DNA of 64,000 nucleotides from the IMG/VR virus record IMGVR_UViG_3300036835_000374, positions 1-64,000 of that record; one strand, given 5' to 3'. A model generated the notes under the pieces. It saw nothing but the letters and a program-made list of their open reading frames with translations. It was not told the origin of the DNA and did no database searches. The stretch comes from a virus. The position numbers and the translations under genes were made by a program. Positions 1 to 64,000 of the stretch are shown in pieces (the stretch's first letter is position 1; each line of letters begins with the position of its first letter).

Positions 1-585
1 ACGGTCAACGGCCAGGTGCTTCCGGTCGACGAGGACTTCGCCGTCCGCGTCTACAGCCTGGCCACCCAACTCGACGAATTCGACGGCCAGTACCCGCCCG
101 ACGACACCGGCAGCTCAGGGCTCGGCGCGGCGAAGGCGTTGAAGAGGCTCGGCCTGGCCAGCAGCTACAAGCACGCGTTCAGCCTCGACGCCCTCAAGTC
201 CGCGCTCCAGACCGGGCCCGTCATGGTCGGCACCATCTGGCTGGAGTCGATGTTCGCCCCGGACGGCGGCGGATTCATGCGAGTCGACCGCACGTCCAGC
301 GTGGCAGGCGGCCACGAGTACGTCCTCGCTGCCTACGACGTCACCGCAGACCAGTTCCGCATCGACAACTCGTGGGGCGATTCCTGGGGCATGCAGGGAT
401 CCGCGTGGATCACGGCCACCGATATGCAGTGGCTGCTGTCCCAGCAGGGCGACGTCACGATCCCCGTCTGGGCCACGGTGCCCACCCCTCCTTCGCCGCC
501 CACTCCTGCTGCGGATCCTCGCCTGGTTGAGGCGCTGGTTCTGATGCAGGCGTGGGCGCACGACAACCATGTGACGGGAGCCTGA
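1..585 (+). CDS. Papain-like (C1) cysteine peptidase, 5' end outside window
   Basis: The reading frame is open from base 1, so the start and the catalytic Gln/Cys part lie upstream of the window. The visible part carries the C1-peptidase His motif GGHEYVL and the Asn motif DNSWGDSWG, followed by a Pro-rich linker (TPPSPPTP) and a short tail. A GTG at 16 is in frame, but there is no reason to call it the start. The gene sits two bases before an amidase and a holin, so a role in lysis or peptide cross-bridge cleavage is likely. A virion-associated or host-directed protease is the alternative. Confidence 0.8.
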
Positions 586-587
586 CC

Positions 588-1634
588 ATGGCCACTCCGA
601 TGACCGCGGCGCAGGCCGTCGCCCAGCTGAAGAAGTGGCAGATCCGGTACGTCGAGGTCCCCGGCTGGGCCACCCACAACCGCAACAGCAAGGGCGCCTG
701 GGGACCGCTCAACGGGTTCATCTGGCACCACACCGGAGCCGACGTCCCCGACGCCCGCACCTACGCGGCAGGCACCCTCTACAACGGCCTCAGCGATCTA
801 CCCGGCCCGCTGTGCCACTTCTCCATCGGCCTGGACGGCACCGTGTACCTGGTCGGCTGGGGGCGTGCGAACCATGCGGGCGGCGGCGACCCGGTGACGC
901 TGCAGCATGTGATCGCCGAGGACTACACGGGCCAACTCCACCCCACGAAGGGCAACCTGACAGGGGTGGACGGCAACGCCCACTTCTACGGGGTGGAGAT
1001 TCAGTACTCGGGCAGTCACACGATGAGCACCGCCCAGTACGCGACAGCCCGCCGGCTGTCCGCAGCCATCCTCGACTTCCACGGCTGGTCGGAGAAGTCC
1101 GTCATTGCGCACGGCGAGTGGTCGTCGGACAAGTGGGATCCCGGATACGCCCCCGGCAAGATCATGGCCATGCCTGCGGTGCGCGCGGACGTGGCCTCCA
1201 CCCTCGCAGCAGGACCGACCCAGGAGGATCCCGTGGCCCTGACCCCGGATGACATCAGCAAGGTCGCGGACGCCGTGTTCGCCAAGCTCGCCGCAGGTGG
1301 CGGCGTGCTGGAGAACAGCGACCTCGACCGGATCATCGACCGCGACCACGTACCCGCAGCCCGGCCGCCGTACAACAACAGCGACTACTTCGAAGCCGAC
1401 GGCGTCACCCCGAAGAACACGACGTGGAAGCTCGGGTACGCGCTCCAGACCAACGCCGAGTACAGCCGCCACGCTGTCGCCCTGCTGGAGGCCATGCAGG
1501 ACGCTGTGGGCGCGGTCGCTCTGACGGACGAGCAGATCACCGCGATCGCCGTCCAGGTGGCCGCCGCGCCTGGTCTCACCGACGTCATCGCCTCGAAGGT
1601 CGCCGCGGACATCGCCGGACGCCTCGCCCAATAG
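588..1634 (+). CDS. N-acetylmuramoyl-L-alanine amidase endolysin
   Basis: Protein of 348 aa from ATG 588, chosen because GGGAG lies 8 bases upstream. The N-terminal ~200 residues form an Amidase_2/PGRP-type zinc amidase domain with FIWHHTG (His47/His48), the substrate-cleft segment GNAHFYGVEIQ, and the second ligand cluster VIAHGEWSSDKWDPG. A longer version starting at GTG 552 would overlap the preceding peptidase gene. The C-terminal ~140 residues (ALTPDDISKVADAVFAKL and a second similar LTDEQITAIAVQ segment) resemble cell-wall-attachment or oligomerisation tails of actinophage lysins. It cleaves the lactyl-amide bond of peptidoglycan and needs the adjacent holin for release. Confidence 0.93.
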   Translation: MATPMTAAQAVAQLKKWQIRYVEVPGWATHNRNSKGAWGPLNGFIWHHTGADVPDARTYAAGTLYNGLSDLPGPLCHFSIGLDGTVYLVGWGRANHAGGGDPVTLQHVIAEDYTGQLHPTKGNLTGVDGNAHFYGVEIQYSGSHTMSTAQYATARRLSAAILDFHGWSEKSVIAHGEWSSDKWDPGYAPGKIMAMPAVRADVASTLAAGPTQEDPVALTPDDISKVADAVFAKLAAGGGVLENSDLDRIIDRDHVPAARPPYNNSDYFEADGVTPKNTTWKLGYALQTNAEYSRHAVALLEAMQDAVGAVALTDEQITAIAVQVAAAPGLTDVIASKVAADIAGRLAQ

Positions 1635-1670
1635 ACCCTCTGCCCCAACCAGTAGAAGAGAGAGCCCGTC

Positions 1671-1934
1671 ATGACCACTCCACTCCCCGACGTCAACACC
1701 GTCCTCAAGACCGGCAAGACCTACGCCATCGACCTCGCCGAGAGAATCATCTGGTCCTTCCTCGGCGGCACCGTCGCCGTCATCGTCGCGGCCGGCCCGG
1801 CGGACATGTTCAACGCCAGCTTCTGGCAGGCCGCCGCCACGGGCGGTGTCGCCGCGGTGGTGTCGCTCGTGAAGGGCCTGTTCGCGCGTGGGATAGGCGC
1901 GAGTAACTCGGCGTCTACTGCACCGCGGGTCTGA
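1671..1934 (+). CDS. Holin (r1t-like)
   Basis: Protein of 87 aa with AGAGAG ahead of ATG 1671. Two hydrophobic segments (about residues 27-45 and 52-70) are separated by a short FNASFWQAA turn. An amphipathic lead DLAERIIWSF precedes them and a polar tail follows. This layout fits r1t-type holins of actinophages. Its position directly after the amidase supports the call: it would form the membrane lesion that lets the endolysin reach the wall. Confidence 0.8.
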   Translation: MTTPLPDVNTVLKTGKTYAIDLAERIIWSFLGGTVAVIVAAGPADMFNASFWQAAATGGVAAVVSLVKGLFARGIGASNSASTAPRV

Positions 1935-1946
1935 TCGGAGCCGCAC

Positions 1947-2291
1947 GTGCCGGATGAGCCGACACTCGGCGAGGTCGTCAGACGCCTGGAGGCCGTGCAC
2001 CAAGACCTCAAGGAGGACTTCCGCGACGTCGCCGGGCGGCTCGACAGCAAGGTCTCGATCGAGCGCTACCAGTACGAGAAGGAAGCCGCCGCCGAACGGG
2101 AGCGGGTCCTGACGGAACGGGTCCGCGCGATCGAGGAGGCACGGAAGCAGGAAGCCCGGGAGAAGCAGGAAGCGGAACAGAACGCCGCCAACCGGCGTGC
2201 TTCTGACCGCCGTCTGATTTTCTCGGCGCTGATAGCCCCCGTGATCATGCTCTTGTTGACCCTCTACCTCGGAAGCCGGGGAACCGCATGA
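1947..2291 (+). CDS. Coiled-coil protein with C-terminal membrane anchor (XhlA-like)
   Basis: Protein of 114 aa from GTG 1947 with GGAG upstream. Residues about 5-85 are heptad-rich and highly charged ([15 protein letters not shown], then an Arg/Glu-rich stretch). Residues about 90-108 form one transmembrane helix ([19 protein letters not shown]). Similar small proteins sit in many actinophage lysis cassettes and resemble haemolysin XhlA. A role in holin function or lysis timing is inferred. The stop overlaps the next ATG (ATGA). Confidence 0.65.
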
Positions 2292-2917
2292 CAGCGGGCC
2301 ACGCCAACTGGCGCCAGCAGCAGCGCCGTAAGGATGCCGTGTTTGCGGTGCTGCTGCTGGGCGGGCTTGCTGCTGTGGTCGTGCTGGCGCTGTGGGTGCA
2401 GGGCCTGTCGCATGATCTGCGGGCGGCACAGGATGACCGGGCGGCTTTGGCGCAGCAGGTGCGGGAGTTGGGCGGGAAGCCGGTGGCGGGCCCGCCGGGC
2501 AAGAGCGTTACCGGCCCGCGGGGTGAGGTTGGCCCGTCGGGGCCGCCTGGCCCTGCCGGGTTGCCGGGCAAGGACGGGAAGGCTGGTGCTGCTGGTAGTC
2601 CGGGTGTGTCGGGGCCGCCGGGGGTGGTGGGTGCTACTGGTCCGGCTGGGAGTGCGGGCGTGCAGGGTCCGCCGGGCCCGCAGGGTGAGCCGGGTCCGGC
2701 TGGTCCGGCGGGGCAGGACGGCAAGGATGGCGCCGATGGGCGGGACGGGCAGACGTGCCCGGACGGCTATCACTTGGAGGCTCCGTCGTATGACCCGGAC
2801 GCGTTGGTGTGTCGCAGGGATGGGGCTTCGGATCCGTCGCCGGCGCCGGGGGATGGGAAGGGTGGGCCGTCTCCGTTGGCTCTGGCGTGGGCTATGACGC
2901 GGCGGCAGTACGCATAG
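2288..2917 (+). CDS. Membrane-anchored collagen-like protein
   Basis: Protein of 209 aa. A basic N-terminus is followed by one transmembrane helix (about residues 17-38) and a short coiled coil. About 28 near-continuous Gly-X-Y triplets follow (about residues 67-150: GPPG, GPAG, GKDG), then a Cys-containing tail ([15 protein letters not shown], one more Cys). The arrangement predicts a type II protein with a collagen triple-helical stalk outside the membrane, or in virions a fibre. Phage collagen-like repeats are usually in tail fibres, so its place between lysis genes is odd. A spanin-like or cell-surface role is conceivable but unproven. Confidence 0.8.
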
Positions 2918-2926
2918 GAGGCTCTG

Positions 2927-3145
2927 GTGGGTGTGGTGTGGAACGGGCTGCTCGCGGTGGCTGCGGGCGCGGTCGTGGTGGGTGGCGGCTTCGAGGTGTA
3001 TGCGCTGCGCACGAAGCGGGCTGGGGACACATTGTCGGAGCACATCCGGCCGTGGGCGAAGGCGCATCGCGGGCTGTTCCTTGCGCTGTGTGGGCTGCTG
3101 GTGTTCGTGGGTGGCTGGCTGCCGCATCACATTCTGGGCGGGTGA
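2927..3145 (+). CDS. Small two-helix membrane protein of the lysis cassette
   Basis: Protein of 72 aa from GTG 2927 with AGGAGG close upstream. Two hydrophobic segments (about residues 4-22 and 48-66) flank a positively charged loop (LRTKRAGDTLSEHIRPWAKAHR). The size and context fit a second holin, an antiholin or a lysis regulator, but no family-specific motif is visible. Confidence 0.7.
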   Translation: MGVVWNGLLAVAAGAVVVGGGFEVYALRTKRAGDTLSEHIRPWAKAHRGLFLALCGLLVFVGGWLPHHILGG

Positions 3146-3152
3146 CGGGCCG

Positions 3153-3314
3153 GTGGCTCGGATGCTGAGCCGGATGCGTCCGTCGTTCTGCCCTGCCTGC
3201 CGTCGGAGCCCGGGGCTGGACTGCCCGGATGCGGGGGTGGGCAAGAGGGCGCAGCGGGCCCGGGAGAAACGGGAGTGGCGGCGGGAGGTTTTCACGGAGG
3301 CCCGTGAGAACTAG
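3153..3314 (+). CDS. Small basic CxxC protein ending the lysis operon
   Basis: Protein of 53 aa, or 50 aa if ATG 3162 is used. It has the motif FCPACRRSPGLDCPD followed by a Lys/Arg-rich helix (GKRAQRAREKREWRRE). Such short zinc-knuckle-like basic proteins are frequent at the ends of actinophage operons. Function is unknown. The start is uncertain because no clear ribosome-binding site stands out. A near-perfect palindrome follows the stop. Confidence 0.55.
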   Translation: MARMLSRMRPSFCPACRRSPGLDCPDAGVGKRAQRAREKREWRREVFTEAREN

Positions 3315-3332
3315 CCTGACCTGCGGGAAGCC

Positions 3333-3360
3333 ATCACTTTACGGGCGCCCGCAAAGTGAT
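3333..3360. terminator. 28-bp near-perfect palindrome between convergent genes
   Basis: ATCACTTT, CGGGC, GCCCG and AAAGTGAT form a palindrome with one A/C mismatch pair (13 of 14 pairs). It lies between the end of the lysis operon and the stop of the leftward gene at 3360, so it can serve as a bidirectional terminator. No T-tract follows, which is common for actinobacterial terminators. A degenerate copy occurs at 46944-46975 (27 of 32 bases including the flank GATCAAG). Confidence 0.65.
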
Positions 3361-3539
3361 CAAGCCGCCCTGATGGGCTCGCCGCGTGCCGCCGCCGCCC
3401 ATTCCTCGTAGAGCCGTTCCAGCGCTGCCCGCCCCTCCCCGCTGAGCCGTACCCGCGGGTCCACCCACAGTGCGCGGATGTCCTCGTTCACGGCCGCAGC
3501 AGAGCGCAGAGTGCCGTCAGGCAAAGAAGCGGGGGACAT
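3360..3539 (-). CDS. Small hypothetical protein downstream of GntR
   Basis: Protein of 59 aa from ATG 3539; an in-frame GTG at 3572 would add 11 residues. It is acidic to neutral, with the core AAAVNEDIRALWVDPRVR and a helix ERLYEEWAAAARG. It is co-directional with the GntR gene and starts just after it, so they are probably one transcript. I recognise the pattern as a small conserved Streptomyces protein of unknown role. There is no signal peptide and no membrane segment. Confidence 0.55.
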   Translation of the reverse strand: MSPASLPDGTLRSAAAVNEDIRALWVDPRVRLSGEGRAALERLYEEWAAAARGEPIRAA

Positions 3540-3592
3540 GGGTAAATCGTATCGAGGGCACGGCCCAATCACTCATACCGACCCCGACGTTC

Positions 3593-4342
3593 TCACTGCG
3601 GAGGGGCAGCCTCCACCGTGTACTCGTACCCGATCGTCAACCGCATCGGCAGGCACCACTCGCCGTACTCGATGACACCCTGGTCGTCCCACAGCCGGTG
3701 CGCGCCGGCGAGGATCGGTGAACCGGTTCGCAGGCCGAGGTAGTTGGCCTCGCGTGCGTCTGCGTCACGGCCGTGGATGTCGTCACGGCCGTCCGTGACC
3801 GTGCGCCCTGTCGTCTGCTGGATTTTCAGCAGCAGGCCGGGTGCTGACGAGCGCGCGGTGGACAGCAGTTCGGGGACGGCTGCCGCGAAGTGCGCCGGAT
3901 ACCAGGTGACGTGCAGGCCGGTGCGCTGCTGGCCCTTGCCGGTGTGCCACTCGCGTCGTACCACTTGGTGGCCGTCTTCGAGGTCGAAGAGTTCAGCAAC
4001 GTACTGCGGGGGCTTGATGAGTTCGGCGCGGGTCACAATCATCGTCTCGCCCTCGGCGAGGACGCTGCCCGTGCGCAGGACGCGGGTGATCCGGTCGTAC
4101 CCGGACGGGGCGATCTCGGGGGCGTTCGCAACGAACGTGCCGCGGCGTGAGGTGGTGATGTAGCCCTCGACCTGGAGGTGGTCCAGGGCGCGGCCGAGGG
4201 TGGCGACGGCGACGCCTTCCTGCTGGGCCAACTCGCGCTGGTTGGGGAGTTTGGCGCCTTCTTCGAGTCGGCCATCGAGGATGCGGCGGCGGATGCGTTC
4301 GGCGACCTGCATGTACGGCGGCTGCGGCTGGGTGTCGGGCAT
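3593..4342 (-). CDS. GntR/HutC-family transcriptional regulator
   Basis: Protein of 249 aa from ATG 4342, chosen for the GAGGAG just upstream. The N-terminal winged helix (about residues 8-75) has the GntR signature YMQVAERIRRRILDG, GAKLPNQRELAQQ and GRALDHLQVEGYI. The C-terminal ~160 residues form a UTRA-type effector domain (EWHTGKGQQRTG, WDDQGVIEYGEWCLP). Regulators of this family control transfer genes in Streptomyces integrative elements (KorSA of pSAM2). The divergent intergenic region holds repeated CCTAG/CTAGG-core sites, consistent with autoregulation. What it controls in this phage is unknown. Confidence 0.9.
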   Translation of the reverse strand: MPDTQPQPPYMQVAERIRRRILDGRLEEGAKLPNQRELAQQEGVAVATLGRALDHLQVEGYITTSRRGTFVANAPEIAPSGYDRITRVLRTGSVLAEGETMIVTRAELIKPPQYVAELFDLEDGHQVVRREWHTGKGQQRTGLHVTWYPAHFAAAVPELLSTARSSAPGLLLKIQQTTGRTVTDGRDDIHGRDADAREANYLGLRTGSPILAGAHRLWDDQGVIEYGEWCLPMRLTIGYEYTVEAAPPQ

Positions 4343-4358
4343 CGTCGTCTCCTCGTGT

Positions 4359-4465
4359 CCTAGTTCACTGGCGACTGTACTAGGCCACGCGTCATCCGGA
4401 AGAGGGGAGTATCCGCGAGTCACTAGCCGAGTGCCCTAGGTCAGCGTATGTTGTGCCCTAGGTCA
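4359..4465. promoter_or_regulatory. Operator cluster for the GntR regulator (CCTAGG-core repeats)
   Basis: The divergent region contains the direct repeat GTGCCCTAGGTCA at 4431-4443 and 4453-4465, spaced by exactly 22 bp (two helical turns). It also has an imperfect inverted pair, CCTAGTTC at 4359-4366 and GTACTAGG at 4377-4384. All share a CTAG core. The position between the divergent GntR gene and the gene at 4505 makes this its likely binding region; that is inference. Confidence 0.6.
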
Positions 4466-4504
4466 CGCCAACCGAGGCGGCCGCCTTGACGAGAGCAGAC
4501 TGAC

Positions 4505-4849
4505 GTGGACAACCCTACGGACGCTTCCAGAACCATCACCGTCGGCATGCCCACCCACGAAGCACTCGCCCTGCTCCCCCTCCCCGAACAGCTCTCCGAC
4601 GCACAGCGCGACGGCCACGTCTGCGTATGGGGCGGCGAGACCCTCACCGTCGGGACAGGCATCGACCTCGGTTCACGAAAGACCGACGACCGCCTCATAT
4701 TCCCGCGCGCCTGCCGCCGCGACACCGGCGAAGCCGCATACCGGGCGCTCCTCGACCACGCCCCGGCCTGTGAGCAGTGCGTGGACAACGCCGCCGAATG
4801 CCCGTTGGGCCGCGCGCTGAACCGGCTGGTCCGCGAAGGCCGCCGATGA
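4505..4849 (+). CDS. Hypothetical Cys-rich protein divergent from GntR
   Basis: Protein of 114 aa from GTG 4505. The C-terminal half has an ordered set of cysteines (ACRRDTG, then HAPACEQCVDNAAECPLG) suggesting a metal site of the form C-x25-CxxC-x6-C. The N-terminal half (MPTHEALALLPLPEQL, VCVWGGETLTVG) is a small beta-rich domain. Expression is likely under the GntR repeats upstream. The family is not recognised. Its stop overlaps the next ATG by four bases. Confidence 0.65.
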   Translation: MDNPTDASRTITVGMPTHEALALLPLPEQLSDAQRDGHVCVWGGETLTVGTGIDLGSRKTDDRLIFPRACRRDTGEAAYRALLDHAPACEQCVDNAAECPLGRALNRLVREGRR

Positions 4850-5019
4850 TCTGCGCGCGCTGCGATCAGCCGATCCAGGGCACACCCGACCGGTACGATC
4901 ACATGTCGCCGTCCGGCGCGGGCCATACGGTGTATCTGTGCCCGGGAGGCCGGTGCAGGCCGGTCCGGCGGCAGTCGGCGCCGGCGCTGCGGGTAAGTCG
5001 CGTGGTGCGCCGGCGGTGA
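4846..5019 (+). CDS. Small zinc-ribbon-like protein
   Basis: Protein of 57 aa starting at an ATGA overlap, so it is translationally coupled to the gene before. Motifs are MICARCDQPI (CxxC), a His (GAGHTVYLCPGG) and a basic tail (RCRPVRRQ, RVVRRR). This looks like a single treble-clef or zinc-ribbon module with possible nucleic-acid binding. Function is unknown. Confidence 0.6.
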   Translation: MICARCDQPIQGTPDRYDHMSPSGAGHTVYLCPGGRCRPVRRQSAPALRVSRVVRRR

Positions 5020-5036
5020 TAGCAGTCCCTGAAGCT

Positions 5037-5082
5037 GGCCCCGTCTGTCTGCTTCCCCCGTGGCGGATGGGCGGGGCCTTTT
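5037..5082 (+). terminator. Hairpin followed by TTTT
   Basis: GGCCCCG (5037-5043) pairs with CGGGGCC (5072-5078), enclosing a 28-base GC-rich loop, and TTTT follows. It lies 17 bp after the stop of the zinc-ribbon gene and before the convergent XRE gene, which fits an intrinsic terminator. Confidence 0.5.
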
Positions 5083-5145
5083 GCTGGCTGCTCCGACGGA
5101 CGGCCTGTCCTGTCGCGTAGAGCAGGTGTCAGGGCTGAGAGGCCG

Positions 5146-5364
5146 TCAGCGCACAAGATCGGCGAGGGGGACACCGAGAGCGTCAGCAAGCAGGAGCAGG
5201 TCACTGAGGTCCGGGACGCGCTGCGCGTACTCCCACCGGTGAATGGTCCGGTGGTCGCGTCCGATCCGTTCGGCTAACTGCATCTGCGTCAGACCGACGT
5301 CCAGGCGAGCGTCACGGATGCGGTTCCCGATCTCCCGGCGACGGGCGTGTACCCAGTCGGGCAT
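5146..5364 (-). CDS. Small XRE-family HTH regulator
   Basis: Protein of 72 aa from ATG 5364 (a GTG at 5379 is possible). Almost the whole protein is one HTH_3 domain: RDARLDVGLTQMQLAERIG, then RTIHRWEYAQRVPDLSDLLLLADAL. No dimerisation domain is present. A perfect 7-bp inverted repeat about 50 bp upstream is a candidate operator. In this position, between the lysis end and attP, it may influence integrase or lysogeny, but this is a guess. Confidence 0.8.
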   Translation of the reverse strand: MPDWVHARRREIGNRIRDARLDVGLTQMQLAERIGRDHRTIHRWEYAQRVPDLSDLLLLADALGVPLADLVR

Positions 5365-5412
5365 CGGGTCAAGTGGCACCCGCCAACGCTGTAACGATCT
5401 TGTGCTCTTGTC

Positions 5413-5430
5413 TTTGCCCGGCTGGGCAAA
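5413..5430. promoter_or_regulatory. Palindromic operator upstream of XRE gene
   Basis: TTTGCCC GGCT GGGCAAA is a perfect 7-bp inverted repeat with a 4-base centre, in an otherwise relatively AT-rich stretch just upstream of the leftward XRE gene. The size and symmetry suit an HTH dimer. Confidence 0.5.
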
Positions 5431-5560
5431 TTTAATGATCTCTGGGTAGGGGAACCCGACAACCGTCGCGCCGGCCGAGGCGCGGCACCGAAGCGATCGG
5501 ACGGGCGTTACGCGTCTCCGCACTCCGGTCGTCAGACACCGCGGCTTCGGCTGAGGTGTC

Positions 5561-5641
5561 CCGCCCCAGAGGTATATGCCTCTGGGGCGGTCTACTGTCT
5601 TCATGCAAGAGGCCCTCGCCGACATATCCAGCGAGGGCCTC
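5561..5641. terminator. Two tandem perfect hairpins in the attP-left intergenic region
   Basis: First hairpin: CCGCCCCAGAGG (5561-5572) and its perfect complement at 5579-5590, loop TATATG. Second: GAGGCCCTCGC (5609-5619) and its perfect complement at 5631-5641. Stems of 12 and 11 bp are strong terminator candidates in either direction. The stretch 5431-5807 has no convincing gene; these hairpins are all I can identify in it. Confidence 0.55.
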
Positions 5642-5807
5642 CCCCGTGAGGCCGGCCTCCCCGCCGGACGCCCACAGGACATGAGAAGCGCGTCTCAGGC
5701 GCGCGTGGGGAGACGTGCCTGCCCCTCTCACGAGCAGCCACTTTACGTGGTAGTTGAACCTTGTCCAGTCCCCCGAATGGGTGAGGCTCAGCAAGATCCC
5801 GTGGAGA

Positions 5808-5828
5808 TGTGGACTCTCTGTGGACTCC
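5808..5828 (+). repeat. Left integrase arm-type site pair
   Basis: GTGGACTC occurs twice with 11-bp spacing (5809-5816, 5820-5827). The same pair recurs on the other side of the core at 6066-6084. Paired direct repeats flanking a tRNA-derived core are expected arm-type binding sites of a tyrosine integrase. Confidence 0.65.
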
Positions 5829-5899
5829 GATCATGGAACGAGCCTCCCGTTCGAATTGAACGAGAGGCCCGCACCAGCTCTGACCTGCTACACAGTCTG

Positions 5900-5943
5900 T
5901 GCCCCCGGCAGGATTCGAACCTGCGACACCCGCTTTAGGAGAA
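5900..5943 (-). other. attP: attP core: 3' half of tRNA-Arg(CCT)
   Basis: On the minus strand this reads as the 3' half of a tRNA: anticodon loop CTCCTAA (anticodon CCT), 3' anticodon stem AGCGG, T-arm GCAGG-TTCGAAT-CCTGC and acceptor CGGGGGC-A. The 5' half is absent: the bases before the anticodon loop pair poorly with AGCGG and no acceptor 5' strand follows. This is the classic form of a phage attP that restores the tRNA 3' end on integration. The integrase gene lies 148 bp away. Confidence 0.88.
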
Positions 5944-5965
5944 AGCGTAAAGCGATCATGTGGTT

Positions 5966-6057
5966 CGGTGAGGCCGAATGAGCCGCAGTGAGACCGGACC
6001 GGCGAAGGCTTGACCAGCATAAGCAAGTCTCAGTGAGAGTCAGTGAGGATCAGTGAG
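5966..6057 (+). promoter_or_regulatory. Ten-bp-phased NNNTGAG array in attP (candidate excisionase sites)
   Basis: CGGTGAG (5966), GAATGAG (5976) and CAGTGAG (5986) are spaced by 10 bp. A second group of three CAGTGAG sites lies at 6031, 6041 and 6051, again 10 bp apart. Helically phased repeats beside the core are typical for cooperative binding of a recombination directionality factor. The reverse complement CTCAC recurs in the lysogeny switch at 8336-8370. Confidence 0.6.
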
Positions 6058-6065
6058 GGGGTGTT

Positions 6066-6084
6066 GTGGACTCTTTGTGGACTC
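6066..6084 (+). repeat. Right integrase arm-type site pair
   Basis: GTGGACTC at 6066-6073 and 6077-6084, 11 bp apart. This matches the pair at 5809-5827; the 21-bp blocks differ at one inner base. It lies a few bases from the end of the integrase gene. Confidence 0.65.
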
Positions 6085-6090
6085 CCACCC

Positions 6091-7374
6091 CTACACCGCC
6101 TTGAGGACTCGAACAACGGCCTTCTCAGGCGCCATAACAGCAAGCACCTGAGCCGCCACATCCTCGGCACTGTGCTGATACAGCCACGTCACCTTGCTGC
6201 CGCGGTCGTGCCCCATCACCGTCTGAACGTCCTTCTCCGGAACCCCGAGATCCTTCAACCGGGTAGCGAACACATGCCGCAGATCATGCACCCGCGGCCA
6301 CCACTCATCCCGGCCCGTCTCCTCGTTCCGCACCTTCCGTGCCAGGCCAGCAGCCTGAATCGCCGGAATCCACGTCCTGCGGAAGTTGTGCCGGGTAAGA
6401 GTGCCACCGTTGGGCCCGCGGAACACCAGCTCCTCCGGATGCAAGTCCCGCCCGTCCCCGATCGGAGAGACGGTCTCCACCGGCTTGAAGCGGGCAGCCA
6501 TCGTCCGCACGGCCTCAACAGCCGCCGGGGTGAGCGGCACCGTGCGGAAGCCGGCGGCCGACTTGGGAGCCGCCTTACGGAGCAAGGTCCCCCGGTCCTC
6601 GGTGAGCACTTCCTTTACCTTGAGGTGCTTAGCTTCCAGGTCAACATGCCCCCACCGCAGGCCGGTCGCCTCACCCCAGCGCATCCCCGTCTCTTCGAGG
6701 AACACGACGAGCGGCCGGTACCACACGCCGACGTGCTCACGGATCAGCGCGCACTGCTCCCGGGTCGGCGGCCGCGAGTCCTCGGTGTCCTTCTTCGGCG
6801 CAGCCCCGATCTCCACCTCGGCGGCCGGGTTGAACGGAATCCGCTTGCCGTCCTTCACCGCGGAGCGCAGCATCTGGTTCAGCAGCTCCAGCACCTTCTT
6901 CTTGGTGTGATAGCCCTTCACCTCCGCCGTGACCCACTTCTGCAGTTCGATGTACTCCAGATCGCACAGACGCCACTGGCCCCACTTCGGCTCGATGTGA
7001 TGGCGCCAGTTGGAGAGTTTGCGGTTGGTCGTCGTGACGGCCTTCTTCGGCTGTGCCGGCCACCACAGGTCCCACCACTGGGACACGGTGATCTCGCCGC
7101 GTTTCGGGTCGCCGTACTCGCGGCGCCGGACGCGGGAGCGAACATCGTCGAGGAACGCCTCGGCTGCTTTCTTCCCGCCATCGCTGATGGGGAAGTTCTT
7201 GGAGCACTGCTTGCCGGCCGGGTCCCTGTAGCGGGCTTGCCACGGGCCGGTGCAGTCCCGCCGTCGCTTGCGGTCGCTGTACTTGTCGCCGGGCGGGTAC
7301 ACGTCCATGCAGCGGGCGCAGCCGCATGCCTTGGACGGCACCTGCCGTGGGTTGTTGACGGTCCTACGCCCCAT
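6091..7374 (-). CDS. int: Tyrosine integrase
   Basis: Protein of 427 aa from ATG 7374. The N-terminus has a Cys cluster (ACGCARC and a later DCTG), then an Arm/AP2-like domain (WQARYRDPAGKQCSKNF) and a SAM-like core-binding domain (about residues 95-185). The catalytic domain shows Arg232 (GMRWGEA), Lys271 (PKSAAGFR), His363-x-x-Arg366 (HDLRH), His389 (MGHD) and the nucleophile Tyr399 (WLYQHS), so all active-site residues are present. It would recombine attP, beside it, with a tRNA-Arg(CCT) attB. It overlaps the end of the gene at 7364-7618 by 11 bp. Confidence 0.96.
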   Translation of the reverse strand: MGRRTVNNPRQVPSKACGCARCMDVYPPGDKYSDRKRRRDCTGPWQARYRDPAGKQCSKNFPISDGGKKAAEAFLDDVRSRVRRREYGDPKRGEITVSQWWDLWWPAQPKKAVTTTNRKLSNWRHHIEPKWGQWRLCDLEYIELQKWVTAEVKGYHTKKKVLELLNQMLRSAVKDGKRIPFNPAAEVEIGAAPKKDTEDSRPPTREQCALIREHVGVWYRPLVVFLEETGMRWGEATGLRWGHVDLEAKHLKVKEVLTEDRGTLLRKAAPKSAAGFRTVPLTPAAVEAVRTMAARFKPVETVSPIGDGRDLHPEELVFRGPNGGTLTRHNFRRTWIPAIQAAGLARKVRNEETGRDEWWPRVHDLRHVFATRLKDLGVPEKDVQTVMGHDRGSKVTWLYQHSAEDVAAQVLAVMAPEKAVVRVLKAV

Positions 7375-7618
7375 GTCGGATCACCGTCTGCTCTCCGTTC
7401 TCTCGCTGCTCGGGTACGTGTGCGAGGAGCCGGACGGGCTCCCCGCACCAGCAGCGTGCACCGGACGGCGGCTGTTCGACGGCGAGTTCAGTAAGGACCC
7501 TGCGAACGGCGCTGAGTGCGTAGGCCCCTTCGAGCTGCGTGGGGATCCTGATCAGATTCCGGTCCGCGTCGTATGGGCTGGAGGGCCAGGCGGAGACGTA
7601 CTGGACGCGGACGCACAT
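7364..7618 (-). CDS. Small hypothetical protein upstream of integrase
   Basis: Protein of 84 aa from ATG 7618. It overlaps the integrase start by 11 bp, which argues for co-translation. Visible features are a central segment IPTQLEGAYALSAVRRVLTEL and one CWCG motif, then a basic tail. No HTH is obvious. An integrase accessory or excision function is possible from position only. The 184 bp between it and 7803 hold no gene that I can support. Confidence 0.55.
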   Translation of the reverse strand: MCVRVQYVSAWPSSPYDADRNLIRIPTQLEGAYALSAVRRVLTELAVEQPPSGARCWCGEPVRLLAHVPEQRENGEQTVIRHGA

Positions 7619-7802
7619 GCCGGACCCCCGGAGATGCAGGCGACAGGTTGGTAGCCGTGGGGGAGGTCATCGGCCGTGCGCTTGAAGGTACTCCTTGCGT
7701 GGCGGATTCGCGACCGTTTGGCGCTTCTGCGTGCGCATAAATGCACTCTGGGTGAGCGTGGCGTCTTACGGAGACACGCGAGGAGGGCGAAGGGTTGTAC
7801 GG

Positions 7803-8192
7803 CTATCCCTGCTTCGTGCGGTTCGCCTCGGACAGCGCCCGCATCTCGATCTCCTTCGCGCGCTGCTGCTCTTCGGTGAGCTCGCGGAAGTACTCCAGAA
7901 CCCGGGCTTCGCGGTCGGAGTCGAGGGGGCCAGGGGTGCGGCGGCCGGCGGCTTTGAAGATTTCGTCTTCGGTGAAGTCGGGGAAGGCTTGGTGGAGGGC
8001 GCGCAGGTTGTCGCGGTTCGGGCCGCGGCCGGTGCCTCGGGTGCGGTTGACCCAGGAGCTGACTGCTGCGGGGGAGACGCCGATGCGGCGCGCGACCTCG
8101 CTCCAGCTGACGCCGTGTACCGACTTCAGGCGGGCGAGCAGCTGCGCCAGGTCTTCGGTGCGCTCCTCATGTTCCACGGGCCAAGAGTGCAT
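7803..8192 (-). CDS. HTH repressor (XRE-type), candidate immunity repressor
   Basis: Protein of 129 aa from ATG 8192. An HTH domain spans about residues 10-70 (LLARLKSVHGVSWSEVARR, GVSPAAVSSWVNRTRG, PNRDNLRALHQAF). A charged C-terminal helix (SDREARVLEYFRELTEEQQ) probably dimerises. It is transcribed leftward, divergent from the early operon, with a 10-bp perfect inverted repeat 7 bp before its start. This is the standard arrangement of a temperate-phage repressor with autoregulation. No peptidase or RecA-cleavage domain is present, so induction would not follow the LexA route. Confidence 0.78.
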   Translation of the reverse strand: MHSWPVEHEERTEDLAQLLARLKSVHGVSWSEVARRIGVSPAAVSSWVNRTRGTGRGPNRDNLRALHQAFPDFTEDEIFKAAGRRTPGPLDSDREARVLEYFRELTEEQQRAKEIEMRALSEANRTKQG

Positions 8193-8198
8193 GCTGAT

Positions 8199-8226
8199 CT
8201 TCTACTTTTGCAAGTGAAAGTAGAAG
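8199..8226. promoter_or_regulatory. Operator-like inverted repeat at the repressor start
   Basis: CTTCTACTTT (8199-8208) and AAAGTAGAAG (8217-8226) are perfect 10-bp arms around TGCAAGTG. It lies directly upstream of the repressor ATG in the divergent control region. It is a strong candidate for the repressor operator. As RNA it would also form a hairpin over the repressor leader. Confidence 0.65.
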
Positions 8227-8335
8227 CGTGGCGTGATACCGACGCGTCGCGTGACCTCCCCGTCGCACGCCGTCGCCGCCGTCATGTGCGCCCACCATAG
8301 GACACGCATTCGAATCACGTCACCCCATTGGATGC

Positions 8336-8388
8336 CTCACCGAAACTCACGCCGACTCACTTGACCTCACCGACACTGACACAGTAGA
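8336..8388 (+). promoter_or_regulatory. Early rightward promoter with 10-bp-phased CTCAC repeats
   Basis: CTCAC occurs at 8336, 8346, 8356 and 8366, exactly 10 bp apart. A promoter-like TTGACC (8363-8368) is followed after 18 bp by TAGAAA (8387-8392). The repeats overlap the -35 region, so a bound protein would control the promoter of the early operon. They match the attP array in reverse orientation. ACTGACACAGTAG (8376-8388) recurs at 8706-8718. Confidence 0.6.
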
Positions 8389-8446
8389 AATGTGTCAACG
8401 GCGACGCCAAGCCGCACCGCAGTCCCCAACAGGCGTGAGGCCACAC

Positions 8447-8755
8447 ATGACCGACCTGATCCGCAAGGACGAAGGCCAGCCACTCAGAGCCGCAATGGAG
8501 CGGACCGGAGTGACCCAGGTCGACCTTGCAGAAAAGACGCGAACCGTCGACATCCGCGGACAGGGCGTCAGCCTCGCCACCGTCATCAAGGTCACCGGCC
8601 GCGGAAAGACCGCAGCCAACAAGTGCCGGCTCCGTACCGCATGGCTCATCACCACGGCACTCGACGAGCCCCTCCAACGGCACTTCGACATGCCCTCAGT
8701 TTCAACTGACACAGTAGGAAGGTCTACCCCCCATGGCGACTCAGACCATCGCTGA
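8447..8755 (+). CDS. Cro-like HTH protein
   Basis: Protein of 102 aa from ATG 8447 with GTGAGG upstream. The segment LRAAMERTGVTQVDLAEKTRTV, followed by GQGVSLATVIKVTGRG, has the helix-turn-helix pattern of small XRE/Cro proteins. It is the first gene of the rightward operon opposite the repressor, hence the Cro-like call. The gene after it starts 23 bp before its stop. Confidence 0.6.
   Translation: MTDLIRKDEGQPLRAAMERTGVTQVDLAEKTRTVDIRGQGVSLATVIKVTGRGKTAANKCRLRTAWLITTALDEPLQRHFDMPSVSTDTVGRSTPHGDSDHR
8706..8718 (+). repeat. Second copy of ACTGACACAGTAG
   Basis: Exact 13-bp copy of the element at 8376-8388, placed 15 bp before the start of the excisionase-like gene. The element may be part of a second promoter or a shared regulator site. 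Confidence 0.45.
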
Positions 8756-9005
8756 GCGCACCGAGCTCCTCGCCTCTGCTGGCATCGCTCCGCTCCTGAA
8801 CACCGAGCAGCTCATGGCGCACTACGGCGTCTCGAACTGGACGGTCAACGAGTGGCGGAAGAAGGGGTGCCCCGTCGAGCGGCTCCCTGGCGGCATCCGG
8901 CGCTTCGACTTGGCTCAGGTTCGCGCGTGGCTGGCCGAGCAGTCCGAGAACGCCGCGCAGGCCCGCGCCGAGTTGTCGCGTAAGGGCGTTGCTGCCCGCG
9001 CCTGA
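8733..9005 (+). CDS. Excisionase-like (AlpA/MerR-type) DNA-binding protein
   Basis: Protein of 90 aa from ATG 8733. A winged-helix/helix-turn-helix of the MerR/AlpA type is visible: LLNTEQLMAHYGVSNWTVNEWRKK, then PGGIRRFDLAQVRAWLAEQ. Recombination directionality factors of actinophages often have this fold. Its position in the switch and the phased repeats in attP make it the best excisionase candidate, though a pure transcription factor is possible. Confidence 0.65.
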   Translation: MATQTIAERTELLASAGIAPLLNTEQLMAHYGVSNWTVNEWRKKGCPVERLPGGIRRFDLAQVRAWLAEQSENAAQARAELSRKGVAARA

Positions 9006-9097
9006 CCCACCAGATGCCGAAGGCCCGCCCGACTGCCAGGCCCGGCGAGCCCCCAGCTTCGGCAATCCACCAGATCCCATCGAAGGAGTGGATCACC

Positions 9098-9505
9098 TTG
9101 AGCAACAATCCTAGCGATCTCCCCGGCAGAAGCGTCCTCGTGATGACGCTGCCGAAGAAGCCGCTGTCGCCGGTGGATGCGCAGCGTGCGCGCCGCCGGA
9201 ATGAGGTGGCGTACGAGACGACGGTCACCGAGAAGGAGCTGCCTCAGACGCATGTCGCGTGGGAGGCGCTGCCCGACCGGGTGCTGGTGACGGCGACGGA
9301 CATGAACGTCCTCGCCGACTGGCTGTTCGTGCAGGGCGGCCCGGTCACGACGACGGTTCTGCCGTGGGGTCAGACGGTGTGGACGCTGCATACGCGGACG
9401 TGGTCGGACTCGGACGGGTTTCCGCCGGTGCGGGTGCATGTGTCGGTGACGGTGTCGTCGGACGAGTCGGTGATGGATGAGGTTCGTCTGGCGGTGCGGC
9501 GATGA
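9098..9505 (+). CDS. Hypothetical early protein
   Basis: Protein of 135 aa. I chose the TTG at 9098 because GAAGGAG sits 9 bp upstream; ATG 9014 would give 163 aa but lacks such a site. After a basic stretch (AQRARRRNEVAYE) the protein is beta-rich (VLVTATDMNVLADWLFVQ, WTLHTRTWSDSDG, VRVHVSVTV). No family is recognised. Its end overlaps the next gene by ATGA. A short inverted repeat, GCCGAAG/CTTCGGC, lies at 9013-9063. Confidence 0.6.
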   Translation: MSNNPSDLPGRSVLVMTLPKKPLSPVDAQRARRRNEVAYETTVTEKELPQTHVAWEALPDRVLVTATDMNVLADWLFVQGGPVTTTVLPWGQTVWTLHTRTWSDSDGFPPVRVHVSVTVSSDESVMDEVRLAVRR

Positions 9506-9936
9506 ACACGCGGGCGTTGAACTCGCTGGCGGATGTGATCTGCCGGGCGCAGAACAACGGGAAGCGGACGCCGATGGGGATCGCGTTCGCGATCGATTCG
9601 GCTGGCCGTCACATGACGCCGGAGACGGCCGCGGAGTTGGAGCGGCTGCGGGCTCGGGTTGCCGAGTTGGAGCGGCAGGTACGGCAGGCGAAGGCGGCCG
9701 GTGACCTGCTTGGTGCGGCGTTGGTGGACCGTGCGTTGGAGGAACTGGGGGTTGCTCCGGCGCCGGTGGAGGTCTCGTCTCCCGTTCCCGTGGTGCACCG
9801 CTGTATGAGCCATGACCTGCCGGACCGGGTGTGTGGGCTGGCTGGCCCGCATGGGGCGCATGTGGCTGAGGCGGGGTTGTCGTCGGAGTGGCTGTGCCAC
9901 GGCCGTCCGGCTGAGGCGGGTGGTGCGTCGTGTTGA
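9502..9936 (+). CDS. Hypothetical coiled-coil protein
   Basis: Protein of 144 aa starting at an ATGA overlap. Residues about 38-75 form a coiled coil (ETAAELERLRARVAELERQ). The C-terminal third has Cys and His residues (HRCMSHDLPDRVCG, HGAHVAE, WLCHGR) that could bind a metal. Function is unknown. Confidence 0.6.
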   Translation: MNTRALNSLADVICRAQNNGKRTPMGIAFAIDSAGRHMTPETAAELERLRARVAELERQVRQAKAAGDLLGAALVDRALEELGVAPAPVEVSSPVPVVHRCMSHDLPDRVCGLAGPHGAHVAEAGLSSEWLCHGRPAEAGGASC

Positions 9937-10205
9937 TGTTCCTCGCCGGTCTGACTCCGGCTGCCGCAGTGTCCCTCGGTCTCGTCTCGGTCGGCGTGTT
10001 CGGTGTCGTGCTCGCGTTCGCCTACGCCAATGCCGCGTATTTCGATCCGCGCCGGTTCGACGAGTCGGACAGGGCTGTCCCGGTGCTGCTGGTCGTGGGG
10101 CCCGTCTTGGGTAACGTCCGCCGGTCTGTGCGTGATGTCGCGCTTGATGCGGCCGCTCTGATCCTCCTCCTCACCACCTCCCCGAAGGGGGCCATGACCT
10201 CATGA
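9936..10205 (+). CDS. Small membrane protein
   Basis: Protein of 89 aa from ATG 9936 in a TGATG overlap (GTG 9930 would add two residues). There are two hydrophobic segments, at about residues 2-26 and 64-80, with FDPRRFDESDRAVP between them. It is part of the early operon; function unknown. Confidence 0.55.
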   Translation: MFLAGLTPAAAVSLGLVSVGVFGVVLAFAYANAAYFDPRRFDESDRAVPVLLVVGPVLGNVRRSVRDVALDAAALILLLTTSPKGAMTS

Positions 10206-10579
10206 CCGAAAACAACGCTGTGCGCGGCCCGATGTACGTCGAGGCCACCCCGCTCATGGTCACCGCGGACGTCGAACCGCTCGTCGTCGCGAACGTCGCC
10301 GAGCTCCTCAACCTGCTGTGCTCAGACGAGTTCTACGACGACTTCCGGGAGATCGCCGACACCACCCCGGCTGCTCCGCTCGAAGGCCGGTTCGCGTTCG
10401 AGCAGTTGCAGGCCCGGCTGGTGGAGCGGATGTCGACGAAGGTCGCGTTGACGGGGCCGCAGGCCATGAAGGTCGCGGGCCGGATGGCGAAGCTGGCGAA
10501 GCCGTTGGCGGATCTGTCGGCGAAGACGGCGGCCGTGGTGATGCGGACGCAGCGCCGTGTGAGGGGTGCTGCCGCGTGA
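10202..10579 (+). CDS. Hypothetical early protein
   Basis: Protein of 125 aa with an ATGA overlap at the start and GTGA at the end. The central part is acidic (LCSDEFYDDFREIADT). The C-terminus is basic and alanine-rich and might touch DNA (AMKVAGRMAKLAKPLADLSAKT, TQRRVRG). The family is not recognised. Confidence 0.6.
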   Translation: MTENNAVRGPMYVEATPLMVTADVEPLVVANVAELLNLLCSDEFYDDFREIADTTPAAPLEGRFAFEQLQARLVERMSTKVALTGPQAMKVAGRMAKLAKPLADLSAKTAAVVMRTQRRVRGAAA

Positions 10580-10965
10580 GCGCCTACAACGACCTGGTCG
10601 CCCGCTATCAGCCCACCTACAGCGACCACGGGCGCGCCGAGTTCAAGGCGCTCCTCGACGCCCACCGCACCGAGGTACGCGCCGAGGCACTCCAGAGGGC
10701 CATCGGCCGGCTCCGCGCCATCCCCGTCACCTGCACCGCCCTCACCGGGCCCGTCTGGTACGGCACCGGCTGGAACGAAGCGATCACCTGCCTGGAAGAG
10801 ATCGCCGACTACCAGAAGCCCGACAACGAGGCGTACCCGGGCGAGTTGCAGCGGCTGCGTGCCGTGGTCCGTGAACTGCGGGCGGCTGCTCTGCGCCAGG
10901 AGGACTTGCCGCGGGTGCAGCAGCTTCTCATCGATCACGCAACCCATGAGGGGGTGGCTCGGTGA
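10576..10965 (+). CDS. Hypothetical helical protein
   Basis: Protein of 129 aa from GTG 10576. It is predicted to be largely helical (EFKALLDAHRTEVRAEALQ, YPGELQRLRAVVRELRAAAL) with a central WYGTGWNEAITCLEEI. GTGA overlaps at both ends show it is an integral member of the operon. Confidence 0.6.
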   Translation: MSAYNDLVARYQPTYSDHGRAEFKALLDAHRTEVRAEALQRAIGRLRAIPVTCTALTGPVWYGTGWNEAITCLEEIADYQKPDNEAYPGELQRLRAVVRELRAAALRQEDLPRVQQLLIDHATHEGVAR

Positions 10966-11144
10966 CCCGCAGTCGTCTCGGGTGGATTGCCCTGTACTGC
11001 GCCGCTGTCGGTGGTCTCGCGGTCATCGCCGGGGCCTCCCTGTCGCTGCTGGTTCAGGACACCACCGTCAAGCGGATCGTGTGGGTTGCGGCGGCAGCCG
11101 TGGTGGCTGTCCTCGGCGGCCTCGCAGGTCGGGGGGACCGATGA
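10962..11144 (+). CDS. Small two-helix membrane protein
   Basis: Protein of 60 aa: two transmembrane helices (about residues 6-28 and 39-54) joined by QDTTVKR. It starts in a GTGA overlap. It is paired with another 60-aa membrane protein directly downstream; a role at the host membrane is possible but unknown. Confidence 0.55.
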   Translation: MTRSRLGWIALYCAAVGGLAVIAGASLSLLVQDTTVKRIVWVAAAAVVAVLGGLAGRGDR

Positions 11145-11323
11145 GCGTCCGTCTCGCCGCCCACTGGACGGCCGTCACCGTGGCCGCCGCCTTCGTCGTC
11201 ACCGTCGCCACGATCCCCTTCACCGGCACCGCCGCCAGCTACGCGGCGATCGTCGCCGCGGCCGGGGTGTGCATGGCCGGCATCGCACTCGCACCCAACA
11301 CCCGGAAGGACCACCGCCCGTGA
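11141..11323 (+). CDS. Small two-helix membrane protein
   Basis: Protein of 60 aa from ATG 11141 (ATGA overlap). Two hydrophobic helices (about residues 7-27 and 32-50) are followed by a basic tail NTRKDHRP. It resembles its upstream neighbour in size and layout but not in sequence. Function is unknown. Confidence 0.55.
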   Translation: MSVRLAAHWTAVTVAAAFVVTVATIPFTGTAASYAAIVAAAGVCMAGIALAPNTRKDHRP

Positions 11324-12111
11324 GCACCACCGCCCGCCTTACCGAACAGCAAGTCGACGTCCTCCTCCAGCCCATCAGCGGCAACCGCGTCCGCAACCTG
11401 CGCGGCATGTCCCACCTCGAAGCCTGGGACGTCCGCCGACAGCTGATCCGTATCTTCGGCTTCGAGGGCTTCACTGTTGAGACGCTCTCGCTCGACCTCG
11501 TTGCCGAGCGGGAGACCAAGCAGGGCGAGCGTTCCCGGTGGACGATCGTCTACCGGGCGCAGGTCCGGCTCACCGTCAAGACCGCAGACGGCCGTGTCAT
11601 CACCTCGTTCGAGGACGCCGCCGCCGGGGACGCCATCAACCAGCCCTCCCTCGGCGACGCCCACGACCTCGCCATGAAGACCGCCCTGTCTCAGGCGCTG
11701 AAGCGGTGCGCGGTCAACCTCGGCGACCAGTTCGGCCTGTCGCTGTACAACGACGGCTCGAAGGACGCGGTCGTACTGCGGTCGCTGGCGTACATGGGCG
11801 AGCCGGTACGGGAGTCCGAGGACACCCCGGTCAAGCCGGAGCCGGTACCGCACACGCCGGCCGTCGTGCCGGATCAGGCGAACGGCAACACGTCCCAGTC
11901 GGCGCCTGCAGCCTCGGGGCCCGTGCCCGCGCCGGTTGACGAGGACCGGCAGGTGGCGCTCGACGAGATGCAGAAGACCGCTGCGGGGATCGGCTTTGCT
12001 GCCGGTCTTGCTGCCCAGTTCCAGTCCACGTTCGGCCACTCGATCGAGCAGGGCACGACTGCCGAGTTCCGTGAGGCGACCGAGCTGATGCGCGGCGCGC
12101 CCGCCGCCTGA
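11320..12111 (+). CDS. Rad52-family single-strand annealing protein
   Basis: Protein of 263 aa from GTG 11320. The N-terminal ~150 residues match the Rad52/Rad22 fold: LQPISGNRVRNLRGMSHLEAW, YRAQVRLTVKTADGR, and the conserved end GDAHDLAMKTALSQALKRC followed by LGDQFGLSLYN. A Pro-rich linker and a helical tail follow. Phage Rad52-like proteins anneal single strands in recombination-dependent replication and repair. The exonuclease and RuvC-like genes downstream complete a recombination set. Confidence 0.9.
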   Translation: MSTTARLTEQQVDVLLQPISGNRVRNLRGMSHLEAWDVRRQLIRIFGFEGFTVETLSLDLVAERETKQGERSRWTIVYRAQVRLTVKTADGRVITSFEDAAAGDAINQPSLGDAHDLAMKTALSQALKRCAVNLGDQFGLSLYNDGSKDAVVLRSLAYMGEPVRESEDTPVKPEPVPHTPAVVPDQANGNTSQSAPAASGPVPAPVDEDRQVALDEMQKTAAGIGFAAGLAAQFQSTFGHSIEQGTTAEFREATELMRGAPAA

Positions 12112-12125
12112 CCCACTCATGGCAC

Positions 12126-12158
12126 GGGGTCCCGCCCGTCGGAAGCAGGCGGGGCCCC
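12126..12158 (+). terminator. Hairpin between recombinase and next gene
   Basis: GGGGTCCCGCC pairs with GGCGGGGCCCC (11 bp with one G-U) around an 11-base loop, in the spacer after the Rad52 gene. No T-run follows. It may attenuate transcription into the gene at 12179. Confidence 0.45.
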
Positions 12159-12178
12159 GCCCAGCAAGGAGATCACAC

Positions 12179-12706
12179 ATGAGCCTCAAGGACACCGCGG
12201 CCCGCGCCGCGGTCCTCGACACCCTGTACAAGGCCATCGGCGACGAGCTCAAGGCCGCCAAGCAGGACCTGGAAGCCGGGCTACGCGCAGCGAAGGCAGA
12301 GACCGGAACCCAGAAAGTCACGATCAGCCTCGACGAGCAGCAGGACATCGGCACTGCCAGCCTCGTGCAGCCGAAGGCCGCAGCCGTCGTCACCGACGTC
12401 GAGAAGTTCAAGGCGTGGGTCGTCGACAACTACGCCTCGGAGATCGAGCGCCGCTTCGTCACCGACGTGCGTGCCGCGTTCACCGCACGCCTGCTGAAAG
12501 ACATGACCGCCGCCGGCGTCGCGCAATGGTGCGATCCGGAGACCGGCGAGCTGCATGACGTGCCCGGTGTGGAAATGCAGGGCCGGGCCGCGTACACGCG
12601 AATGACGGTGCCGGACGCCGGTAAGCAGGCGATCGCCGCGGCGTGGCAGTCCGGGGCGCTCTCCCACCTGGTCCTGCCGCAGATCACGGCGGGCGGTGAA
12701 GCATGA
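12179..12706 (+). CDS. Hypothetical protein, operon partner of Rad52-like gene
   Basis: Protein of 175 aa with AAGGAG 8 bp before ATG 12179. The N-terminus is helical (DTLYKAIGDELKAAKQDLE), then a mixed domain follows (VEKFKAWVVDNYASEIERRF, AAGVAQWCDPETGELHDVPG). It has no recognised motif. Its place between the annealing protein and the exonuclease suggests a nucleic-acid-related role. Confidence 0.65.
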   Translation: MSLKDTAARAAVLDTLYKAIGDELKAAKQDLEAGLRAAKAETGTQKVTISLDEQQDIGTASLVQPKAAAVVTDVEKFKAWVVDNYASEIERRFVTDVRAAFTARLLKDMTAAGVAQWCDPETGELHDVPGVEMQGRAAYTRMTVPDAGKQAIAAAWQSGALSHLVLPQITAGGEA

Positions 12707-13428
12707 GGTTCAACCAGCTTCGCCGCCTTGCGTGGGATACGGAGACGACGGGCGTAAACCCACTCGATGCCCGCATCGTCACCGCAGCCCTGGTCGTCCG
12801 CGGCGGCGGTCTCGAAGACCGCACCTTCTCGTACCTGATCAACCCGCAAGTTCCAATCCCGCCCGCAGCAACCGCAGTCCACGGCATCGACGACGCCAAG
12901 GCCCAGGCCGAAGGCACCGACCCGAAGACCACCCTCGACGAGATCGCGGGCCACCTCGCGGCCGCCATCGCCTACGGCATGCCGGTGATCGCCTTCAACC
13001 AGTCTTACGACTGGTCCGTCTTGCACTACGACCTGCAGCGGCACGACCTGCCGACCATGTACGACCGCGTAGGCCCTGGTCCGTTGCCGCTCCTAGATCC
13101 GCACGTCATCGACCGGCAGTGCGTGCCCAAGCTGCGCGGCTCGGGGCTGCGGAAGCTGAAGCCGACGTGCGAACGGTACGGCGTCGCCCTGGACGACTGG
13201 CACACCGCCGAAGCCGACGCCCTCGCCGCACTGCTCCTGGCGGACGCGCAGTTCGACTACCACCCGCAGTTGGCCGACATGGGCCCGCAGCAGCTGTACG
13301 CGGCGCAGAAGGCTTGGCGGGCAGAGCAGCAGGCTGGGCTGCAGGAGTTCCTTCGGAGGTCGAACCCGCGGGCGTACTGCGCCCCTGAGTGGCCGCTGTT
13401 GTCGGCGCCGAGCCGGGGTGAAGCGTGA
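12703..13428 (+). CDS. DnaQ-like 3'-5' exonuclease (DEDDh)
   Basis: Protein of 241 aa. The exonuclease motifs are complete: Exo I DTETTG (Asp12, Glu14), Exo II NQSYDWSVL (Asp103), Exo III HTAEADA (His167, Asp172). The last ~60 residues are outside the fold. It needs two divalent metals and degrades or proofreads DNA 3' ends. As no phage DNA polymerase is visible in the window, a role in recombination or nucleotide recycling is likelier than proofreading. Confidence 0.92.
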   Translation: MRFNQLRRLAWDTETTGVNPLDARIVTAALVVRGGGLEDRTFSYLINPQVPIPPAATAVHGIDDAKAQAEGTDPKTTLDEIAGHLAAAIAYGMPVIAFNQSYDWSVLHYDLQRHDLPTMYDRVGPGPLPLLDPHVIDRQCVPKLRGSGLRKLKPTCERYGVALDDWHTAEADALAALLLADAQFDYHPQLADMGPQQLYAAQKAWRAEQQAGLQEFLRRSNPRAYCAPEWPLLSAPSRGEA

Positions 13429-13874
13429 TGTTCGGTCTGACCACACACCGCCGCAGCAACAACAAGATCAGTGAAGTCCTCGCCGAAAACATCCGGCTCC
13501 GTAAGGAACGCGACACCGCACGCGCGGAACGCGACACCGCCATGTTCAACCGCCGGCAGGTCGTCCAGCAGAACGCCGAACTCGACGCCGCGAACCGGCG
13601 CCTGTACGGCCGGAATCTCGAACTCTGCACCCGCCTGTCCGCCTACGCGGAATCGGACCCCGATTACCTGGCCGCGATGGAACTCCGCCTGGCCCGCGTG
13701 CTGGGAGCGTGCGCCCGCTATCTCGCCGCGTACTGGGTCGAGAAGCGGCGCGCGGACCGGCTGCAGCGCCGCCTCGACGGGCTGCTCGGCCTGAACGACC
13801 CGGCCGTCCTGGCGGGCGTGGACTGGCAGAAGCGGCGACAGGACAAGGGCGCGCCGTCGGAGGTGACGTCGTGA
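13428..13874 (+). CDS. Hypothetical coiled-coil protein
   Basis: Protein of 148 aa from ATG 13428 (TGATG overlap; GTG 13425 is also possible). Highly charged helix at about residues 15-75 (AENIRLRKERDTARAERDT, QQNAELDAANRRLYGR). A helical second half (YWVEKRRADRLQRRLDGL) follows. There is no motif for a function. Confidence 0.6.
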   Translation: MFGLTTHRRSNNKISEVLAENIRLRKERDTARAERDTAMFNRRQVVQQNAELDAANRRLYGRNLELCTRLSAYAESDPDYLAAMELRLARVLGACARYLAAYWVEKRRADRLQRRLDGLLGLNDPAVLAGVDWQKRRQDKGAPSEVTS

Positions 13875-14161
13875 ACCACACGATCACTCTCGGTGCCGCC
13901 TCGCTCATGGCCGCGCTGGTCGGCGCGACCGGTCTGGTCCGGTGGGCTGTGACCCCGCCCCGGCCGAAGGGCCAGCACCGGGCGCGCCGTCGGCAGTCCG
14001 GCGAGTACGTGCCTGGTCATCACCTGATCCCCGCCCTGGCCGGGCAGACGTCCGCCCTGTGCCTGGGTTGTGGTGCCGAGGTTCCGGTGACCGTGCACCC
14101 AGGCGGCGCACGGCGGTGCGACCGCGGGCACGTCACCATCACCGCTGGGGAGGTGGCGTGA
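13871..14161 (+). CDS. Membrane-anchored zinc-ribbon protein
   Basis: Protein of 96 aa from GTG 13871. It has an N-terminal hydrophobic helix (about residues 5-22), a basic linker (RPKGQHRARRRQSG), then LCLGCGAEVPV and GGARRCDRGHV, a CxxC...C-x3-H zinc-ribbon pattern. Function is unknown. Confidence 0.55.
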   Translation: MNHTITLGAASLMAALVGATGLVRWAVTPPRPKGQHRARRRQSGEYVPGHHLIPALAGQTSALCLGCGAEVPVTVHPGGARRCDRGHVTITAGEVA

Positions 14162-14451
14162 TGGGCATCACCGCTGCCGCCATCGTCTCGGTCCTGCCCG
14201 CCGTCGCCGGCGTGTACGTCGTCTACCGGTGGGCCCGCAGCGCCCACCGGCACGAGACGCAGAAACGCGAGCAGTTCATCCGATCCACAGTGCCGCCGGT
14301 CGTGGACACCGCGCCCGGCATCAACCTCGCTGTCCAAGACGAACTCCAGCGCCTCTACGACGCGCCTGCCTACGGCGAGGACATCGACGCCGACTGCGCC
14401 CGGCTGTGGCAGGCCATCCGCGACGAACAGCAGAAGGGAGAGCAGGCATGA
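14161..14451 (+). CDS. Small protein with N-terminal membrane helix
   Basis: Protein of 96 aa from ATG 14161 (TGATG overlap). Residues about 3-23 are hydrophobic (ITAAAIVSVLPAVAGVYVVY). A charged soluble part follows (QKREQFIRSTVPP, DIDADCARLWQAIRDEQQ). Function is unknown. Confidence 0.55.
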   Translation: MGITAAAIVSVLPAVAGVYVVYRWARSAHRHETQKREQFIRSTVPPVVDTAPGINLAVQDELQRLYDAPAYGEDIDADCARLWQAIRDEQQKGEQA

Positions 14452-15071
14452 GCATGCTGTTCGATCTGACTCCCGAGGCACCGGACGCACCCACGGCCGG
14501 GCCCCGGCCCCTCGTCATCGGCATCGACTCCAGCCTCACCAGCCTCGGTATCGCATCACCCGACTCCGCCGACGCGCTCCGCTGGAAGCACCAAGACAAG
14601 GGCCACGCACGCATCGAATGGCTCCGCACCGAAGTCCTCGACCGCACCAAGGCCGCTGACCTCGTCGTCATCGAAGGCCCCTCCTACGGCTCGAAGATGC
14701 TGCCCGGCCAGCACGAGACCGCTGGCATGTGGTGGATCCTTACGCACGACCTGTGGCGCAAGGGCATCCCGTATGCCGTCGCCTCCCCGCACAGCCGGAC
14801 CATCTACGCCACCGGCGCCGCGTTCCCCGCGAAGAACGAGCCGAAGGAGAAGCGGGCCCGGATCGCGAAGGGCATGGTCCACACGTTCGTCGTCGAGCGG
14901 CTGGGGATCTGGTGCGAGGGCGCCGGTAAGTACGACGCCAGCGACGCGGCGACCCTCGCGGCGATGGGCATGGACTGGCTGGGGTTCCCGCTGGTCGAGG
15001 TGCCGAAGCAGCAGCGGCGTGCACTAGACGGCGTGCACTGGCCCACGCGGACCGTGGCGGTGGCCCGATGA
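14448..15071 (+). CDS. RuvC-like Holliday-junction resolvase
   Basis: Protein of 207 aa. RNase H-fold acidic residues are in place: Asp27 in GIDSSLTSLGIA, Glu76 in VVIEGPSYG, and Asp163/Asp166 in KYDASDAATLAAMG. The basic helix KNEPKEKRARIAKG fits DNA binding. It would resolve branched replication and recombination intermediates before packaging. It lies in the same operon as the annealing protein and exonuclease. Confidence 0.9.
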   Translation: MSMLFDLTPEAPDAPTAGPRPLVIGIDSSLTSLGIASPDSADALRWKHQDKGHARIEWLRTEVLDRTKAADLVVIEGPSYGSKMLPGQHETAGMWWILTHDLWRKGIPYAVASPHSRTIYATGAAFPAKNEPKEKRARIAKGMVHTFVVERLGIWCEGAGKYDASDAATLAAMGMDWLGFPLVEVPKQQRRALDGVHWPTRTVAVAR

Positions 15072-15493
15072 CCGTCCGCCCCGACATCGCCGAACTGTTG
15101 GCCGCCGGATACGGCGACCGCACCATCGCCCGCCAACTCGGCGTGTCCACCGGCTACGTCGAACGCTCCCGCGCCACCCTCGGCATCCCCGCAGGACGCC
15201 CCGGACCCAAAACCGCCGGAACCCCCGAAGACCTGTTCTGGCGGCGCGCACAACCCACCCCGGACGGACACCTGATCTGGCCGGCATACAGCCCGAGGAA
15301 CGGCGCCCACGTCAAGCACGGCGGCGGCCGTCACTCCGTCCACCGCATCGCGTTCCGCCTCGGCAACGGCCGCGAACCCGTGGGCCGCGTCGAGACCGGC
15401 TGCGGCCGGACCGGCTGTGTGCACCCGCGGCACGTCGAGGACCAGCCGATGCGCAACCAGTACACCGCGATCTTCGGGAGCGCCGCCGCATGA
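15068..15493 (+). CDS. HTH-HNH-like DNA-binding protein
   Basis: Protein of 141 aa. An N-terminal helix-turn-helix (IAELLAAGYGDRTIARQLGVS) precedes a beta-beta-metal-like segment (GHLIWPAYSPRNG, HSVHRIAFRLGNG) and a CGRTGCVHPRHVE motif typical of phage HNH proteins. It may nick DNA or be a regulator. The catalytic HNH triad is only partly evident. Confidence 0.65.
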   Translation: MTVRPDIAELLAAGYGDRTIARQLGVSTGYVERSRATLGIPAGRPGPKTAGTPEDLFWRRAQPTPDGHLIWPAYSPRNGAHVKHGGGRHSVHRIAFRLGNGREPVGRVETGCGRTGCVHPRHVEDQPMRNQYTAIFGSAAA

Positions 15494-16185
15494 GCCACTA
15501 CCAGGGGAGCGTCCCCGAAACCCCGCGCAAGCCCGACTGGCGAGACACCGCACTGTGCCGCAAGGAAGACCCGGAACTGTTCTTCCCGAAGGGCTACGAA
15601 GGGCCCTGGCAACTGGTCATCGAGCAGGCCAAGGCTGTATGCAGGCGGTGCCCTTCAGCTGACGCCTGCCTCCAGTACGCCCTCACCGCAAGCATCCCGA
15701 GCGGCATCTTCGGCGGCCTCACCGAGCAGGAACGCGCGAGCCTCCGACGCGTCACGAACCGCCGCAAACTCGCCCCCGAAGCAGCAGCAGAGAAAGCAGC
15801 CCAAGCCCGCCAGCCGAAGCCGAAGCCGACCACCCTCCGCAGCCTCTTCGACGACAACACCGTCCGCCTGCACGGCGGCCACCTCGGATGGACCGGGCCC
15901 GCGCGCCCCTGCTTCAAAGGCCAGGACTACACCCCGAAACAGCTCGCGTTCATCGTCGACCGCGGCTACTACCCGCAGGGCCGGGTCCTCGTCGACTGCG
16001 GCATCTCCGAATGCGTGCTGCCCCTGCACATCGCGGACGACGAGGAGCGGATCCGGTGCGGGACGCGGGCCGGGTATCGGCGGCACCGCGAGCGTGGTGA
16101 GGAGGCGTGCCGGCCGTGTAAGGACGCGAACACGGGCGCGGACAACCGGCTGCGCAGGACCGGCACCACGAAGGCCGCGGCATGA
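15490..16185 (+). CDS. WhiB-like iron-sulfur protein with extra C-terminal domain
   Basis: Protein of 231 aa. The N-terminal ~90 residues are a WhiB domain: WRDTALCRKEDPELFFP (Cys23), then CRRCPSADACLQYAL (Cys51, Cys54, Cys60), and the GIFGG turn before TEQERASLRR. The four Cys would hold a 4Fe-4S cluster. Host WhiB proteins bind sigma factor and control development; phage WhiB proteins can repress host whiB2. The ~140-residue tail with a further CxxC (EEACRPCKD) is longer than the usual 80-130 aa family length. Confidence 0.88.
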   Translation: MSHYQGSVPETPRKPDWRDTALCRKEDPELFFPKGYEGPWQLVIEQAKAVCRRCPSADACLQYALTASIPSGIFGGLTEQERASLRRVTNRRKLAPEAAAEKAAQARQPKPKPTTLRSLFDDNTVRLHGGHLGWTGPARPCFKGQDYTPKQLAFIVDRGYYPQGRVLVDCGISECVLPLHIADDEERIRCGTRAGYRRHRERGEEACRPCKDANTGADNRLRRTGTTKAAA

Positions 16186-16478
16186 CCGCCCGCTGCGCCC
16201 ATTGGGTCGGCGCCGAGCGCCGCTACTGCGGGGCCACGGAGGGCGTGCGCCCGTACCTGACCGGGCTCGCGTGTGCGGCTCACACCCCGAACGCGCTGCG
16301 AGGGCTGCCGGAGACGCCCCCGGGGCCGGGGGTGCCGGCCGGAGCGTGGACGACGCCGAGTCCGATCAACGACTCCCGTGTGGCAGACGCGCGGGCCGTG
16401 GCGTCTGGGAAGCGCCGGTCGAATCCGCAGGCGTACAAGGCCGCGCGCGCCGCGGTGGAGGAAGGGAAAGCCAGATGA
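16182..16478 (+). CDS. Hypothetical Cys-containing protein
   Basis: Protein of 98 aa starting in an ATGA overlap. Four Cys/His residues in the first 35 positions (CAHWVGAERRYCG, LACAAHTPNA) suggest a zinc site. The tail is basic (SGKRRSNPQAYKAARAA). It is in the operon with WhiB; function unknown. Confidence 0.6.
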   Translation: MTARCAHWVGAERRYCGATEGVRPYLTGLACAAHTPNALRGLPETPPGPGVPAGAWTTPSPINDSRVADARAVASGKRRSNPQAYKAARAAVEEGKAR

Positions 16479-16555
16479 CCTGCCCGAACTGTTCCGCTCC
16501 GTTGCCGCCGAATGCGGGTTTCTGCTCCCGCTGTTCGGCACCGATCGGCCAATAA
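16475..16555 (+). CDS. 26-residue zinc-ribbon microprotein
   Basis: A tiny reading frame starting with ATGA overlap encodes MTCPNCSAPLPPNAG, FCSRCSAPIG and stops. Two CxxC motifs 12 residues apart make a complete zinc ribbon. The translational coupling and the ordered motif argue that it is real despite its length. Confidence 0.55.
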   Translation: MTCPNCSAPLPPNAGFCSRCSAPIGQ

Positions 16556-16561
16556 GCAGCA

Positions 16562-16590
16562 GCCCCGCCACGGACCTATCGCGGCGGGGC
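16562..16590 (+). terminator. Hairpin before vWA gene
   Basis: GCCCCGCC (16562-16569) and GGCGGGGC (16583-16590) form an 8-bp perfect stem in the spacer between the microprotein and the vWA gene. No T-run follows. It may be a partial terminator or an mRNA end. Confidence 0.4.
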
Positions 16591-16612
16591 CACCCACCCC
16601 AAGGAGAACACG

Positions 16613-17350
16613 ATGAACATCTTCCGTAAGACCACTACCCCGACCACTCAGCTCCCGGCACCCGCCAGCTACGGCCCGGCGATCAACCTCGACAAGATCC
16701 CGTCCGGGCTCGTCGACCTCACCAAGAAGGCCGCCGTCAGCCTGCAGAAGTCCGGACTGACCGGGCAGCGCGCCGCGGTCTACCTCGTCCTCGACCACTC
16801 CGGGTCGATGATGAACTTCTACCGCGACGGCAGCGTCCAGAAGCTCGCCGAGCAGGCCCTCGGCCTGTCCGCCAACTTGGACGACGACGGCATCGTCCCC
16901 CTCGTCTACTTCGGCTCTCACGTCAGCCAGGCCGGCGACGTCCGCCTCGATTCGTACCAGGGCATCATCAACCGCTCCCACCAGACCGTGAGCTGGGGCT
17001 CCACCAACTACGCGGCCGCCATCGACTACATCGTCGACCTCCACGGCGACAGCCCGACACCCGGCCTGGTCATCTTCCAGACCGACGGTGAACCCGACTC
17101 CCGGCCTGCCGCCCAGGACGCACTGCGCGAAGCCTCCCGCTCGCCGCTGCACTTCGCTTTCGTCGGCTTCGGCAACCACGTCGGCTTCCTCCAGAAGCTC
17201 GACGACCTCCGTGGTCGTGCCGTCGACAACGCGTCGTTCTTCCACGCGCGTGACCCGCACCGCGTGAGCGACGAGCAGCTGTACGACGGCATCACCCACG
17301 AGTACGCGGGCTGGCTTGCCGCCGCCACCGCTGCCGGGATCGCCCGCTGA
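16613..17350 (+). CDS. von Willebrand A domain protein (TerF/TerY-like)
   Basis: Protein of 245 aa with AAGGAG before ATG 16613. A vWA fold with a full metal-ion-dependent adhesion site is visible: DHSGSM (about residues 61-66), SWGSTNYAAA (Thr), TDGEPDS (Asp). A C-terminal NASFFHARDPHRVSDEQLYD follows. It resembles TerF-type proteins of tellurite/stress operons, which have been linked to phage inhibition and host envelope stress. Function in a phage is unknown. Confidence 0.82.
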   Translation: MNIFRKTTTPTTQLPAPASYGPAINLDKIPSGLVDLTKKAAVSLQKSGLTGQRAAVYLVLDHSGSMMNFYRDGSVQKLAEQALGLSANLDDDGIVPLVYFGSHVSQAGDVRLDSYQGIINRSHQTVSWGSTNYAAAIDYIVDLHGDSPTPGLVIFQTDGEPDSRPAAQDALREASRSPLHFAFVGFGNHVGFLQKLDDLRGRAVDNASFFHARDPHRVSDEQLYDGITHEYAGWLAAATAAGIAR

Positions 17351-17394
17351 CCGCCTGACCGGCGGCCGCCCGCGCCCCCACGCCGCGGCCGCCA

Positions 17395-17431
17395 CCCCGG
17401 GAGCCCGCACCCCCCCGGCGGGCTCCCGGGG
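17395..17431. terminator. Strong terminator hairpin (13-bp stem)
   Basis: CCCCGGGAGCCCG (17395-17407) is perfectly complementary to 17419-17431, loop of 11 bases. It ends the long early operon that begins at 8447. Confidence 0.7.
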
Positions 17432-17447
17432 ACCCACACGGCACGAA

Positions 17448-17465
17448 GCCCCGCCGAAGCGGGGC
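17448..17465. terminator. Second hairpin with CGAA tetraloop
   Basis: GCCCCGC-CGAA-GCGGGGC is a perfect stem with a stable tetraloop. With the hairpin before it and the leftward gene ending at 17491, it makes a bidirectional terminator. Confidence 0.6.
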
Positions 17466-17490
17466 CAGGAGAAGAAAGGAGGAGACGGTG

Positions 17491-17703
17491 TCAGGACTTC
17501 GGAGCAGGAGCGATCTTCGCAACCCACTCGCGGGTCATACCGGACCAGCGGGCCATGTCCGACGGGCCGACGCCCTGGGCGCGCCAGGCCACGAACAGCT
17601 CACGCAGCGCGGTGTCGTCCCGCTCGAAAGCGGCCTTCGACTTCTCTCGCTTGCGGGCGGCTTCCCGGATCTGGGCCTCGGCTTCGCTGGTCATGGCCCT
17701 CAT
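17491..17703 (-). CDS. Small HTH-like regulator
   Basis: Protein of 70 aa from ATG 17703 (AAGGTG upstream; ATG 17694 is the alternative). A charged helix (SEAEAQIREAARKREKSKAA) precedes a helix-turn-helix-like end (VAWRAQGVGPSDMARWSGMTREWV). It is divergent from the gene at 17786 with an inverted repeat between, so it probably regulates that gene. Confidence 0.6.
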   Translation of the reverse strand: MRAMTSEAEAQIREAARKREKSKAAFERDDTALRELFVAWRAQGVGPSDMARWSGMTREWVAKIAPAPKS

Positions 17704-17704
17704 G

Positions 17705-17778
17705 GTGACACACCTTGTCACGGTCGCGCTACGCATACGCGGTACGGGGTCGCGAAGCGCGGTCGCGAACGGTATTCT
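17705..17778. promoter_or_regulatory. Divergent control region with operator and -10 box
   Basis: GTGACA-CACCT-TGTCAC (17705-17721) is an operator-like inverted repeat next to the start of the leftward HTH gene. GGTCGCGAA is repeated at about 17751 and 17761. TATTCT at 17773-17778 is a good -10 box ending 7 bp before the ATG at 17786, so that mRNA is probably leaderless. Confidence 0.5.
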
Positions 17779-17785
17779 CATCTCT

Positions 17786-18409
17786 ATGCAGTCGGATCAG
17801 AACTCTCACCCTGCCAACCAGAAGGCCCTCACCCTTGCGCGCCGACCACAGGTGCCGCGGGACGAGTGGCTCGATGCGAACAGGGAACTGGGCCAGCTCC
17901 TACCCATGCACGTACCGCTGCGCAAGCTCGACAGGGAGGCGCCGAGGTCGGAGCTTCTCGAACTGGGCGAGGAGAGGCCGGAGTGGTGGCTACCGCTATG
18001 GCCGTATCTCTACAGGTTCTACGACGCCGACCTGAGGCCCCTGTACATCGGGATCTCCAGTTGCCACGCCACCCGGATCGACAACCACCGCAGGCGTTCC
18101 GAGTGGTGGCCACTCGCCGAGTACATCGCCATCTCGGTCTACCCGACGAGCACCGCGGTCGCGGAAGCAGAGCGTGCGGCGCTCAGGCACGAGCAGCCCC
18201 GCTTCAACAAGCAGGGCGTGCGTGGACCGGCCAGCGTCGCGATCAATACCCGAGGTCCAGCCGAGGCGGCGGCAGCCCACCTCTTTCGCCACGTTGACCC
18301 GGCCTTCATCGCGGCCTTGGTGGAGCTCCTGGCCCAGCCCGAGCGCTTCCCCCAGCCGGGCCCGCCCCCGCCCGCCCGGTTCGCCGATGACGAGGCGCAA
18401 AACCCCTGA
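17786..18409 (+). CDS. GIY-YIG-like nuclease domain protein
   Basis: Protein of 207 aa from ATG 17786. The core YRFYDADLRPLYIGISSCHA matches the GIY-YIG beta-hairpin (..LYR..LYIGIS), followed by WWPLAEYIAIS, AEAERAALRHEQPRFN (the AE..AI..EnPrYN pattern). The N-terminal ~80 residues and a Pro-rich tail are unassigned. The ATG lies directly at the expected transcription start, so it is leaderless. It may be a free-standing nuclease (defence, anti-host or homing); this is not resolved. Confidence 0.72.
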   Translation: MQSDQNSHPANQKALTLARRPQVPRDEWLDANRELGQLLPMHVPLRKLDREAPRSELLELGEERPEWWLPLWPYLYRFYDADLRPLYIGISSCHATRIDNHRRRSEWWPLAEYIAISVYPTSTAVAEAERAALRHEQPRFNKQGVRGPASVAINTRGPAEAAAAHLFRHVDPAFIAALVELLAQPERFPQPGPPPPARFADDEAQNP

Positions 18410-18441
18410 CCACTGCATGACCGGTACGAGAGAAGATCTTC

Positions 18442-19518
18442 ATGGCCCGCGGACACGGACGCGTCCTCACCAGCATCTGGGACGACGCCGACTTCCTCGC
18501 CCTCACCGAGCGCGAGCAACGCCTCTATCTGTTCCTCATTTCCCAGCCGAACCTCAACCACGCCGGCCTGCTCGACCTCACCCTGCGCCGCTGGTCCCGC
18601 AAGGCCCACGGCCTCACCTCCGACGGGCTGGAGGAACTCCTTCAGTCCCTGGAGAAGGCCCGGTTCATCGTCATGGACGACGACACCGAGGAACTCCTCA
18701 TCCGCTCCTTTGTCCGTAACGACGGTGTGTGGAAGCAGCCCAAGGTGATGGGCGCCATGGTGTCCGGCGCGATGGAGATCTCTTCCTGGAAGCTGCGGCA
18801 CGCGCTCCTCGCCGAGGTCGACCGGATCCCGCTGCACGAACTCAGCGACGAGCCCGGCGCCCGCGGAGTGTCGATCCGCGCTCAGGTCGCCGAGCACATC
18901 GAGAGCCTACGGAACGCCTTCGGTACCCCGCCCCCCAACCCGTCCGGAACGGGTACAGCAACCCCCTCCGGAACCCCTTCGGGAACCCCCTCCGATACCC
19001 CTGCCGAAGGGGGTCGGAAAGCCTCTACGCGCGCGCACGCGCCCGCGTCACGCGCGCATTCCCCTGCCCCTGCCCCTGCCCCTGCCCCTATCCCCAGCCC
19101 CGTAGAAGAGGGGGCTGCTGAGACCGGTGGGCAAGTCGAGCTTGTCGTCGTCGAGGACTCCGACTTCGTCGGCGCGACAGAAGCCGCGACCGTGTCTGCT
19201 CAGACGATCGTCGGCGAGTGGATCGACCGCTGCGCCAAGCGGCCCCCGTCCCAGACCATCGGCCAGACCTCGAAGCAGATCAAAAAGCTCCTCGATGACG
19301 GCATCGACCCCGATGACATCCGCCGAGGGCTCGCCAAGTGGATGGCCAAGGGCTCCGCCCCGTCCGCCATCCCGAGCTTCGTGAACGAGGCGATGAACGC
19401 GGCCTCGTCCTGGACGCCCTCGAACGTCATCGCCCTCCCCGGCCAGCAGCCACTCACTGGCACAGACGCCCGTGTAGCCGGCTGGCTCGCCCTCGCATCA
19501 GGAGACGACACCCAATGA
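18442..19518 (+). CDS. Phage replication initiator (winged-helix, DnaD/O-like)
   Basis: Protein of 358 aa from ATG 18442. The N-terminal ~110 residues form a winged helix (SIWDDADFLALTEREQRLY, GLLDLTLRRWSRKAHGLTSD, RSFVRNDGVWKQPKV). A low-complexity linker (about residues 160-225, SGT/PAPA repeats) separates this from a C-terminal helical domain (SAQTIVGEWIDRCAKRP, RRGLAKWMAKGSAPSAIPSF). The architecture is that of phage replication initiators that bind origin repeats within their own gene. The helicase-loader-like gene follows with an ATGA overlap. Confidence 0.75.
   Translation: MARGHGRVLTSIWDDADFLALTEREQRLYLFLISQPNLNHAGLLDLTLRRWSRKAHGLTSDGLEELLQSLEKARFIVMDDDTEELLIRSFVRNDGVWKQPKVMGAMVSGAMEISSWKLRHALLAEVDRIPLHELSDEPGARGVSIRAQVAEHIESLRNAFGTPPPNPSGTGTATPSGTPSGTPSDTPAEGGRKASTRAHAPASRAHSPAPAPAPAPIPSPVEEGAAETGGQVELVVVEDSDFVGATEAATVSAQTIVGEWIDRCAKRPPSQTIGQTSKQIKKLLDDGIDPDDIRRGLAKWMAKGSAPSAIPSFVNEAMNAASSWTPSNVIALPGQQPLTGTDARVAGWLALASGDDTQ
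18948..19092 (+). repeat. Tandem repeats inside the initiator gene, candidate origin
   Basis: Near-repeats of CCCCTCCGGAAC at 18963-18998, an inverted pair ACCCCTTCGG / CCGAAGGGGGT (18974-18983, 19004-19014), and tandem CCCCTG hexamers near 19060-19092 encode the SGTPSGT and PAPAPA linker. Lambda-like phages hold ori iterons in the same place of gene O. The repeats are seen; the origin role is inference. Low-complexity protein alone could also explain them. Confidence 0.35.
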
Positions 19519-20165
19519 CCCCCGACGATGCAGCGAAGCTCCTCGCCGCCTGCGCAGCCTTCGACAACCGGCAGCCCTCCGAGATCGCCAAGCGCGCATG
19601 GGCCCGCGCCCTGAACAAGATCCCGCTGGACGACGACTGCTTTGAGGCCGTCGCCCGCTTCTACGGCACCCCCGCCAAGGACGGCCAGCGACTGTGGATC
19701 CAACCCGCAGACGTCATCACCCACCGCAACATCATCCGCGCCGAACGTCTGGAGAACTTCGTCTACGAGCCGCCCCCCGGCCTCAACGACCCGGACTTCA
19801 TCAAGCGGCTCCGCGGCCAGCAGTACGCCGTTGGTAGTGGGACCCGCCCTGCTCCCTCCAAGGCTCCGGCCCTCACCGGCGGACCACATCCGAAGCTGAA
19901 GGAGACCCTGGCCCTCATTGGCCGCGACGTGCCCGGCGAAGACGACGAGGTTGCCAGGGTCCGCCGGTCGGGCCCGCTCGGAATCGAATGCCCCAAGTGC
20001 GCGGCCCCCATCGGCCGGCCATGCCGGACACCGAGCGGCAAGGAACGCGCCGTCCACCCCGCCCGCCGCGGCGAAGGATCCGACCCGACCGTCGAGGCAG
20101 CAGAGATCGAGCGACGTAGAGCCGCCTCCGCCCGCCACCTCGCCCGAGGCACCGACGCGTCATGA
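19515..20165 (+). CDS. Helicase loader/inhibitor-like protein with phage zinc finger
   Basis: Protein of 216 aa starting in an ATGA overlap. The N-terminal ~75 residues (DDAAKLLAACAAFDNRQPS, ARALNKIPLDDDCFEAVARF, WIQPADVITHRNIIRAER) resemble the G39P-type loader domain found in actinophage replication modules. The C-terminus has the phage zinc-finger signature CPKCAAPIGRPCRTPSGKE plus HPAR. It would bring host DnaB helicase to the initiator complex. No phage helicase or polymerase is seen. Confidence 0.7.
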   Translation: MTPDDAAKLLAACAAFDNRQPSEIAKRAWARALNKIPLDDDCFEAVARFYGTPAKDGQRLWIQPADVITHRNIIRAERLENFVYEPPPGLNDPDFIKRLRGQQYAVGSGTRPAPSKAPALTGGPHPKLKETLALIGRDVPGEDDEVARVRRSGPLGIECPKCAAPIGRPCRTPSGKERAVHPARRGEGSDPTVEAAEIERRRAASARHLARGTDAS

Positions 20166-20323
20166 CCAACCCACCCGAATGGGCCATCCGCTGCCCCTGG
20201 TGCGGAGCATCGCCCGGCACCCGCTGCACCAGCCCCCGCGGCCGACGCCTCCCCATCCAATCCCACGACGCCCGCATCCAAGCCCACACCACCCGCAACC
20301 AGAAGACCGGAGAAAACAGATGA
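20162..20323 (+). CDS. Small phage zinc-finger protein
   Basis: Protein of 53 aa starting in an ATGA overlap. It contains CPWCGASPGTRCTSPRGRR and SHDAR, the same zinc-finger type as the end of the preceding protein (CPxC-x7-C-x4-G...H). It may be a duplicated module or a stand-alone DNA binder. Confidence 0.6.
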   Translation: MTNPPEWAIRCPWCGASPGTRCTSPRGRRLPIQSHDARIQAHTTRNQKTGENR

Positions 20324-20583
20324 CCACCCTCCAGACCTTCGCCACCTACCTGCGAGACAGCGCTCTCGAAGCCGGATACCGGATCACCCGCCGCCGCGGA
20401 AAGCGCGCCCTCGCCAAGGCCGCAGGGATGTCATACGACGATCTCAACCGCACTCTCACCGGACTCCACTGCCCAGACCCGTACGAGCTGGAGCGTCTCG
20501 CCGACGCCCTCGGCCAGCCGCTGGTGGCACTCCTCGTCGACTCGGGCATGGTCGCGCCCCGCACCGACAAGGCCACCCCGTGA
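20320..20583 (+). CDS. Small XRE-family HTH protein
   Basis: Protein of 87 aa from ATG 20320 (ATGA overlap). HTH: ITRRRGKRALAKAAGMSYDDLNRTL, then PYELERLADALGQPLVALL. This is a Cro/C1-type single-domain regulator in the replication operon, perhaps controlling copy or timing. Confidence 0.65.
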   Translation: MTTLQTFATYLRDSALEAGYRITRRRGKRALAKAAGMSYDDLNRTLTGLHCPDPYELERLADALGQPLVALLVDSGMVAPRTDKATP

Positions 20584-20783
20584 GCCCCCTCGACCGGCTC
20601 CTCGCCGAAACCATTCCCACTCGCCCTACGCCGGCGCCGAAGCCCGCCACCGAGCCGTGGACCGCCGAGGAACAAGCCCAGCACTGGGCCGACCTCGCCG
20701 CCGCCCTCAACGGCTGGCACTGGGAGGACGACACCAGCCTCTCCAAACGCCGCCGCGAAGCCCGCCGCCGCACCGCCGCCTGA
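20580..20783 (+). CDS. Small hypothetical protein
   Basis: Protein of 67 aa from GTG 20580 (GTGA overlap). Features: Pro-rich middle (PTRPTPAPKPATEPW), a Trp-rich helix (EEQAQHWADLAAALNGWHWE) and a basic end (SKRRREARRR). Function is unknown. Confidence 0.55.
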   Translation: MSPLDRLLAETIPTRPTPAPKPATEPWTAEEQAQHWADLAAALNGWHWEDDTSLSKRRREARRRTAA

Positions 20784-20843
20784 CCTCCGCCGCTACCCCA
20801 TTCCGCCATCCACCCCCACCCAAAACACACGGAGGACCGACCG

Positions 20844-21233
20844 ATGACCGACCAGCCCAGCCGCCCCGCAATGACCATGCGAGAGATCCGCGAACACCTC
20901 GGCCACGTCCAGCCCGGCCACCCCGAAGTGATCGTCCAGATCACCCGCTACACCGTGTCCGTCCTGCCCGCCGACGACATCAACCACCGGTACTTCGCCC
21001 TGAACGTCGAACTGACCCCACGCGGATGGATCGTCACCGACGGCCACTCCGGCTACGACGCCGACGGCACCGCCCATCACGGCGAGACGCGATGGCATCC
21101 GTTCGCCGACTACGACGACGCGCTTGCGGTCGCCCGCCGCCTCGCACCTGGCCTCACCGTCAACGGCCACACCGCGGTGGAGGCGTACCACCGGACCCTT
21201 CCGGCTGCCGCGAGCGAGGAGCCCGGACGATGA
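20844..21233 (+). CDS. Hypothetical early protein
   Basis: Protein of 129 aa from ATG 20844 with GGAGG upstream. Beta-rich: EVIVQITRYTVSVLPADD, YFALNVELTPRGWIVTDG, WHPFADYDDALAVARRL. The family is not recognised. It ends in an ATGA overlap with the DUF4326 gene. Confidence 0.6.
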   Translation: MTDQPSRPAMTMREIREHLGHVQPGHPEVIVQITRYTVSVLPADDINHRYFALNVELTPRGWIVTDGHSGYDADGTAHHGETRWHPFADYDDALAVARRLAPGLTVNGHTAVEAYHRTLPAAASEEPGR

Positions 21234-21619
21234 CCACACCCCGCCGGATCCAACGCCGCCGAACCCCCGGCTGGCGCGCAAACGGCGCCCGCTACGTCGG
21301 CCGCGGCACCCGCTACGGCAACCCCTGGGCCGTCATCCACACCACCAACGGAACCGGCTGGGCAGTGCAGTGGGCAGGCCACGCCAACCAGCACCGGCCC
21401 CTCGGCCTGAACGACTTCGTCCCGGCCAACGACCAGCGAGACGCTCACGCTCTTGCCGTCGAGCTCTTCGAGATCTGGATCCACGCCCACCCGACGCTTC
21501 TGGACCGGGTCCGCCGCGATTTGGCGCGGCGGGACCTCATGTGCTGGTGCCGGGAGTCGATGCCCTGCCATGTCGACGTCCTGCTGCGCCTCGCCAACCC
21601 CGCCCTGCCTGCTGTCTGA
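21230..21619 (+). CDS. DUF4326 protein
   Basis: Protein of 129 aa. The DUF4326 pattern is clear: NGARYVGRGTRYGNPWAV at the N-terminus and LARRDLMCWCRESMPCHVDV with LLRLAN at the C-terminus. The CWC...PCH residues are conserved and may bind a metal. The family is common in phages and bacteria, with no established biochemical role. Confidence 0.85.
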   Translation: MTTPRRIQRRRTPGWRANGARYVGRGTRYGNPWAVIHTTNGTGWAVQWAGHANQHRPLGLNDFVPANDQRDAHALAVELFEIWIHAHPTLLDRVRRDLARRDLMCWCRESMPCHVDVLLRLANPALPAV

Positions 21620-21642
21620 CCGCCCGCCCCTTGGAGGACCCC

Positions 21643-22272
21643 ATGACCCAGCCCCAGCCCCTCGACCTCGACCAGATCGAAGCCCGCGCCGCCCGCGTCG
21701 CCAACGACCCGTTCTTCGTCTCCGACTGCGAGGGAGAACTCCAGGTCTGGCGTGAGAGCGCCCTCAAGCACGTCGTCCGCAACGATGCAGGCGAGATCAC
21801 CGGCTACTGCCTGCCCGGCGTCTACCGGGCCACCGACCACGTCATCGGCATCGACCTGGATTCGTGGGACCCGGGCGAGGACGAGACGGACGACCAGCGG
21901 CGCCAGGACATCAACGACCTTGTGGACGCACGAGCCGCGCTGCCCGCGATGGCCGCCGAGATCCGCCGCCTCCGCGCCCGCGTCGCCGAGCTGCGCATCC
22001 GGGCCGAGCAGGCCGAGGAACTCCAGCGCATCGCGCACGAGACGTCCAACAAGTCCGAGGCAGAGCGCGCCAAAGCAGCACGCCGAGCCGCCAAGGCCGA
22101 GGCCCTGCTGCTGCACTTCACCGCCGAAGCTCACCGCCGCAAGTGGGAGTACGACCGCGGCCTCAACGCTGACGGCGTGCCGATCAAGTCCGAAGCGTTC
22201 GACGCCCTGCACCGTCTCGGCGAGGAGATGCGCGTCGAGTTGGAGAAGCTCCGCGCCGCCTCCCGGCCGTGA
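21643..22272 (+). CDS. Hypothetical coiled-coil protein
   Basis: Protein of 209 aa with TTGGAGG upstream of ATG 21643. A globular N-terminus (residues 1-95) precedes a long coiled coil (about residues 100-160: RRLRARVAELRIRAEQAEEL). The end ARRKWEYDRGLNADGVPIKS continues as a helix. Proteins of this layout are common in Streptomyces mobile elements; function unknown. GTGA overlaps a possible upstream start of the next gene. Confidence 0.6.
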   Translation: MTQPQPLDLDQIEARAARVANDPFFVSDCEGELQVWRESALKHVVRNDAGEITGYCLPGVYRATDHVIGIDLDSWDPGEDETDDQRRQDINDLVDARAALPAMAAEIRRLRARVAELRIRAEQAEELQRIAHETSNKSEAERAKAARRAAKAEALLLHFTAEAHRRKWEYDRGLNADGVPIKSEAFDALHRLGEEMRVELEKLRAASRP

Positions 22273-22304
22273 CCGCACCCACACCAACCACCAGGAGCAG
22301 CAAC

Positions 22305-22961
22305 GTGACCGCCTCCACCACCGTCGTAGCCCACGGCTACACGATGCGCGACCTCGACGCCTTCGCCCGCGCCGTCGTCATGAACAACCGCACCTGGTGG
22401 CCCGCAGGCGACCGCGACGACCTCTACTCCGCCGCCTGGCACGGCATCGTCGAACACCTCTGCACCACCGACGAACCGCCCAGCCGACGCGATCTCCTTG
22501 AGGCCGGCCGCCAAGCCCTGGTGCAGGACGTGAAGGCCACGATGCGCCACCACGGCGCCCGCCGCGACACCAGCAACAACGGCGCCCGATACGCCATGTA
22601 CTGGGAATGGGCCGGACGCGCCGTACCCAGCGCGGAGGCCGGGATCGTCGAACGCATCGCCCTGGAGCAGATCCTGGCCGCGCTCACCCCACGCCAGCGC
22701 GAAGCCTTCACGGCGCTTGCTACGACGGGCGACTACCTGGACGCGGCCAGCCTCCTCGACATCGAGGCCCAAACGTTCCGGTCCCTGATCGGCCGTGCGC
22801 GCGGAGCGTTCCGCGGGCTGTGGCACGAAGGGGAGACAGCGTCGGCGCACTGGGGCTGCGACCGCCGAGCCGGTGCGGTGCGCGGAACGGTCGGCAAGGG
22901 CGAGTCGGCCGTCGCCAACCTGCGCCGCCGTCAGCGCGCTGCCCAGAAGAACGCCGCATGA
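22305..22961 (+). CDS. Sigma-factor-like (ECF sigma-70) protein
   Basis: Protein of 218 aa from GTG 22305, chosen for AGGAG 8 bp upstream (GTG 22269 is possible). A region-2-like helix set is seen (RDLDAFARAVVMNNRTWW, DLYSAAWHGIVEHL). A region-4-like HTH follows (EQILAALTPRQREAFTAL, YLDAASLLDIEAQTFRSLI, GRARGAFRGL). This is the ECF sigma plan with a diverged region 2. It may direct host RNA polymerase to phage promoters. A plain HTH regulator is the alternative. Confidence 0.68.
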   Translation: MTASTTVVAHGYTMRDLDAFARAVVMNNRTWWPAGDRDDLYSAAWHGIVEHLCTTDEPPSRRDLLEAGRQALVQDVKATMRHHGARRDTSNNGARYAMYWEWAGRAVPSAEAGIVERIALEQILAALTPRQREAFTALATTGDYLDAASLLDIEAQTFRSLIGRARGAFRGLWHEGETASAHWGCDRRAGAVRGTVGKGESAVANLRRRQRAAQKNAA

Positions 22962-22973
22962 CCGGCGTGGCAA

Positions 22974-23004
22974 GGCCCCGTGGTGCAGCAACCACCACGG
23001 GGCC
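22974..23004 (+). terminator. Terminator hairpin after sigma-like gene
   Basis: GGCCCCGTGGTG (22974-22985) and its perfect 12-bp complement (22993-23004) enclose a 7-base loop just after the sigma-like gene. Confidence 0.6.
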
Positions 23005-23041
23005 AGCCCCAGCCTCCCACACCCCGACCGAAAGAACCGCC

Positions 23042-23212
23042 ATGCCCAGCCCGGCCGACGCAGCCCGCATCCTCGCCGACCACGGCCACACCGACCCCGA
23101 CACCCCCACCCACGCCGACCTGATCGCCGCCGCCCACCTCTCCGGCCTGGGCTACCCGGACCGCGAGCAGCAGCACGCCATCCGCGACGCCCTCGGCGAG
23201 GTGCAGTCGTGA
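23042..23212 (+). CDS. Small hypothetical protein
   Basis: Protein of 56 aa from ATG 23042, preceded by GAAAG. Acidic and helical: SPADAARILADHGHTDPDT and HLSGLGYPDREQQHAIRDAL. Ends in a GTGA overlap. Function is unknown. Confidence 0.5.
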   Translation: MPSPADAARILADHGHTDPDTPTHADLIAAAHLSGLGYPDREQQHAIRDALGEVQS

Positions 23213-23538
23213 CCGCCCCCGGCATCCCGCCGCTGCTGTCCACCGTCCTGGAAGGCCTGATCCCCCTGCACCTCGTCCAGCTCGCCGAGTTGAGCGACCG
23301 GGCCCGGCAGCGCCTCGCCGTGCAGTACGCCGACGAGTTGGCCGCCGGCGCCGACCGGCTGACCGCACCCGGAAATTTCGCAGACCGGGCCGAGCGCTCC
23401 CGCGCACTCACCGCTCTCGCCGGGGCCATCGCGATCGGCGCGACCCAGCCCGGTGGGGTCACCTGGGCCGGACGGCACTGGTGCACTCAGCCACATGCTG
23501 GTTGCCCCGTGAACCCAGTCAACGCATCTGCCGCCTGA
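23209..23538 (+). CDS. Hypothetical protein
   Basis: Protein of 109 aa from GTG 23209. Helical (VLEGLIPLHLVQLAELSDRA, FADRAERSRALTALAGAIA) with a final WAGRHWCTQPHAGCP segment whose Cys and His may form a metal site. Function is unknown. Confidence 0.55.
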   Translation: MTAPGIPPLLSTVLEGLIPLHLVQLAELSDRARQRLAVQYADELAAGADRLTAPGNFADRAERSRALTALAGAIAIGATQPGGVTWAGRHWCTQPHAGCPVNPVNASAA

Positions 23539-23570
23539 CCGACCGCCCGAACCAGCCACCAGGAGTGACC

Positions 23571-24686
23571 GTGACCGAACCGACCGAGCCCGACTTCGAC
23601 GGCTGCCGCCGCGCATGCCGCCTTGCCGGGGCCCACACGCTCGTCTCAGGCGAGTGCGAGCACGCCCCCGCCCCTGAGCCCACCGTCAGCCTGTCCCACG
23701 TCTACACGGACACCGACGGGCGCAAGTCGATCGGCTTCGACACCTACACCGTCGACCAGCTTGCCGAGCTGCTGGACCCCGTCCTGGGCGGCGAGGCGAT
23801 GCGTGCCCGGAAGGGGAGCGTCGATCTGGCCCACCTCGCCGCGCACGCGATCGTGCACCGGAACGACGAGCGCGCCGCCGCTCCTGCCGGCCCGTCGCCC
23901 GCCACCGACCGGCAGGCCGCCTACGACGCCGTGTTCGCGTACATCCGGCAGCGGCCGGTCGACTTCCTGCCCGCCACGGTCGTCGACCGCAACGCCATGA
24001 TCTGGCGCGCCGTTCACGCCGCGCTGGATGCCGTGCTGCCCGCGCCCACAGACCGGGCCGCCGTGCTCCGGGAAGAGGCAGCCCGCATCCGCGACCACTG
24101 CCCGGACCACCTCGACAGCGACAGCGCTCCGGGTTCGTGGATGGCCTGTCACTGCGACGTGGCCGACGACATGCTGCGTCGTCTGGCCGAGGCGCAGCAG
24201 GACCGGGAGTGCACCAACTGCGGGGGCAGCGGCCTCGACCCCAGGTACAACGGGGAGTTCGGCTGCCCGGACTGCCAGCCCGCCCGTGTGGCGCGGCAGG
24301 ACCCGACACAGGACGGCACCGAGGCGCGTGCCCCGTTCATCCCGCCCGCCCACTACCGCGGCAGGGACGGGACCGTCTACTGCGTCCACGCCACCCCGGT
24401 CGGTCCGGACTCGTGCTCGGAGTGCCGGGACCTCGCCGACGAAGGGCAGCCCGCCGCCCCGGCGCGGTCCGGGCAGCCCGACACGGACGAGGACGACGAG
24501 CTGGTGCACGTCGGCTGGTGGTGCTGGCGCGGCGACAACCACGGCCACCTCGCCACCATGCCCTGCCGCAGCGACAACGTGCCCATCCACGTCCCCGCCG
24601 AGTGGGCCGACGACATGCGGGCTGTCCTCCAGCGCATCGAGGACGGCGACGAGCCCGACACGGACCCGGAGACGGACCCGTCGTGA
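23571..24686 (+). CDS. Large hypothetical protein with DnaJ-type zinc motif
   Basis: Protein of 371 aa from GTG 23571 with AGGAG upstream. An N-terminal Cys pair (DGCRRACRLAGAH), an acidic middle and a CTNCGGSGLDPRYNGEFGC-PDC motif (about residue 220) like a DnaJ zinc module are visible. Further Cys follow (YCVHATPVGPDSCSEC). The acidic tail has DEPDTDPETDPS. It looks like a modular actinobacterial accessory protein. No enzymatic site is recognised. Confidence 0.6.
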   Translation: MTEPTEPDFDGCRRACRLAGAHTLVSGECEHAPAPEPTVSLSHVYTDTDGRKSIGFDTYTVDQLAELLDPVLGGEAMRARKGSVDLAHLAAHAIVHRNDERAAAPAGPSPATDRQAAYDAVFAYIRQRPVDFLPATVVDRNAMIWRAVHAALDAVLPAPTDRAAVLREEAARIRDHCPDHLDSDSAPGSWMACHCDVADDMLRRLAEAQQDRECTNCGGSGLDPRYNGEFGCPDCQPARVARQDPTQDGTEARAPFIPPAHYRGRDGTVYCVHATPVGPDSCSECRDLADEGQPAAPARSGQPDTDEDDELVHVGWWCWRGDNHGHLATMPCRSDNVPIHVPAEWADDMRAVLQRIEDGDEPDTDPETDPS

Positions 24687-24952
24687 TCACGGAGGCGGTC
24701 GACACCGCCATCACCCTCGCCTGGACCCTCCTCCTGTGGGTCGCGGTGATCTCCGCGATCGGCACGCTGCTGCTCCTCGGTGGGATTGCAGCGGTCGCGT
24801 GGACCGTGCGGGCCGCGTGGAGGGCGCTGAGTCGCCGTCTGCGCCACGAAGTCCCGGCGGACGGCCCTCGCTTGCTTCAGCCCTCAGATCGGCGCTCAGC
24901 GGCCCGCACAACGGATCCACCCGACGGCCGGAACCACTCAGAGGCCGCCTGA
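24683..24952 (+). CDS. Small membrane protein with basic tail
   Basis: Protein of 89 aa from GTG 24683 (GTGA overlap). Residues about 8-48 form one or two hydrophobic helices (LAWTLLLWVAVISAIGTLL, GGIAAVAWTVRAAW). A basic, polar tail follows. Function is unknown. Confidence 0.5.
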   Translation: MITEAVDTAITLAWTLLLWVAVISAIGTLLLLGGIAAVAWTVRAAWRALSRRLRHEVPADGPRLLQPSDRRSAARTTDPPDGRNHSEAA

Positions 24953-25040
24953 CGCCACGACAGCCGCCCGACCCTCCCGCACCCCACCCCACACCCCACA
25001 AGCCGCCACACGGCGGCACAGAGCCCGAGAAGAGGCACCC

Positions 25041-25214
25041 ATGACCGACATCCACGACTTCCAAGACCGAGGCGACACCGCCCGCCGCGCCGCAGGCATC
25101 GACGGCACCGCAGGCGACGCCCAAGACCTCCCCCACAGCTTCGTCCTCGACGAGCCCACCGGCGGCTGCCTGCTCTGCGGACTCGCCCGCAGCTACCGCA
25201 AGCACACCGCCTGA
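25041..25214 (+). CDS. Small hypothetical protein
   Basis: Protein of 57 aa from ATG 25041 with AGAAGAGG upstream. It has an acidic start (DIHDFQDRGDTARRA) and a CxxC end (GGCLLCGLARSYRKH). A one-knuckle zinc protein is plausible. Confidence 0.5.
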   Translation: MTDIHDFQDRGDTARRAAGIDGTAGDAQDLPHSFVLDEPTGGCLLCGLARSYRKHTA

Positions 25215-25223
25215 CCTGCCCCC

Positions 25224-25246
25224 GGCCGCCCCAACCCGGGGCGGCC
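25224..25246 (+). terminator. Hairpin after small gene
   Basis: GGCCGCCCC-AACCC-GGGGCGGCC is a perfect 9-bp stem 9 bp after the stop at 25214. It is a likely local transcript end or mRNA stabiliser. Confidence 0.5.
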
Positions 25247-25267
25247 CCCACCCAGCACGGAGCACCG

Positions 25268-25408
25268 ATGACCAAGAAGAAGCGCACCCCCACGCAGAAG
25301 CTCGCCCGCCAGATCCAAGCAGAGACCGGCAAGCCCTACACCGCATGCCTCGCCGAAGCCAAGAAGCGGCTGGCCGAGCAGCAGCGAGACGGCGGTGAGC
25401 AGCCGTGA
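25268..25408 (+). CDS. 46-residue basic protein
   Basis: Starts at ATG 25268 with GGAG upstream. It is Lys/Arg/Gln-rich (MTKKKRTPTQKLARQIQAET, EAKKRLAEQQRD) and helical. Its stop overlaps GTG 25405. It may bind nucleic acid; nothing else is visible. Confidence 0.45.
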   Translation: MTKKKRTPTQKLARQIQAETGKPYTACLAEAKKRLAEQQRDGGEQP

Positions 25409-25626
25409 CCTACCGCTGGACTGACCCCGACGGCAACACGATCACCATCCGCCCCACCGACCACCCCGACGGACCCGCCGTCACCATCCAAGTCCGCACC
25501 TGGGCCACCAGCGGCGCCGTCGTCTCCACCGCCACCGCCCACGTGCCCGCCGACCGGCTGGAGGAACTCGTCGCCGGCCTCCGCGACACCGCACGCCAAG
25601 CAGCCAACGAGGAGCAGCCCGCATGA
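25405..25626 (+). CDS. Small hypothetical beta-rich protein
   Basis: Protein of 73 aa from GTG 25405. Strands TYRWTDPDGNTITIRPTD and AVTIQVRTWATSGAVVST are followed by a helix PADRLEELVAGLRDTARQA. It overlaps both neighbours by four bases. Function is unknown. Confidence 0.55.
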   Translation: MTYRWTDPDGNTITIRPTDHPDGPAVTIQVRTWATSGAVVSTATAHVPADRLEELVAGLRDTARQAANEEQPA

Positions 25627-25739
25627 TCCGCCTCCTGCCCGCCCACCTCACCCCATGGCGCTGCCGATCCTGCGGCAACCGCCACGCCCGCGGGTACTAC
25701 GCCTGCCCCTACACCAACCTGCCCAGAGGGACCCGATGA
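25623..25739 (+). CDS. 38-residue zinc-ribbon-like protein
   Basis: From ATG 25623 to 25739, overlapping neighbours by ATGA at both ends. It contains WRCRSCGNRHARGYYACPY, a CxxC-x9-C pattern. Translational coupling on both sides supports expression. Confidence 0.45.
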   Translation: MIRLLPAHLTPWRCRSCGNRHARGYYACPYTNLPRGTR

Positions 25740-26545
25740 CCGAACGCATCCGCCTCGACGACCTAACCAGCGACCAGTACGACGCCCTCTACGAGCGGCT
25801 CCGCAAAGCCGAACGCGCCGCTGATCTCCTCGCTGGCTCCCACCGCCGCGCCGAGGCCGCGCTCGCCCGCATGCGCGACCGGTACGAAGTCCTCGCCGTC
25901 CGGATCCGCAAGCTGGCCGACGCCATGCGCGGCTCCGCCGACACCCGATGGATTGGCGACCAGATCACCGCCGCCCTCGACGGCGCGCCGATCGCCGCCG
26001 AGGCGGCCGAGGCCGAAGTAGCCCGGCTCCGCGCTGACATCGCCGGATGCCGTGCACAGCAGTGGCCGAGGCGCCTCGGGCACGCCGAGAAGAAACTCCG
26101 CGCCGCCGAGGCCGCCATTGAACGTGTCCGCGGCTACGTCGAACACGCGCCCGCGGCGGACGGCCCCACGATCGGCCTGAGCCCCGGGTACATCTTGGCC
26201 CTCCTCGACTGTGACCCCATGCGCACCACGATCCCGGCGGCCGGCCAGCCCGAGCCCGCGACGATCACCGACCCGGAATGGCTCCGCTACCTGTACGCCC
26301 GCGCCCTCCGCGACGCCGTCACGCTCCCCGGCAAGAAGCCCAACGCGGAAGAGCAAGTCGTCCTCGACGACCTCACAGACGCTGTGATGCGCGTCCGTGA
26401 CCGGCACGTCGCCCAACTCCGGCAGCGCCTCACCCTCGCCGACGCGACCCTCCGCGAGATCCTCACCGGAGGACAGATCACCGGCGACCGCATCACACGA
26501 TGGCGGGCCGTACTGGACGAACTCACCGAACAGGCCGGCCCCTGA
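25736..26545 (+). CDS. Hypothetical coiled-coil protein
   Basis: Protein of 269 aa starting in an ATGA overlap. The N-terminal ~130 residues are heptad-rich (YERLRKAERAADLLAG, AEAEVARLRADIAGCR). A second helical region (VLDDLTDAVMRVRDRHVAQ) follows. Such proteins are common in Streptomyces phages and elements; function unknown. It ends the rightward operon. Confidence 0.6.
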   Translation: MTERIRLDDLTSDQYDALYERLRKAERAADLLAGSHRRAEAALARMRDRYEVLAVRIRKLADAMRGSADTRWIGDQITAALDGAPIAAEAAEAEVARLRADIAGCRAQQWPRRLGHAEKKLRAAEAAIERVRGYVEHAPAADGPTIGLSPGYILALLDCDPMRTTIPAAGQPEPATITDPEWLRYLYARALRDAVTLPGKKPNAEEQVVLDDLTDAVMRVRDRHVAQLRQRLTLADATLREILTGGQITGDRITRWRAVLDELTEQAGP

Positions 26546-26553
26546 CATGCCGC

Positions 26554-26583
26554 GGCCCGCCGTCAGTGAAGAAACGGCGGGCC
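26554..26583. terminator. Terminator hairpin ending the 25-26.5 kb operon
   Basis: GGCCCGCCGT (26554-26563) pairs perfectly with ACGGCGGGCC (26574-26583). The stretch 26546-26782 has no convincing gene: a possible 63-aa frame from ATG 26547 runs through this stem and I do not support it. Confidence 0.6.
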
Positions 26584-26737
26584 ACAGCGCCTCCAAGGGC
26601 GGCCCCCATTGCGGGACTGCCGACAGTACGCCCGGCATCCGCCGCAAGGGAAGACGTGTGTCAGCGGCCGCGCGTACCCTCGAACCGCTGGACGACCGCA
26701 CCTGCTCTGCCGGCCGGACAGTGCTGCTACATGCGTA

Positions 26738-26765
26738 GGCCCCCGCCGATCCGTCGACGGGGGCC
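26738..26765. terminator. Terminator hairpin for the convergent MerR-like gene
   Basis: GGCCCCCG (26738-26745) and CGGGGGCC (26758-26765) form an 8-bp stem just beyond the stop of the leftward gene at 26783. Confidence 0.5.
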
Positions 26766-26782
26766 ACGCTGCGCTCCGGGGG

Positions 26783-27217
26783 CTACTCGTTGTCGGGGTC
26801 CGGCGGCCCGTACCCGGCGGACTCCAGCTCCTGCATCAGGTCGCCGACGTCCGAGCCGAGCCCGTCGTTCGCGTCACTGATCCACTCCCACACGATCTTC
26901 AGGATCGCGCGCGCATCGGCGCCGAGCGGTTGCACTTCCGTCTGTTCTTCGATCACCGGTACTGCTCCTTGCTGCTGTCTCGTGGCGAGGTCGGTCCGCT
27001 TGCCCTGCTGCTTCGGGTTCGCCTCGAACCAGGCGGCCACCTCGTCAGCACGGAAGCGCAGCTTCGTCTTCTCCATGCCTTCCACCGGAGCGGGCGCAGG
27101 GAAGGTGCCGCCGCGACGGTAGGCGTGCACGGTCGTCCGGCTGACGCCGTACTCGGCCGCGATCTCGCTGATGCTGATCAATCGCGGACTCCCCTCGCGC
27201 TCAGGGTTCTTGGGCAC
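26783..27217 (-). CDS. MerR/AlpA-type DNA-binding regulator
   Basis: Protein of 144 aa from GTG 27217, chosen for GGGAGG upstream. HTH: ISEIAAEYGVSRTTVHAYRR followed by a wing (EKTKLRFRADEVAAWFEANP). A Gln-rich linker and an acidic C-terminal helix (ILKIVWEWISDANDGLG) probably dimerise. It is divergent from the operon at 27353 that leads into the transfer-like genes, with an inverted repeat between, so it may control that operon. Confidence 0.75.
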   Translation of the reverse strand: MPKNPEREGSPRLISISEIAAEYGVSRTTVHAYRRGGTFPAPAPVEGMEKTKLRFRADEVAAWFEANPKQQGKRTDLATRQQQGAVPVIEEQTEVQPLGADARAILKIVWEWISDANDGLGSDVGDLMQELESAGYGPPDPDNE

Positions 27218-27232
27218 GGCTACATCCTCCCT

Positions 27233-27260
27233 GAACTTCTTGACACTTGTCCAGAAGTTC
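27233..27260. promoter_or_regulatory. Operator-like inverted repeat upstream of transfer-like operon
   Basis: GAACTTCT (27233-27240) and AGAAGTTC (27253-27260) are perfect 8-bp arms with 12 bases between. The centre contains TTGACA, a -35-like box for the rightward operon. Binding there would block the promoter; regulator identity is inferred from the neighbouring MerR-like gene. Confidence 0.55.
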
Positions 27261-27352
27261 GCCACTGTGGAACAGCACCAATGCAAGGGCCCCGGACGGG
27301 AGTTCGCACCTCCCGCCGGGGCCAGTCCACCCCTGACTGACCAGGAGAGACC

Positions 27353-27580
27353 GTGCCCGATCGTAACGGCCAACCCGCTGGCCAGCCCAGCCCCACGCTG
27401 GACGCCTACGCCCAAGCCGCCCAGGACTGCCGCGACATCGCGCAGCAGACCGGCGTCCGCAACTGCGACAGCGACCCCGAGTGGCGCGCCTCCGAGTACG
27501 AGGCCGAGCAGCGCTACACCGAGGCCCGCAGCGTCGGCTACTCGGCCGCCGAGGTCCTGAAGGCGGGGCGGAAGCAGTGA
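27353..27580 (+). CDS. Small hypothetical protein
   Basis: Protein of 75 aa from GTG 27353 with AGGAG upstream. Acidic and helical: LDAYAQAAQDCRDIAQQTG, ASEYEAEQRYTEARSVGYS. It is the first gene of the operon after the operator. Function is unknown. Confidence 0.5.
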   Translation: MPDRNGQPAGQPSPTLDAYAQAAQDCRDIAQQTGVRNCDSDPEWRASEYEAEQRYTEARSVGYSAAEVLKAGRKQ

Positions 27581-27729
27581 CCGAGCAGCAGCCCGAGCCG
27601 GACCACACGCCGCAACCGAACCGGATCCTCGCCGAACCCGCCACGCCCGCCACGTGCGCCGCCGACTACGAGGCCGCCGCCGACGTCCGCCAGACCCTCG
27701 CCGCCCAAGAAGCGAGGACCCGCCGATGA
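27577..27729 (+). CDS. 50-residue hypothetical protein
   Basis: From GTG 27577 (GTGA overlap) to an ATGA overlap. Pro/Gln-rich start, then ATCAADYEAAADVRQTLAAQ. Only the overlaps and codon use support it. Confidence 0.4.
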   Translation: MTEQQPEPDHTPQPNRILAEPATPATCAADYEAAADVRQTLAAQEARTRR

Positions 27730-27932
27730 CCAGCGCTTGGCCTGACGGCGTGACCACCCGCTACGCGAACCTCGCCGGCGCCACCGTCGACATCAGCACC
27801 AGCCCGGCCACCGGCAAAACGTATGCCCTCTGCGGCGGCTGCCCCTGGACCGACGACAGCACCACCCCCAGCTACGTCCACGGCAAGGCCCAAGGCCACG
27901 CCGAACGCTGCCGCGCCCTGCCCCGCCCCTGA
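27726..27932 (+). CDS. Small Cys/His protein
   Basis: Protein of 68 aa. The segment TYALCGGCPWTDDST with YVHGKAQGHAERC gives a CxxC...H...H...C arrangement like a zinc knuckle. Conserved-looking small protein of Streptomyces elements; function unknown. Confidence 0.55.
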   Translation: MTSAWPDGVTTRYANLAGATVDISTSPATGKTYALCGGCPWTDDSTTPSYVHGKAQGHAERCRALPRP

Positions 27933-27937
27933 GACCG

Positions 27938-28027
27938 CCGCGCGGCCGGCTGACCGGTCCCCTCCCGTCCCGGCCGCGCGGCACGCCGTCCCGCTCGCCT
28001 CCGTTCCCCCACGGCCGAGCGGGACGG
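27938..28027 (+). terminator. Two tandem perfect 12-bp hairpins
   Basis: CCGCGCGGCCGG (27938-27949) pairs with 27970-27981. CCGTCCCGCTCG (27986-27997) pairs with 28016-28027. Both stems are perfect. They isolate the small genes before them from the transfer-like cluster. Confidence 0.6.
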
Positions 28028-28072
28028 CACCCCAAGCCACCACCCCAAGACACCGAACGAAAGGAGCCCCAC

Positions 28073-28225
28073 ATGGGCCGCAAGAAGAACGAGACGACCG
28101 ACCTCACCACCCCGACCAACATCCGCAAGGGCCAAGCCGTCTACGACCGAATGATCTCCGGCAAGTCCAAGGACGTCACGGCCGAGCTCCACAAGACCTA
28201 CGGCACCAAGCCCAAGCGCGGCTGA
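28073..28225 (+). CDS. 50-residue basic protein
   Basis: From ATG 28073 with AAGGAG. Sequence features MGRKKNETTDLTTPTNIRKG and YDRMISGKSKDVTAELHKTY, ending in Lys/Arg. It has a good ribosome-binding site and is the first gene after the terminators. DNA binding is possible. Function is unknown. Confidence 0.5.
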   Translation: MGRKKNETTDLTTPTNIRKGQAVYDRMISGKSKDVTAELHKTYGTKPKRG

Positions 28226-28272
28226 CCGGCCACCCAGCAACCGGCCAAACCCGATCCGCAAGGACCCCGACC

Positions 28273-28386
28273 GTGGACGACACCGACCGCGCACAGCACG
28301 AGACCGACCCCGGACCCGAACAGGAAGCCGCTATCACCACCGGCCCCGCCGACTTCGGACTGAACACCGACACGACTGACCGGTAG
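28273..28386 (+). CDS. 37-residue acidic peptide (weak)
   Basis: GTG 28273 with AAGGACC upstream encodes a short acidic peptide (MDDTDRAQHETDPGPEQEAA). Only codon bias and the ribosome-binding site support it. Confidence 0.3.
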   Translation: MDDTDRAQHETDPGPEQEAAITTGPADFGLNTDTTDR

Positions 28387-28458
28387 CCCTCGGTCCGCGT
28401 CTCGCACGCGGGCCCTGGAAATCCCTCAGCCACCCACCCCGAGCCTCAGGAGACCGCC

Positions 28459-28671
28459 ATGCCGAAATGCGCGTGGATCCTCACCGGAGCCCTGTTCTTC
28501 CTGCTGTCCCACACCATCGGGACCGCCGCGACCGTGGCAATCCCCTTCCAACTCGCCGCCTGGGTGATCCACACACCCGCCGCCCTCGTCATCGTCGCGT
28601 CCCTCGCCGCCTACCACCTGCTCAACTTCCACACCCCCCGACCCCGCCGCACCGCCCACACCCACCACTGA
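28459..28671 (+). CDS. Small two-helix membrane protein of the transfer-like cluster
   Basis: Protein of 70 aa from ATG 28459 with AGGAG upstream. Two hydrophobic helices (about residues 6-26 and 30-56) are followed by a basic His-rich tail (RPRRTAHTHH). Its neighbours suggest an Spd-like accessory membrane protein, as in Streptomyces plasmid spread genes. Sequence alone does not prove it. Confidence 0.55.
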   Translation: MPKCAWILTGALFFLLSHTIGTAATVAIPFQLAAWVIHTPAALVIVASLAAYHLLNFHTPRPRRTAHTHH

Positions 28672-28704
28672 CCCCGCCCCGCCACGCGCCCCGGAGGCCC
28701 GACC

Positions 28705-29640
28705 GTGAACCGCCCAACCCGCACCCAGCGCATCCGCGACGCCGCCCTCTGGTGCCGCGACAGCGCCCTCGGCGGACTCGGCTACACCCTCGTCCTCACC
28801 GTCGCCGCCGCCGGATGGGCCGCCAGCTTCATCGGCCTCCACGACTTCGGCATGCACCACATGGGCCTCAGCCAAAACGCCGCCTGGCTCGTCCCCATCA
28901 CCTTCGACGGCGCCCCCGCCGGCCTGTCCATCGTCGTCGCCCGCGCCTCCACCCACGGACGGCCCGCCCTCGTCTGGCGGCTCCTGATCGTCGGCTTCAC
29001 CGGCCTGTCGTCGTGGATCAACTACCAGCACATCGACGATCCGCTCGGTCGCGGCGTCGCCGCGTTCATGCCGCCGTCCGCGGTGATCCTCTTCGAGGGC
29101 CTCATGTCCGAAGCACGGGCCGCAGCACAGCGCCGCCTCGGCCGCGCGATCCCGCGGATGCACCCGCTGCGGTGGGTGTTCGACCGGTCCGGGACCCTCG
29201 ACCTGTACCGCCGGTACATCCTCGGCCTGCCACTGCCAACGGCTCTCGATGCCACCCCTGCCAGGCCGCCAGCGCCTGCCACGAACCCTGCCAGCGCCCT
29301 GCCAGCCGAGGGTGCCAGCCGGGTGCCAGCCCCTGCCAGCCAGCCCCGCCAGCAGCCTGCCAGCCCCACCCTGCCAGCACAGGCGCCAGTGGCAGCGCCC
29401 GCGCCGGAGCAGCCCGCCACGCCTGCCAGTGCCAGCGACGCCAGCCAGGGCCGCGACCTCGACGAGGTGGCAGCCGCCTACCGCTCCCTCCGCGCCAGCC
29501 TCGGCGTGCGCCGGCCATCATCCGCGAAGCTCGGCGAAGCCCTCGGCGTGTCCCGGTCCCGCGGCCAGCAGCTCCGCGAGCAGATCGAGACCCACCCCGA
29601 CTACGCGGCGGAGTTCGCTCCGGCCCTGAAAAGCGCGTGA
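28705..29640 (+). CDS. DUF2637 membrane protein (plasmid Spd-type) with C-terminal HTH
   Basis: Protein of 311 aa from GTG 28705. Four transmembrane segments occupy about residues 22-135 with the DUF2637 pattern (LGGLGYTLVLTVAAAGWAAS, WLVPITFDGAPAGLSIVVAR, LLIVGFTGLSSWINYQH). A long Pro/Ala/Ser linker (about 175-250) and a C-terminal helix-turn-helix (RRPSSAKLGEALGVSRSRG) follow. DUF2637 proteins accompany Tra/FtsK translocases on Streptomyces plasmids and integrative elements. The linker DNA holds a cluster of TGCCA motifs. Confidence 0.82.
   Translation: MNRPTRTQRIRDAALWCRDSALGGLGYTLVLTVAAAGWAASFIGLHDFGMHHMGLSQNAAWLVPITFDGAPAGLSIVVARASTHGRPALVWRLLIVGFTGLSSWINYQHIDDPLGRGVAAFMPPSAVILFEGLMSEARAAAQRRLGRAIPRMHPLRWVFDRSGTLDLYRRYILGLPLPTALDATPARPPAPATNPASALPAEGASRVPAPASQPRQQPASPTLPAQAPVAAPAPEQPATPASASDASQGRDLDEVAAAYRSLRASLGVRRPSSAKLGEALGVSRSRGQQLREQIETHPDYAAEFAPALKSA
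29228..29473 (+). repeat. Motif cluster A: 14 TGCCA (10 as TGCCAG), 2 TGGCA
   Basis: TGCCA starts at 29228, 29234, 29250, 29259, 29277, 29289, 29300, 29313, 29324, 29334, 29358, 29372, 29424 and 29430; TGGCA at 29390 and 29468. The motif falls in two reading frames of the DUF2637 gene (CTG-CCA and CCT-GCC-A), so amino-acid repetition is not the only cause. It may be a protein-binding array. Confidence 0.6.
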
Positions 29641-29651
29641 GGTGACGTGCC

Positions 29652-31562
29652 GTGACTGACGCACCGAACGTCTGGAAGACCGCATACGGGCCCCTCCCGC
29701 GCCGCGACACGTCACGTCACCTCAAGCGGCTGCGGGGCGTTCTCGCAGGTCGCTGGCGGTACCTACTCCCGATCGGAGCAGCCCCCGCCTGGGGTGCGTG
29801 GATCTACACCGAACACTGGCTCACCGACGTGACATGGCGTGAACCCCTCGCCTACGGCGGCACCGGCGTTCTCGCCCTCAGCGGCACCGTGTGCGCAGCC
29901 GTCCTCGGCGTCCGCAACCCCGCCGCCCTCTACGCCGGCACCTTCACCAGCGGCATCCTCACCTGGTCCGCGTGGCAGGTGACAGACCCGTCCCTGCCAG
30001 GCCTGGCAATCGGCGCCGTTGGCAGCCTGGGTGCCAGCGTCCCCTACTGGGCGTGGCTGGCACGCCACCTCCTCGACCGCGACAAGCTGGCAGCCAAGAC
30101 TGGCAAGCTGGCACCCCCGGACTCTGGCAGCGTGCTGGCACCCGACGACGTGGCAGGCGCCCTCGCTGCCACTGGCACCCCGGGCGCCAGCCTCGACCAG
30201 ATGCACCGCCACCCCGACGGCGCCTGGACCGCCATCGTCAGCCTGCCCGTTGGCAGCAGCCCGCACGACATCGTCGGCAACGCCGGCCGCATGGCGCGCC
30301 TGCAAGCCGCGCTCCGGCTGCCCCCGGGCTGGACCCTGGAAGCCGAAGACGGGGGAGCGTCGCACCACCTGATCGTCACCGCCCGCCCGCCAGCCCCGCC
30401 ACGCGCCGAGGTCGTCATCCCCGACGTGCATCCGATCGTCGACCACCTCGGCGAGTGGGACCCGTGGCAGCCGCTCCTCGCCGCCCTGGACGTCGAGACC
30501 GGCGAGTCCGTGTTCCTGCACCTTCTCGGCCGGGCCGGGATCCTCATCGCGGGCCTGCAGCGCATGGGCAAGAGCGTGCTGCTGTCGGTGATCGTCGCGC
30601 ATCTGGCACTGTCGAAGGCGCGGTTGATCCTCGCTGACGCCAAGCTCGTCGAACTCTCTTTGTGGGCGCCGCTGTGCCAGCGCCCGGACGACTTCGTAGG
30701 CCGGGACCCGGAGGCGTTCCTCGCGAAGCTGCTGGAACTGCAGACCGAGATCGACCAGCGGTACGCGCGGCTCGTTGAGGAAGGCCGCACCAAGGCCGCA
30801 CCGGGCGACAACTGGGAGCCCATCGCTCTCATCGTCGACGAGCTCGCCGCGTTCATCGACATCCCAGACCGAAAACTCCGCGGGAAGATCGTGTCCGTTC
30901 TCCGCGACATCGTCTCCCGCGGTCCCGCATGTCTGGTGCCCGTGATCCTGGCGACACAGAAGCCTGAAGACAAGGTGGTCCCGTCGCAGATCCGCGACGT
31001 GTGCGGGCAGAAGGTCGCACTCGCCACGACCACACCGCAGATGACCGACACGATCCTTGGCCAAGGGTGGGCGTCCCGCGGCGCAACGCCGCACCTGTTC
31101 GGCGAGACCGACAAGGGCTCCGCCTGGATGCTCGAAGACGGCAGCCGGCCGCGGCAGGTGCAGACGTTCCCGTTCGAGCCGCCTGCCCGCCGCGAAGTCA
31201 TCGACTACGCGCACAAGCTGTGGCCCGACCGTCCCGGGGCGCGGGTCCCGCTGCCCGGCGCCGACGAGCCCGATCCGGACCCGGACGGTGGCGGCAGGCC
31301 GCGGCTGCGGTCGGTGCCGTGCTTCCCGGACGGGACACGGATCCCGGACAACCGGGTCGGGTTGTGGCAGGCGATGGACCGTGCCGGTGGTGGCGGGTTC
31401 ACGATCAACGACCTGGTGGCGTTGGGCTTGCCCGGCTACAGCGCCCGCACTTCGGTGGATGGTCCGCTGCAGCAGTGGCGGCGGTCCGGCTGGGTGGTGG
31501 AGATCGGCAAGCACGGTCGGGCGCAGTTGTTCGCTCTGGCCCGGCACGCGAAGGCGGCATGA
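29652..31562 (+). CDS. FtsK/SpoIIIE-type DNA translocase (Tra/TraB-like)
   Basis: Protein of 636 aa from GTG 29652. N-terminal membrane helices lie at about residues 37-53 and 66-135. The motor domain has Walker A GLQRMGKS (301-308) and Walker B IALIVDELAAF (Asp396, Glu397), with the FtsK-type ILATQKPEDKVVPSQIRD (432-449). A C-terminal winged helix (about 565-636: RVGLWQAMDRAGGGGFTIND, LQQWRRSGWVVEIGKHGR) fits DNA-sequence recognition. Tra proteins of this kind move double-stranded plasmid DNA between Streptomyces hyphae. It is about 200 residues shorter than chromosomal FtsK. The 5' part of its gene holds the TGGCA cluster. Confidence 0.9.
   Translation: MTDAPNVWKTAYGPLPRRDTSRHLKRLRGVLAGRWRYLLPIGAAPAWGAWIYTEHWLTDVTWREPLAYGGTGVLALSGTVCAAVLGVRNPAALYAGTFTSGILTWSAWQVTDPSLPGLAIGAVGSLGASVPYWAWLARHLLDRDKLAAKTGKLAPPDSGSVLAPDDVAGALAATGTPGASLDQMHRHPDGAWTAIVSLPVGSSPHDIVGNAGRMARLQAALRLPPGWTLEAEDGGASHHLIVTARPPAPPRAEVVIPDVHPIVDHLGEWDPWQPLLAALDVETGESVFLHLLGRAGILIAGLQRMGKSVLLSVIVAHLALSKARLILADAKLVELSLWAPLCQRPDDFVGRDPEAFLAKLLELQTEIDQRYARLVEEGRTKAAPGDNWEPIALIVDELAAFIDIPDRKLRGKIVSVLRDIVSRGPACLVPVILATQKPEDKVVPSQIRDVCGQKVALATTTPQMTDTILGQGWASRGATPHLFGETDKGSAWMLEDGSRPRQVQTFPFEPPARREVIDYAHKLWPDRPGARVPLPGADEPDPDPDGGGRPRLRSVPCFPDGTRIPDNRVGLWQAMDRAGGGGFTINDLVALGLPGYSARTSVDGPLQQWRRSGWVVEIGKHGRAQLFALARHAKAA
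29973..30255 (-). repeat. Motif cluster B: 12 TGGCA and 3 TGCCA, mainly inverted relative to cluster A
   Basis: TGGCA starts at 29973, 30004, 30020, 30058, 30088, 30101, 30109, 30125, 30136, 30151, 30173 and 30251; TGCCA at 29995, 30032 and 30167. The motif appears in all three frames (TGG-CAG, CTG-GCA, GTT-GGC-A), which points to selection on DNA. The remaining 1.3 kb of the gene has only about three copies. Confidence 0.65.
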
Positions 31563-31563
31563 C

Positions 31564-31893
31564 ATGGAGCAGCACATTCGCACGGCTGCCGAGCAGCAGG
31601 TGCAGATCGGGTACGACATGGCCGGCCGCCCCATGTACGCGCCGCCGGTCCCCTACCAGTACCAGCCCGTGCAGCCGTACCCGTTGCCCCCGATCCGGCA
31701 GCATCCGTGGGGTGCGTACATTGCGGGCGGCTGCCTCGGCGTGCTGGCGTTGACGGTGCTGGTGGTGGCGGTCGCGTTCGTGGTGTTCGGGTTCGCGATC
31801 CTGGCTGCGGTGCTGGCGTTGGCGGTGGTGGCGTTGACGATCTGTCTGTTGGTGTTGCGGGGGATGTGGAGGGATTACCAGAAGAGGCGTTGA
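31564..31893 (+). CDS. Spd-like small membrane protein
   Basis: Protein of 109 aa from ATG 31564, two bases after the translocase gene. A Pro/Tyr/Gln-rich N-terminus (VPYQYQPVQPYPLPPIRQ) is followed by two or three strongly hydrophobic helices (about residues 50-98) and a basic end (RGMWRDYQKRR). This layout is typical of spread (Spd) proteins encoded beside tra genes on Streptomyces plasmids. The function in intramycelial spread is inferred from context. Confidence 0.65.
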   Translation: MEQHIRTAAEQQVQIGYDMAGRPMYAPPVPYQYQPVQPYPLPPIRQHPWGAYIAGGCLGVLALTVLVVAVAFVVFGFAILAAVLALAVVALTICLLVLRGMWRDYQKRR

Positions 31894-31925
31894 CGCGCGT
31901 GCCACACTGGGTGTGTCGAATGCAG

Positions 31926-31952
31926 CCCCCGCCGGTCCCCGTCCGGTGGGGG
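31926..31952 (+). terminator. Terminator after the transfer-like operon
   Basis: CCCCCGCCGG-TCCCCGT-CCGGTGGGGG forms a 10-bp stem with one G-T pair, followed by TTCGTCGTTTT. This is a good intrinsic terminator. Confidence 0.65.
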
Positions 31953-32024
31953 TTCGTCGTTTTCACCCCGGTTGTCGGTGCCAGCCGCTACGATCCGCGG
32001 CATTCGACACCGCTTGGGGGGACC

Positions 32025-32258
32025 ATGCGCCACAGACCGGTTGTCTGCCTGCTTGCTGCCATGCTCGCGCTCGCTGGCTGCTCCGGCGACGACCACAAGC
32101 CGGATCCTGCGGCATGCCGGAAGGCGATCAAAGCGCAGTACGTGCCGGGCACAGCGAAGTTGAAGGGTGAGCCGGAGCGGCCGAAGGAGTGCGATGGTCT
32201 CAGTACGGACCAGGTATCGAGCATCGCGGAGAGCGTGATCGAAGAGCTTTCGAAGTAG
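32025..32258 (+). CDS. Small lipoprotein
   Basis: Protein of 77 aa from ATG 32025. Signal peptide with basic start (MRHRPVVCLLAAM) and a perfect lipobox LALAGC, giving a mature protein from Cys19 of 59 residues with three further Cys-free segments and two Cys (AACRK, KECDG) that could pair. It sits between two terminators, so it is a separate transcription unit, as for lysogenic-conversion genes. Superinfection exclusion at the membrane is a reasonable guess. Confidence 0.75.
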   Translation: MRHRPVVCLLAAMLALAGCSGDDHKPDPAACRKAIKAQYVPGTAKLKGEPERPKECDGLSTDQVSSIAESVIEELSK

Positions 32259-32270
32259 ACGGGCGTGCAG

Positions 32271-32305
32271 CGGCCCCGCTCCGGATCACCGTCCGGGCGG
32301 GGCCG
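32271..32305. terminator. Bidirectional terminator hairpin
   Basis: CGGCCCCGC (32271-32279) and GCGGGGCCG (32297-32305) form a perfect 9-bp stem between the lipoprotein stop and the end of the convergent leftward operon at 32322. Confidence 0.65.
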
Positions 32306-32321
32306 TCGTCACGCGGTGGGC

Positions 32322-32495
32322 TTAGCGTCTCAGTGTCTTCCACGTGAACCAGCGCCAGAGGTCGCGCAGGTGCCACATGCGCGTGCCAGGTCCGGCGCGG
32401 TCGGGTACTGCCGTGATGTAGATGAACGCGACCCAGAACCCGATCAGGACGACGATGGCTGCGCTGGGCAACAGGGCGTTCACGAAGTCGCTCAT
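32322..32495 (-). CDS. Small single-helix membrane protein
   Basis: Protein of 57 aa on the minus strand starting in an ATGA overlap with the upstream gene. It has an N-terminal membrane helix (LLPSAAIVVLIGFWVAFIYI) and a Trp/Arg-rich cytoplasmic tail (MWHLRDLWRWFTWKTLRR). Function is unknown. Confidence 0.55.
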   Translation of the reverse strand: MSDFVNALLPSAAIVVLIGFWVAFIYITAVPDRAGPGTRMWHLRDLWRWFTWKTLRR

Positions 32496-32842
32496 GTGGT
32501 GGGCTCCTCGTCCGGGCGCACCGGGCCCGCGCCGAGGGCTCGCGCCGTGGACTCGTCGAGATATGCCCGGTGCTTACGGACACCCTCCTCGTCGTACGGC
32601 GCGTCCACCCCGATCTCCGCATGGATCCGCTGGTACACGCCGTCCTCGATCAGTTGGATGTCGAGTTTCTCCCACGGTGTCGGGCCGACGAGCGGCGTGA
32701 TGGCCTTGATACGGCCCTCGATCCAGTCGCAGTGCATCGACCAGTTGCCTTTGTAGGCGCTGCGGCGGGCGGTCTGGAGGTCGGTCCATAGGCAGGACAG
32801 TTCCTCGGATAGGGCCTCGCGTAGGGTCTCCAGCTCGTTCAT
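32492..32842 (-). CDS. Hypothetical protein of leftward three-gene operon
   Basis: Protein of 116 aa from ATG 32842 (overlap with upstream stop). Helical and acidic: ELETLREALSEELSCLWTD, KGNWSMHCDWIEGRIKAI, PYDEEGVRKHRAYLDE. The family is not recognised. Confidence 0.65.
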   Translation of the reverse strand: MNELETLREALSEELSCLWTDLQTARRSAYKGNWSMHCDWIEGRIKAITPLVGPTPWEKLDIQLIEDGVYQRIHAEIGVDAPYDEEGVRKHRAYLDESTARALGAGPVRPDEEPTT

Positions 32843-33144
32843 GCGCTCGTCTCCTCGCTGCCCACCGGGCGCTCCGGGGCGGTGGTCGTCTTGCGGAGCC
32901 GTTCGGCCCTCTCCTTGTACCGCTCGTCAGTCTCGATGCCGGCTTCGCGCGCCATCTTCCGAACGTAAGCGGCGGTCCAGCCGGACGCCTTGGTGACCTC
33001 GGTCGGCTTGTGCGCGCCATCCCGGAGCGCGGCGAGCACGAGTGCCTTGAGCGCGTCGCTGGACTGCTTGAGTCGTTCGGCGTCGCGCTGTCGTCGTGCG
33101 CCGGCCGCTGCGATCTCGTCGAGTGTGGGTCCCTGGGTTGCCAT
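32839..33144 (-). CDS. Small HTH protein, first gene of leftward operon
   Basis: Protein of 101 aa from ATG 33144. A helix-rich region (ARRQRDAERLKQSSDAL, KALVLAALRDGA) leads into a HTH-like segment (KPTEVTKASGWTAAYVRKMAREAG). It is divergent from 33251. It may be leaderless: TACCTT lies just before the ATG. It likely regulates the divergent promoters. Confidence 0.6.
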   Translation of the reverse strand: MATQGPTLDEIAAAGARRQRDAERLKQSSDALKALVLAALRDGAHKPTEVTKASGWTAAYVRKMAREAGIETDERYKERAERLRKTTTAPERPVGSEETSA

Positions 33145-33167
33145 GAGAACAAGGTACCGCAACAGGG

Positions 33168-33227
33168 TTGCGATGCCACCCCCTCAGGCGTACAGTCTGA
33201 GTCACGGCAAGCGATAGCAGGTATCGC
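33168..33227 (+). promoter_or_regulatory. Rightward promoter with downstream operator
   Basis: TTGCGA (33168-33173), a 17-bp spacer, then TACAGT (33191-33196) make a good sigma-70-type promoter. GCGATA-GCAGG-TATCGC (33211-33227), an inverted repeat about 8 bp past the expected start site, could be an operator or a leader hairpin. It drives the gene at 33251. Confidence 0.6.
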
Positions 33228-33250
33228 TACCGATGAGCCAAGGGGATTCG

Positions 33251-33634
33251 ATGAACGCCAAGACCCGCACCCGCCGCAACGGCCTCCACGCCGCAGCCAC
33301 CACCAGCAAGGCCCTCGGCTACCGCACCCTCTCCGGCATCATCGCCACCCACGTCGACGCCGGCCGGCTCATCCGCACCGGCGACTTCCTCAACCGCATC
33401 GGCGGCAGCGACCTCCCCGACGGCAAGCAGTCCTGGTTCGGCCGGCACGTCGCGAAGGCCTACCGCGCCGCCACCGGCCGCGAGCCCCTCCGCGTGTGGG
33501 CGCAGCACCGGACGACGGGCAAGTGGATCCACGTCTTCGTGTACGGCGCCATCGACCCCGCCCTGTACGCCGGCCTCCGCTCCTACAAGGGCACCCAGCA
33601 CCTCCTCCGCGCCTCGTACTCGGAGGCTGCCTAG
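33251..33634 (+). CDS. Hypothetical protein
   Basis: Protein of 127 aa from ATG 33251, chosen for AAGGGG upstream (ATG 33233 in frame). The basic start is MNAKTRTRRNGLHAAA. Then GYRTLSGIIATHVDAGRLI, SWFGRHVAKAYRAATGREPL and WAQHRTTGKWIHVFVYGA follow. It may be a winged-helix-like DNA binder. It ends with TAG, in the same frame as the nuclease gene that follows. Confidence 0.65.
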   Translation: MNAKTRTRRNGLHAAATTSKALGYRTLSGIIATHVDAGRLIRTGDFLNRIGGSDLPDGKQSWFGRHVAKAYRAATGREPLRVWAQHRTTGKWIHVFVYGAIDPALYAGLRSYKGTQHLLRASYSEAA

Positions 33635-33715
33635 ACCAACTTCACCGCGCACGACCAGAAGGATCAGCCGACCAGCCCCGCGCTGGCGTACCAGCAACGT
33701 CGTGCTGCGCGTTCC

Positions 33716-34744
33716 ATGGCCCGCTTTCAGGCCCGCCTGGACGAACTCGGTGCAACGCTCCTGGAGGACAGGTGGCTTGGGCGAGACGTTCCTCACCGGG
33801 TCCGCTGCGCAGCCGGCCACGAGTGTTCGCCGCGCCCCAGCGGCGTGATCAGAGGCCAGGGCGTCTGCCTCATCTGCGCAGGCAGGGACCCGCGCGTGTC
33901 CGAGGCTGCGTTCCGGGCCCGGCTCGCACAGTTGGGCGCGACGCTCGTCGAGCCGACCTGGCTCGGCGTCGAGCGTCCTCACCGTGTGATCTGCTCGAAC
34001 GGCCACGAGTGCAGCCCGCGACCACACTCTGTCCAGCAGGGGCAGGGGATCTGCGCGACTTGCGCCCGGCGCAGCCCGGCGCTGGCCGAAGCCAAGTTCC
34101 GCGCCCGGCTGGCCGAGGTGGGTGCGACACTCCTGGAGTCAAGTTGGCTCGGCGCCAGCACGCCTCACCGGGTCCTTTGCGCCGCAGGACACGAGTGCAG
34201 TCCGCGCCCCGGGAACGCCTACTCCGGACACGGCATCTGCGAAGCCTGCGCCAGCCGGTGTACCCGGACGGCAGAAGCTGCCTTCCGGGCCCGGCTGGAG
34301 GAACTGGGTGCGACCCTCCTCGAACCGAAGTGGCTTGGGAACGACCGCCCGCACCGAGTCCTCTGCTCCGCAGGGCATGCGTGTCGTTCACGCCCCGCCC
34401 ACGTACAGCAGGGGCACGGCGTATGTCGCTTCTGCGCCAACAAGGAGTGGGACACCTTCTACGTCGTCGCCAACGGAGACGATCAGTTAGTCAAGTTCGG
34501 CATCACCAATGGCGCTGGGCGCGCTCGCCTGGCGAGGCACCGACGCGACGGGTTCACGACGGTCATACGCCTGTTGCGGGGGCTGCCCTCCGACACGTCC
34601 GTACAGATGGAGGCCGACGTCCTTGCGACGTTGCGTCTCGCGCGCGAAGAGCCAGCGCGTGGCCGGGAGTACTTCCCTGACCATGTGACGGCCCTCGTGC
34701 TCGACATCGTCGACCACTACCCAGGCGTTCCCCGCCCGCGCTGA
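33716..34744 (+). CDS. GIY-YIG (T5orf172-like) nuclease with four zinc-finger repeats
   Basis: Protein of 342 aa from ATG 33716. Four tandem ~58-residue repeats each read FxARLxELGATLLE, WLG, PHRVxC, GHECSPRP, GxGIC-xxC, a probable Cys4/His zinc module. The C-terminal ~95 residues (WDTFYVVANGDDQLVKFGIT, ARLARHRRDGFTTVIRLL, GREYFPDHV) match the GIY-YIG T5orf172/MUG113 domain. It carries a TTA Leu codon at 34487-34489, so expression would depend on bldA tRNA. ATG 33716 lacks a Shine-Dalgarno site; the frame is open back to the TAG at 33632. It is probably a homing-type mobile nuclease gene. Confidence 0.8.
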   Translation: MARFQARLDELGATLLEDRWLGRDVPHRVRCAAGHECSPRPSGVIRGQGVCLICAGRDPRVSEAAFRARLAQLGATLVEPTWLGVERPHRVICSNGHECSPRPHSVQQGQGICATCARRSPALAEAKFRARLAEVGATLLESSWLGASTPHRVLCAAGHECSPRPGNAYSGHGICEACASRCTRTAEAAFRARLEELGATLLEPKWLGNDRPHRVLCSAGHACRSRPAHVQQGHGVCRFCANKEWDTFYVVANGDDQLVKFGITNGAGRARLARHRRDGFTTVIRLLRGLPSDTSVQMEADVLATLRLAREEPARGREYFPDHVTALVLDIVDHYPGVPRPR

Positions 34745-34871
34745 GCGCCCGGCTGCCGACGACAAGCCGGCCCGCACCACCACCGGCCTCGCCACCGTCA
34801 CCGTCCTCTACCCCGTCGACCTCCCCATCGCCGGCCGCATCAGCCTGCTGGCTGACGCCCTCGCCGCCTGA
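34740..34871 (+). pseudogene. Orphan 3' coding fragment after the nuclease gene
   Basis: The frame ending at TGA 34869-34871 encodes a convincing protein end (RTTTGLATVTVLYPVDLP, ISLLADALAA) with normal codon bias. I find no start codon or ribosome-binding site for it. It may be the 3' part of a gene that the nuclease gene interrupted; the matching 5' part is not evident. Confidence 0.4.
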
Positions 34872-34890
34872 CCCAACCCCAGGAGAACCC

Positions 34891-35070
34891 ATGCTCTACG
34901 CACGCGTCACCGCCTACCTCGACGACACCGGCACCCACACCATCAGCGGCATGATCACCGCCAGCGGCGGCCGCTACGACGACATCAAGCACATCCGCTG
35001 GGACGACGGCATCACGTCCCACGTCGCCGAGCACGACCGCGGCACCACCTGGGACTACGACGAGGACTGA
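34891..35070 (+). CDS. Small hypothetical protein
   Basis: Protein of 59 aa from ATG 34891 with AGGAG upstream. Beta-rich: MLYARVTAYLDDTGTHTISG, DIKHIRWDDGITSHVAEHD. It is acidic at the end. Function is unknown. Confidence 0.55.
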   Translation: MLYARVTAYLDDTGTHTISGMITASGGRYDDIKHIRWDDGITSHVAEHDRGTTWDYDED

Positions 35071-35079
35071 CCCACCGCA

Positions 35080-35101
35080 GGCCCGCCCACCCGGGCGGGC
35101 C
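35080..35101 (+). terminator. Short hairpin
   Basis: GGCCCGCC (35080-35087) and GGCGGGCC (35094-35101) make an 8-bp perfect stem between two small genes. Confidence 0.45.
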
Positions 35102-35128
35102 CGCCTACCGCGAGAACGGAGCCCTGAC

Positions 35129-35440
35129 ATGATCAGCCTCGCACCCGCATACGCCGCCCGAGCGACCAACCACCTCGCCCGCCTGGGCTGGACCGCCATC
35201 GCCACGGCCGACTACATCGAGGTTCGTATCCCCATCGAGGCGACCGGGCAGCAGGCCGCCGCGAAGAGGGGCGACTGCCTGTACGTGTGGCCCACGGCGG
35301 AGGGCATGCGGTGGGAGATCCGGCCGCCCGGCGCACCGCAGGGCCAGGGTGAGGTGCTGGATCTGCCGGGCTCGCACTACGTGCAGCTCGTCGCCGAAAT
35401 CGACTACCTGTTGCAGCCGACACACGACCCCGCACCGTGA
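35129..35440 (+). CDS. Hypothetical protein
   Basis: Protein of 103 aa from ATG 35129 (AACGGAG upstream). N-terminal helix ARATNHLARLGWTAIATAD, then strands YIEVRIPIEATG and CLYVWPTAEGMRWEIRPPG. Function is unknown. Confidence 0.55.
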   Translation: MISLAPAYAARATNHLARLGWTAIATADYIEVRIPIEATGQQAAAKRGDCLYVWPTAEGMRWEIRPPGAPQGQGEVLDLPGSHYVQLVAEIDYLLQPTHDPAP

Positions 35441-35495
35441 ACTCAGCGCACACACCGTTCGCCGCCTGACCGCCCGACACGACAGGATGAACCCC

Positions 35496-35783
35496 ATGAC
35501 CACCCTCAAGGCCGCCACCGACTGCCTGCGCGCCACCCTCACCGCCGCCCAGGAGGAACGGGCCCAGCGCCCCGACCTCGTGTCCGGACCGGACGGTCCC
35601 GAGTGCGAGTGGGCCGCCTACGAGCGGGCGCGCATGCACGCGAAGGTCAACGAGATCCGCACCGATCGCGGCCTGCCGCACGTGCCGCTTGAGGACATCA
35701 TGCGCGTCGAACGGCAGGCGGTCGGCCACGCCGACTACAGCCTCAAGTTCGCGTTCTACTGCGCCGAGCTCACCACCGCCTGA
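35496..35783 (+). CDS. Hypothetical protein
   Basis: Protein of 95 aa from ATG 35496 with AGGA upstream (ATG 35487 in frame). Helical: LKAATDCLRATLTAAQEER, WAAYERARMHAKVNEIR, EDIMRVERQAVGHADYSLK. Last gene of the rightward operon. Confidence 0.55.
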   Translation: MTTLKAATDCLRATLTAAQEERAQRPDLVSGPDGPECEWAAYERARMHAKVNEIRTDRGLPHVPLEDIMRVERQAVGHADYSLKFAFYCAELTTA

Positions 35784-35798
35784 CCCCTCGCACGCCAG

Positions 35799-35836
35799 AG
35801 GCCCCGCTCCTCCTCGCCCGAGGAAGACCGGGGCCT
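35799..35836. terminator. Bidirectional terminator hairpin
   Basis: AGGCCCCG (35799-35806) pairs with CGGGGCCT (35829-35836), with an inner TCCTC/GAGGA stem. It separates the rightward early genes from the convergent gene at 35853. Confidence 0.6.
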
Positions 35837-35852
35837 TCGCCCTGCGCGCACC

Positions 35853-36056
35853 TCAGTCGATGAACGACCCATCCGCCCGCCGCCGATGCCGCGAATCGAG
35901 GTGCTTGCACTGCGGGCAATGCCGCATCCCACCCCGCTTCACCACCCACGAGATCCCCGCCGTCATCAAATGCATGAACCCCACCCCCAAGTTCTGCCCC
36001 AGCCGAGAGAACCCCGGCATCGTGCACGTCTGACAATCCCGACAGCCACCAGCCAT
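35853..36056 (-). CDS. Small zinc-ribbon protein
   Basis: Protein of 67 aa from ATG 36056. N-terminal CRDCQTCTMPGF and C-terminal GMRHCPQCKHLDSRH CxxC pairs flank a hydrophobic stretch (LGVGFMHLMTAGISWVV). It may be a two-CxxC zinc fold or a membrane-associated one. It is downstream of the tailspike gene. Confidence 0.6.
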   Translation of the reverse strand: MAGGCRDCQTCTMPGFSRLGQNLGVGFMHLMTAGISWVVKRGGMRHCPQCKHLDSRHRRRADGSFID

Positions 36057-36140
36057 CACAAACCCCCCAACCACAGCGCACCCCCTGCGCGCAGTGCCGG
36101 AAGGCTACCGCCACAGACCGGACGCCCGCGGGGAAACGAC

Positions 36141-36177
36141 GGGACCCCGGAGCCGCCGCCGAGCGCCCCGGGGTCCC
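36141..36177 (-). terminator. Terminator of the tailspike gene
   Basis: GGGACCCCGG (36141-36150) and CCGGGGTCCC (36168-36177) form a perfect 10-bp stem 16 bp after the tailspike stop. Confidence 0.6.
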
Positions 36178-36192
36178 ACACCCGCCCGCCGC

Positions 36193-38649
36193 CTACCGGG
36201 CGATCCACCCACCACCCGACGCCAACGGCAGCAGCTCAAGACTGTCCCACTGCGCGGCCAACGACGCCGACGCCGACCCGTTCACCGTCTCACTGCCCGC
36301 CGCAGCCACCGTCACCGCGTTCCCGCTGGAGTCCGTCTTCGTCACCAGCAGCCGCCGGCACCTGCCTGCCGCCGTCGGCAGCGTGACCGTGAACGTCCCA
36401 CTGCTCGCGTCGGCCTGAACCGACTCGTCGAACGTCGAAGCCGTGTACGCCCCCGTGACCGCGACCGCCGGATACGAGAGCTGCCCGTCGAGGATGTCGT
36501 AGCCGACAGGGTGATCGAGAGTGAGGTTGGCGCGCGTGTACAGGCCGGTGAGGACCACGTCGCCGCGCGCTGTGCTGGAGGCGAAGCCGGAGTTGTTGTC
36601 GCCGAACCGGGGGGTGCTCGTCTCCGTGTCGACCCGCAGGTGCAGGAACGGTCCGAGACCGCCGGAGCCCGCGCCGATGATGTAGACGAGGTACGTGCAC
36701 GCCTCGATACTGAGGAGGGTGGCGACGATCGCGTGCGTGCTGCCCACCGACGAGTAGTAGGTGCCGACCGGGCAGAACGCGGCCCAGCAGTACAGGATCC
36801 GCATCCCGTACACGTCCGCGTGCTCGGTGACGAACACCCCGTAGGTGTAGCCGCCGTGGCAGGTCACGTTCCGCAGCAGCACCAGGTCGTTGTTCCCGGA
36901 CGCAGGCAGCAGCAAGCCGGGACACAGGCCGTTCGCGAAACCGCCCGGCGAGCTGTAGTCACCGCCGGCCACGGTGCCCGCGGTGCCGTAGGCGAAGTTC
37001 TCGATGGCGGCGTTGGCGAGACCGGTGAGATCGGCTGCGCCGTAGGTGAAGCCGTTCGCCGAGTGCGTCGTCAAGACCGACAGGTTCCGCAGGGTGACGT
37101 GCATGTTGGAGAACACGCCAGGGCTCACGCCGTAGCCGCCCGGCTGGCTTGGGCCGCCGATCACGGCCGCGTTCCCCGCCGCGTTGATCGATGCGATCTG
37201 CGCGGCGAACGAAGCGAACACCCCGAACGACACGAGCGTGGCCCCCGACATCTGCGGCACCGTCTGCTCCCAGTGCTGCACCGCCGCCCCATCCGCGGGC
37301 CCCTCGAAGGTCAGCACGACCTTGCTGCCGGTGGTGGCCACGACCGGCAGCGTCAGCTGCGAGTTGCCCTTCGTCGCCCCGCCCGTGACCAGCGGCCCGG
37401 CGATCCCGTAGAACCGGCCCGACGGAGCCGCAGGGAAGCGGATGGTGGCTGCACCGTGCGCCGCCGCATACGTGCCGGCCGCGTCGATCGCCGACTGGAT
37501 CGCGGCAGTGTCGTCGGTCGCCCACATCACCAGCGCGTTGGTCACGTTGCCGCCGGAGGCATTCGCCGCGGCCAGCGTCACAGAGGTCGAGGAATCGACG
37601 GTGCTGATCGTGGTGACCAGCGTCGTCACCCCGGACGCCCCGGCACCCTTGACGAGGATCGCCTTGCCCTGGTCCCCGGCCGTGAACGCTGCGGTGGCGC
37701 TGGTGAGCGTCGTCGACCCGGAGGACATCGCCCCATCGGTGACGACCTGCCCGTCGCCCACCGCGCCGTAGACGTTGTCGGTGACGTCGAACACCCACGC
37801 ATCCGTGCCGGATGCCGCGTCCTGCCACACTGCAGTCGTGGAACCGGTCGCGGTCAGCACCTGCCCGGAGGATGGCGTCCCCGACACCCCGATCCCGTTG
37901 ACCTTCGCGACCGTCGGATCCGGGTACGTGCCGGACAGGTCCCCGCCAGCAGGCCCGGTCGGTGTCCGCGCATCCGACAGACGGGCATCGTCGCCCTCGC
38001 ACGCCGTGCCGCCGCTCGCGCCGTAGGTGACGTTCAGGGTGCGGTCCGCGGCGAGGGTGCCGCCACCGGTCAGGCCGGTTCCGGCGATGATCTGCGTTGC
38101 TGCTGCGGCCCTGGTCGCTGTCTGCGTGTCGGTGTAGCTCCGGTCGCCGTGCGGGTCAGCCGCCGCAACGTGCGAGGCGACGGCCGCTGCCGCAGCTCCG
38201 GAAGCGTCGGCGCCGACATCCGCGGCGGCCAGAGTGACTACGCCGGTGTGCCCGTTGACGGACAGCACGGACGGCGACACCACCGTGCCAGCCGTGGAGC
38301 TGGTGGGTGCCACGTCCGGGAGCGCCACCGTCGGCACGGATGCGGGCAGGCTGATGCTGTAGGAGCGGGGCGGCTGACCGGTGAAGTTCTCGTCGACCCG
38401 GTAGGTCCAGTCGGTCGGGGTGAATCCGTCCGCGTCGGTCGCGAGAACGGGCCCGAGCGTGAACGTGCCCGACGCGCCCAGGGTGGCGTTGACGGGGCCG
38501 AGGACGATCAGCCCGTGCATGGAGGAGACGACGCGCTCCACGGACGGGGTGAGCGTGACCGTGCCCGCGGCGGCCGTGCCGTCGGGGTTGGCGAGGCCGC
38601 TGGTTCCGGCGTTGAGGGTGACGGAGTCGACCCCGGCAGGAAGGCCCAT
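36193..38649 (-). CDS. Tailspike/tail fibre with pectate-lyase-like beta-helix
   Basis: Protein of 818 aa from ATG 38649 in a TGATG overlap. The N-terminal ~200 residues are a particle-attachment region with the phage fibre signature SVNGHTGVVTLAAADVGA (about 130-150) and VTYGASGGTACEGDDARLSD. From about residue 290 a beta-helix begins (NVYGAVGDGQVV, DDTAAIQSAIDAA at about 380), as in Pectate_lyase_3 tailspikes. The C-terminal ~80 residues form a small beta domain. It likely binds or degrades a host surface glycan. It is unusual that it is leftward and upstream of the terminase. Confidence 0.85.
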   Translation of the reverse strand: MGLPAGVDSVTLNAGTSGLANPDGTAAAGTVTLTPSVERVVSSMHGLIVLGPVNATLGASGTFTLGPVLATDADGFTPTDWTYRVDENFTGQPPRSYSISLPASVPTVALPDVAPTSSTAGTVVSPSVLSVNGHTGVVTLAAADVGADASGAAAAAVASHVAAADPHGDRSYTDTQTATRAAAATQIIAGTGLTGGGTLAADRTLNVTYGASGGTACEGDDARLSDARTPTGPAGGDLSGTYPDPTVAKVNGIGVSGTPSSGQVLTATGSTTAVWQDAASGTDAWVFDVTDNVYGAVGDGQVVTDGAMSSGSTTLTSATAAFTAGDQGKAILVKGAGASGVTTLVTTISTVDSSTSVTLAAANASGGNVTNALVMWATDDTAAIQSAIDAAGTYAAAHGAATIRFPAAPSGRFYGIAGPLVTGGATKGNSQLTLPVVATTGSKVVLTFEGPADGAAVQHWEQTVPQMSGATLVSFGVFASFAAQIASINAAGNAAVIGGPSQPGGYGVSPGVFSNMHVTLRNLSVLTTHSANGFTYGAADLTGLANAAIENFAYGTAGTVAGGDYSSPGGFANGLCPGLLLPASGNNDLVLLRNVTCHGGYTYGVFVTEHADVYGMRILYCWAAFCPVGTYYSSVGSTHAIVATLLSIEACTYLVYIIGAGSGGLGPFLHLRVDTETSTPRFGDNNSGFASSTARGDVVLTGLYTRANLTLDHPVGYDILDGQLSYPAVAVTGAYTASTFDESVQADASSGTFTVTLPTAAGRCRRLLVTKTDSSGNAVTVAAAGSETVNGSASASLAAQWDSLELLPLASGGGWIAR

Positions 38650-38840
38650 CAGCGGCCGCCCCGACGCTTGCGAGTCTTCGCGGCCTTACGCGCCATCTTG
38701 CTGCGCTGCGGGAAGGTGCGCCCGGCGTTACTGATCTCCGCCGCGCGAGTCTTCGAGAGGCCCTTGCGGCGTAGCGCGCGGTATGCCTTGAACCGGGTGC
38801 GGAAGACGAAGCCGTATTTGCCGCCGCGGCTGGAGACCAT
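38649..38840 (-). CDS. Small very basic protein
   Basis: Protein of 63 aa. About a third of the residues are Lys/Arg (FRTRFKAYRALRRKGLSKTR, KMARKAAKTRKRRGGR). It is coupled to the tailspike gene by TGATG. It may be a virion DNA-condensing or head protein; function unknown. Confidence 0.6.
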   Translation of the reverse strand: MVSSRGGKYGFVFRTRFKAYRALRRKGLSKTRAAEISNAGRTFPQRSKMARKAAKTRKRRGGR

Positions 38841-38841
38841 G

Positions 38842-39033
38842 TCAGCGTCCCTTGCGTGCGGTGCGGCGGCGGCCTGCGGCGGCGAGTGCGGCCATCTTCG
38901 CCTTGCCGTACTTCCGTCGGCCGACAGCAGCGGCGACGGCCTTCGGGTTGCGGGCGCCGGACTTGGCCGCGGAGGCTGCGACCGCGGCGAACCGCTTCCC
39001 CGTGCCGAGTTTCGGCGTCTTCTTCTTGGCCAC
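38842..39033 (-). CDS. Small Lys/Ala-rich protein
   Basis: Protein of 63 aa from GTG 39033 (GTG 39042 possible). Motif GARNPKAVAAAVGRRKYGKAKMAALAAAGRRR (split: GARNPKAVAAAVGRRKYG, then KAKMAALAAAG) recurs in many Streptomyces phage small proteins. Histone-H1-like composition. It is divergent from the terminase operon. Confidence 0.6.
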   Translation of the reverse strand: MAKKKTPKLGTGKRFAAVAASAAKSGARNPKAVAAAVGRRKYGKAKMAALAAAGRRRTARKGR

Positions 39034-39080
39034 CTGGCCCACCTGCCTCACGCTGGAATCGAAGATGAGCGGGTGCCTTG

Positions 39081-39098
39081 ACCTACGATTCAAAGGTA
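39081..39098. repeat. 18-bp element, copy 1, before terminase operon
   Basis: ACCTACGATTCAAAGGTA matches 15 of 18 bases of the element at 41303-41320 (ACCTTCGATTCGAAGGCA). It lies in the divergent region between the basic-protein gene and terS and abuts TTGACC (39078-39083), a possible -35 box. It is a candidate control site for late genes. Confidence 0.5.
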
Positions 39099-39120
39099 CA
39101 GGGCTAAGGAGGCACCCACC

Positions 39121-39684
39121 ATGGCCAACCCCCGAGGCAACCCCCGACAAGACGCACGCGGCCAACGCACCGGCCGCTACGTCCGCACCCTCGACGCCGC
39201 CGAACGCGACGCCCGCGTAGCCGAACTCGTCGCCGAAGGCTGGTCACAGCGCGCCATTGCTGCCGAGGTCGGCTACTCCCACCACAGTTCCGTCGCTGAA
39301 GCGCACCGCCGCGCCGTCCGTTCCGTACTCCAAGGCCCGGCGGAGAAACTCCTCGCCCTGCACATGAACCGGCTGGAGTTCATGTTCGCCAGCCTCATGG
39401 AGATGGCCGAGGACGACTACATCACCGTCTCCCACGGAAAGATCATCCGTGACGAGGAGGGCAACCCCGTCCCCGACATCGGCCCGAAGCTCGCCGCGTT
39501 CCGGGAAGCCCGCGCCAGCCTCGAAAGCTTCCGGCGCCTCGTCGGCCTCGACGAAGCCGTGAAGGTCGACGCCACCGTCCACCAGGTCACCCAGGAAGAC
39601 ATCGAACTCGCCGAACTCATCCGGGAGGCCCAGGCACGCAACGCGACGGAGGAGGCGCGCATCAAAGGCGAGCCGCAGCCATGA
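39121..39684 (+). CDS. terS: Terminase small subunit-like HTH protein
   Basis: Protein of 187 aa with AAGGAGG before ATG 39121. N-terminal basic arm and HTH (ELVAEGWSQRAIAAEVGYSH, HSSVAEAHRRAVRSVL). A helical oligomerisation middle part (LLALHMNRLEFMFASLMEM) and an acidic C-terminal helix (QEDIELAELIREAQA) follow. It ends in ATGA overlap with the large terminase. It would bind the packaging site. Confidence 0.82.
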   Translation: MANPRGNPRQDARGQRTGRYVRTLDAAERDARVAELVAEGWSQRAIAAEVGYSHHSSVAEAHRRAVRSVLQGPAEKLLALHMNRLEFMFASLMEMAEDDYITVSHGKIIRDEEGNPVPDIGPKLAAFREARASLESFRRLVGLDEAVKVDATVHQVTQEDIELAELIREAQARNATEEARIKGEPQP

Positions 39685-41264
39685 CCACCACGGAGGCGGC
39701 ACGCCCGCAGGCCACCCCCTACCTCCACACCGAGGGCGGCGCCCCCCACGACGCGGGCACCTTCCACCTCGGCGAGTACGTCACCAGGGTCGACCCGAGA
39801 CTGCTGGGCTCCCCGGAAGGCCGGCGCGCGCTCACCAGGCTGGACCCGCTGTTGTGGGCCACGCTCTACGTGCCGCACCTCCTCAAGGACCACGAGGGAA
39901 CCGTCACCTTCGGCGACGTTCACCTCACGATCTACCGCGACGCCCTGGAACTCGTCCGCACCCCCGGGCCGAAGGAGTCCCGGCGCGCCTACGTCGCCCC
40001 TCGCGGCAGTGGGAAGAGTACGAGCCTCTTCCTCATCACTCCGCTATGGGCGGCATGCCACGGTCACGTCAACTTTGTTGCGGCCTTCTCCAGTTCCGCG
40101 ACTCAGGCGCAAGATCACTTGGCCGGCCTGAGGAGGGAACTCCAGACAAACAAGCTTTTGCGCCTCGATTACCCGGATCTGTGTGAGCCTGCCCGAAAGA
40201 AGAACGGCACTCCCGTCGCCGATTCACAAGCGCTGCTGTTCACCAAGTCATCCTTTTCCTTCGCCGCGCGTGGCATCGACACCGAAGTCCTCGGTCTGGT
40301 CGACCCGGAGAACCGGCGCCCCGACATGCTCCTCCTCGACGACATCGAGGGCGAGGAAGGCGCCGGGTACTCGCAGTACCAGGCGAAGAAACGCCTGACG
40401 ACGCTGCTGGACGGCGTGCTCCCGATGAACGACCGGGCGCACGTCCGACTCGTGGGGACCGTGAACCTGCCCGGCGGGATCCTCGACCAGCTGACCAAGT
40501 CCGCCACGGAGACAGGCGACCCGGAGCGGTGGATCGCCGACGAGCGGTTCAACGTCACCTACTTTCCGCCGCTGGTCCCGCTCGGCGACGGCACGGAGCG
40601 GTCGTTGTGGCCGGGCCGATGGTCGACCGAGTATCTGCAGTCGATCTCGTCGACGCGAAGCTATATGAAGAACTTCGCGAACAAGCCGGTGCCGGAGGAT
40701 GCCGAGTACTGGTCGCCGTCCGACTTCACCTACGAGCAGCCGCCCGTGGTCCGGGCGTATCTGTCCGTGGACGGCGCGGTCACCACGAAGAAGTCGTCTG
40801 ACTTCACCGGTCTGTCAGTGGTGGGCGTTGCCGATGGGGCCGCTGGTGGGCCTGCCCGGTGTGTGGTCGAGCATGCGGAGGCGGTGAAGCTGCAAGGGGC
40901 TGCGCTGCGGGCGCGGGTGGTGCAGCTGCTGGAGTCGTTTCCGCATGTGGGTGCGGTGCTGGTGGAGACGAACCAGGGCGGCGACATGTGGCGGGAGGTG
41001 CTGGCCGGACTGCCGGTGCGGATCATCACGGTGCACAACTCGGAGCCGAAGACGGTGCGGGCCGGCCGCCTGTTGAATCTGTATCAGGCGGTGCCGCCGC
41101 GGGTGGTGCATGCGCGGCCGTTGCGTGCGCTGGAGGAGCAGATGTGCGCGTTCCCGAAGGCGTTGAACGATGACTTGGTCGACAGTGTGGGGAATGCGGT
41201 GTTGCGGTTCTTGAAGCCGCCGCCGCGGAAGCGTGCTGCGGCCCGGTCGGTGACCCCCAGATAG
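39681..41264 (+). CDS. terL: Terminase large subunit
   Basis: Protein of 527 aa. ATPase: Walker A RGSGKS (108-113), Walker B MLLLDD with Glu223 (216-223), coupling segment LVGTVNLPGGILDQ. Nuclease (RNase H fold): LSVDGAVTTKKSSDFTG, VGAVLVETNQGGDM, LNDDLVDSVGNAV supply the Asp/Glu triad. It cuts and pumps the genome into the capsid through the portal. A patch around 40060-40260 uses more A/T-ending codons (CTT, TTG, GAT, ACA) than its surroundings. Confidence 0.96.
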   Translation: MTTTEAARPQATPYLHTEGGAPHDAGTFHLGEYVTRVDPRLLGSPEGRRALTRLDPLLWATLYVPHLLKDHEGTVTFGDVHLTIYRDALELVRTPGPKESRRAYVAPRGSGKSTSLFLITPLWAACHGHVNFVAAFSSSATQAQDHLAGLRRELQTNKLLRLDYPDLCEPARKKNGTPVADSQALLFTKSSFSFAARGIDTEVLGLVDPENRRPDMLLLDDIEGEEGAGYSQYQAKKRLTTLLDGVLPMNDRAHVRLVGTVNLPGGILDQLTKSATETGDPERWIADERFNVTYFPPLVPLGDGTERSLWPGRWSTEYLQSISSTRSYMKNFANKPVPEDAEYWSPSDFTYEQPPVVRAYLSVDGAVTTKKSSDFTGLSVVGVADGAAGGPARCVVEHAEAVKLQGAALRARVVQLLESFPHVGAVLVETNQGGDMWREVLAGLPVRIITVHNSEPKTVRAGRLLNLYQAVPPRVVHARPLRALEEQMCAFPKALNDDLVDSVGNAVLRFLKPPPRKRAAARSVTPR

Positions 41265-41302
41265 CCTGCCGCCTTCGTGACTGGGAGTAGAGCCATGCCG
41301 TA

Positions 41303-41320
41303 ACCTTCGATTCGAAGGCA
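41303..41320. repeat. 18-bp element, copy 2, before portal gene
   Basis: ACCTTCGATTCGAAGGCA; its core CCTTCGA-T-TCGAAGG is a perfect 7-bp inverted repeat. It matches 15 of 18 bases of the copy at 39081 and sits in the only sizeable gap (about 75 bp) between terminase and portal genes. Confidence 0.5.
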
Positions 41321-41338
41321 AATCGGGAGGTGTGGTCG

Positions 41339-42880
41339 GTGGCAGCAAGCCCGGAACTGCTCGGCGCGTTCGAAGACCTCACCCAGGCGCGTCCCGCCTA
41401 CGCCAAGGCCCAGTCCTACTACGACGGCGACGTCGACGAAATCTACGCCTCCGACGCCGTGGCCCGGCTTCTCGCCAAGTCCCAGCTGGAAGAGATCGAC
41501 GAGCTCAACTTCGCCCGGATCCCCGTCCGCGCCGTGCTGAACCGCCTTCACATCACCAGCATCACCACCGGCGACCAGCACGCAGACGACGAGATCACCG
41601 ACCTGATCACCGTCAACCAGCTCGACATGGAACTGCCGGGCCTGCTGGAGAAAGCCTGCTCACTCGGGGACGCCTACCTGATGGTGTGGCCCAACCTCGA
41701 CCCCGACGGCGCTATCACGTCCGTCGGGATGACCGTGCACAGCCCCACCACCGTCCGTGTCATCTACGACGACGAGCACCCGCTCCAAGTCCAGTTGGCG
41801 ATCAAGTCGTGGTGTGTCGGACACGGCGAGTCCGAGACGGTCCGCGCCGACCTGTACTACCCGCCCGCCGTGGACGACACGGGCGCGGCGCTGTCGCGGA
41901 TCGAACGCTACGTCCTGACGAAGAACAAGACCGGCACGAAAAGGTGGCAGCCCTACACCGGCGACGGGCAGCCCCCGGTCATCACCCACCCATATGGGTT
42001 CCCGTTCCACCACTACCGCACCGCCCGCCCCTACGGACGGCCCGAGCACTACGCCGCCTACGGTGCGCAAACTCTGATCAACAAGCTGGTCCTGTCCCAC
42101 GCAGCGGTCATCGACTACCAGTCCCTGCCCCAGCGGTACGGGCTCATCGACCCCACCGTCGACCAGCCCGGCCAGCAAGCCGACTTCGACCCGGACTTCC
42201 CGGAGGACACCGCAGCGGATCCGGAGGACCCGGGCAACCCCTCCCAGCTGCGCTCGGATCCGGGCGAGTTCTGGCAGTTGCAGGGCTACAAGCAGGTCGG
42301 CCAGTTCGAGGCCGCGAACCCGTCCACCTACATGGAGCCGCTGGACCGGTACATCAAGGCCATGAGCCAGGTGACGGACACGCCGTTCCACCTGTTCGAC
42401 TCCACCGGCGACCAGATGTCCGGCGCCTCACGCAGGGAGGCGAATGCGCCGCTCATCGCCCGCGTCAACCACCTGCAACGCGCATTCGGCCCGGTCACCG
42501 AGGACGCCTTCGAGCACGCCCTCGCCCTCCTCGGTGTCGAGGACGTCACGGTGCAGGTGCGCTGGCAGCCGCCGCAGCAGATCGACGACGCCGAAGGCTG
42601 GGCCACCGTCACCGCGAAAATCGACGCCGGCGTGCCCCGCGAGCAGGCGCTCGTGGAGACCGGCCGGGACCCGGAACTCGTACGCGGATGGATGTCGAAG
42701 TTGGACGACGACGCCGAACTCGCCCGCCGCGTGGAACTGCTCACCAGCCTCGGCAACGCGGTGCAGGCCCTCGGTACCGGCGTGCAACTCGGCGCGATCA
42801 GCGAAGCCCAGGTGACACAGCTCCTCGACTCGGTCCTCGGCGCTACCGTGAACCTCAATGAACTTGAGGCCGGCACCTGA
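41339..42880 (+). CDS. Portal protein (SPP1 gp6-like)
   Basis: Protein of 513 aa from GTG 41339, chosen for GGGAGG 8 bp upstream. Typical portal elements: SYYDGDVDEIYASDA near the N-terminus, NRLHITSITTGD, ACSLGDAYLMVWPNLD, YGFPFHHYRTARPYGRPEH, and the clip/stem helices around SQVTDTPFHLFDSTGDQMSG. The length fits the family. It would form the dodecameric DNA channel. Confidence 0.92.
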   Translation: MAASPELLGAFEDLTQARPAYAKAQSYYDGDVDEIYASDAVARLLAKSQLEEIDELNFARIPVRAVLNRLHITSITTGDQHADDEITDLITVNQLDMELPGLLEKACSLGDAYLMVWPNLDPDGAITSVGMTVHSPTTVRVIYDDEHPLQVQLAIKSWCVGHGESETVRADLYYPPAVDDTGAALSRIERYVLTKNKTGTKRWQPYTGDGQPPVITHPYGFPFHHYRTARPYGRPEHYAAYGAQTLINKLVLSHAAVIDYQSLPQRYGLIDPTVDQPGQQADFDPDFPEDTAADPEDPGNPSQLRSDPGEFWQLQGYKQVGQFEAANPSTYMEPLDRYIKAMSQVTDTPFHLFDSTGDQMSGASRREANAPLIARVNHLQRAFGPVTEDAFEHALALLGVEDVTVQVRWQPPQQIDDAEGWATVTAKIDAGVPREQALVETGRDPELVRGWMSKLDDDAELARRVELLTSLGNAVQALGTGVQLGAISEAQVTQLLDSVLGATVNLNELEAGT

Positions 42881-43884
42881 TGGCAGCCAATGCGCAGCAG
42901 CTCGCCGACCTGGTCCAGCAGCAGCAAACCAGCGAGGCCACCGACCTGGAATCCCAGACCGTCAGCGAGGCCGACGGCGGCGCGGACACCGCACTCGCAG
43001 CGGCGATCACTGCTGCCCTCGGCGGGTGGGTGACCGCGTTCGGGGCGCTCACCGTCGCCGGCTCCGGTCCTGCGCTCGCCGCTTACCTGGCGGGCGTCCG
43101 CAGAGACGTCGGCAGGGCAACGGCTGGACTGGAGGAGCGGGCCCCGCGGGTGGTGGCGGCCCGGCTCGGCGAGGCGGCCGGACTGGGGGCCAGGCATGCG
43201 GTGGCGTTCGCCGTGCGGGCGGCGGGCGGGCGCCATCGTGTGCCGGAGGTGACCGTGCCGTCCGAGGCGTTGCAGGCGGCGCGCGCCTTGGGCGGCACGG
43301 TCCGGGAGCAGCTTCGGCTGGCGGCGCGGCTGCTGTCGGATCAAGAGGTGGGCCGGTCCGGGTGGCGGGGTGTCCTCACTGGCATTGGCGCGGCGCGTAA
43401 AGCGGTCGGGTTGGTGGGGAGGGCGGCGTCGTGGGCGCTGCACCGGGCCATCAACGACGGGGCCGCGCAGGCCGTGGCAGCGCTCGGCGCGCGCGGGCTG
43501 TGGGTGGCAGAGCCGGACGCCTGTGTGCTGTGCCTCGCCTACGCCGGACGTCTGGCCGATGCGGACGGCACGTTCCCGGGCGGCCTCGCCCTCGACCCAC
43601 GTCAGCGGCAGACGTCCGCAGCCCGGATCGACGGCCCACCGCGGCACCCTCGCTGCCGGTGCCGGCTGGTTCCGTGGCGTGACGAGTGGGCGCCTCGCCG
43701 CGGCCCAGCGCTGCCGGATCTGCTGCGGGAGCAGGCGTGGCGGTCCGTCGCTGCCGGCTCCGCCCGGCCGTCCGAGTCCCGTGCCGCACGGCTCCGTGCG
43801 GCACGCACGCTGCTCGCCACACGCGGTGTTCCTGCCGCCGTGCGCCGCCAGGCCCGAACCGCGGTCGCGGCCGGGCACTTCTGA
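42880..43884 (+). CDS. MuF-like head morphogenesis protein
   Basis: Protein of 334 aa starting in a TGATG overlap. An Ala/Arg-rich helical body is followed by the MuF-type motif (about residues 205-270): WVAEPDACVLCLAYAGRLA, DGTFPGGLAL, RHPRCRCRLVPW. The gene position right after the portal is standard for MuF proteins, minor head components at the portal vertex. Confidence 0.85.
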   Translation: MAANAQQLADLVQQQQTSEATDLESQTVSEADGGADTALAAAITAALGGWVTAFGALTVAGSGPALAAYLAGVRRDVGRATAGLEERAPRVVAARLGEAAGLGARHAVAFAVRAAGGRHRVPEVTVPSEALQAARALGGTVREQLRLAARLLSDQEVGRSGWRGVLTGIGAARKAVGLVGRAASWALHRAINDGAAQAVAALGARGLWVAEPDACVLCLAYAGRLADADGTFPGGLALDPRQRQTSAARIDGPPRHPRCRCRLVPWRDEWAPRRGPALPDLLREQAWRSVAAGSARPSESRAARLRAARTLLATRGVPAAVRRQARTAVAAGHF

Positions 43885-43895
43885 AGGAGAACCAG

Positions 43896-44630
43896 ATGGC
43901 ACCCAACATGCCCGGATGGGCGCACCCCTACGACAACCCGTTCGTGCTGTACGCCGACGGCGGAGACCCTGACCCCGAGCCCACCGACGACCCGGCCCCG
44001 GAGCCCGACCCGGAGCCCGTCGACGACTGGCAGCCGCCGAGCCGGGAGGAATACGAGAAGCTCGTCGAAGCGAAGCGGAAGGCCGACGCTGAGGCTGCGG
44101 CGCGCCGCAAGTACCTGCGGCAGCACGGCATCGACCCGAAGACCGGGAACAAGTTGGAGCCCGACCCCGAGCCGGACCCCGCCCCCGCAGCGAGGCCGCA
44201 GGACCCCGCCGCCGCGGCCCCCGGCATGAGCGAAGCCGACGTCAAGCGGCTACTGGACAAGGCGGTCACGGAAACGCAGCTCCGAGGCCGCAGGCAGATG
44301 CACTCGTTCACCGTCGGCTTCAACCAGGAACTGGCGAAGGCCGGGTGGAACGGCTCCCGGCTCGGGCATCTGATGAAGCTCCTCGACTTCGACGACATAG
44401 ACATCGACGACGACGGGGAGATCACCGGCCTGACGGAGCAGATCGAGGGCTTGAAGACCGAGTGGCCCGAGTTCTTCAAGCGCAACCGCTCCGGACCGTC
44501 CAAGCCGAACGGCGGTTCTGGCCAAAACGGCAGCCCGGCGGCTAACGTTGACACAGCCGACAAGAAGCCCCCCGCGCCGGAGCCCAAGGACTGGGCACAC
44601 CAGGTCGCCGAAAAGCTGATGCGCGGCTAG
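43896..44630 (+). CDS. Capsid scaffold protein
   Basis: Protein of 244 aa with GAAGGAG before ATG 43896. An acidic Pro/Asp/Glu-rich N-terminus, a charged coiled coil (EEYEKLVEAKRKADAEAAA) and a C-terminal helix (LTEQIEGLKTEWPEFFKRN) precede a disordered tail. Position between MuF-like and capsid genes supports scaffold. No protease is evident in the head module. Confidence 0.78.
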   Translation: MAPNMPGWAHPYDNPFVLYADGGDPDPEPTDDPAPEPDPEPVDDWQPPSREEYEKLVEAKRKADAEAAARRKYLRQHGIDPKTGNKLEPDPEPDPAPAARPQDPAAAAPGMSEADVKRLLDKAVTETQLRGRRQMHSFTVGFNQELAKAGWNGSRLGHLMKLLDFDDIDIDDDGEITGLTEQIEGLKTEWPEFFKRNRSGPSKPNGGSGQNGSPAANVDTADKKPPAPEPKDWAHQVAEKLMRG

Positions 44631-44661
44631 ACCCCCGAGCGGGGTCGACGTTTGAGCCGGA

Positions 44662-44714
44662 GGCTCACAGTTCGCCCAGGCAAGGGCACCCACCAACCGC
44701 GCGGGCTGTGAGCC
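44662..44714 (+). promoter_or_regulatory. Structured leader before the capsid gene
   Basis: GGCTCACAG (44662-44670) and CTGTGAGCC (44706-44714) are perfect 9-bp arms around a 35-base loop, in the 109-bp gap before the major capsid gene. It may raise capsid mRNA stability or act as a partial terminator. Confidence 0.4.
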
Positions 44715-44739
44715 CCTTGTCACCCCATGGAGTATTCGG

Positions 44740-45675
44740 GTGTCTGCTCAGACGATTCTCGACAACTGGATCCCGATCGAATGGGATGACCAGGTCATTC
44801 AGCGCGTCCTCGCGGACTCGGCCGTCGAACGGTACGCGCATCCGACGAAGATGACGACCGCGACCAAGCGGATCCTGCGCAGCGCGGGCCTCGACGTGAA
44901 CGGTGGTTCGACGTACACCGCCGACACCTCCGACAACGACTACGTCACCCTGACCGCCCGCAAGGTCAACAGCCTGTTCGAGGTAGACGAGGACGACCTG
45001 TCCGACGTCGACTCGGTCATCGACACCGTCAAGACCAAGGGCAACGACTGGGCCATCTCGTACGCCGACCACTTCGACAACGCGTGCCTCGGCACGTCCG
45101 CCGCGTCGAACGGCACCACGATCCTGTACGACTCCGTGTACAAGTCGCTCCGCACCACCAACTCCGCCACGTCGTACACGGCGGACGACAACTATCTGTC
45201 GTGGAACGGCACCCTGCAGATCGCCTCCACCCCCGACGGCACCAGCCTGTACGAGAAGCTGTCCGCGACGTTCGCCCTCGTCGAAAACGGCAAGTACTGG
45301 AGTGCAGCCGATCAGCTCGTCATCGCCTCCCCGTCCTGGCGGTCCAAGCTCCGCAGCTGCCTCGACGGGCAGGGGCGCCCGATCTTCACCCAGGGCACCG
45401 GCGGCACCCCGGACATGCTGTTCGAGGCGCCGATCGCCTGGTCCCGCGGCTGCAAGGTGTCCGCGACGAACACCCAGTCCCCGACGGGGAACGGGCTGCT
45501 GATCTACGGCAACCGGCAGTTCCTCAAGCGCGGCGACCGCTCCAACGGGGAGATCCTCGTCGACAAGGCGCGTGCGCAGGACACCACGGACAACACCGCG
45601 GTGAAGATCCGCGTCCGTAAGGGCTTCGTTGTCGGCCACGAGAACGCGCTGGCGGTTTTGGAGGACGTGTCCTGA
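44740..45675 (+). CDS. Major capsid protein (HK97-fold)
   Basis: Protein of 311 aa from GTG 44740. Features of actinophage capsid proteins: IPIEWDDQVIQRVLADSAVE start, VTLTARKVNSLFEVDEDDLS (E-loop/N-arm region), SYADHFDNACLG, and end GFVVGHENALAVLEDVS. It follows scaffold and precedes connector genes. No pro-domain cleavage site can be assigned. Confidence 0.9.
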   Translation: MSAQTILDNWIPIEWDDQVIQRVLADSAVERYAHPTKMTTATKRILRSAGLDVNGGSTYTADTSDNDYVTLTARKVNSLFEVDEDDLSDVDSVIDTVKTKGNDWAISYADHFDNACLGTSAASNGTTILYDSVYKSLRTTNSATSYTADDNYLSWNGTLQIASTPDGTSLYEKLSATFALVENGKYWSAADQLVIASPSWRSKLRSCLDGQGRPIFTQGTGGTPDMLFEAPIAWSRGCKVSATNTQSPTGNGLLIYGNRQFLKRGDRSNGEILVDKARAQDTTDNTAVKIRVRKGFVVGHENALAVLEDVS

Positions 45676-45701
45676 TGCGGGATTGATCCTCCCCTTGGAT
45701 C

Positions 45702-45737
45702 CTCCGCCGGGGCTTGGTGGGTGCCACCTCGGCGGAG
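45702..45737 (+). terminator. Hairpin after the capsid gene
   Basis: CTCCGCCG (45702-45709) pairs with CGGCGGAG (45730-45737); an inner GGTG/CACC stem adds stability. It may protect or end the capsid transcript. Confidence 0.45.
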
Positions 45738-45764
45738 ACCCCGCATACAGGCGCAGAGAGGTGT

Positions 45765-46163
45765 ATGGGCGTGGATTACCAGAGCATGAGCGCACGTGAG
45801 TTGCAGCAGGCATGCCGCGACCGCGGCCTGGCCACGGCCCGCGACAAGGACACCATGGTCGCCCGCCTCACCGAGGCCGACAGCAAGCAGGGGCCGCTGC
45901 GCGCCGAGAACGAGGCTGTCACGGCTGACCCTGCAGACCAGGCCCTGCCCGTCACGGATGCCACGCCAGAGGTGCCCGCCGTGTGGCAGGAGCGATACCC
46001 GGCTGGCGAGCACCTCGCCGACCGCGAGCACCAAGCCAACTGCGCGGCCGTCGTCGCTGCAGCCGAGGCCCACGGCTACCAGCCGATGGGCGGCGGCTAC
46101 CGCGTCGGCACGGTCGACGGCCAGCACGTGTACGAAGTCCACCTCTGCCGGGGGACGTCATGA
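45765..46163 (+). CDS. SAP/Rho-N-like domain head protein
   Basis: Protein of 132 aa from ATG 45765 with AGAGAGG upstream. The N-terminal 40 residues form a SAP-like helix pair (MSARELQQACRDRGLATARD, TMVARLTEAD). A C-terminal segment (EHLADREHQANCAAVVAAA, GGYRVGTVDGQHVYEVHLC) follows. Similar proteins occur between capsid and connector genes in actinophages. Confidence 0.65.
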   Translation: MGVDYQSMSARELQQACRDRGLATARDKDTMVARLTEADSKQGPLRAENEAVTADPADQALPVTDATPEVPAVWQERYPAGEHLADREHQANCAAVVAAAEAHGYQPMGGGYRVGTVDGQHVYEVHLCRGTS

Positions 46164-46615
46164 CCGACTGGGCCACCACCGGGGACGTCGCCACCTACAC
46201 CGGTGTGAGTGCGACCGCCGCGCAGGTTGCGCAGGCTCAGGCCGTGGTGGAGATCTTCGCCGACACCACCACCGACGCATCCGACGCCGGGAACATCTCG
46301 GAGAAGAACCTCCGCCTCCTCAAGCAGGCCGTCTCCTACCAGGCGGCGTGGATCACCCAGCACCCCGACGCCTTCACCAACATGGACGTCAGCAGCGTCA
46401 GCCAGGACCAGGTGTCCGCGACGTTCCGCCACGACAACGCCCAGATCCTCGCCCCGCTCGCAAAGCGCTGCATCGACCGCCTGTCCTGGAAGCGGATGCG
46501 CCCGCTACGGATCGGACGCGGTGGCCGGCCGCTCTCGCGGACCCTGAACGTCACCTCCGCGACGCAGGACGAGAACGACCCCAGGTGGCGGCCGCTCAGC
46601 CATGGGGGTGTCTGA
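46160..46615 (+). CDS. Head-tail connector (adaptor, gp6-like)
   Basis: Protein of 151 aa from ATG 46160 (ATGA overlap). Helical: WATTGDVATYTGVSATAAQV, KNLRLLKQAVSYQAAWITQH. Size, fold pattern and position after the capsid fit the adaptor that closes the portal. Confidence 0.75.
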   Translation: MTDWATTGDVATYTGVSATAAQVAQAQAVVEIFADTTTDASDAGNISEKNLRLLKQAVSYQAAWITQHPDAFTNMDVSSVSQDQVSATFRHDNAQILAPLAKRCIDRLSWKRMRPLRIGRGGRPLSRTLNVTSATQDENDPRWRPLSHGGV

Positions 46616-46944
46616 TGCTGGCGCTCGCGACGACCACGGTGACCGTGTACCGGGGCACGACCACGGACGCGTATGGCGACGAGCAGGACACGAACACCGC
46701 CGTCTACACCGGGATCCCAGCGTCGATTGTCGAGCAGACCCGGCGGACCACGACCCGCGACGATCCCACACCGCGGATCGTGCGGTACGCCGTCGGCCGC
46801 GTCACCTCGGGTACGGACATCACAGACCAGGACCGCCTGTACGACGAGAAGACCGGCGCCACGTACATCGTTGAGGCCGTCTCCTCCATGACTTCCGCAG
46901 CCGTGGCCGCCGACGTGCGGCTGGAGCTGCGGCGCACCACCTGA
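46615..46944 (+). CDS. Head closure (stopper) protein
   Basis: Protein of 109 aa starting in a TGATG overlap. Beta-rich: TTVTVYRGTTTDAYGDEQDT, IPASIVEQTRRTTTRDD, DRLYDEKTGATYIVEAVSS. Typical of SPP1 gp16/HK97 stopper-like proteins and in the expected order. Confidence 0.72.
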   Translation: MLALATTTVTVYRGTTTDAYGDEQDTNTAVYTGIPASIVEQTRRTTTRDDPTPRIVRYAVGRVTSGTDITDQDRLYDEKTGATYIVEAVSSMTSAAVAADVRLELRRTT

Positions 46945-46975
46945 TCACTTTGCGGGCACCCACAACGCGATCAAG
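46944..46975. repeat. Degenerate copy of the 3333-3364 palindrome element
   Basis: ATCACTTTGCGGGC, ACCC and GATCAAG match 27 of 32 bases of 3333-3364, but the second half of the palindrome is degraded. It overlaps the stop codon of the stopper gene and lies in a 103-bp gap with no other gene. Confidence 0.5.
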
Positions 46976-47047
46976 AACTGAACAGGCCACACAGCTCGGG
47001 GAGACCGGGCGGCCACCACAACGACCGGCTTCGGAGAGGAGGCGGCC

Positions 47048-47419
47048 ATGGCACGATCCGGTGTACGGATCGACCCCTCAGCACGCGCGCACGTCGACGC
47101 AGCCATCAACGACTGGCTCGACAAGACCATCGGCTCCGCGATCCTCTCCGACGCCCGGAACTACGTGCCCAAACGCACCGGCAGGCTCCTCGAATCGCTG
47201 CGCAGCGAGGTCCACGACAAGGTGCTCCGCGTCGGCTCGCTCGACGTGAACTACTGCACCGACGTGGAGATGGGCACGTCCGCACACGTCATCAAGCCGC
47301 GCTACAAGAAGGCCCTGTACTGGGAAGGCGCCCAGCATCCGGTGGCGCGCGTCAACCATCCCGGCACCGCCCCCCGGCCGTTCCTCCGCACAGCCCTGTT
47401 CCAGCGGAGGACACCATGA
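47048..47419 (+). CDS. Tail completion protein (HK97 gp10-like)
   Basis: Protein of 123 aa with GGAGGCGG before ATG 47048. It has YVPKRTGRLLESLRSEVHD, DVEMGTSAHVIKPRYKKAL, and HPGTAPRPFLRTAL, the standard HK97-gp10 pattern. It is in order between head closure and tail terminator. Confidence 0.85.
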   Translation: MARSGVRIDPSARAHVDAAINDWLDKTIGSAILSDARNYVPKRTGRLLESLRSEVHDKVLRVGSLDVNYCTDVEMGTSAHVIKPRYKKALYWEGAQHPVARVNHPGTAPRPFLRTALFQRRTP

Positions 47420-47877
47420 GCACACCCGCCCTCCGCGCCACCCCCGAACTCGTCGCGATCGCCTGGCTGAAGACTGTGGTCGGTGACATCGTGGCCACCA
47501 CCCTGCCCAAGCCCAGTAGCGACGGCAGCCTCTCGTGGGAGACCACCGGTTTCGTCACCGTGACCACCGTCGGCGGCACCCCCAACGCCTACGTACCGAT
47601 GCGGGAACCGGTCATCGGCGTGGACTGCTGGGCCGCCAACACCAGCAGCCAGAAGCCGCCATGGAACAAGGCAGCCTGCCTCGCCGAAGCCATCAACACC
47701 GCGTGCCAAGCCCACACCGCGATTCCGCAGACCGTCACCCTCCCGGCCGGCTACCCGGACGTACAGGTCCGTTCCGCCTACGTCACGGGCGACCCGCGCC
47801 GTGTCCCCGACGACCCGAGCAGCTACGCCCGCTACAGCATCCCGGGCCTGGCCGTCGCATGGGTGGAGGTGCCATGA
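47416..47877 (+). CDS. Tail terminator protein
   Basis: Protein of 153 aa (ATGA overlap). Pattern: ATPELVAIAWLKTVVGDIVA, GVDCWAANTSSQKPPWNKA, then SYARYSIPGLAVAWVEV. It fits actinophage tail terminators that cap the tail tube. The position supports it. Confidence 0.78.
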   Translation: MSTPALRATPELVAIAWLKTVVGDIVATTLPKPSSDGSLSWETTGFVTVTTVGGTPNAYVPMREPVIGVDCWAANTSSQKPPWNKAACLAEAINTACQAHTAIPQTVTLPAGYPDVQVRSAYVTGDPRRVPDDPSSYARYSIPGLAVAWVEVP

Positions 47878-48098
47878 GCCGCTACGCCCTCCAGGGCGCC
47901 ACCAGCCGAGACCTCCTCACCTGGAACGGCCGCGTGCTGGTCCACGACAACCGGGCCGAGTTGGAGTTCCTCATCGCCGGAGCCCGCGTCATCGTGTGCC
48001 CGCGCGACATCCCGCCCGAGCAAACCCTGGAGCTCCGCTTCCACCCGCAGTTCGCCCACCACCGCTTCCCGCTGCAGCGAGAGGACTACCCGGCATGA
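47874..48098 (+). CDS. Small structural-operon protein
   Basis: Protein of 74 aa (ATGA overlaps). Beta-rich: SRDLLTWNGRVLVHDNRAEL, EFLIAGARVIVCPRDIPPE. Found between tail terminator and tail tube; perhaps a minor tail component. Confidence 0.6.
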   Translation: MSRYALQGATSRDLLTWNGRVLVHDNRAELEFLIAGARVIVCPRDIPPEQTLELRFHPQFAHHRFPLQREDYPA

Positions 48099-48298
48099 CC
48101 CACAGGATCTCCACCACCATGCGGCCCGACCAGCCGATCGACGTCGGTGACGCCGAGTACCTCGACCTCAAGCGGCAGGGCCTCATCGCCCACGACTACA
48201 CCCGGCAGCCTGCTGCTCCCGTACCTCCGCCGGCGCCTGCCGCGCGGACGGCCACCACAAAGAAGGCCGCCCCGTCGGCCACCAGCAAGGAGGACTGA
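48095..48298 (+). CDS. Small structural-operon protein
   Basis: Protein of 67 aa: TMRPDQPIDVGDAEYLDLKR and a Lys/Ala/Pro-rich tail (TATTKKAAPSATSKED). Similar tails occur on small actinophage tail proteins. Function is unknown. Confidence 0.55.
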   Translation: MTHRISTTMRPDQPIDVGDAEYLDLKRQGLIAHDYTRQPAAPVPPPAPAARTATTKKAAPSATSKED

Positions 48299-48301
48299 CC
48301 A

Positions 48302-48865
48302 GTGTCCGTGACTGCAACCAACTTGGTCGAGGGACCTGCCACCCTCTACACCGGAGCGTTCGGTGCGACCGAGCCCGCCGACACCGCCGTCAACACCACC
48401 CCGGCTGCCTCGTCGTGGACGGACGTCGGCGGCACCCAGGACGGTGTGAAGCTCACCATCGACCAGAGCTATCAGGAGTTGGAGGTCGACCAGATCGTTG
48501 ACCGTGTCGGCTCGCGGCTGACGAAGCGCGACTTCATGGTGGAGACGACGCTCGCCGAACCGACCCTGGACAACCTCAGCCTGGCACTGAACGGCGGCAC
48601 ATCGGCGTCTGGGGCGGGCTACTCGTCGTTCGAGCCGTCGTTCGCGAGTTCGGCGACGCAGCCGACGTACATCGCGCTCCTCTTCGACGGCTGGGCCCCG
48701 GGCGGCGCGTACACGCGGCGGGCCATCGTCCGCAAGGCACTGTCCACGGACGCCACAGAGATGGCGTACACGAAGGACAAGATGACCGTGTTCGGCGTCA
48801 AGTTCGCAGGTCACTACGTGTCCGCGTCCACGGCCCCTATACACATCGTCGATCAGACCAGCTAG
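48302..48865 (+). CDS. Major tail (tube) protein
   Basis: Protein of 187 aa from GTG 48302. Pattern NLVEGPATLYTGAFGATEP, WTDVGGTQDGVKLTIDQSYQ, YQELEVDQIVDRVGSRLTKR, and VFGVKFAGHYV is that of actinophage tail tube subunits. It comes just before the tail assembly chaperones. Confidence 0.88.
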   Translation: MSVTATNLVEGPATLYTGAFGATEPADTAVNTTPAASSWTDVGGTQDGVKLTIDQSYQELEVDQIVDRVGSRLTKRDFMVETTLAEPTLDNLSLALNGGTSASGAGYSSFEPSFASSATQPTYIALLFDGWAPGGAYTRRAIVRKALSTDATEMAYTKDKMTVFGVKFAGHYVSASTAPIHIVDQTS

Positions 48866-48899
48866 CCCCTACCCCTGCACGCCTGCGAGGAGCACCACC

Positions 48900-49319
48900 A
48901 TGGCACCCACCACCCCCCGTACCCGGCAGACCACCGCAGCCCGCAAGCGGGCCGCCGCCAAGCCCAGCGTGAACGGCAGTGGCGGTCTGGACTTCGAGCC
49001 GATCCGGATCGCGGCCGACACCGAAGTCCCCGAGGAGCGGGTTCCGCTGTTCTACATCGGCGACACCGAGTACACGATCCCCAAGCACATCTCGCGCGGT
49101 GTTGCCCTTCAGTACCTGCGGCACGCCGCCGAGGTCGGCCACGACCTGGCGACCGCGCCGCTCCTCATTCGCGTGCTGGGCGAGGAGGCGTACACGGCGC
49201 TGGAGGAGTCCCGCGCGCTGACCGAGGAGCAGCTCGGAGAGATCGTTGACATCATCATCAAGCAGGCCCTCGGCGGCCCGGAGAAGGAGAAGGAGGGAAA
49301 AGCGGCCCGGCGTGGCTGA
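48900..49319 (+). CDS. Tail assembly chaperone G
   Basis: Protein of 139 aa from ATG 48900. Basic N-terminus (TRQTTAARKRAAAKPS), then PLFYIGDTEYTIPKHISRGV and LRHAAEVGHDLATAPLLIRV. Near its end it contains the slippery heptamer G_GGA_AAA in frame (49295-49301). A fraction of ribosomes shifts -1 there to make the longer G-T chaperone. It helps tail tube polymerise round the tape measure. Confidence 0.9.
   Translation: MAPTTPRTRQTTAARKRAAAKPSVNGSGGLDFEPIRIAADTEVPEERVPLFYIGDTEYTIPKHISRGVALQYLRHAAEVGHDLATAPLLIRVLGEEAYTALEESRALTEEQLGEIVDIIIKQALGGPEKEKEGKAARRG
49295..49301 (+). other. Programmed -1 frameshift site GGGAAAA
   Basis: In the zero frame the codons are GAG-GGA-AAA. The heptamer G_GGA_AAA fits X_XXY_YYZ exactly. 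The -1 frame is open from 49301 to the stop at 49703, and the zero frame ends 15 bp later at 49317. Confidence 0.88.
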
Positions 49320-49705
49320 CCCGCCTACGTGACTGGGCCTACGAGTCCGCCTGGCTGGACGCGATCGCGGACCGCCTCGGTCAGGTCATGTGGGTCCTCG
49401 ACCACCAGGACGACTTGGACGCCGATTTCCTCGCCATCTACGGAATTGATCTCCTTGAGCAAGAGATCAGCGCACGACGGTACTTCGCCCTCGCGCACCG
49501 GCTGGCCGCGTACCAGGGTGTGATGGCCGCCCGCATCGAAGCCGAACGGGAAGCAACACAAGCGAACAGTACGAGCAGTACAACCCGCACACGAAACGAC
49601 GCACCACCCGCGACGGGTGACGGCGGAGACCGCGAGGTCTCGCTGACAGCGTTCCGGGTCATGTTCCCCGGAATCGTGAGCGGAGGAAAGCAAGGTGGCG
49701 GGTAG
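49301..49705 (+). CDS. Tail assembly chaperone T domain (made by -1 frameshift)
   Basis: This frame, entered by -1 shift at 49295-49301, encodes SGPAWLTRLRDWAYESAWLD and continues through DHQDDLDADFLAIYGIDLLE. The G-T fusion would have 268 residues (134 + 134). ATG 49388 lies in this frame but has no ribosome-binding site, which supports frameshifting rather than separate initiation. It ends inside the start of the tape measure gene. Confidence 0.88.
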   Translation, partial: SGPAWLTRLRDWAYESAWLDAIADRLGQVMWVLDHQDDLDADFLAIYGIDLLEQEISARRYFALAHRLAAYQGVMAARIEAEREATQANSTSSTTRTRNDAPPATGDGGDREVSLTAFRVMFPGIVSGGKQGGG

Positions 49706-52700
49706 CTTTCGCATAGCCGAGGGATACGTCGAGGTCACGGCCGACGAGACTGGCTACGACCGGGCGATGCAGCGGCTGCGGTCGAAGAAGACGACCGCGA
49801 CCGTCACCCTCGACATCGACGACTCCGCCGCGCTGGCGAAGCTGCGCCGGTTCGCCGACGAGCACTCGCGGACTGTACTGAAGGCGGTCATCGACGCCGA
49901 CCTGTCCGAGGCGTCCGTCCGGCGTGTGTCGGCCGCGCTGGACCGGCTCACCAAGGACCGTGTCGTCAACATCCGCGTCCAACTCGACGACTCCGCTGCG
50001 CTTGCCCGCCTGAATGAGTTCGCTCGCTCGCGTGTCACCCGGATCACCGCGGACCTCGACATGCGTGCGGCGGCGGACGATCTGGCTCTGCTGACCCGGC
50101 CGCGTACGACGCGCATCACCGCGGACGCGGACACCCGCGCGGCGGCTGACGACCTGGCGCTGCTGACGCGGCACCGCACAGTCAACGTCCGCGTCGACCT
50201 AGACCGTTCGATGATCGGCGTGCTGTCCTCGCTCGGAAGCAGCAGCGGCGGCAGTTCATCCGGGATCAAGCGCCTGTTCTCCGCGCTGACCAACCTGAAG
50301 GTCCTGGCGGTCGGTGCGTCGCCGGCCCTGGCGTCCCTTGGACAAGCGCTCATCCAGATGGGCCCGGCGGCCGCGGTGGCTGCGCCGGCGGTGTTGTCGC
50401 TGGGTGCTGCGTTCGCCGCGATCAAGATCGGCACCAGTGGGATCGGGGACGCGTTCAAGGCGGCGTTCGCGCCGGCCACGAAGTCCGCGGGCGCCGCCGA
50501 GTCGTCGACGCGGAAGGTGGAGTCGGCCCAGCGGTCCCTCGCGAAGGCGCAGCAAGCGGTGAAGGACGCGGAGGTCAACGCCGCGGAGGCCCGCGTCAAG
50601 GCGGCCCGGGACATTCAGGACGCGCAGCAGAACCTGAAGAACACCGTGCAGGACGTCGCCGACGCCAACCGGCGCGCGGCCGAATCGGTGGCGTCGGCGG
50701 AGCGGGATCTCGCGGACGCGCAGCGTGCGGCCCGGCAGGCGCAGCAGGATCTCACGGCCGCGCGGAAGGAAGCCGCGCAGGAACTGGAAGACCTGAACAA
50801 CCGGCTCGCGGACGCCCAGTTGGACCAGCGGCAGAAGGTCCTCGACCTCCAGGACGCCGAGCAGGAGCTGGCCGCGGTCAAGGCCAAGGGCAGCAAGGCC
50901 ACGCAGGAGGAGCTCGACAAGGCGCAGCTGGCCTACGACAGGGCCGTGCAGGCGCTGCAGGAGCAGCAGACCGAGACGGCCCGGCTGCAGGACCAGACCG
51001 ACGCCGCGAACACGGCCGGGGTGGAGGGCTCTCAGAAGGTCAAGAAGGCCAAGGACGACATCAAGGACGCCAACCAGGAAGTCGCCGACAAGACCCAGGC
51101 GCTCAAGGACGCGGAGATCGAGGCGGCCCGCGCGCAGGAGGACGGGGCGCAGCGCGTCGCGAAAGCCCAAAGGGATGTGGCGGACGCGCAGGCGGCTGCG
51201 GCGAAGGCCGCAGCGGACGGGGCCCGGCAGATCGCGGATGCGCAGGAGGCCGCGCGGGAGGCGGCGCAGGCCCTCGCGGACGCGCAGAAGTCCGGGGCCG
51301 CAGCCACCAGCAAGGTGGGCGACGCGATGGCGAAGCTCGCTCCGAACGCCCGCGCGTTCGTCGACGCGGTCCTTGCCCAGCGCGACGCGTGGCGGGGACT
51401 GAAGCTGGACGTCCAGAACACCCTGTTCGAGGGGCTGGGGCAGAAGTTCACGACCATGTCCACGGCGATCCTGCCGTCCTTGAAGCAGGGACTGTCCGGT
51501 ACGGCGGGCGTGCTCAACACGATGGCGAAGAACGCCATGACCACGGTCACCGAACTCGGCAAGACCGGCATGATCAAGAAGCTGTTCGCGGGGCTCAACG
51601 AGGGACTCAAGCCCCTGGCGAAGGTGCCGGGCCAGTTCATCAAAGGTCTGACGCAGATCTCTATCGCGGCGTCCCCGGCGTTCAAGCGTGTCACCACAGC
51701 GGCCGGTGGCTTCTTCGACCGGTTCTCCAAGCAGATCGACAAGGCATCGAAGAACGGCCACCTGGAAAAGATCATCGATCAGGCGTTGGACATCGCTTCG
51801 CAGTTCGGGCATCTGATCGGTGACATCTTCGGCACCCTCGGCAACGTCATGAAAGCCGCCGGGAAGGCCGGTGGCGACGCTCTAGGGGCGCTCGGCGAGA
51901 CGTTCAAGGAGCTCCGCCGCATCACAGCTATGCCGGAGGTGCAGAAGGCCCTCACATCGATCTTCAAGGCCATCAACGCGGTCGCCAAGGTCTTCGCGAC
52001 GACGCTCGGTGCGGTCATTGAGGCAGCTCTGCCGCTGCTCGCCGCGATCGCCCCCGTGATAACAGAGTTGGCGGAGAAGTTCGGGCCGGTCTTGGTGGAT
52101 CTGGCGAAGACGCTGGGTGAGGCGCTGATGCCGATCGTGGACGCGCTGCTGCCGGTGGTGTCGGACATCGGCGGCGTCATCGTCGGCCTGGTCGCGGCGG
52201 TCCTGCCGCTGTTGAAGCCGCTCGGTGATCTGATCGCGGCGATCGTCACGGCGATCGCTCCGGTACTCTCCTCGATCGGGTCCGCGCTGGTGCCGCTGAT
52301 CGCGGCGCTGGCGCAGGGGATGATGCCGGTGGTGGCCGCGCTTACGCCGATCGTGCAGATGCTCGGCGGGTTCCTCGCCCAGCTGGCGCCGCTGTTCCCG
52401 CCGATCATCACGGCTCTGCTGCCGTTGATCCCGCCGATTGCTCAGCTGACGACGGCGCTGCTCACTTTGGCGCTGCAGGTGATCACGCCGCTGATGCCGC
52501 TCATCATCGGGCTGGCGCAGTTGTTCACGGGCGTGCTGGCCGGGGCGATTCAGATTCTGGTGCCGGTGATCACGACGGTGATCGGGTGGATCACGACGTT
52601 TGTGCAGGCCATGGCGGACGGCGTGAAGCTGATCGTTGACGGGTTCAAGTGGCTGTACGACACGCTGGTCGGGCACTCGATCATCCCGGACCTGGTGAAG

Positions 52701-54293
52701 GCGATCGTCTCGTGGTTCACGTCGTTGTGGACGAAGACGAAGGAGATCTTCACGACCCTGAAGAACTGGGTCGTGCAGACCTGGAAGGACCTATGGGGCG
52801 CGGTGCGCTCGAAGTGGGATGGCTTCTGGTCTGGGCTGAGGTCGGCGGTGTCCGGCGCGTGGAAGTCCCTGAAGGACAGCGTGTCGTCGCTGAAGAGCGG
52901 GATCACGAACACGTGGAACTCGCTGTGGAACGGCGCCAAGGACAAAGTGTCGGGCATCTTCTCGACGATCCGCGGGAAGGTCACCGACTTCAAGAACGCG
53001 ATGAAGTCCGCGTTCTCCACCCTGCGGGACTCGCTGGGCTCCATCTGGAACGGCGTCAAGTCGAAGATCGGCAGCCCCATCAAGTGGGTCATCGATCACG
53101 TGTACAACAACGGCATCCGCAAGATGTGGAACACGATCGCCGGGAAGATCAGCAGCCACCTCACCCTTCCCACGATCAGCCTCGGTTTCAACAAGGGCGG
53201 CGTTGTCCCCGGCTCCGGCAACAGCGACACGGTTCCCGCGATGCTCACCCCCGGCGAACGCATCCTGTCCAAGCAGCAGGTCGACCAGCTCGGCGGGCAT
53301 CGCGGTATCGACGCGATGCTCGGCCAGGACCACCCCACGAAGACCGGCGGGAACCCGAGCAACCAGCAGGAACGCAAGCGCGAACAGGCGACCCAGCATT
53401 TCGCGTCGGGCGGGATCATCGGGAAGATCGGCAGCGTCGTCGGCGGTGCCGTCGACTGGGCGAAGGACCTCGTCATCGGCGGGCTGCAAGCCGCGGCACG
53501 CAAGGCCATCACCTCGCTGGTGAAGCCGCTCATCAACTCCATTCCCGGCGGCGGCGTCGGCTCCCTGCTGAAGGGCCTGTCGAACAAAGCCTTGGACGGG
53601 ATCCTCGGGTTCCTCGGCAAGGAGGACAAGAAGGCAGTCGGCGGGCCGGCGGTGCAGCGGGCTTTGGCGTGGGTGAAGACGCAGGACGGCAAGAAGTACC
53701 AGTGGGCCGGAAACGGGAACCCCAGTTGGGACTGCTCGGGTCTGATGTCCGCTATCGAGTCGGTGATCCGCGGCGAGCATCCGCATCGTCGTTGGGCAAC
53801 GGGCGCGTTCTCCGGTTCCAATGGCCCGTCCGGTTGGGTGCGGAACCTGAACTCCCCGTTCATGATCGGCATCACGAATGCGGGCGTCGGCCACACTGCA
53901 GGCACGCTCGCCGGGATGAACGTCGAGAGCTCGGGCGGCCGCGGCGTCCACATGGGCAAGAGCGCACGCGGCTACAACGACCCGATGTTCACCAGCCGGT
54001 GGGGCTTCAAGCCCGCCACGAAGTACGACACCGGCGGCCTGCTACAGCCCGGCGCGACACTCGCCGTGAACAACACCGGCCGCCCGGAGGCCGTCCTCAC
54101 CGCCGATGAGCGCGCCCAGTTCCAGGCGCTCATCGGCGGCCTGCACGCAGGGATGTCGATCCAGAACCTGACCGTCAGCATCGCGGGGACGTTCGACCTG
54201 TCCAGCCCGTCCGAGCGGAAGAAGGCCGCGAACGCCATGGTCGTCGAGATCAAAGAGGCGCTCCGCAACTACGACCGGGGGAGGGCACGCTGA
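49695..54293 (+). CDS. Tape measure protein with C-terminal NlpC/P60-like peptidase domain
   Basis: Protein of 1532 aa from GTG 49695 (GGAGG upstream), the largest gene. Long coiled coils with Ala/Asp/Lys repeats (about residues 270-560), hydrophobic segments (about 770-980) and Trp-rich WDGFWSGL-like repeats (about 1030-1110) are typical. At about 1318-1435, ALAWVKTQDGKKYQWAGNGN, WDCSGLMSAIES and GVGHTAGTLAGM give the Cys-His layout of an NlpC/P60 hydrolase. It sets tail length and would open peptidoglycan at infection. It ends in TGATG overlap. Confidence 0.93.
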   Translation: MAGSFRIAEGYVEVTADETGYDRAMQRLRSKKTTATVTLDIDDSAALAKLRRFADEHSRTVLKAVIDADLSEASVRRVSAALDRLTKDRVVNIRVQLDDSAALARLNEFARSRVTRITADLDMRAAADDLALLTRPRTTRITADADTRAAADDLALLTRHRTVNVRVDLDRSMIGVLSSLGSSSGGSSSGIKRLFSALTNLKVLAVGASPALASLGQALIQMGPAAAVAAPAVLSLGAAFAAIKIGTSGIGDAFKAAFAPATKSAGAAESSTRKVESAQRSLAKAQQAVKDAEVNAAEARVKAARDIQDAQQNLKNTVQDVADANRRAAESVASAERDLADAQRAARQAQQDLTAARKEAAQELEDLNNRLADAQLDQRQKVLDLQDAEQELAAVKAKGSKATQEELDKAQLAYDRAVQALQEQQTETARLQDQTDAANTAGVEGSQKVKKAKDDIKDANQEVADKTQALKDAEIEAARAQEDGAQRVAKAQRDVADAQAAAAKAAADGARQIADAQEAAREAAQALADAQKSGAAATSKVGDAMAKLAPNARAFVDAVLAQRDAWRGLKLDVQNTLFEGLGQKFTTMSTAILPSLKQGLSGTAGVLNTMAKNAMTTVTELGKTGMIKKLFAGLNEGLKPLAKVPGQFIKGLTQISIAASPAFKRVTTAAGGFFDRFSKQIDKASKNGHLEKIIDQALDIASQFGHLIGDIFGTLGNVMKAAGKAGGDALGALGETFKELRRITAMPEVQKALTSIFKAINAVAKVFATTLGAVIEAALPLLAAIAPVITELAEKFGPVLVDLAKTLGEALMPIVDALLPVVSDIGGVIVGLVAAVLPLLKPLGDLIAAIVTAIAPVLSSIGSALVPLIAALAQGMMPVVAALTPIVQMLGGFLAQLAPLFPPIITALLPLIPPIAQLTTALLTLALQVITPLMPLIIGLAQLFTGVLAGAIQILVPVITTVIGWITTFVQAMADGVKLIVDGFKWLYDTLVGHSIIPDLVKAIVSWFTSLWTKTKEIFTTLKNWVVQTWKDLWGAVRSKWDGFWSGLRSAVSGAWKSLKDSVSSLKSGITNTWNSLWNGAKDKVSGIFSTIRGKVTDFKNAMKSAFSTLRDSLGSIWNGVKSKIGSPIKWVIDHVYNNGIRKMWNTIAGKISSHLTLPTISLGFNKGGVVPGSGNSDTVPAMLTPGERILSKQQVDQLGGHRGIDAMLGQDHPTKTGGNPSNQQERKREQATQHFASGGIIGKIGSVVGGAVDWAKDLVIGGLQAAARKAITSLVKPLINSIPGGGVGSLLKGLSNKALDGILGFLGKEDKKAVGGPAVQRALAWVKTQDGKKYQWAGNGNPSWDCSGLMSAIESVIRGEHPHRRWATGAFSGSNGPSGWVRNLNSPFMIGITNAGVGHTAGTLAGMNVESSGGRGVHMGKSARGYNDPMFTSRWGFKPATKYDTGGLLQPGATLAVNNTGRPEAVLTADERAQFQALIGGLHAGMSIQNLTVSIAGTFDLSSPSERKKAANAMVVEIKEALRNYDRGRAR

Positions 54294-55504
54294 TGGCCGC
54301 ATTCAACTGGGGCGACCTGACCATCGGCCGGATCCCGCTCAGGGAGACGTTCGTTGCGACCGAGTCCGGCGGCGATGGCCGCGGCCTGGACCTGGAGGGG
54401 CAGGAGTCGTATCCGCCGTTGACCCGGGCGCAGGTCATCGCCCGGCACGATGGCATCAACGCGCTGATCCCGGGCCAGTGCATTCCGGTGACGTTCACGG
54501 ACAAACCGGAACGCAACGGCTACTATGCGGTGAAGTCGGCGGGCTCCACCTACACCGAGTACCTCAACGACTCGGTGACCGCCAGCTGGAAAGTGTCCCT
54601 GGACCGGATCGGCTCCGACTCGGAAACCGACCTCCAGAGCAGATTGACCGGCGCCGTCCGCCTCAACGACTTCAGCCTCACGGGCGAGCGCTGGCATGCC
54701 CCGCCGGTCGGCCACTACGGCTACTACACCGGCACCACCAACCCCACCACCATGACGCGTGCCGGAGCGGACGGCACCATCACCGTCTACCGCGGCGTAC
54801 CCGCCGACGTCTCCCCGCGGTGGGGCTGCGACCCAACCGACTACCTGGTCGGCCGGGTCCGGGTCACGACCACGGCCTCGCAAGAGGTGTACGGCGTCGA
54901 CGTGCCCCTCGCCGCGACCGGCTGGTCCCTGACCAACGGGCTGATCAACGTCACCTTGGGTGCGAGCGGCAGGCTCGACGTGCAGTCCTACACGGGTGGC
55001 GCGTACCACTCGAAACTCTGGGGGATCTTCTCGGACTCCTCCACGGAGGTCGTCTCCTGGGACGGGGCAGTCCTCCTGCGGAACGACCCGGAGATGGCGA
55101 TCCTCCGCCTGGTCAAGAGCCTGTCGCCAGGGCGCTTCACCATGGACCTCACGCTGCGCCGCGGCAGCCGATTCGTCGAGGGCTACCTGCAGCGCGGCAC
55201 CTCCGCGGACCAGTTGAAGGTTCGGTTGAACACGGCGGAGACGAACAACACAGCGTTGGCCGCATCCGGGTATGTGACCGCGACCAGTGATGACGCGGAC
55301 GGCAACCGGTTCGTGGCCGGGTCGGCGCTGACGTTCACCGGGCACGCCAACGGCGGAGTGCAGAAGAACACCAGCACGACGATGGACTTCTTCCTCGGCG
55401 TGGCAGCCGGCGGCGGCTCCGCGGTGTCCGGGGACGCGGCCACGGACCTGCGGAACATGTACATCGCATGTATGCCCGAGGCCGTCTATGGCGTGCGGAG
55501 GTAG
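54293..55504 (+). CDS. Distal tail/minor tail protein
   Basis: Protein of 403 aa starting in a TGATG overlap. An N-terminal part with WGDLTIGRIPLRETFVATES, PVTFTDKPERNGYYAVKSAG and SVTASWKVSLDRIG resembles Dit-like minor tail proteins. A carbohydrate-binding-like beta sandwich (FTMDLTLRRGSRFVEGYLQR) follows. Position after the tape measure supports the tail-tip role. Confidence 0.75.
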   Translation: MAAFNWGDLTIGRIPLRETFVATESGGDGRGLDLEGQESYPPLTRAQVIARHDGINALIPGQCIPVTFTDKPERNGYYAVKSAGSTYTEYLNDSVTASWKVSLDRIGSDSETDLQSRLTGAVRLNDFSLTGERWHAPPVGHYGYYTGTTNPTTMTRAGADGTITVYRGVPADVSPRWGCDPTDYLVGRVRVTTTASQEVYGVDVPLAATGWSLTNGLINVTLGASGRLDVQSYTGGAYHSKLWGIFSDSSTEVVSWDGAVLLRNDPEMAILRLVKSLSPGRFTMDLTLRRGSRFVEGYLQRGTSADQLKVRLNTAETNNTALAASGYVTATSDDADGNRFVAGSALTFTGHANGGVQKNTSTTMDFFLGVAAGGGSAVSGDAATDLRNMYIACMPEAVYGVRR

Positions 55505-55509
55505 GGCGG

Positions 55510-58419
55510 GTGGCCGTTTCTGAAATCCTCAAAGCCCTCGGCTCGTGGGACGTCAAGCTCGCCCCGAACACCCCCCGCGACGTCCTCGACGCCCTTGATT
55601 ATTTTGGGCACGTCGCGATCGTCCCGGGCCGTCTCGACCCGGCCCAGTACGGCGACAACCTGCTCGCCGCAGCCCGCTACGTCGGCGTGCTCCGCACCCG
55701 AACGATCGGCGACGACGGCCGCACGAACGCCCCCCAGGACGATCTCAGCGTGGGCGGCGTCGGTATGGCGTTCTGGCTCGGCGATGAGGACGGCAAGGGC
55801 GACGTCTACGAGAACGCCGTCGAACCAGCCTCCACGAGTTTCGCCACCGCAATCAACATGCTGCTGCCCGCCTCGGGCGCGGTGACCGCGGGCACCATCT
55901 ACAGCGTGTCCGGCCAGTACACCGGCCGCCACCAGTACGAGTCCCCCCGCAGCGCGATCACCTACGTGTGCGACACCATGTCCACCACCAGCGTGCCGGT
56001 CTCCTGGCGGGTCAACGGCGACGGCACGCTGGACGCCGGCCCCGAGAGCGATCTGTTCGTCACCGATCCGACGTGCGTGATCATGGCGGTCGGTGCGGGC
56101 GAGGATATGACCTTGCGGGCGTTGCCCGGCAGCATAGATGTCACCCGGGATGTGGAGGACTACAGCACGCGAGTCGTCCTGCTCGCGGAGGGCGAGGGGT
56201 CGAGTATCGCCACCGGCAGCGCGGACATCTCGCCGGCGACCTCGTACAAGGACATCCACGGCAACACGCTGAAGCTGACGCGGCTCGTCAGCGAGTCGGA
56301 TACGGCGACCGCGAACGCCGCCACCCGCGCGGAGTTGGCGCTGTCGCAGTTCACCTCGACCAGGAACGCCCTCAGCCTTTCGACGAGCGACTACGACGTC
56401 CACGGCACCTTCACCGTCGGCGATCACGTGTGGGTGTACGACCCGGACTCCGGGCTGGTGGACACGTCCACCGAGGTGACGTTCCGCGGCCTGCGGATCA
56501 ACCCGATCAAACTGCAAGTGACTGAGACACAGTGGGCGATCACCGACCGGTACACGGTTGCCTACCGGTCCGGGGCCGGGGTGTGGACGGACCTCACCCA
56601 GTACGTGGAGTGGGAGACCGACAGCACGTCGAATGTGACGGTCGGGGACTTCTCCCGGCAGCTCACCAGCTCCTCGACCGAGCCGGTCGGCACCCGCCCC
56701 AACAGCGACACGTCCACGCCCGGCGTGCCCACGTTCATCGAGCCGTTCACCGGAGCCGCCTACCTCGACGACCGTGGCTTCACCCGAGCACGGGTGATCC
56801 TCTCGTGGAACGCCCCGAACAACGTCGACGGCTCCACCGTGCTGGACGGCGACCACTACGACATCCGGTGGGCGATCGACACCGACATGATCTACCCGGC
56901 GACCTGGGCGGCCGTGTCTCAGATCCGCTGGGAGGACATCCAGGTCTGGGCGCAGCCGTTCGCCGCCCCGTCCACGCAGTGGCAGTACATGACGGTGGCC
57001 TGGGACCACACCCAAGCTGAACTCCTCGACCTGTCCCCGGGGATCGGCTACGACGTGCAGATCCGCGGCGTGGACTCGACGGGGAACACGGGCGCCTGGT
57101 CCGGGACGACCACGTTCGTCGCCACCAGCGACAACATTCCGCCGTCCACGCCGGAGCCGCCGTCCGTGGCCGGGTCGCGGATCGCCGTGCAGATCACCCA
57201 CACCCTCGGCAAGAGCTCCGGCGGCACCTACAACCTCGAATCCGACCTCGACCACCTCGAAGTCCACGTGAGCTACGAGCCCACGTTCACGCCGTCCACC
57301 AGCACGCTCCTCGGCAAGGCCGTCGCGAACGCGGGCATGATCCAGGCGCAGATCCCCGTCGTCTACACCGTGCAGGTCGAGGAGACCTCCGCGCGGTACG
57401 TGCGGGTGGTCGCGGTCGATAAGGCCGGTAACAAGTCCGGCCCGTCGGACGCCGCGACCGCTACGGCGCTCCTCATCGACGACGCCCACATCAGCGACCT
57501 CACCGTCACCAAGGTCACCGCCGGGACTATCTCCGCCGACTGGATCGTCGGCTCCCGCATCAAGACCGCCGACACCGGCGCACGCGTCGAACTCTCGTCG
57601 GCCGGGATGCTCGCCTACGACTCCGCCGGCACCCAGACGGTGAACATCGCGGCCGCCGACGGCAGCGTGTCCATCATCGGGCAGCTCAAATCGGGCACCT
57701 CCGGCAAGCGCATCGAGATCAACCCCACCAGCACCTACCTCCCGGAGATCCGCTGGTACGCCAACACCGGCACCGACTTCGGCTACATCAACGCCGTCTC
57801 AGCAGGCACAGACGTCAGCCTCGGCATGAACTCCAGCGCCTACGATGACGGCGGCGTCGATGTCATCTCCCGCGTCTACCTGAACACCACCACCGCCGAA
57901 CTGGCCGTCATCCGGGCTGACGACCAGACCCGCCGCGGAGGATTCGTCTGGGCCCTACCGGCCTCCCTGTACGCCGGCTACCACCGGGCCAGCACGGACG
58001 GCGGACTCCTGATCGCCGACGACGCGAATGCCCTCCTCACCTCTCCCGGAGGCGGGTTCGCGTACCTCACAGCGTCGGCTACGCAAATTGGTTTCGACTT
58101 CGGCGCCAGTACTGAGAACTGGTTCGGATTCGGCGACGACGGCATCACCTACCACTTCGGCAAGTGGGATGACTTCGTCGACCGCGGCGCCCACGTGGGA
58201 CTCTTCACCGGTTCCATCGACGCCACCAGCAGCGCGTCGTCCGTCGGGGTTTCCTTCGGAGCCACCAAGTCCTCGCAGCTCCTGCCGATGTATTCCATCC
58301 GCGACAACGTCGTGCACTCCAGCGCCGTCACCGCATCCGATGCCACCGGGTTCACCGTCGACATCAGCCCCGCCGGATCCGGGGCCTGGTCCATCTACTT
58401 CTGGTGCTTCCGGATCTGA
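55510..58419 (+). CDS. Large minor tail protein with FN3-like domains
   Basis: Protein of 969 aa from GTG 55510 (GGAGG upstream). The N-terminal ~390 residues are tail-tip-like (VGMAFWLGDEDGKGDVYENA, DVHGTFTVGDHVWVYDPDSG). Two fibronectin-III-like segments follow (about 404-535 with RARVILSWNAPNNVDGST, and about 549-660). The KVTAGTISADWIVGSRIKTA motif (about 670) marks the shift to a beta-rich C-terminal fibre part. It probably forms the tail-tip hub and fibre. Confidence 0.85.
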   Translation: MAVSEILKALGSWDVKLAPNTPRDVLDALDYFGHVAIVPGRLDPAQYGDNLLAAARYVGVLRTRTIGDDGRTNAPQDDLSVGGVGMAFWLGDEDGKGDVYENAVEPASTSFATAINMLLPASGAVTAGTIYSVSGQYTGRHQYESPRSAITYVCDTMSTTSVPVSWRVNGDGTLDAGPESDLFVTDPTCVIMAVGAGEDMTLRALPGSIDVTRDVEDYSTRVVLLAEGEGSSIATGSADISPATSYKDIHGNTLKLTRLVSESDTATANAATRAELALSQFTSTRNALSLSTSDYDVHGTFTVGDHVWVYDPDSGLVDTSTEVTFRGLRINPIKLQVTETQWAITDRYTVAYRSGAGVWTDLTQYVEWETDSTSNVTVGDFSRQLTSSSTEPVGTRPNSDTSTPGVPTFIEPFTGAAYLDDRGFTRARVILSWNAPNNVDGSTVLDGDHYDIRWAIDTDMIYPATWAAVSQIRWEDIQVWAQPFAAPSTQWQYMTVAWDHTQAELLDLSPGIGYDVQIRGVDSTGNTGAWSGTTTFVATSDNIPPSTPEPPSVAGSRIAVQITHTLGKSSGGTYNLESDLDHLEVHVSYEPTFTPSTSTLLGKAVANAGMIQAQIPVVYTVQVEETSARYVRVVAVDKAGNKSGPSDAATATALLIDDAHISDLTVTKVTAGTISADWIVGSRIKTADTGARVELSSAGMLAYDSAGTQTVNIAAADGSVSIIGQLKSGTSGKRIEINPTSTYLPEIRWYANTGTDFGYINAVSAGTDVSLGMNSSAYDDGGVDVISRVYLNTTTAELAVIRADDQTRRGGFVWALPASLYAGYHRASTDGGLLIADDANALLTSPGGGFAYLTASATQIGFDFGASTENWFGFGDDGITYHFGKWDDFVDRGAHVGLFTGSIDATSSASSVGVSFGATKSSQLLPMYSIRDNVVHSSAVTASDATGFTVDISPAGSGAWSIYFWCFRI

Positions 58420-58427
58420 GGAGACCC

Positions 58428-58922
58428 ATGGACACCTACACCGTGACCGAAGTCCGGGAATACCGGCCCGACAACGAGACTCCCTGCTGGATGCTGGTCA
58501 TGGAACGCCCGGACGGCGGCACCCATTTGCAGGTCATGCCGAAGAGCATCATCGACTGGCGGATGGCCGAGTACGGAGTCGATGCGGAAACCGCGCTCGA
58601 CATGGTCCTGCACGAGCCGTTCGCCGCCCGCCTCCGCGCCCCGGGTGAGATCCCGGCGCTGTTCACCGCGGACAGTGTGCAGGCTGCTCGTGACAGCCAC
58701 CTGACGCTGGTGCAGCGCGCCAAGGAGGAAGTCGTCCATGTCGTGACTGCCGCGCAGAAGCCGCGGGCCGTGGATCCCCTGGACGTCATCCGGCAGGCCC
58801 CGCGTGCATCCGACCAGATGGTCACCGCGATGCGGCAGTCCGTCGTCGCCGCCCGCGGCAGTCTCCGCAAGACCGCCCCCATACGTACTGCCGACTTGGC
58901 CAGGGAGGCCCCGCATGCCTGA
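58428..58922 (+). CDS. Minor tail-associated protein
   Basis: Protein of 164 aa from ATG 58428 with GAGGAG upstream. Start TYTVTEVREYRPDNETPCWM, then LQVMPKSIIDWRMAEYGVD, then a helical, charged C-terminus. It lies between two tail genes and so is likely a structural or assembly protein. Confidence 0.65.
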   Translation: MDTYTVTEVREYRPDNETPCWMLVMERPDGGTHLQVMPKSIIDWRMAEYGVDAETALDMVLHEPFAARLRAPGEIPALFTADSVQAARDSHLTLVQRAKEEVVHVVTAAQKPRAVDPLDVIRQAPRASDQMVTAMRQSVVAARGSLRKTAPIRTADLAREAPHA

Positions 58923-59934
58923 CACCCCGACCACCCGTTTGGGCTTGTACAAGTCTTTGTCTGACGGCTCGGAACTGGTCGACTACTCCCAGGACATCGG
59001 CCAGAACCTCGACCTGATCGACCTTGCGGCCGGATTCCAGATCGTCACCTCGTCGACGCGCCCGTCCAGCCCGTACTCCGGGAAGCCGATCGCCGAGTCC
59101 GACACCTCGTACCGCACCTACTTCTCCAACGGCACCAGCCCAGCGAGCGCCAGCTGGGTGGAGATACCCAACAGCAGCGGCACGTTCGGCGGGAACCTCG
59201 CCCTGTCCTCCTCCAGCAGTCTGTCTATCGGCGCCGCCACGCTGACCCGCTCCTCCGGCGGCGCCGTCAGCAGCAACACCAACTACCAGGCGTCGCGATC
59301 CGACACCACCGACATCGCCTACAGCGCCCTCGTCACCGGAGACACCTTCGACCGAACCCGGATCTACACCGATGGCAAGTTCGAACTCGGGCCCGGAAAC
59401 GCCGCACGCGACACCAACCTGTACCGGTCAGCGGCCGACACCCTGAAAACCGACGACAGCCTCATCGTCGGCACCAACCTCACCGTGTCCGGGACCGCCG
59501 CCATCACCGGAAACCTCACGGTGAGCACGACCACCTGGACGACGTACACGCCGACCGTCGCCAACGGCGGCACCGTCACCTGGACCACGCGAACCGGCTA
59601 CTACTACAAGCTCGGCAAGATTGTCTTCGTGTGCATCTACCTCAACGCCAACGCCGCAGGCAGCGGCACCAGCATCGTCACCGTCGACATGCCCTCCTCC
59701 GTCGACCGAGGCAACCGGCAAGCCCTCACCCTGCATGCCGAAACCATCGGCGCCAACGGCAACGCCACGAGCAGCATTCGCGGCGGCGAGTGCGTGTTCT
59801 TCACCGGCGGCAGCGGCGCAACCTGCGACAGGCTGCGTGTCGACAACGGCACTTCCAACGAGTCCAACATCCAGGGCGTCGACCTGCTGTCCGGTGGCCT
59901 CATCACCATTCAGGGCTGGTACCGCGAAGCCTAA
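58915..59934 (+). CDS. Tail fibre-like protein
   Basis: Protein of 339 aa from ATG 58915 with GGGAGG upstream and 8-bp overlap. Start TTRLGLYKSLSDGSELVDYS and QNLDLIDLAAGF is the common N-terminus of small actinophage fibres. The middle is Ser/Thr/Gly-rich beta repeats. The C-terminus (YYYKLGKIVFVCIYLNAN, LLSGGLITIQGWY) is a jelly-roll-like receptor tip. Last gene of the structural operon. Confidence 0.78.
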   Translation: MPDTPTTRLGLYKSLSDGSELVDYSQDIGQNLDLIDLAAGFQIVTSSTRPSSPYSGKPIAESDTSYRTYFSNGTSPASASWVEIPNSSGTFGGNLALSSSSSLSIGAATLTRSSGGAVSSNTNYQASRSDTTDIAYSALVTGDTFDRTRIYTDGKFELGPGNAARDTNLYRSAADTLKTDDSLIVGTNLTVSGTAAITGNLTVSTTTWTTYTPTVANGGTVTWTTRTGYYYKLGKIVFVCIYLNANAAGSGTSIVTVDMPSSVDRGNRQALTLHAETIGANGNATSSIRGGECVFFTGGSGATCDRLRVDNGTSNESNIQGVDLLSGGLITIQGWYREA

Positions 59935-59957
59935 GGGCGCGTTGCAGGTAGGTGTCG

Positions 59958-60188
59958 CTAGCTGAGGTCGTCGCCAGGGTGCGGAGGCTGCGTCGCGAGA
60001 TCGGGGCCGCCGCTGGGGGCCGGGGCGGCGCCGGCCTGCTGGAGTCTGCTGTTCCCCTCCTGCGCAGCGGCGAGTTTGCGCTCCAGGATGTCGTTTTGGG
60101 CTTGGAGGAGCAGGTTGGCCTCGAAGAGTTCTCTCACCTTCTTCTGGAAGGTGGGGAACGCGTCCTCGATGCTGATCTGCTGGCTCAT
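59958..60188 (-). CDS. Small coiled-coil protein
   Basis: Protein of 76 aa from ATG 60188. SIEDAFPTFQKKVRELFEAN then ALLLQAQNDILERKLAAAQ form a coiled coil; the tail is Pro/Gly-rich. Last gene of the leftward operon; only 23 bp separate it from the tail fibre stop. Function is unknown. Confidence 0.6.
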   Translation of the reverse strand: MSQQISIEDAFPTFQKKVRELFEANLLLQAQNDILERKLAAAQEGNSRLQQAGAAPAPSGGPDLATQPPHPGDDLS

Positions 60189-60376
60189 GGCTGCTCCGGC
60201 GGGTTGAGGGTGTCGTTGAGGGCGAGGATGGCTTGGGCTACGGCTGCGGTCGCGATGGCTTGCGCTCGTGCGGCGTTGGCGATGGCGACGTCGGTGGTGG
60301 TGCGCCGGCCTTGGATCTCGGCGAGGGTGTCGCGGGCTGCGATGAGGCTGGCTTCGGCGTCGGAGCGGTGGGTCAC
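60185..60376 (-). CDS. Small Ala-rich helical protein
   Basis: Protein of 63 aa from GTG 60376, overlapping the next gene by ATGA. Almost entirely helical (AEASLIAARDTLAEIQGR, ANAARAQAIATAAVAQAIL). Function is unknown; it may pair with its neighbour. Confidence 0.55.
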   Translation of the reverse strand: MTHRSDAEASLIAARDTLAEIQGRRTTTDVAIANAARAQAIATAAVAQAILALNDTLNPPEQP

Positions 60377-60378
60377 GG

Positions 60379-61254
60379 TCAGGCTCCGATCTTCTCGGCG
60401 AGCGCACGGTACCGGTCGAGGATGTCCGTGCTCGTCAGGTGGGGCTTCTGCGGCTTGAAGGAGTAGTGGGAGACGAGGGCGTTGCCGACGAGGATGTTGG
60501 AGACGCCGGTCTTCAGCGGGCGGGCGACGGTGTGCCAGTTCTCCTCCTCGATCGTGACCGGGTTCGGGTCGAGGACGCCCGGCCCGTCGGGGAGGTCGCG
60601 GTACATGGAGCCGAGGGACGCGAAGCAGGACACGGAGAACTGGGTGCCAGGCTTGATCGGGAAGCTCTGGTACAGCTCCAGGTCGTCCGCACGCCCGGCG
60701 TCGATCTTGTCCAGTAGCAGTTCGTGGATCTTCACGGCGAATGCCCCGTCGGCCCAGCCGACGGGGTCCATGCAGTACATCGTGCACCGCCCCCACTCCC
60801 GCGGGATCAGCCCCTGCATCTGCGCGAAGTAGGACACGATCGCGTTGTTCCACATCGTCGAGAACACGGCGGCCGGCGCGGGCTGAGCCAGCCGCTGCGA
60901 GACAAGGTTGCTGACCGCGTGCTCGTCGACCCAGACGATGTCGTCATCCATGCGGATGTACACCGTCTGCGGGTCGGTCATGTACTCGTAGGCGAAGCCG
61001 GTGTTCCGTTGGATGATCCGATTTCTCGGTCGGCCGCCGGGGCGTTCCTTCAGGTGGAACCACGGGTACGTCGCGGCGAGCTCGTGGGCGTAGGCGATGT
61101 CCGCCTCCTGCCCGACCGGCTCGGTGTTCATGTACGCCCAGACTTCGTCGACGAGGCCCCGTTCGACGTCCCGGCGGAGGTAGTTGATGAGGATGCTGTA
61201 CGTGGGGATCCTGCCGTAAGGAGTCCACACGATCACCCGGTGGCCATTGATCAT
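60379..61254 (-). CDS. Glycosyltransferase-like protein (GT-A, DxD)
   Basis: Protein of 291 aa from ATG 61254 with AAGGGA upstream. VIVWTPYGRIPTYSILINYL starts a Rossmann-like fold. YIRMDDDIVWVDEHAV holds a DDD/DxD sugar-nucleotide and metal site at about residue 104. WADGAFAVKIHELLLDKI could be the acceptor loop. It belongs to a leftward operon with two other glycosyltransferases. Acceptor (virion protein, DNA base or host surface) is unknown. Confidence 0.75.
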   Translation of the reverse strand: MINGHRVIVWTPYGRIPTYSILINYLRRDVERGLVDEVWAYMNTEPVGQEADIAYAHELAATYPWFHLKERPGGRPRNRIIQRNTGFAYEYMTDPQTVYIRMDDDIVWVDEHAVSNLVSQRLAQPAPAAVFSTMWNNAIVSYFAQMQGLIPREWGRCTMYCMDPVGWADGAFAVKIHELLLDKIDAGRADDLELYQSFPIKPGTQFSVSCFASLGSMYRDLPDGPGVLDPNPVTIEEENWHTVARPLKTGVSNILVGNALVSHYSFKPQKPHLTSTDILDRYRALAEKIGA

Positions 61255-61282
61255 AATCGTCCCTTCAGCGAGAGCGCGGGCG

Positions 61283-61483
61283 TCAGAGAACTTCGTAGAT
61301 GAGCTTGACCTGCTCCCACGGGACGAAGACCCGGTAGTCCACCTCATTGAGGGTGTGCTCGACAATGACGCCGTGCTCCTGGAATTCGATCGCGGTGGCG
61401 TCATAGGTGTCGCCGAACGTCAGGTGAACGACGCGGAGGTCGGCGCCGTCGGTGAAGCTGATCTGCTTGATGTCAGTGGCCAT
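61283..61483 (-). CDS. Small hypothetical protein
   Basis: Protein of 66 aa from ATG 61483. Beta-rich: TDIKQISFTDGADLRVVHLT and EVDYRVFVPWEQVKLIYEV. It overlaps the upstream glycosyltransferase by 11 bp. Function is unknown. Confidence 0.6.
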   Translation of the reverse strand: MATDIKQISFTDGADLRVVHLTFGDTYDATAIEFQEHGVIVEHTLNEVDYRVFVPWEQVKLIYEVL

Positions 61484-62204
61484 GGCTGGCCTCCGTTCGT
61501 TGTCGGTGGAGTTCCCAGACGTCTGGGTGCTTGGCGCGGATCAGCGCCACGGTCTGGTCGTGGATGCTGGCGCGCTGCTCGTGGAGTTGGCCGGGCCGCA
61601 TCCGGTAGTAGTAGGTCGGCTCTGCGACTACGCCGTAGTCGGTGTATCCGGCCTTGAGCACTTTGATCCAGAACTCCCAGTCCTCGGCGCACCCGTAGGA
61701 GCCAGGCACGCTCACGTCCGCCGAATAGCCACCGACCGCCTGCCACACCTCGGAACGGATGAGCGCGTAGTTGACAACCGGCGGCCACACCGCAAAGTCC
61801 GCGAGCGTGGCGTGCGTGTCGGAGGCCTGGACGACGTTCTCCCCGCCGATCTGCTGGGCATAGGTGACGACCCAGTCGTGGCGGGTGAGGGCACGGGCGC
61901 ACTGTTCGATGCAGTCGAGGCGCAGCCAGTCGTCGGCGTTGGCGGTGAAGATGGCGTCGCAGCCGTCGGCGAGGGCCAGGGCCGCAGCGTGGTTGAGAGT
62001 GGCGGGCCAGCCTTGCCGTTCCTCGTGGCGGACGAGGCGCCGGTACCAGTGGGGCCGGTCGGTGAGGAATTCGGTGGTGCCGTCGTCGGACGCGTCGTCG
62101 ACGATGTAGGCGGCACACGGATGGGTTTGGGCGTTGATGCTGGTGAGGCAGGTTTCGATGTAGGGGGCTACGTTGCGAGCGGGGAGCGCGATACCGATCT
62201 TCAT
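61473..62204 (-). CDS. Family 2 glycosyltransferase
   Basis: Protein of 243 aa from ATG 62204. GT2 signatures: IGIALPARNVAPYIETCLTS, VDDASDDGTTEFL, the DxD-like TANADDWLRLD and a late EDWEFWIKVLKAG (catalytic base region ED). These are all expected for an inverting GT-A enzyme. It starts in an ATGA overlap. It likely transfers a sugar within the same pathway as the neighbouring transferases. Confidence 0.9.
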   Translation of the reverse strand: MKIGIALPARNVAPYIETCLTSINAQTHPCAAYIVDDASDDGTTEFLTDRPHWYRRLVRHEERQGWPATLNHAAALALADGCDAIFTANADDWLRLDCIEQCARALTRHDWVVTYAQQIGGENVVQASDTHATLADFAVWPPVVNYALIRSEVWQAVGGYSADVSVPGSYGCAEDWEFWIKVLKAGYTDYGVVAEPTYYYRMRPGQLHEQRASIHDQTVALIRAKHPDVWELHRQRTEASHGH

Positions 62205-62404
62205 CCGATGGCCTCCTGCCAGGCGCGGCTGTCGGGGAACCGGTCGGCGGCAAGGACGGCGGCGATAGCGGCGAGGAAGTGGGCTTGGGCCATGGCGGCT
62301 TCGTGCATGGCGCCCGTGACGTCTCCGTTGTGGGCTTCCTGCCATTGGTAGTCGCTGGCGCGCATACGCTCCTCGCCCTCCCGGTAATGCTCGGGCCCGT
62401 TCAT
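62201..62404 (-). CDS. Small hypothetical protein
   Basis: Protein of 67 aa from ATG 62404, overlapping both neighbours by ATGA. Helical: GPEHYREGEERMRASDYQWQ, AMAQAHFLAAIAAVLAAD. Similar short helical proteins recur in Streptomyces phages. Function is unknown. Confidence 0.6.
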   Translation of the reverse strand: MNGPEHYREGEERMRASDYQWQEAHNGDVTGAMHEAAMAQAHFLAAIAAVLAADRFPDSRAWQEAIG

Positions 62405-63423
62405 ACCGCCGCCCTCTCCGGGACGCGTACGACGGCGTCCCACTGCTGGTTCAACGCCTGCAAAATGCTCCGTGACGCCCGCGACCGGGCCGCCAACCCC
62501 ATCCGCTGCCGCAGCCCCGCATCGTCCACCAGCCGCTTCACATACCGGCCGAACAGGTGCTCCTGGCCAGGCGGCACCAAGAACCCCGTCTCGCCGTGAA
62601 CGACCGCATCCCGGTACGGGCCGATCCCGGACGCCACCAGCGGGATCCCCAGGAACCCGGCCTCCAGCGCCTTCGTCGCGAACTTCGCCCGGTTGAACGC
62701 GATGTCCCGGTACGGGGCCACCCACACATCGAACTCAGAGACCACATCCCGGAGGTACTGCTCCGGCTGCGGCACCCAACCCAACGCACCCACCCGCGTG
62801 CCCTTCAACCCGCGCTGCATCGCCTGCTCGGGCGTGATCCCCACCAGCCGCACCATGACCCCGCCCGGCCGACGGTAATCCGCAATCCGGGACAGGGCCC
62901 GCGCCGCCAACGGCAGCTCGGCGACCGTGCTCCCCGACCCGGCCCAGCCGACGTACAGCGGCCGGCCCACCGCCTCGTAGTCACGCGGGACGCTCAGGTA
63001 CTGGGCGGGCAGCCCGTTCGGCACCACCCTGACGTCGACCGCGTACTCGCGCAGCACTTCGGCGAGGGGCTCCGAGCAGCAGGTGACCACATCCGACAGC
63101 GCCAGATTCGCGGCCAGCGACTGCTGCATCTCCGGCGTCCACACCGCGACTGCCGCCTGGTTGGCGGGGTCGAGGTGGAAGTAGTCGTCATCCAAGTCCA
63201 GCACGAGCCTGATCCCGCGCTCCTTCAACGCCCGCCACGCCTTGCTCGCCCCCGGCATCGCGATACGACACCCGATCATCGCGTCCAACGGTTCCTCATC
63301 CGGCGGCCGGCGCTGCCCCATCGACATGTGATGGCCGAGCCAGGACAGGCCGAGAGCGACGAGGTGGCCGCGGTACCAGCCGGATCCGGCTGCGTCGGCG
63401 GTCCAGATGTGCACGCGCGTCAT
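62401..63423 (-). CDS. Glycosyltransferase family 1/4-like (GT-B)
   Basis: Protein of 340 aa from ATG 63423. N-terminal Rossmann part: VHIWTADAAGSGWYRGHL, GIRLVLDLDDDYFHLDPA. C-terminal nucleotide-sugar part: PLYVGWAGSGSTVAELPL, VGALGWVPQPEQYLRDVV, FATKALEAGFLGIPLVASG (E-x7-E-like region) and GETGFLVPPGQE. The fold and motifs support GT4-like transferases. It is ATGA-coupled to the next gene of the operon. Confidence 0.88.
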   Translation of the reverse strand: MTRVHIWTADAAGSGWYRGHLVALGLSWLGHHMSMGQRRPPDEEPLDAMIGCRIAMPGASKAWRALKERGIRLVLDLDDDYFHLDPANQAAVAVWTPEMQQSLAANLALSDVVTCCSEPLAEVLREYAVDVRVVPNGLPAQYLSVPRDYEAVGRPLYVGWAGSGSTVAELPLAARALSRIADYRRPGGVMVRLVGITPEQAMQRGLKGTRVGALGWVPQPEQYLRDVVSEFDVWVAPYRDIAFNRAKFATKALEAGFLGIPLVASGIGPYRDAVVHGETGFLVPPGQEHLFGRYVKRLVDDAGLRQRMGLAARSRASRSILQALNQQWDAVVRVPERAAV

Positions 63424-63425
63424 GA

Positions 63426-63809
63426 CTACGGCGCCTTCGGCCTGCTGGCGTGTACTGGCTGTCCGCCGCCGTCGGTCTTGGGCTCCTCGTCGACGAGCGT
63501 GTACGTCTTGCCGCCGTCGGTGGACATGGCGCGCGAGTCGCGAGTGTTCTGCCAGATCGGGTAGCCGCTCATCTCGGATCGGTCTTCCCACTCGGCGGGA
63601 TCGTCGGTGAGTGGGCTGAGGGGCTGGTAGCGCAGCAGCTTCTCCAGTACGACGGTGGAGTGCTCGGCGGAGAACCCGCTGTGTCCCATTTCCGCGAAGG
63701 CTGCGATGACCTTGCACAGGCCGTTGGTGAGCCATTCGTCTTCGCCGATGAGGGCGAGTTCGCGGCGGGCATGGTCTACGAGCGGGCTGTCGGTTGCGGT
63801 ACGGGCCAT
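63426..63809 (-). CDS. Hypothetical protein of glycosylation operon
   Basis: Protein of 127 aa from ATG 63809. Helical start (PLVDHARRELALIGEDEWLT, LCKVIAAFAEMGHSGFSAEH) and a C-terminal PAEWEDRSEMSGYPIWQNTR with a DGGKTYTLVDE hairpin. This resembles a widespread Streptomyces phage protein of unknown role. Confidence 0.65.
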   Translation of the reverse strand: MARTATDSPLVDHARRELALIGEDEWLTNGLCKVIAAFAEMGHSGFSAEHSTVVLEKLLRYQPLSPLTDDPAEWEDRSEMSGYPIWQNTRDSRAMSTDGGKTYTLVDEEPKTDGGGQPVHASRPKAP

Positions 63810-63827
63810 GGGCGCGGGCTCCTGTGG

Positions 63828-64000
63828 TCAGTGGTGGGAGAGCAGGAAGAGGGTCCGCTTGCCGAAGCAGAGGCCGATTTCCCACTTGCTGCCGTCGCGG
63901 GCTATGTGGAGTGGTGTGAGGTGGAACTGCCACAGCCAGCGGCTGCGACGGTAGGTGCGGTAGCCACGCGGCTGGACGTGCCCGAGGTAGAGGGCCTTCC
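63828..64000 (-). CDS. Partial hypothetical protein, 5' end beyond window
   Basis: A leftward frame open from the right edge encodes at least 56 residues ending at TGA 63828-63830. Visible: YLGHVQPRGYRTYRRSRWLW, then FHLTPLHIARDGSKWEIGLC and FGKRTLFLLSHH. Codon bias and spacing to the next gene support it. Not recognised. Confidence 0.6.
   Translation of the reverse strand, partial: KALYLGHVQPRGYRTYRRSRWLWQFHLTPLHIARDGSKWEIGLCFGKRTLFLLSHH

What the first reader, a model, noticed from the sequence alone, without database searches (positions are those of the whole stretch)
29228..30255. Two oppositely oriented arrays of TGCCA/TGGCA spanning the DUF2637 and FtsK/Tra genes
Cluster A (29228-29473) has 14 TGCCA and 2 TGGCA. 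Cluster B (29973-30255) has 12 TGGCA and 3 TGCCA. A rough estimate assuming 70% GC and independent bases gives about one occurrence (either orientation) per 500 bp, so each cluster is more than tenfold enriched. The motif falls in all three frames of the tra gene (W-Q, L-A and G-S/G-T codons) and in two frames of the DUF2637 gene, using otherwise less common codons such as CCT and GCA. That points to selection on DNA. FtsK/TraB translocases recognise short repeated DNA sites through their winged helix, so this may be a polar loading or recognition region (clt/KOPS analogue) built into the coding sequence. The low-complexity linker protein is a partial confounder for cluster A.
Basis: partly seen in the sequence, partly recalled or inferred. 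Interest (0 to 1): 0.9.

Follow-up and report, generated by a model that had tools for sequence, protein, structure and literature searches.

The report
A virus of high-GC actinobacteria carries about 30 exact copies of the five-letter DNA word TGCCA inside two of its own genes, and comparison with related mobile elements suggests that the words are a docking array for the DNA-binding tail of the membrane protein whose gene contains them, a design that recurs with other words in other Streptomyces mobile elements.

Summary
The two arrays hold 31 TGCCA/TGGCA sites (14+2 and 12+3). No synonymous-codon shuffle reproduces them, one-mismatch variants are not enriched, and the array is the only one in the genome. 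Four diverged viral elements keep 27-29 copies each. The arrays follow the helix-turn-helix (HTH) at the C-terminus of the upstream DUF2637-type membrane protein, not the FtsK translocase. All five elements with this HTH have the arrays, although several membrane domains, two FtsK lineages and, in one, an unrelated gene under array B are involved. Fourteen related ftsK loci without it have none. Other accessory DUF2637 genes carry arrays of other motifs in their linker DNA (17 of 67 tested, against 0 of 28 core chromosomal DUF2637 genes). HTH similarity tracks motif similarity (Mantel r 0.87, p 0.0002); membrane-domain similarity hardly does. Best reading: a membrane-anchored, element-specific DNA-binding protein whose binding array is written into its own gene, probably holding the element's DNA at the membrane for transfer or segregation. 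Binding and function are inferred, not shown. The nearest precedent is SpdA2/sps of plasmid pIJ101.

The parts
28705..29640 (+). Gene for a DUF2637 membrane protein (311 aa): membrane domain, Pro/Ala-rich linker, C-terminal HTH
   Evidence: Pfam PF10935 E 5e-33 over residues 28-175; translation
29228..29472 (+). Array A: 14 TGCCA and 2 TGGCA, inside the linker-coding part of the DUF2637 gene
29458..29592 (+). C-terminal HTH (proposed reader of the arrays), about residues 252-296
   Evidence: conserved in L010, L014, L253, L263; AlphaFold2 tri-helical model, mean pLDDT 83; association with arrays and Mantel test
29639..29723 (.). Inner dyad GAGGTGACGTG ... CACGTCACCTC across the start of ftsK, between the arrays
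   Evidence: also present at ftsK loci that lack the arrays
29652..31562 (+). FtsK/TraB-type translocase gene (636 aa), C-terminal winged helix about residues 565-636
   Evidence: Pfam PF01580 E 5e-7, PHROG 1358, alignment
29973..30255 (-). Array B: 12 TGGCA and 3 TGCCA, inside the N-terminal part of ftsK
   Evidence: kept in L010, L014, L253; over a different gene in L263

Best explanation
The TGCCA/TGGCA clusters are one double-stranded DNA docking array of about 30 exact 5-bp sites, recognised by the C-terminal HTH of the DUF2637-type membrane protein in whose gene array A lies. Each site is short, so specificity should come from many HTHs, held by flexible linkers on a membrane-bound oligomer, binding many sites at once. 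The likely job is to hold the element's own DNA at the membrane beside its transfer motor (FtsK/TraB here, relaxase modules in other elements) for transfer, spread between hyphal compartments, or segregation. Other accessory DUF2637 proteins use the same plan with their own HTH and their own motif. Shown here: DNA-level selection, conservation with turnover, association with the HTH, and HTH-motif co-variation. Inferred: binding, membrane tethering, and the role in transfer or segregation.
For: (1) Synonymous-shuffle enrichment in both genes in W, L010, L014 and L253. (2) 27-31 copies in each of five diverged elements, 48 sites per kb inside against 1.5 outside, and no clearly enriched one-mismatch variants. 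(3) Presence follows the HTH: 5 of 5 with it, 0 of 14 ftsK loci without it. (4) The upstream membrane domain is swapped in L010, L253 and L263 while HTH and array stay; L136 keeps the membrane domain (66% identical) but has another C-terminal domain and no TGCCA array. (5) Array B lies over two FtsK lineages that are 27% identical and over an unrelated gene in L263. (6) Other accessory DUF2637 genes have arrays of other motifs: TGAGCC, TGAAGC, TGACCG, GGACCG, GGACCA, CCGAAA, GGGACA, CGGAAC; 0 of 28 core genes do. (7) Mantel HTH vs motif r 0.87, p 0.0002, HTH-coding DNA excluded; membrane domain only r 0.24. (8) Neighbours are transfer genes: FtsK, relaxase, NikA/MobC.
Against: No binding data. 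Linker and HTH may travel as one module, so co-variation could partly be shared ancestry of the linker. Fifty of 67 accessory genes show no significant array, and L263 fails the strict frame-dominance test on array A alone. The A-to-B polarity has no explanation here. In SpdA2/sps, the nearest tested case, loss of the sites affected stability only, not transfer (PMC4170104).
Confidence: 0.66

Rival explanations
1. One reading: TGCCA is a polar recognition sequence for the FtsK/TraB translocase, read by its C-terminal winged helix (KOPS, SRS or clt analogue).
For: Array B lies in ftsK in four of five elements; the sites point at each other across the dyad (61:21 vs 15:47); TraB is reported to recognise 8-bp TRS repeats at clt (PMC4170104).
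Against: FtsKs with similar winged helices lack the array (L011, L012, L172-L174). L263 has the arrays without an adjacent ftsK; the only FtsK-like hit in its record is weak and about 5 kb away. Related arrays in other elements sit next to relaxases.
Confidence: 0.12
2. The array is an operator: the membrane-bound HTH represses or silences its own operon by bridging sites on both sides of the ftsK start.
For: The arrays flank the ftsK start and its dyad almost symmetrically in W, L010, L014 and L253.
Against: Sites lie inside coding sequence, hundreds of bases from the start region; in L263 and the relaxase elements there is no such symmetry. Not exclusive of the best explanation.
Confidence: 0.15
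3. Origin iterons: the arrays are replication-initiator binding sites.
For: Repeated short sites in a compact region are typical of iteron origins (general knowledge).
Against: The replication-initiation gene found in the window (18442-19518, PHROG 8064) is more than 10 kb away; the arrays follow the DUF2637 HTH; related arrays occur in chromosomally integrated elements.
Confidence: 0.04
4. Coding or RNA artefact: codon bias of a Pro/Ala linker, or an RNA structure or RNA-binding site.
For: Array A lies in a low-complexity linker.
Against: Synonymous shuffles, several frames, both orientations, array B in a non-repetitive region; predicted RNA folding of array A is no stronger than shuffles (z +2.2).
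Confidence: 0.03

Closest known systems
SpdA2/sps of Streptomyces plasmid pIJ101 (PMC4170104)
   Same: A plasmid spread/stability gene encodes a DNA-binding protein whose sites lie inside its own coding region; synonymous removal of the sites gave a phenotype (segregational loss).
   Different: sps is a 12-bp palindrome in 1-3 copies, shared by many plasmids; here the site is a non-palindromic 5-mer in about 30 copies, also in the next gene, read (inferred) by a membrane protein, with motifs that differ between elements.
SpdB2 of pSVH1 (described in PMC4170104)
   Same: Integral membrane spread protein that binds DNA, oligomerises and interacts with TraB.
   Different: Its DNA binding is reported as non-specific; no site array described; homology with DUF2637 not tested here.
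TraB / clt TRS repeats of Streptomyces plasmids
   Same: FtsK-type motor at a transfer locus; short repeated sites.
   Different: TRS are 8-bp repeats read by the motor; here the motor does not predict the presence of the sites.
KOPS (E. coli FtsK) and SRS (SpoIIIE)
   Same: Short, non-palindromic, orientation-biased sites, here pointing at each other across a dyad.
   Different: KOPS and SRS are spread over the chromosome (general knowledge); here the sites form one compact array per genome.
Plasmid centromeres (ParB-parS, ParR-parC)
   Same: Arrays of short sites near the gene of their binding protein (general knowledge).
   Different: No NTPase partner was identified next to these arrays and the proposed binder is itself a membrane protein.

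Membership tests
DUF2637 (PF10935) | Membrane domain scoring above the Pfam cut-off | tested here: met
   E 5.4e-33, 114.6 bits against a 22.8 cut-off
FtsK/SpoIIIE translocase (PF01580) | Motor domain above the Pfam cut-off | tested here: met
   29.8 bits against a 24 cut-off
KOPS/SRS/TRS-type translocase recognition sequence | Site presence follows the translocase and its winged helix | tested here: not met
   Absent at FtsK loci with similar winged helices; present over an unrelated gene in L263
KOPS/SRS/TRS-type translocase recognition sequence | Binding by the winged helix | not testable with these tools
   Needs a binding assay
SpdA/sps | Site is the 12-bp palindrome CGTCACGTGACG inside spdA | tested here: not met
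   The site is TGCCA, non-palindromic; only the separate dyad GTGACGTG..CACGTCAC resembles sps half-sites
SpdA/sps | Binding sites inside the gene of the binding protein | tested here: inconclusive
   Sites are inside the gene; binding by its product is inferred from association only
Iteron replication origin | Array next to, and bound by, a replication initiator | tested here: not met
   Initiator gene at 18442-19518 is over 10 kb away; binding not tested
ParABS or type II centromere | Adjacent NTPase and centromere-binding protein pair | not tested
   No search for ParA/ParM was run; none was seen among the genes scanned

The most novel reading that the evidence does not exclude
Accessory DUF2637 proteins of Streptomyces mobile elements are a diversifying family of membrane-anchored DNA-binding proteins in which the DNA coding for the flexible linker doubles as the cognate binding array of the protein's own C-terminal HTH, so that membrane anchor, address reader and address travel and evolve as one gene, giving each element a private tag.
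Probability: 0.5. Interest if true: 0.9.

Novelty: new variant of a known kind. Interest (0 to 1): 0.82.

Why it matters
DUF2637 is a large family without known function; only one paper in the searched library names it and PHROGs labels members 'excisionase'. If right, this gives the family a role, gives many HTH-motif pairs that can be read from sequence and tested at once, and shows a gene whose disordered linker is under strong selection as DNA. It would also show how elements using similar transfer motors tell their own DNA from that of competitors.

Tried and rejected
The same pattern in 101 Streptomyces genomes gave mostly tandem repeats, and the reversed control pattern matched at least as often. 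The genome search with protein or alignment queries failed three times; family and pattern queries worked. The dyad pattern in 199 genomes gave few real loci. The first control set of core DUF2637 genes was partly read in the wrong strand or frame and was redone. L268 (Ala-Pro tandem), L299 (Gly-Thr tandem) and L275 (21-bp coiled-coil period) were set aside as coding repeats. L276 also has a coiled-coil linker, so its motif is weaker evidence. RNA structure rejected. Fold search of the HTH found no close solved relative (best E 0.095, sigma factors; then LexA and MntR).

Full report
Observation. The DUF2637 gene (28705-29640, Pfam PF10935) holds array A and the ftsK gene (29652-31562, PF01580) holds array B. 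Synonymous-codon shuffles that keep protein and codon usage never reach the observed numbers: TGCCA 14 vs 1.7 in the DUF2637 gene, TGGCA 15 vs 6.1 in ftsK, 0 of 2000 shuffles each. The window is part of a 67,330-base virus record with tyrosine integrase, portal, capsid, terminase and amidase genes, and no other clustered TGCCA.

Relatives. Protein searches gave four further viral elements with the same C-terminal HTH: L010, L014, L253 and L263. All have both arrays. The copy number is nearly constant: 31, 27, 29-30, 28, 29. Inside the arrays there are 48 sites per kb, outside 1.5. Of all one-mismatch variants of TGCCA none is clearly enriched, while TGCCA itself is 18-fold enriched, as expected for a strict 5-bp recognition site. 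Flanks add little information. W and L010 are alignable (84-86%), and so are the B arrays of L014 and L253 (89%), but the B arrays of W, L014 and L263 lie in different sequence, so the B array exists in at least three independent settings.

Which protein goes with the arrays? Three comparisons separate the candidates. First, ftsK loci of related phage-plasmids and phages without the HTH gene (L011, L012, L172-L174, L243, L244, L246-L251, L254; 14 loci) have no array, although L011 is 65% identical to the window's FtsK and L012's winged helix resembles the window's closely. Second, the membrane domain in front of the HTH is of different types in W/L014, L010, L253 and L263, while HTH and array stay. 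Third, in L263 no ftsK adjoins the array; B lies over an unrelated small gene, and the only FtsK-like hit in that 91-kb record is weak and about 5 kb downstream. The dyad GTGACGTG..CACGTCAC at the ftsK start occurs with or without arrays and is a separate element; it resembles spread-out half-sites of sps.

Generalisation. I then asked whether DUF2637 genes with other C-terminal domains carry other motifs. DUF2637 occurs in all 31 Streptomyces genomes scanned, usually several per genome. In a synonymous-shuffle test over all 6-mers that ignores copies in the dominant frame and orientation, 17 of 67 accessory DUF2637 genes reach p <= 0.015, against 0 of 28 core chromosomal ones (Fisher p 0.002). 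'Accessory' here means all sampled DUF2637 genes outside that core group, so it includes some chromosomal classes without arrays. Examples: TGACCG 26 copies (L294), GGACCG 35 and 30 (L295, L298), GGACCA 21 (L301), TGAGCC 16 (L266), TGAAGC 14 (L280), CCGAAA/CGAAAC (L276, L318, L319, L320), GGGACA (plasmids L256, L257), CGGAAC (Saccharopolyspora plasmid L176). In the strongest cases (L294, L295, L298) the copies use all three frames, both orientations and irregular spacing, and are rare in flanking DNA.

HTH and motif co-vary. Among 20 genes with arrays, similarity of the last 70 residues predicts similarity of the linker's over-represented 6-mers (HTH-coding DNA removed): Mantel r 0.87, p 0.0002; the membrane domain gives r 0.24; the partial correlation for the HTH stays 0.87. 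For 176 pairs with unlike membrane domains r is 0.89. The caveat is shared ancestry of linker-plus-HTH modules, which could produce part of this.

Mechanism. The HTH is predicted with fair confidence as a tri-helical DNA-binding fold (mean pLDDT 83) without a close solved relative. Neighbouring genes are transfer functions: FtsK/TraB in phages and small plasmids, relaxase and NikA/MobC in integrative elements. I therefore propose a membrane-anchored protein that gathers its own element's DNA through many weak sites. The nearest tested precedent, SpdA2/sps, has its sites in its own coding region, and synonymous removal of them caused plasmid loss without affecting transfer (PMC4170104). Binding, oligomerisation and function remain untested here.

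What stays open. Why A and B sites face each other, why about 30 copies, what reads the dyad, and why most accessory DUF2637-HTH genes show no significant array.

Noticed in passing
window 29639-29723; L010, L011, L012, L014, L172-L174 and others: Inverted repeat GTGACGTG..CACGTCAC at the start of ftsK in nearly all related phage and phage-plasmid loci, resembling spread-out half-sites of sps; reader unknown.
   Followed up: partly
L010 around 4500-4600 vs window around 29230: Recombination boundary: unrelated membrane domains joined to the same linker, HTH and ftsK, so the C-terminal part behaves as an exchangeable module.
   Followed up: partly
L294, L295, L298, L301: Streptomyces elements in which WhiB, DUF2637-HTH, NikA/MobC, relaxase and IstB genes recur as neighbours (not all in each locus): likely integrative mobilizable elements.
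   Followed up: partly
phrog_733: PHROGs labels DUF2637 proteins 'excisionase'; nothing seen here supports that name.
   Followed up: no
window 3593-4423 (-): GntR/UTRA-type regulator, a possible reader of the dyad.
   Followed up: no
L213-L241: Core chromosomal DUF2637 genes of Streptomyces with a long linker but a different C-terminal end and no array.
   Followed up: partly
L011, L012, L172-L174, L243, L244: A group of 125-132 kb Streptomyces plasmids related to phage Gilgamesh at the ftsK locus, possibly phage-plasmids although recorded only as plasmids.
   Followed up: no
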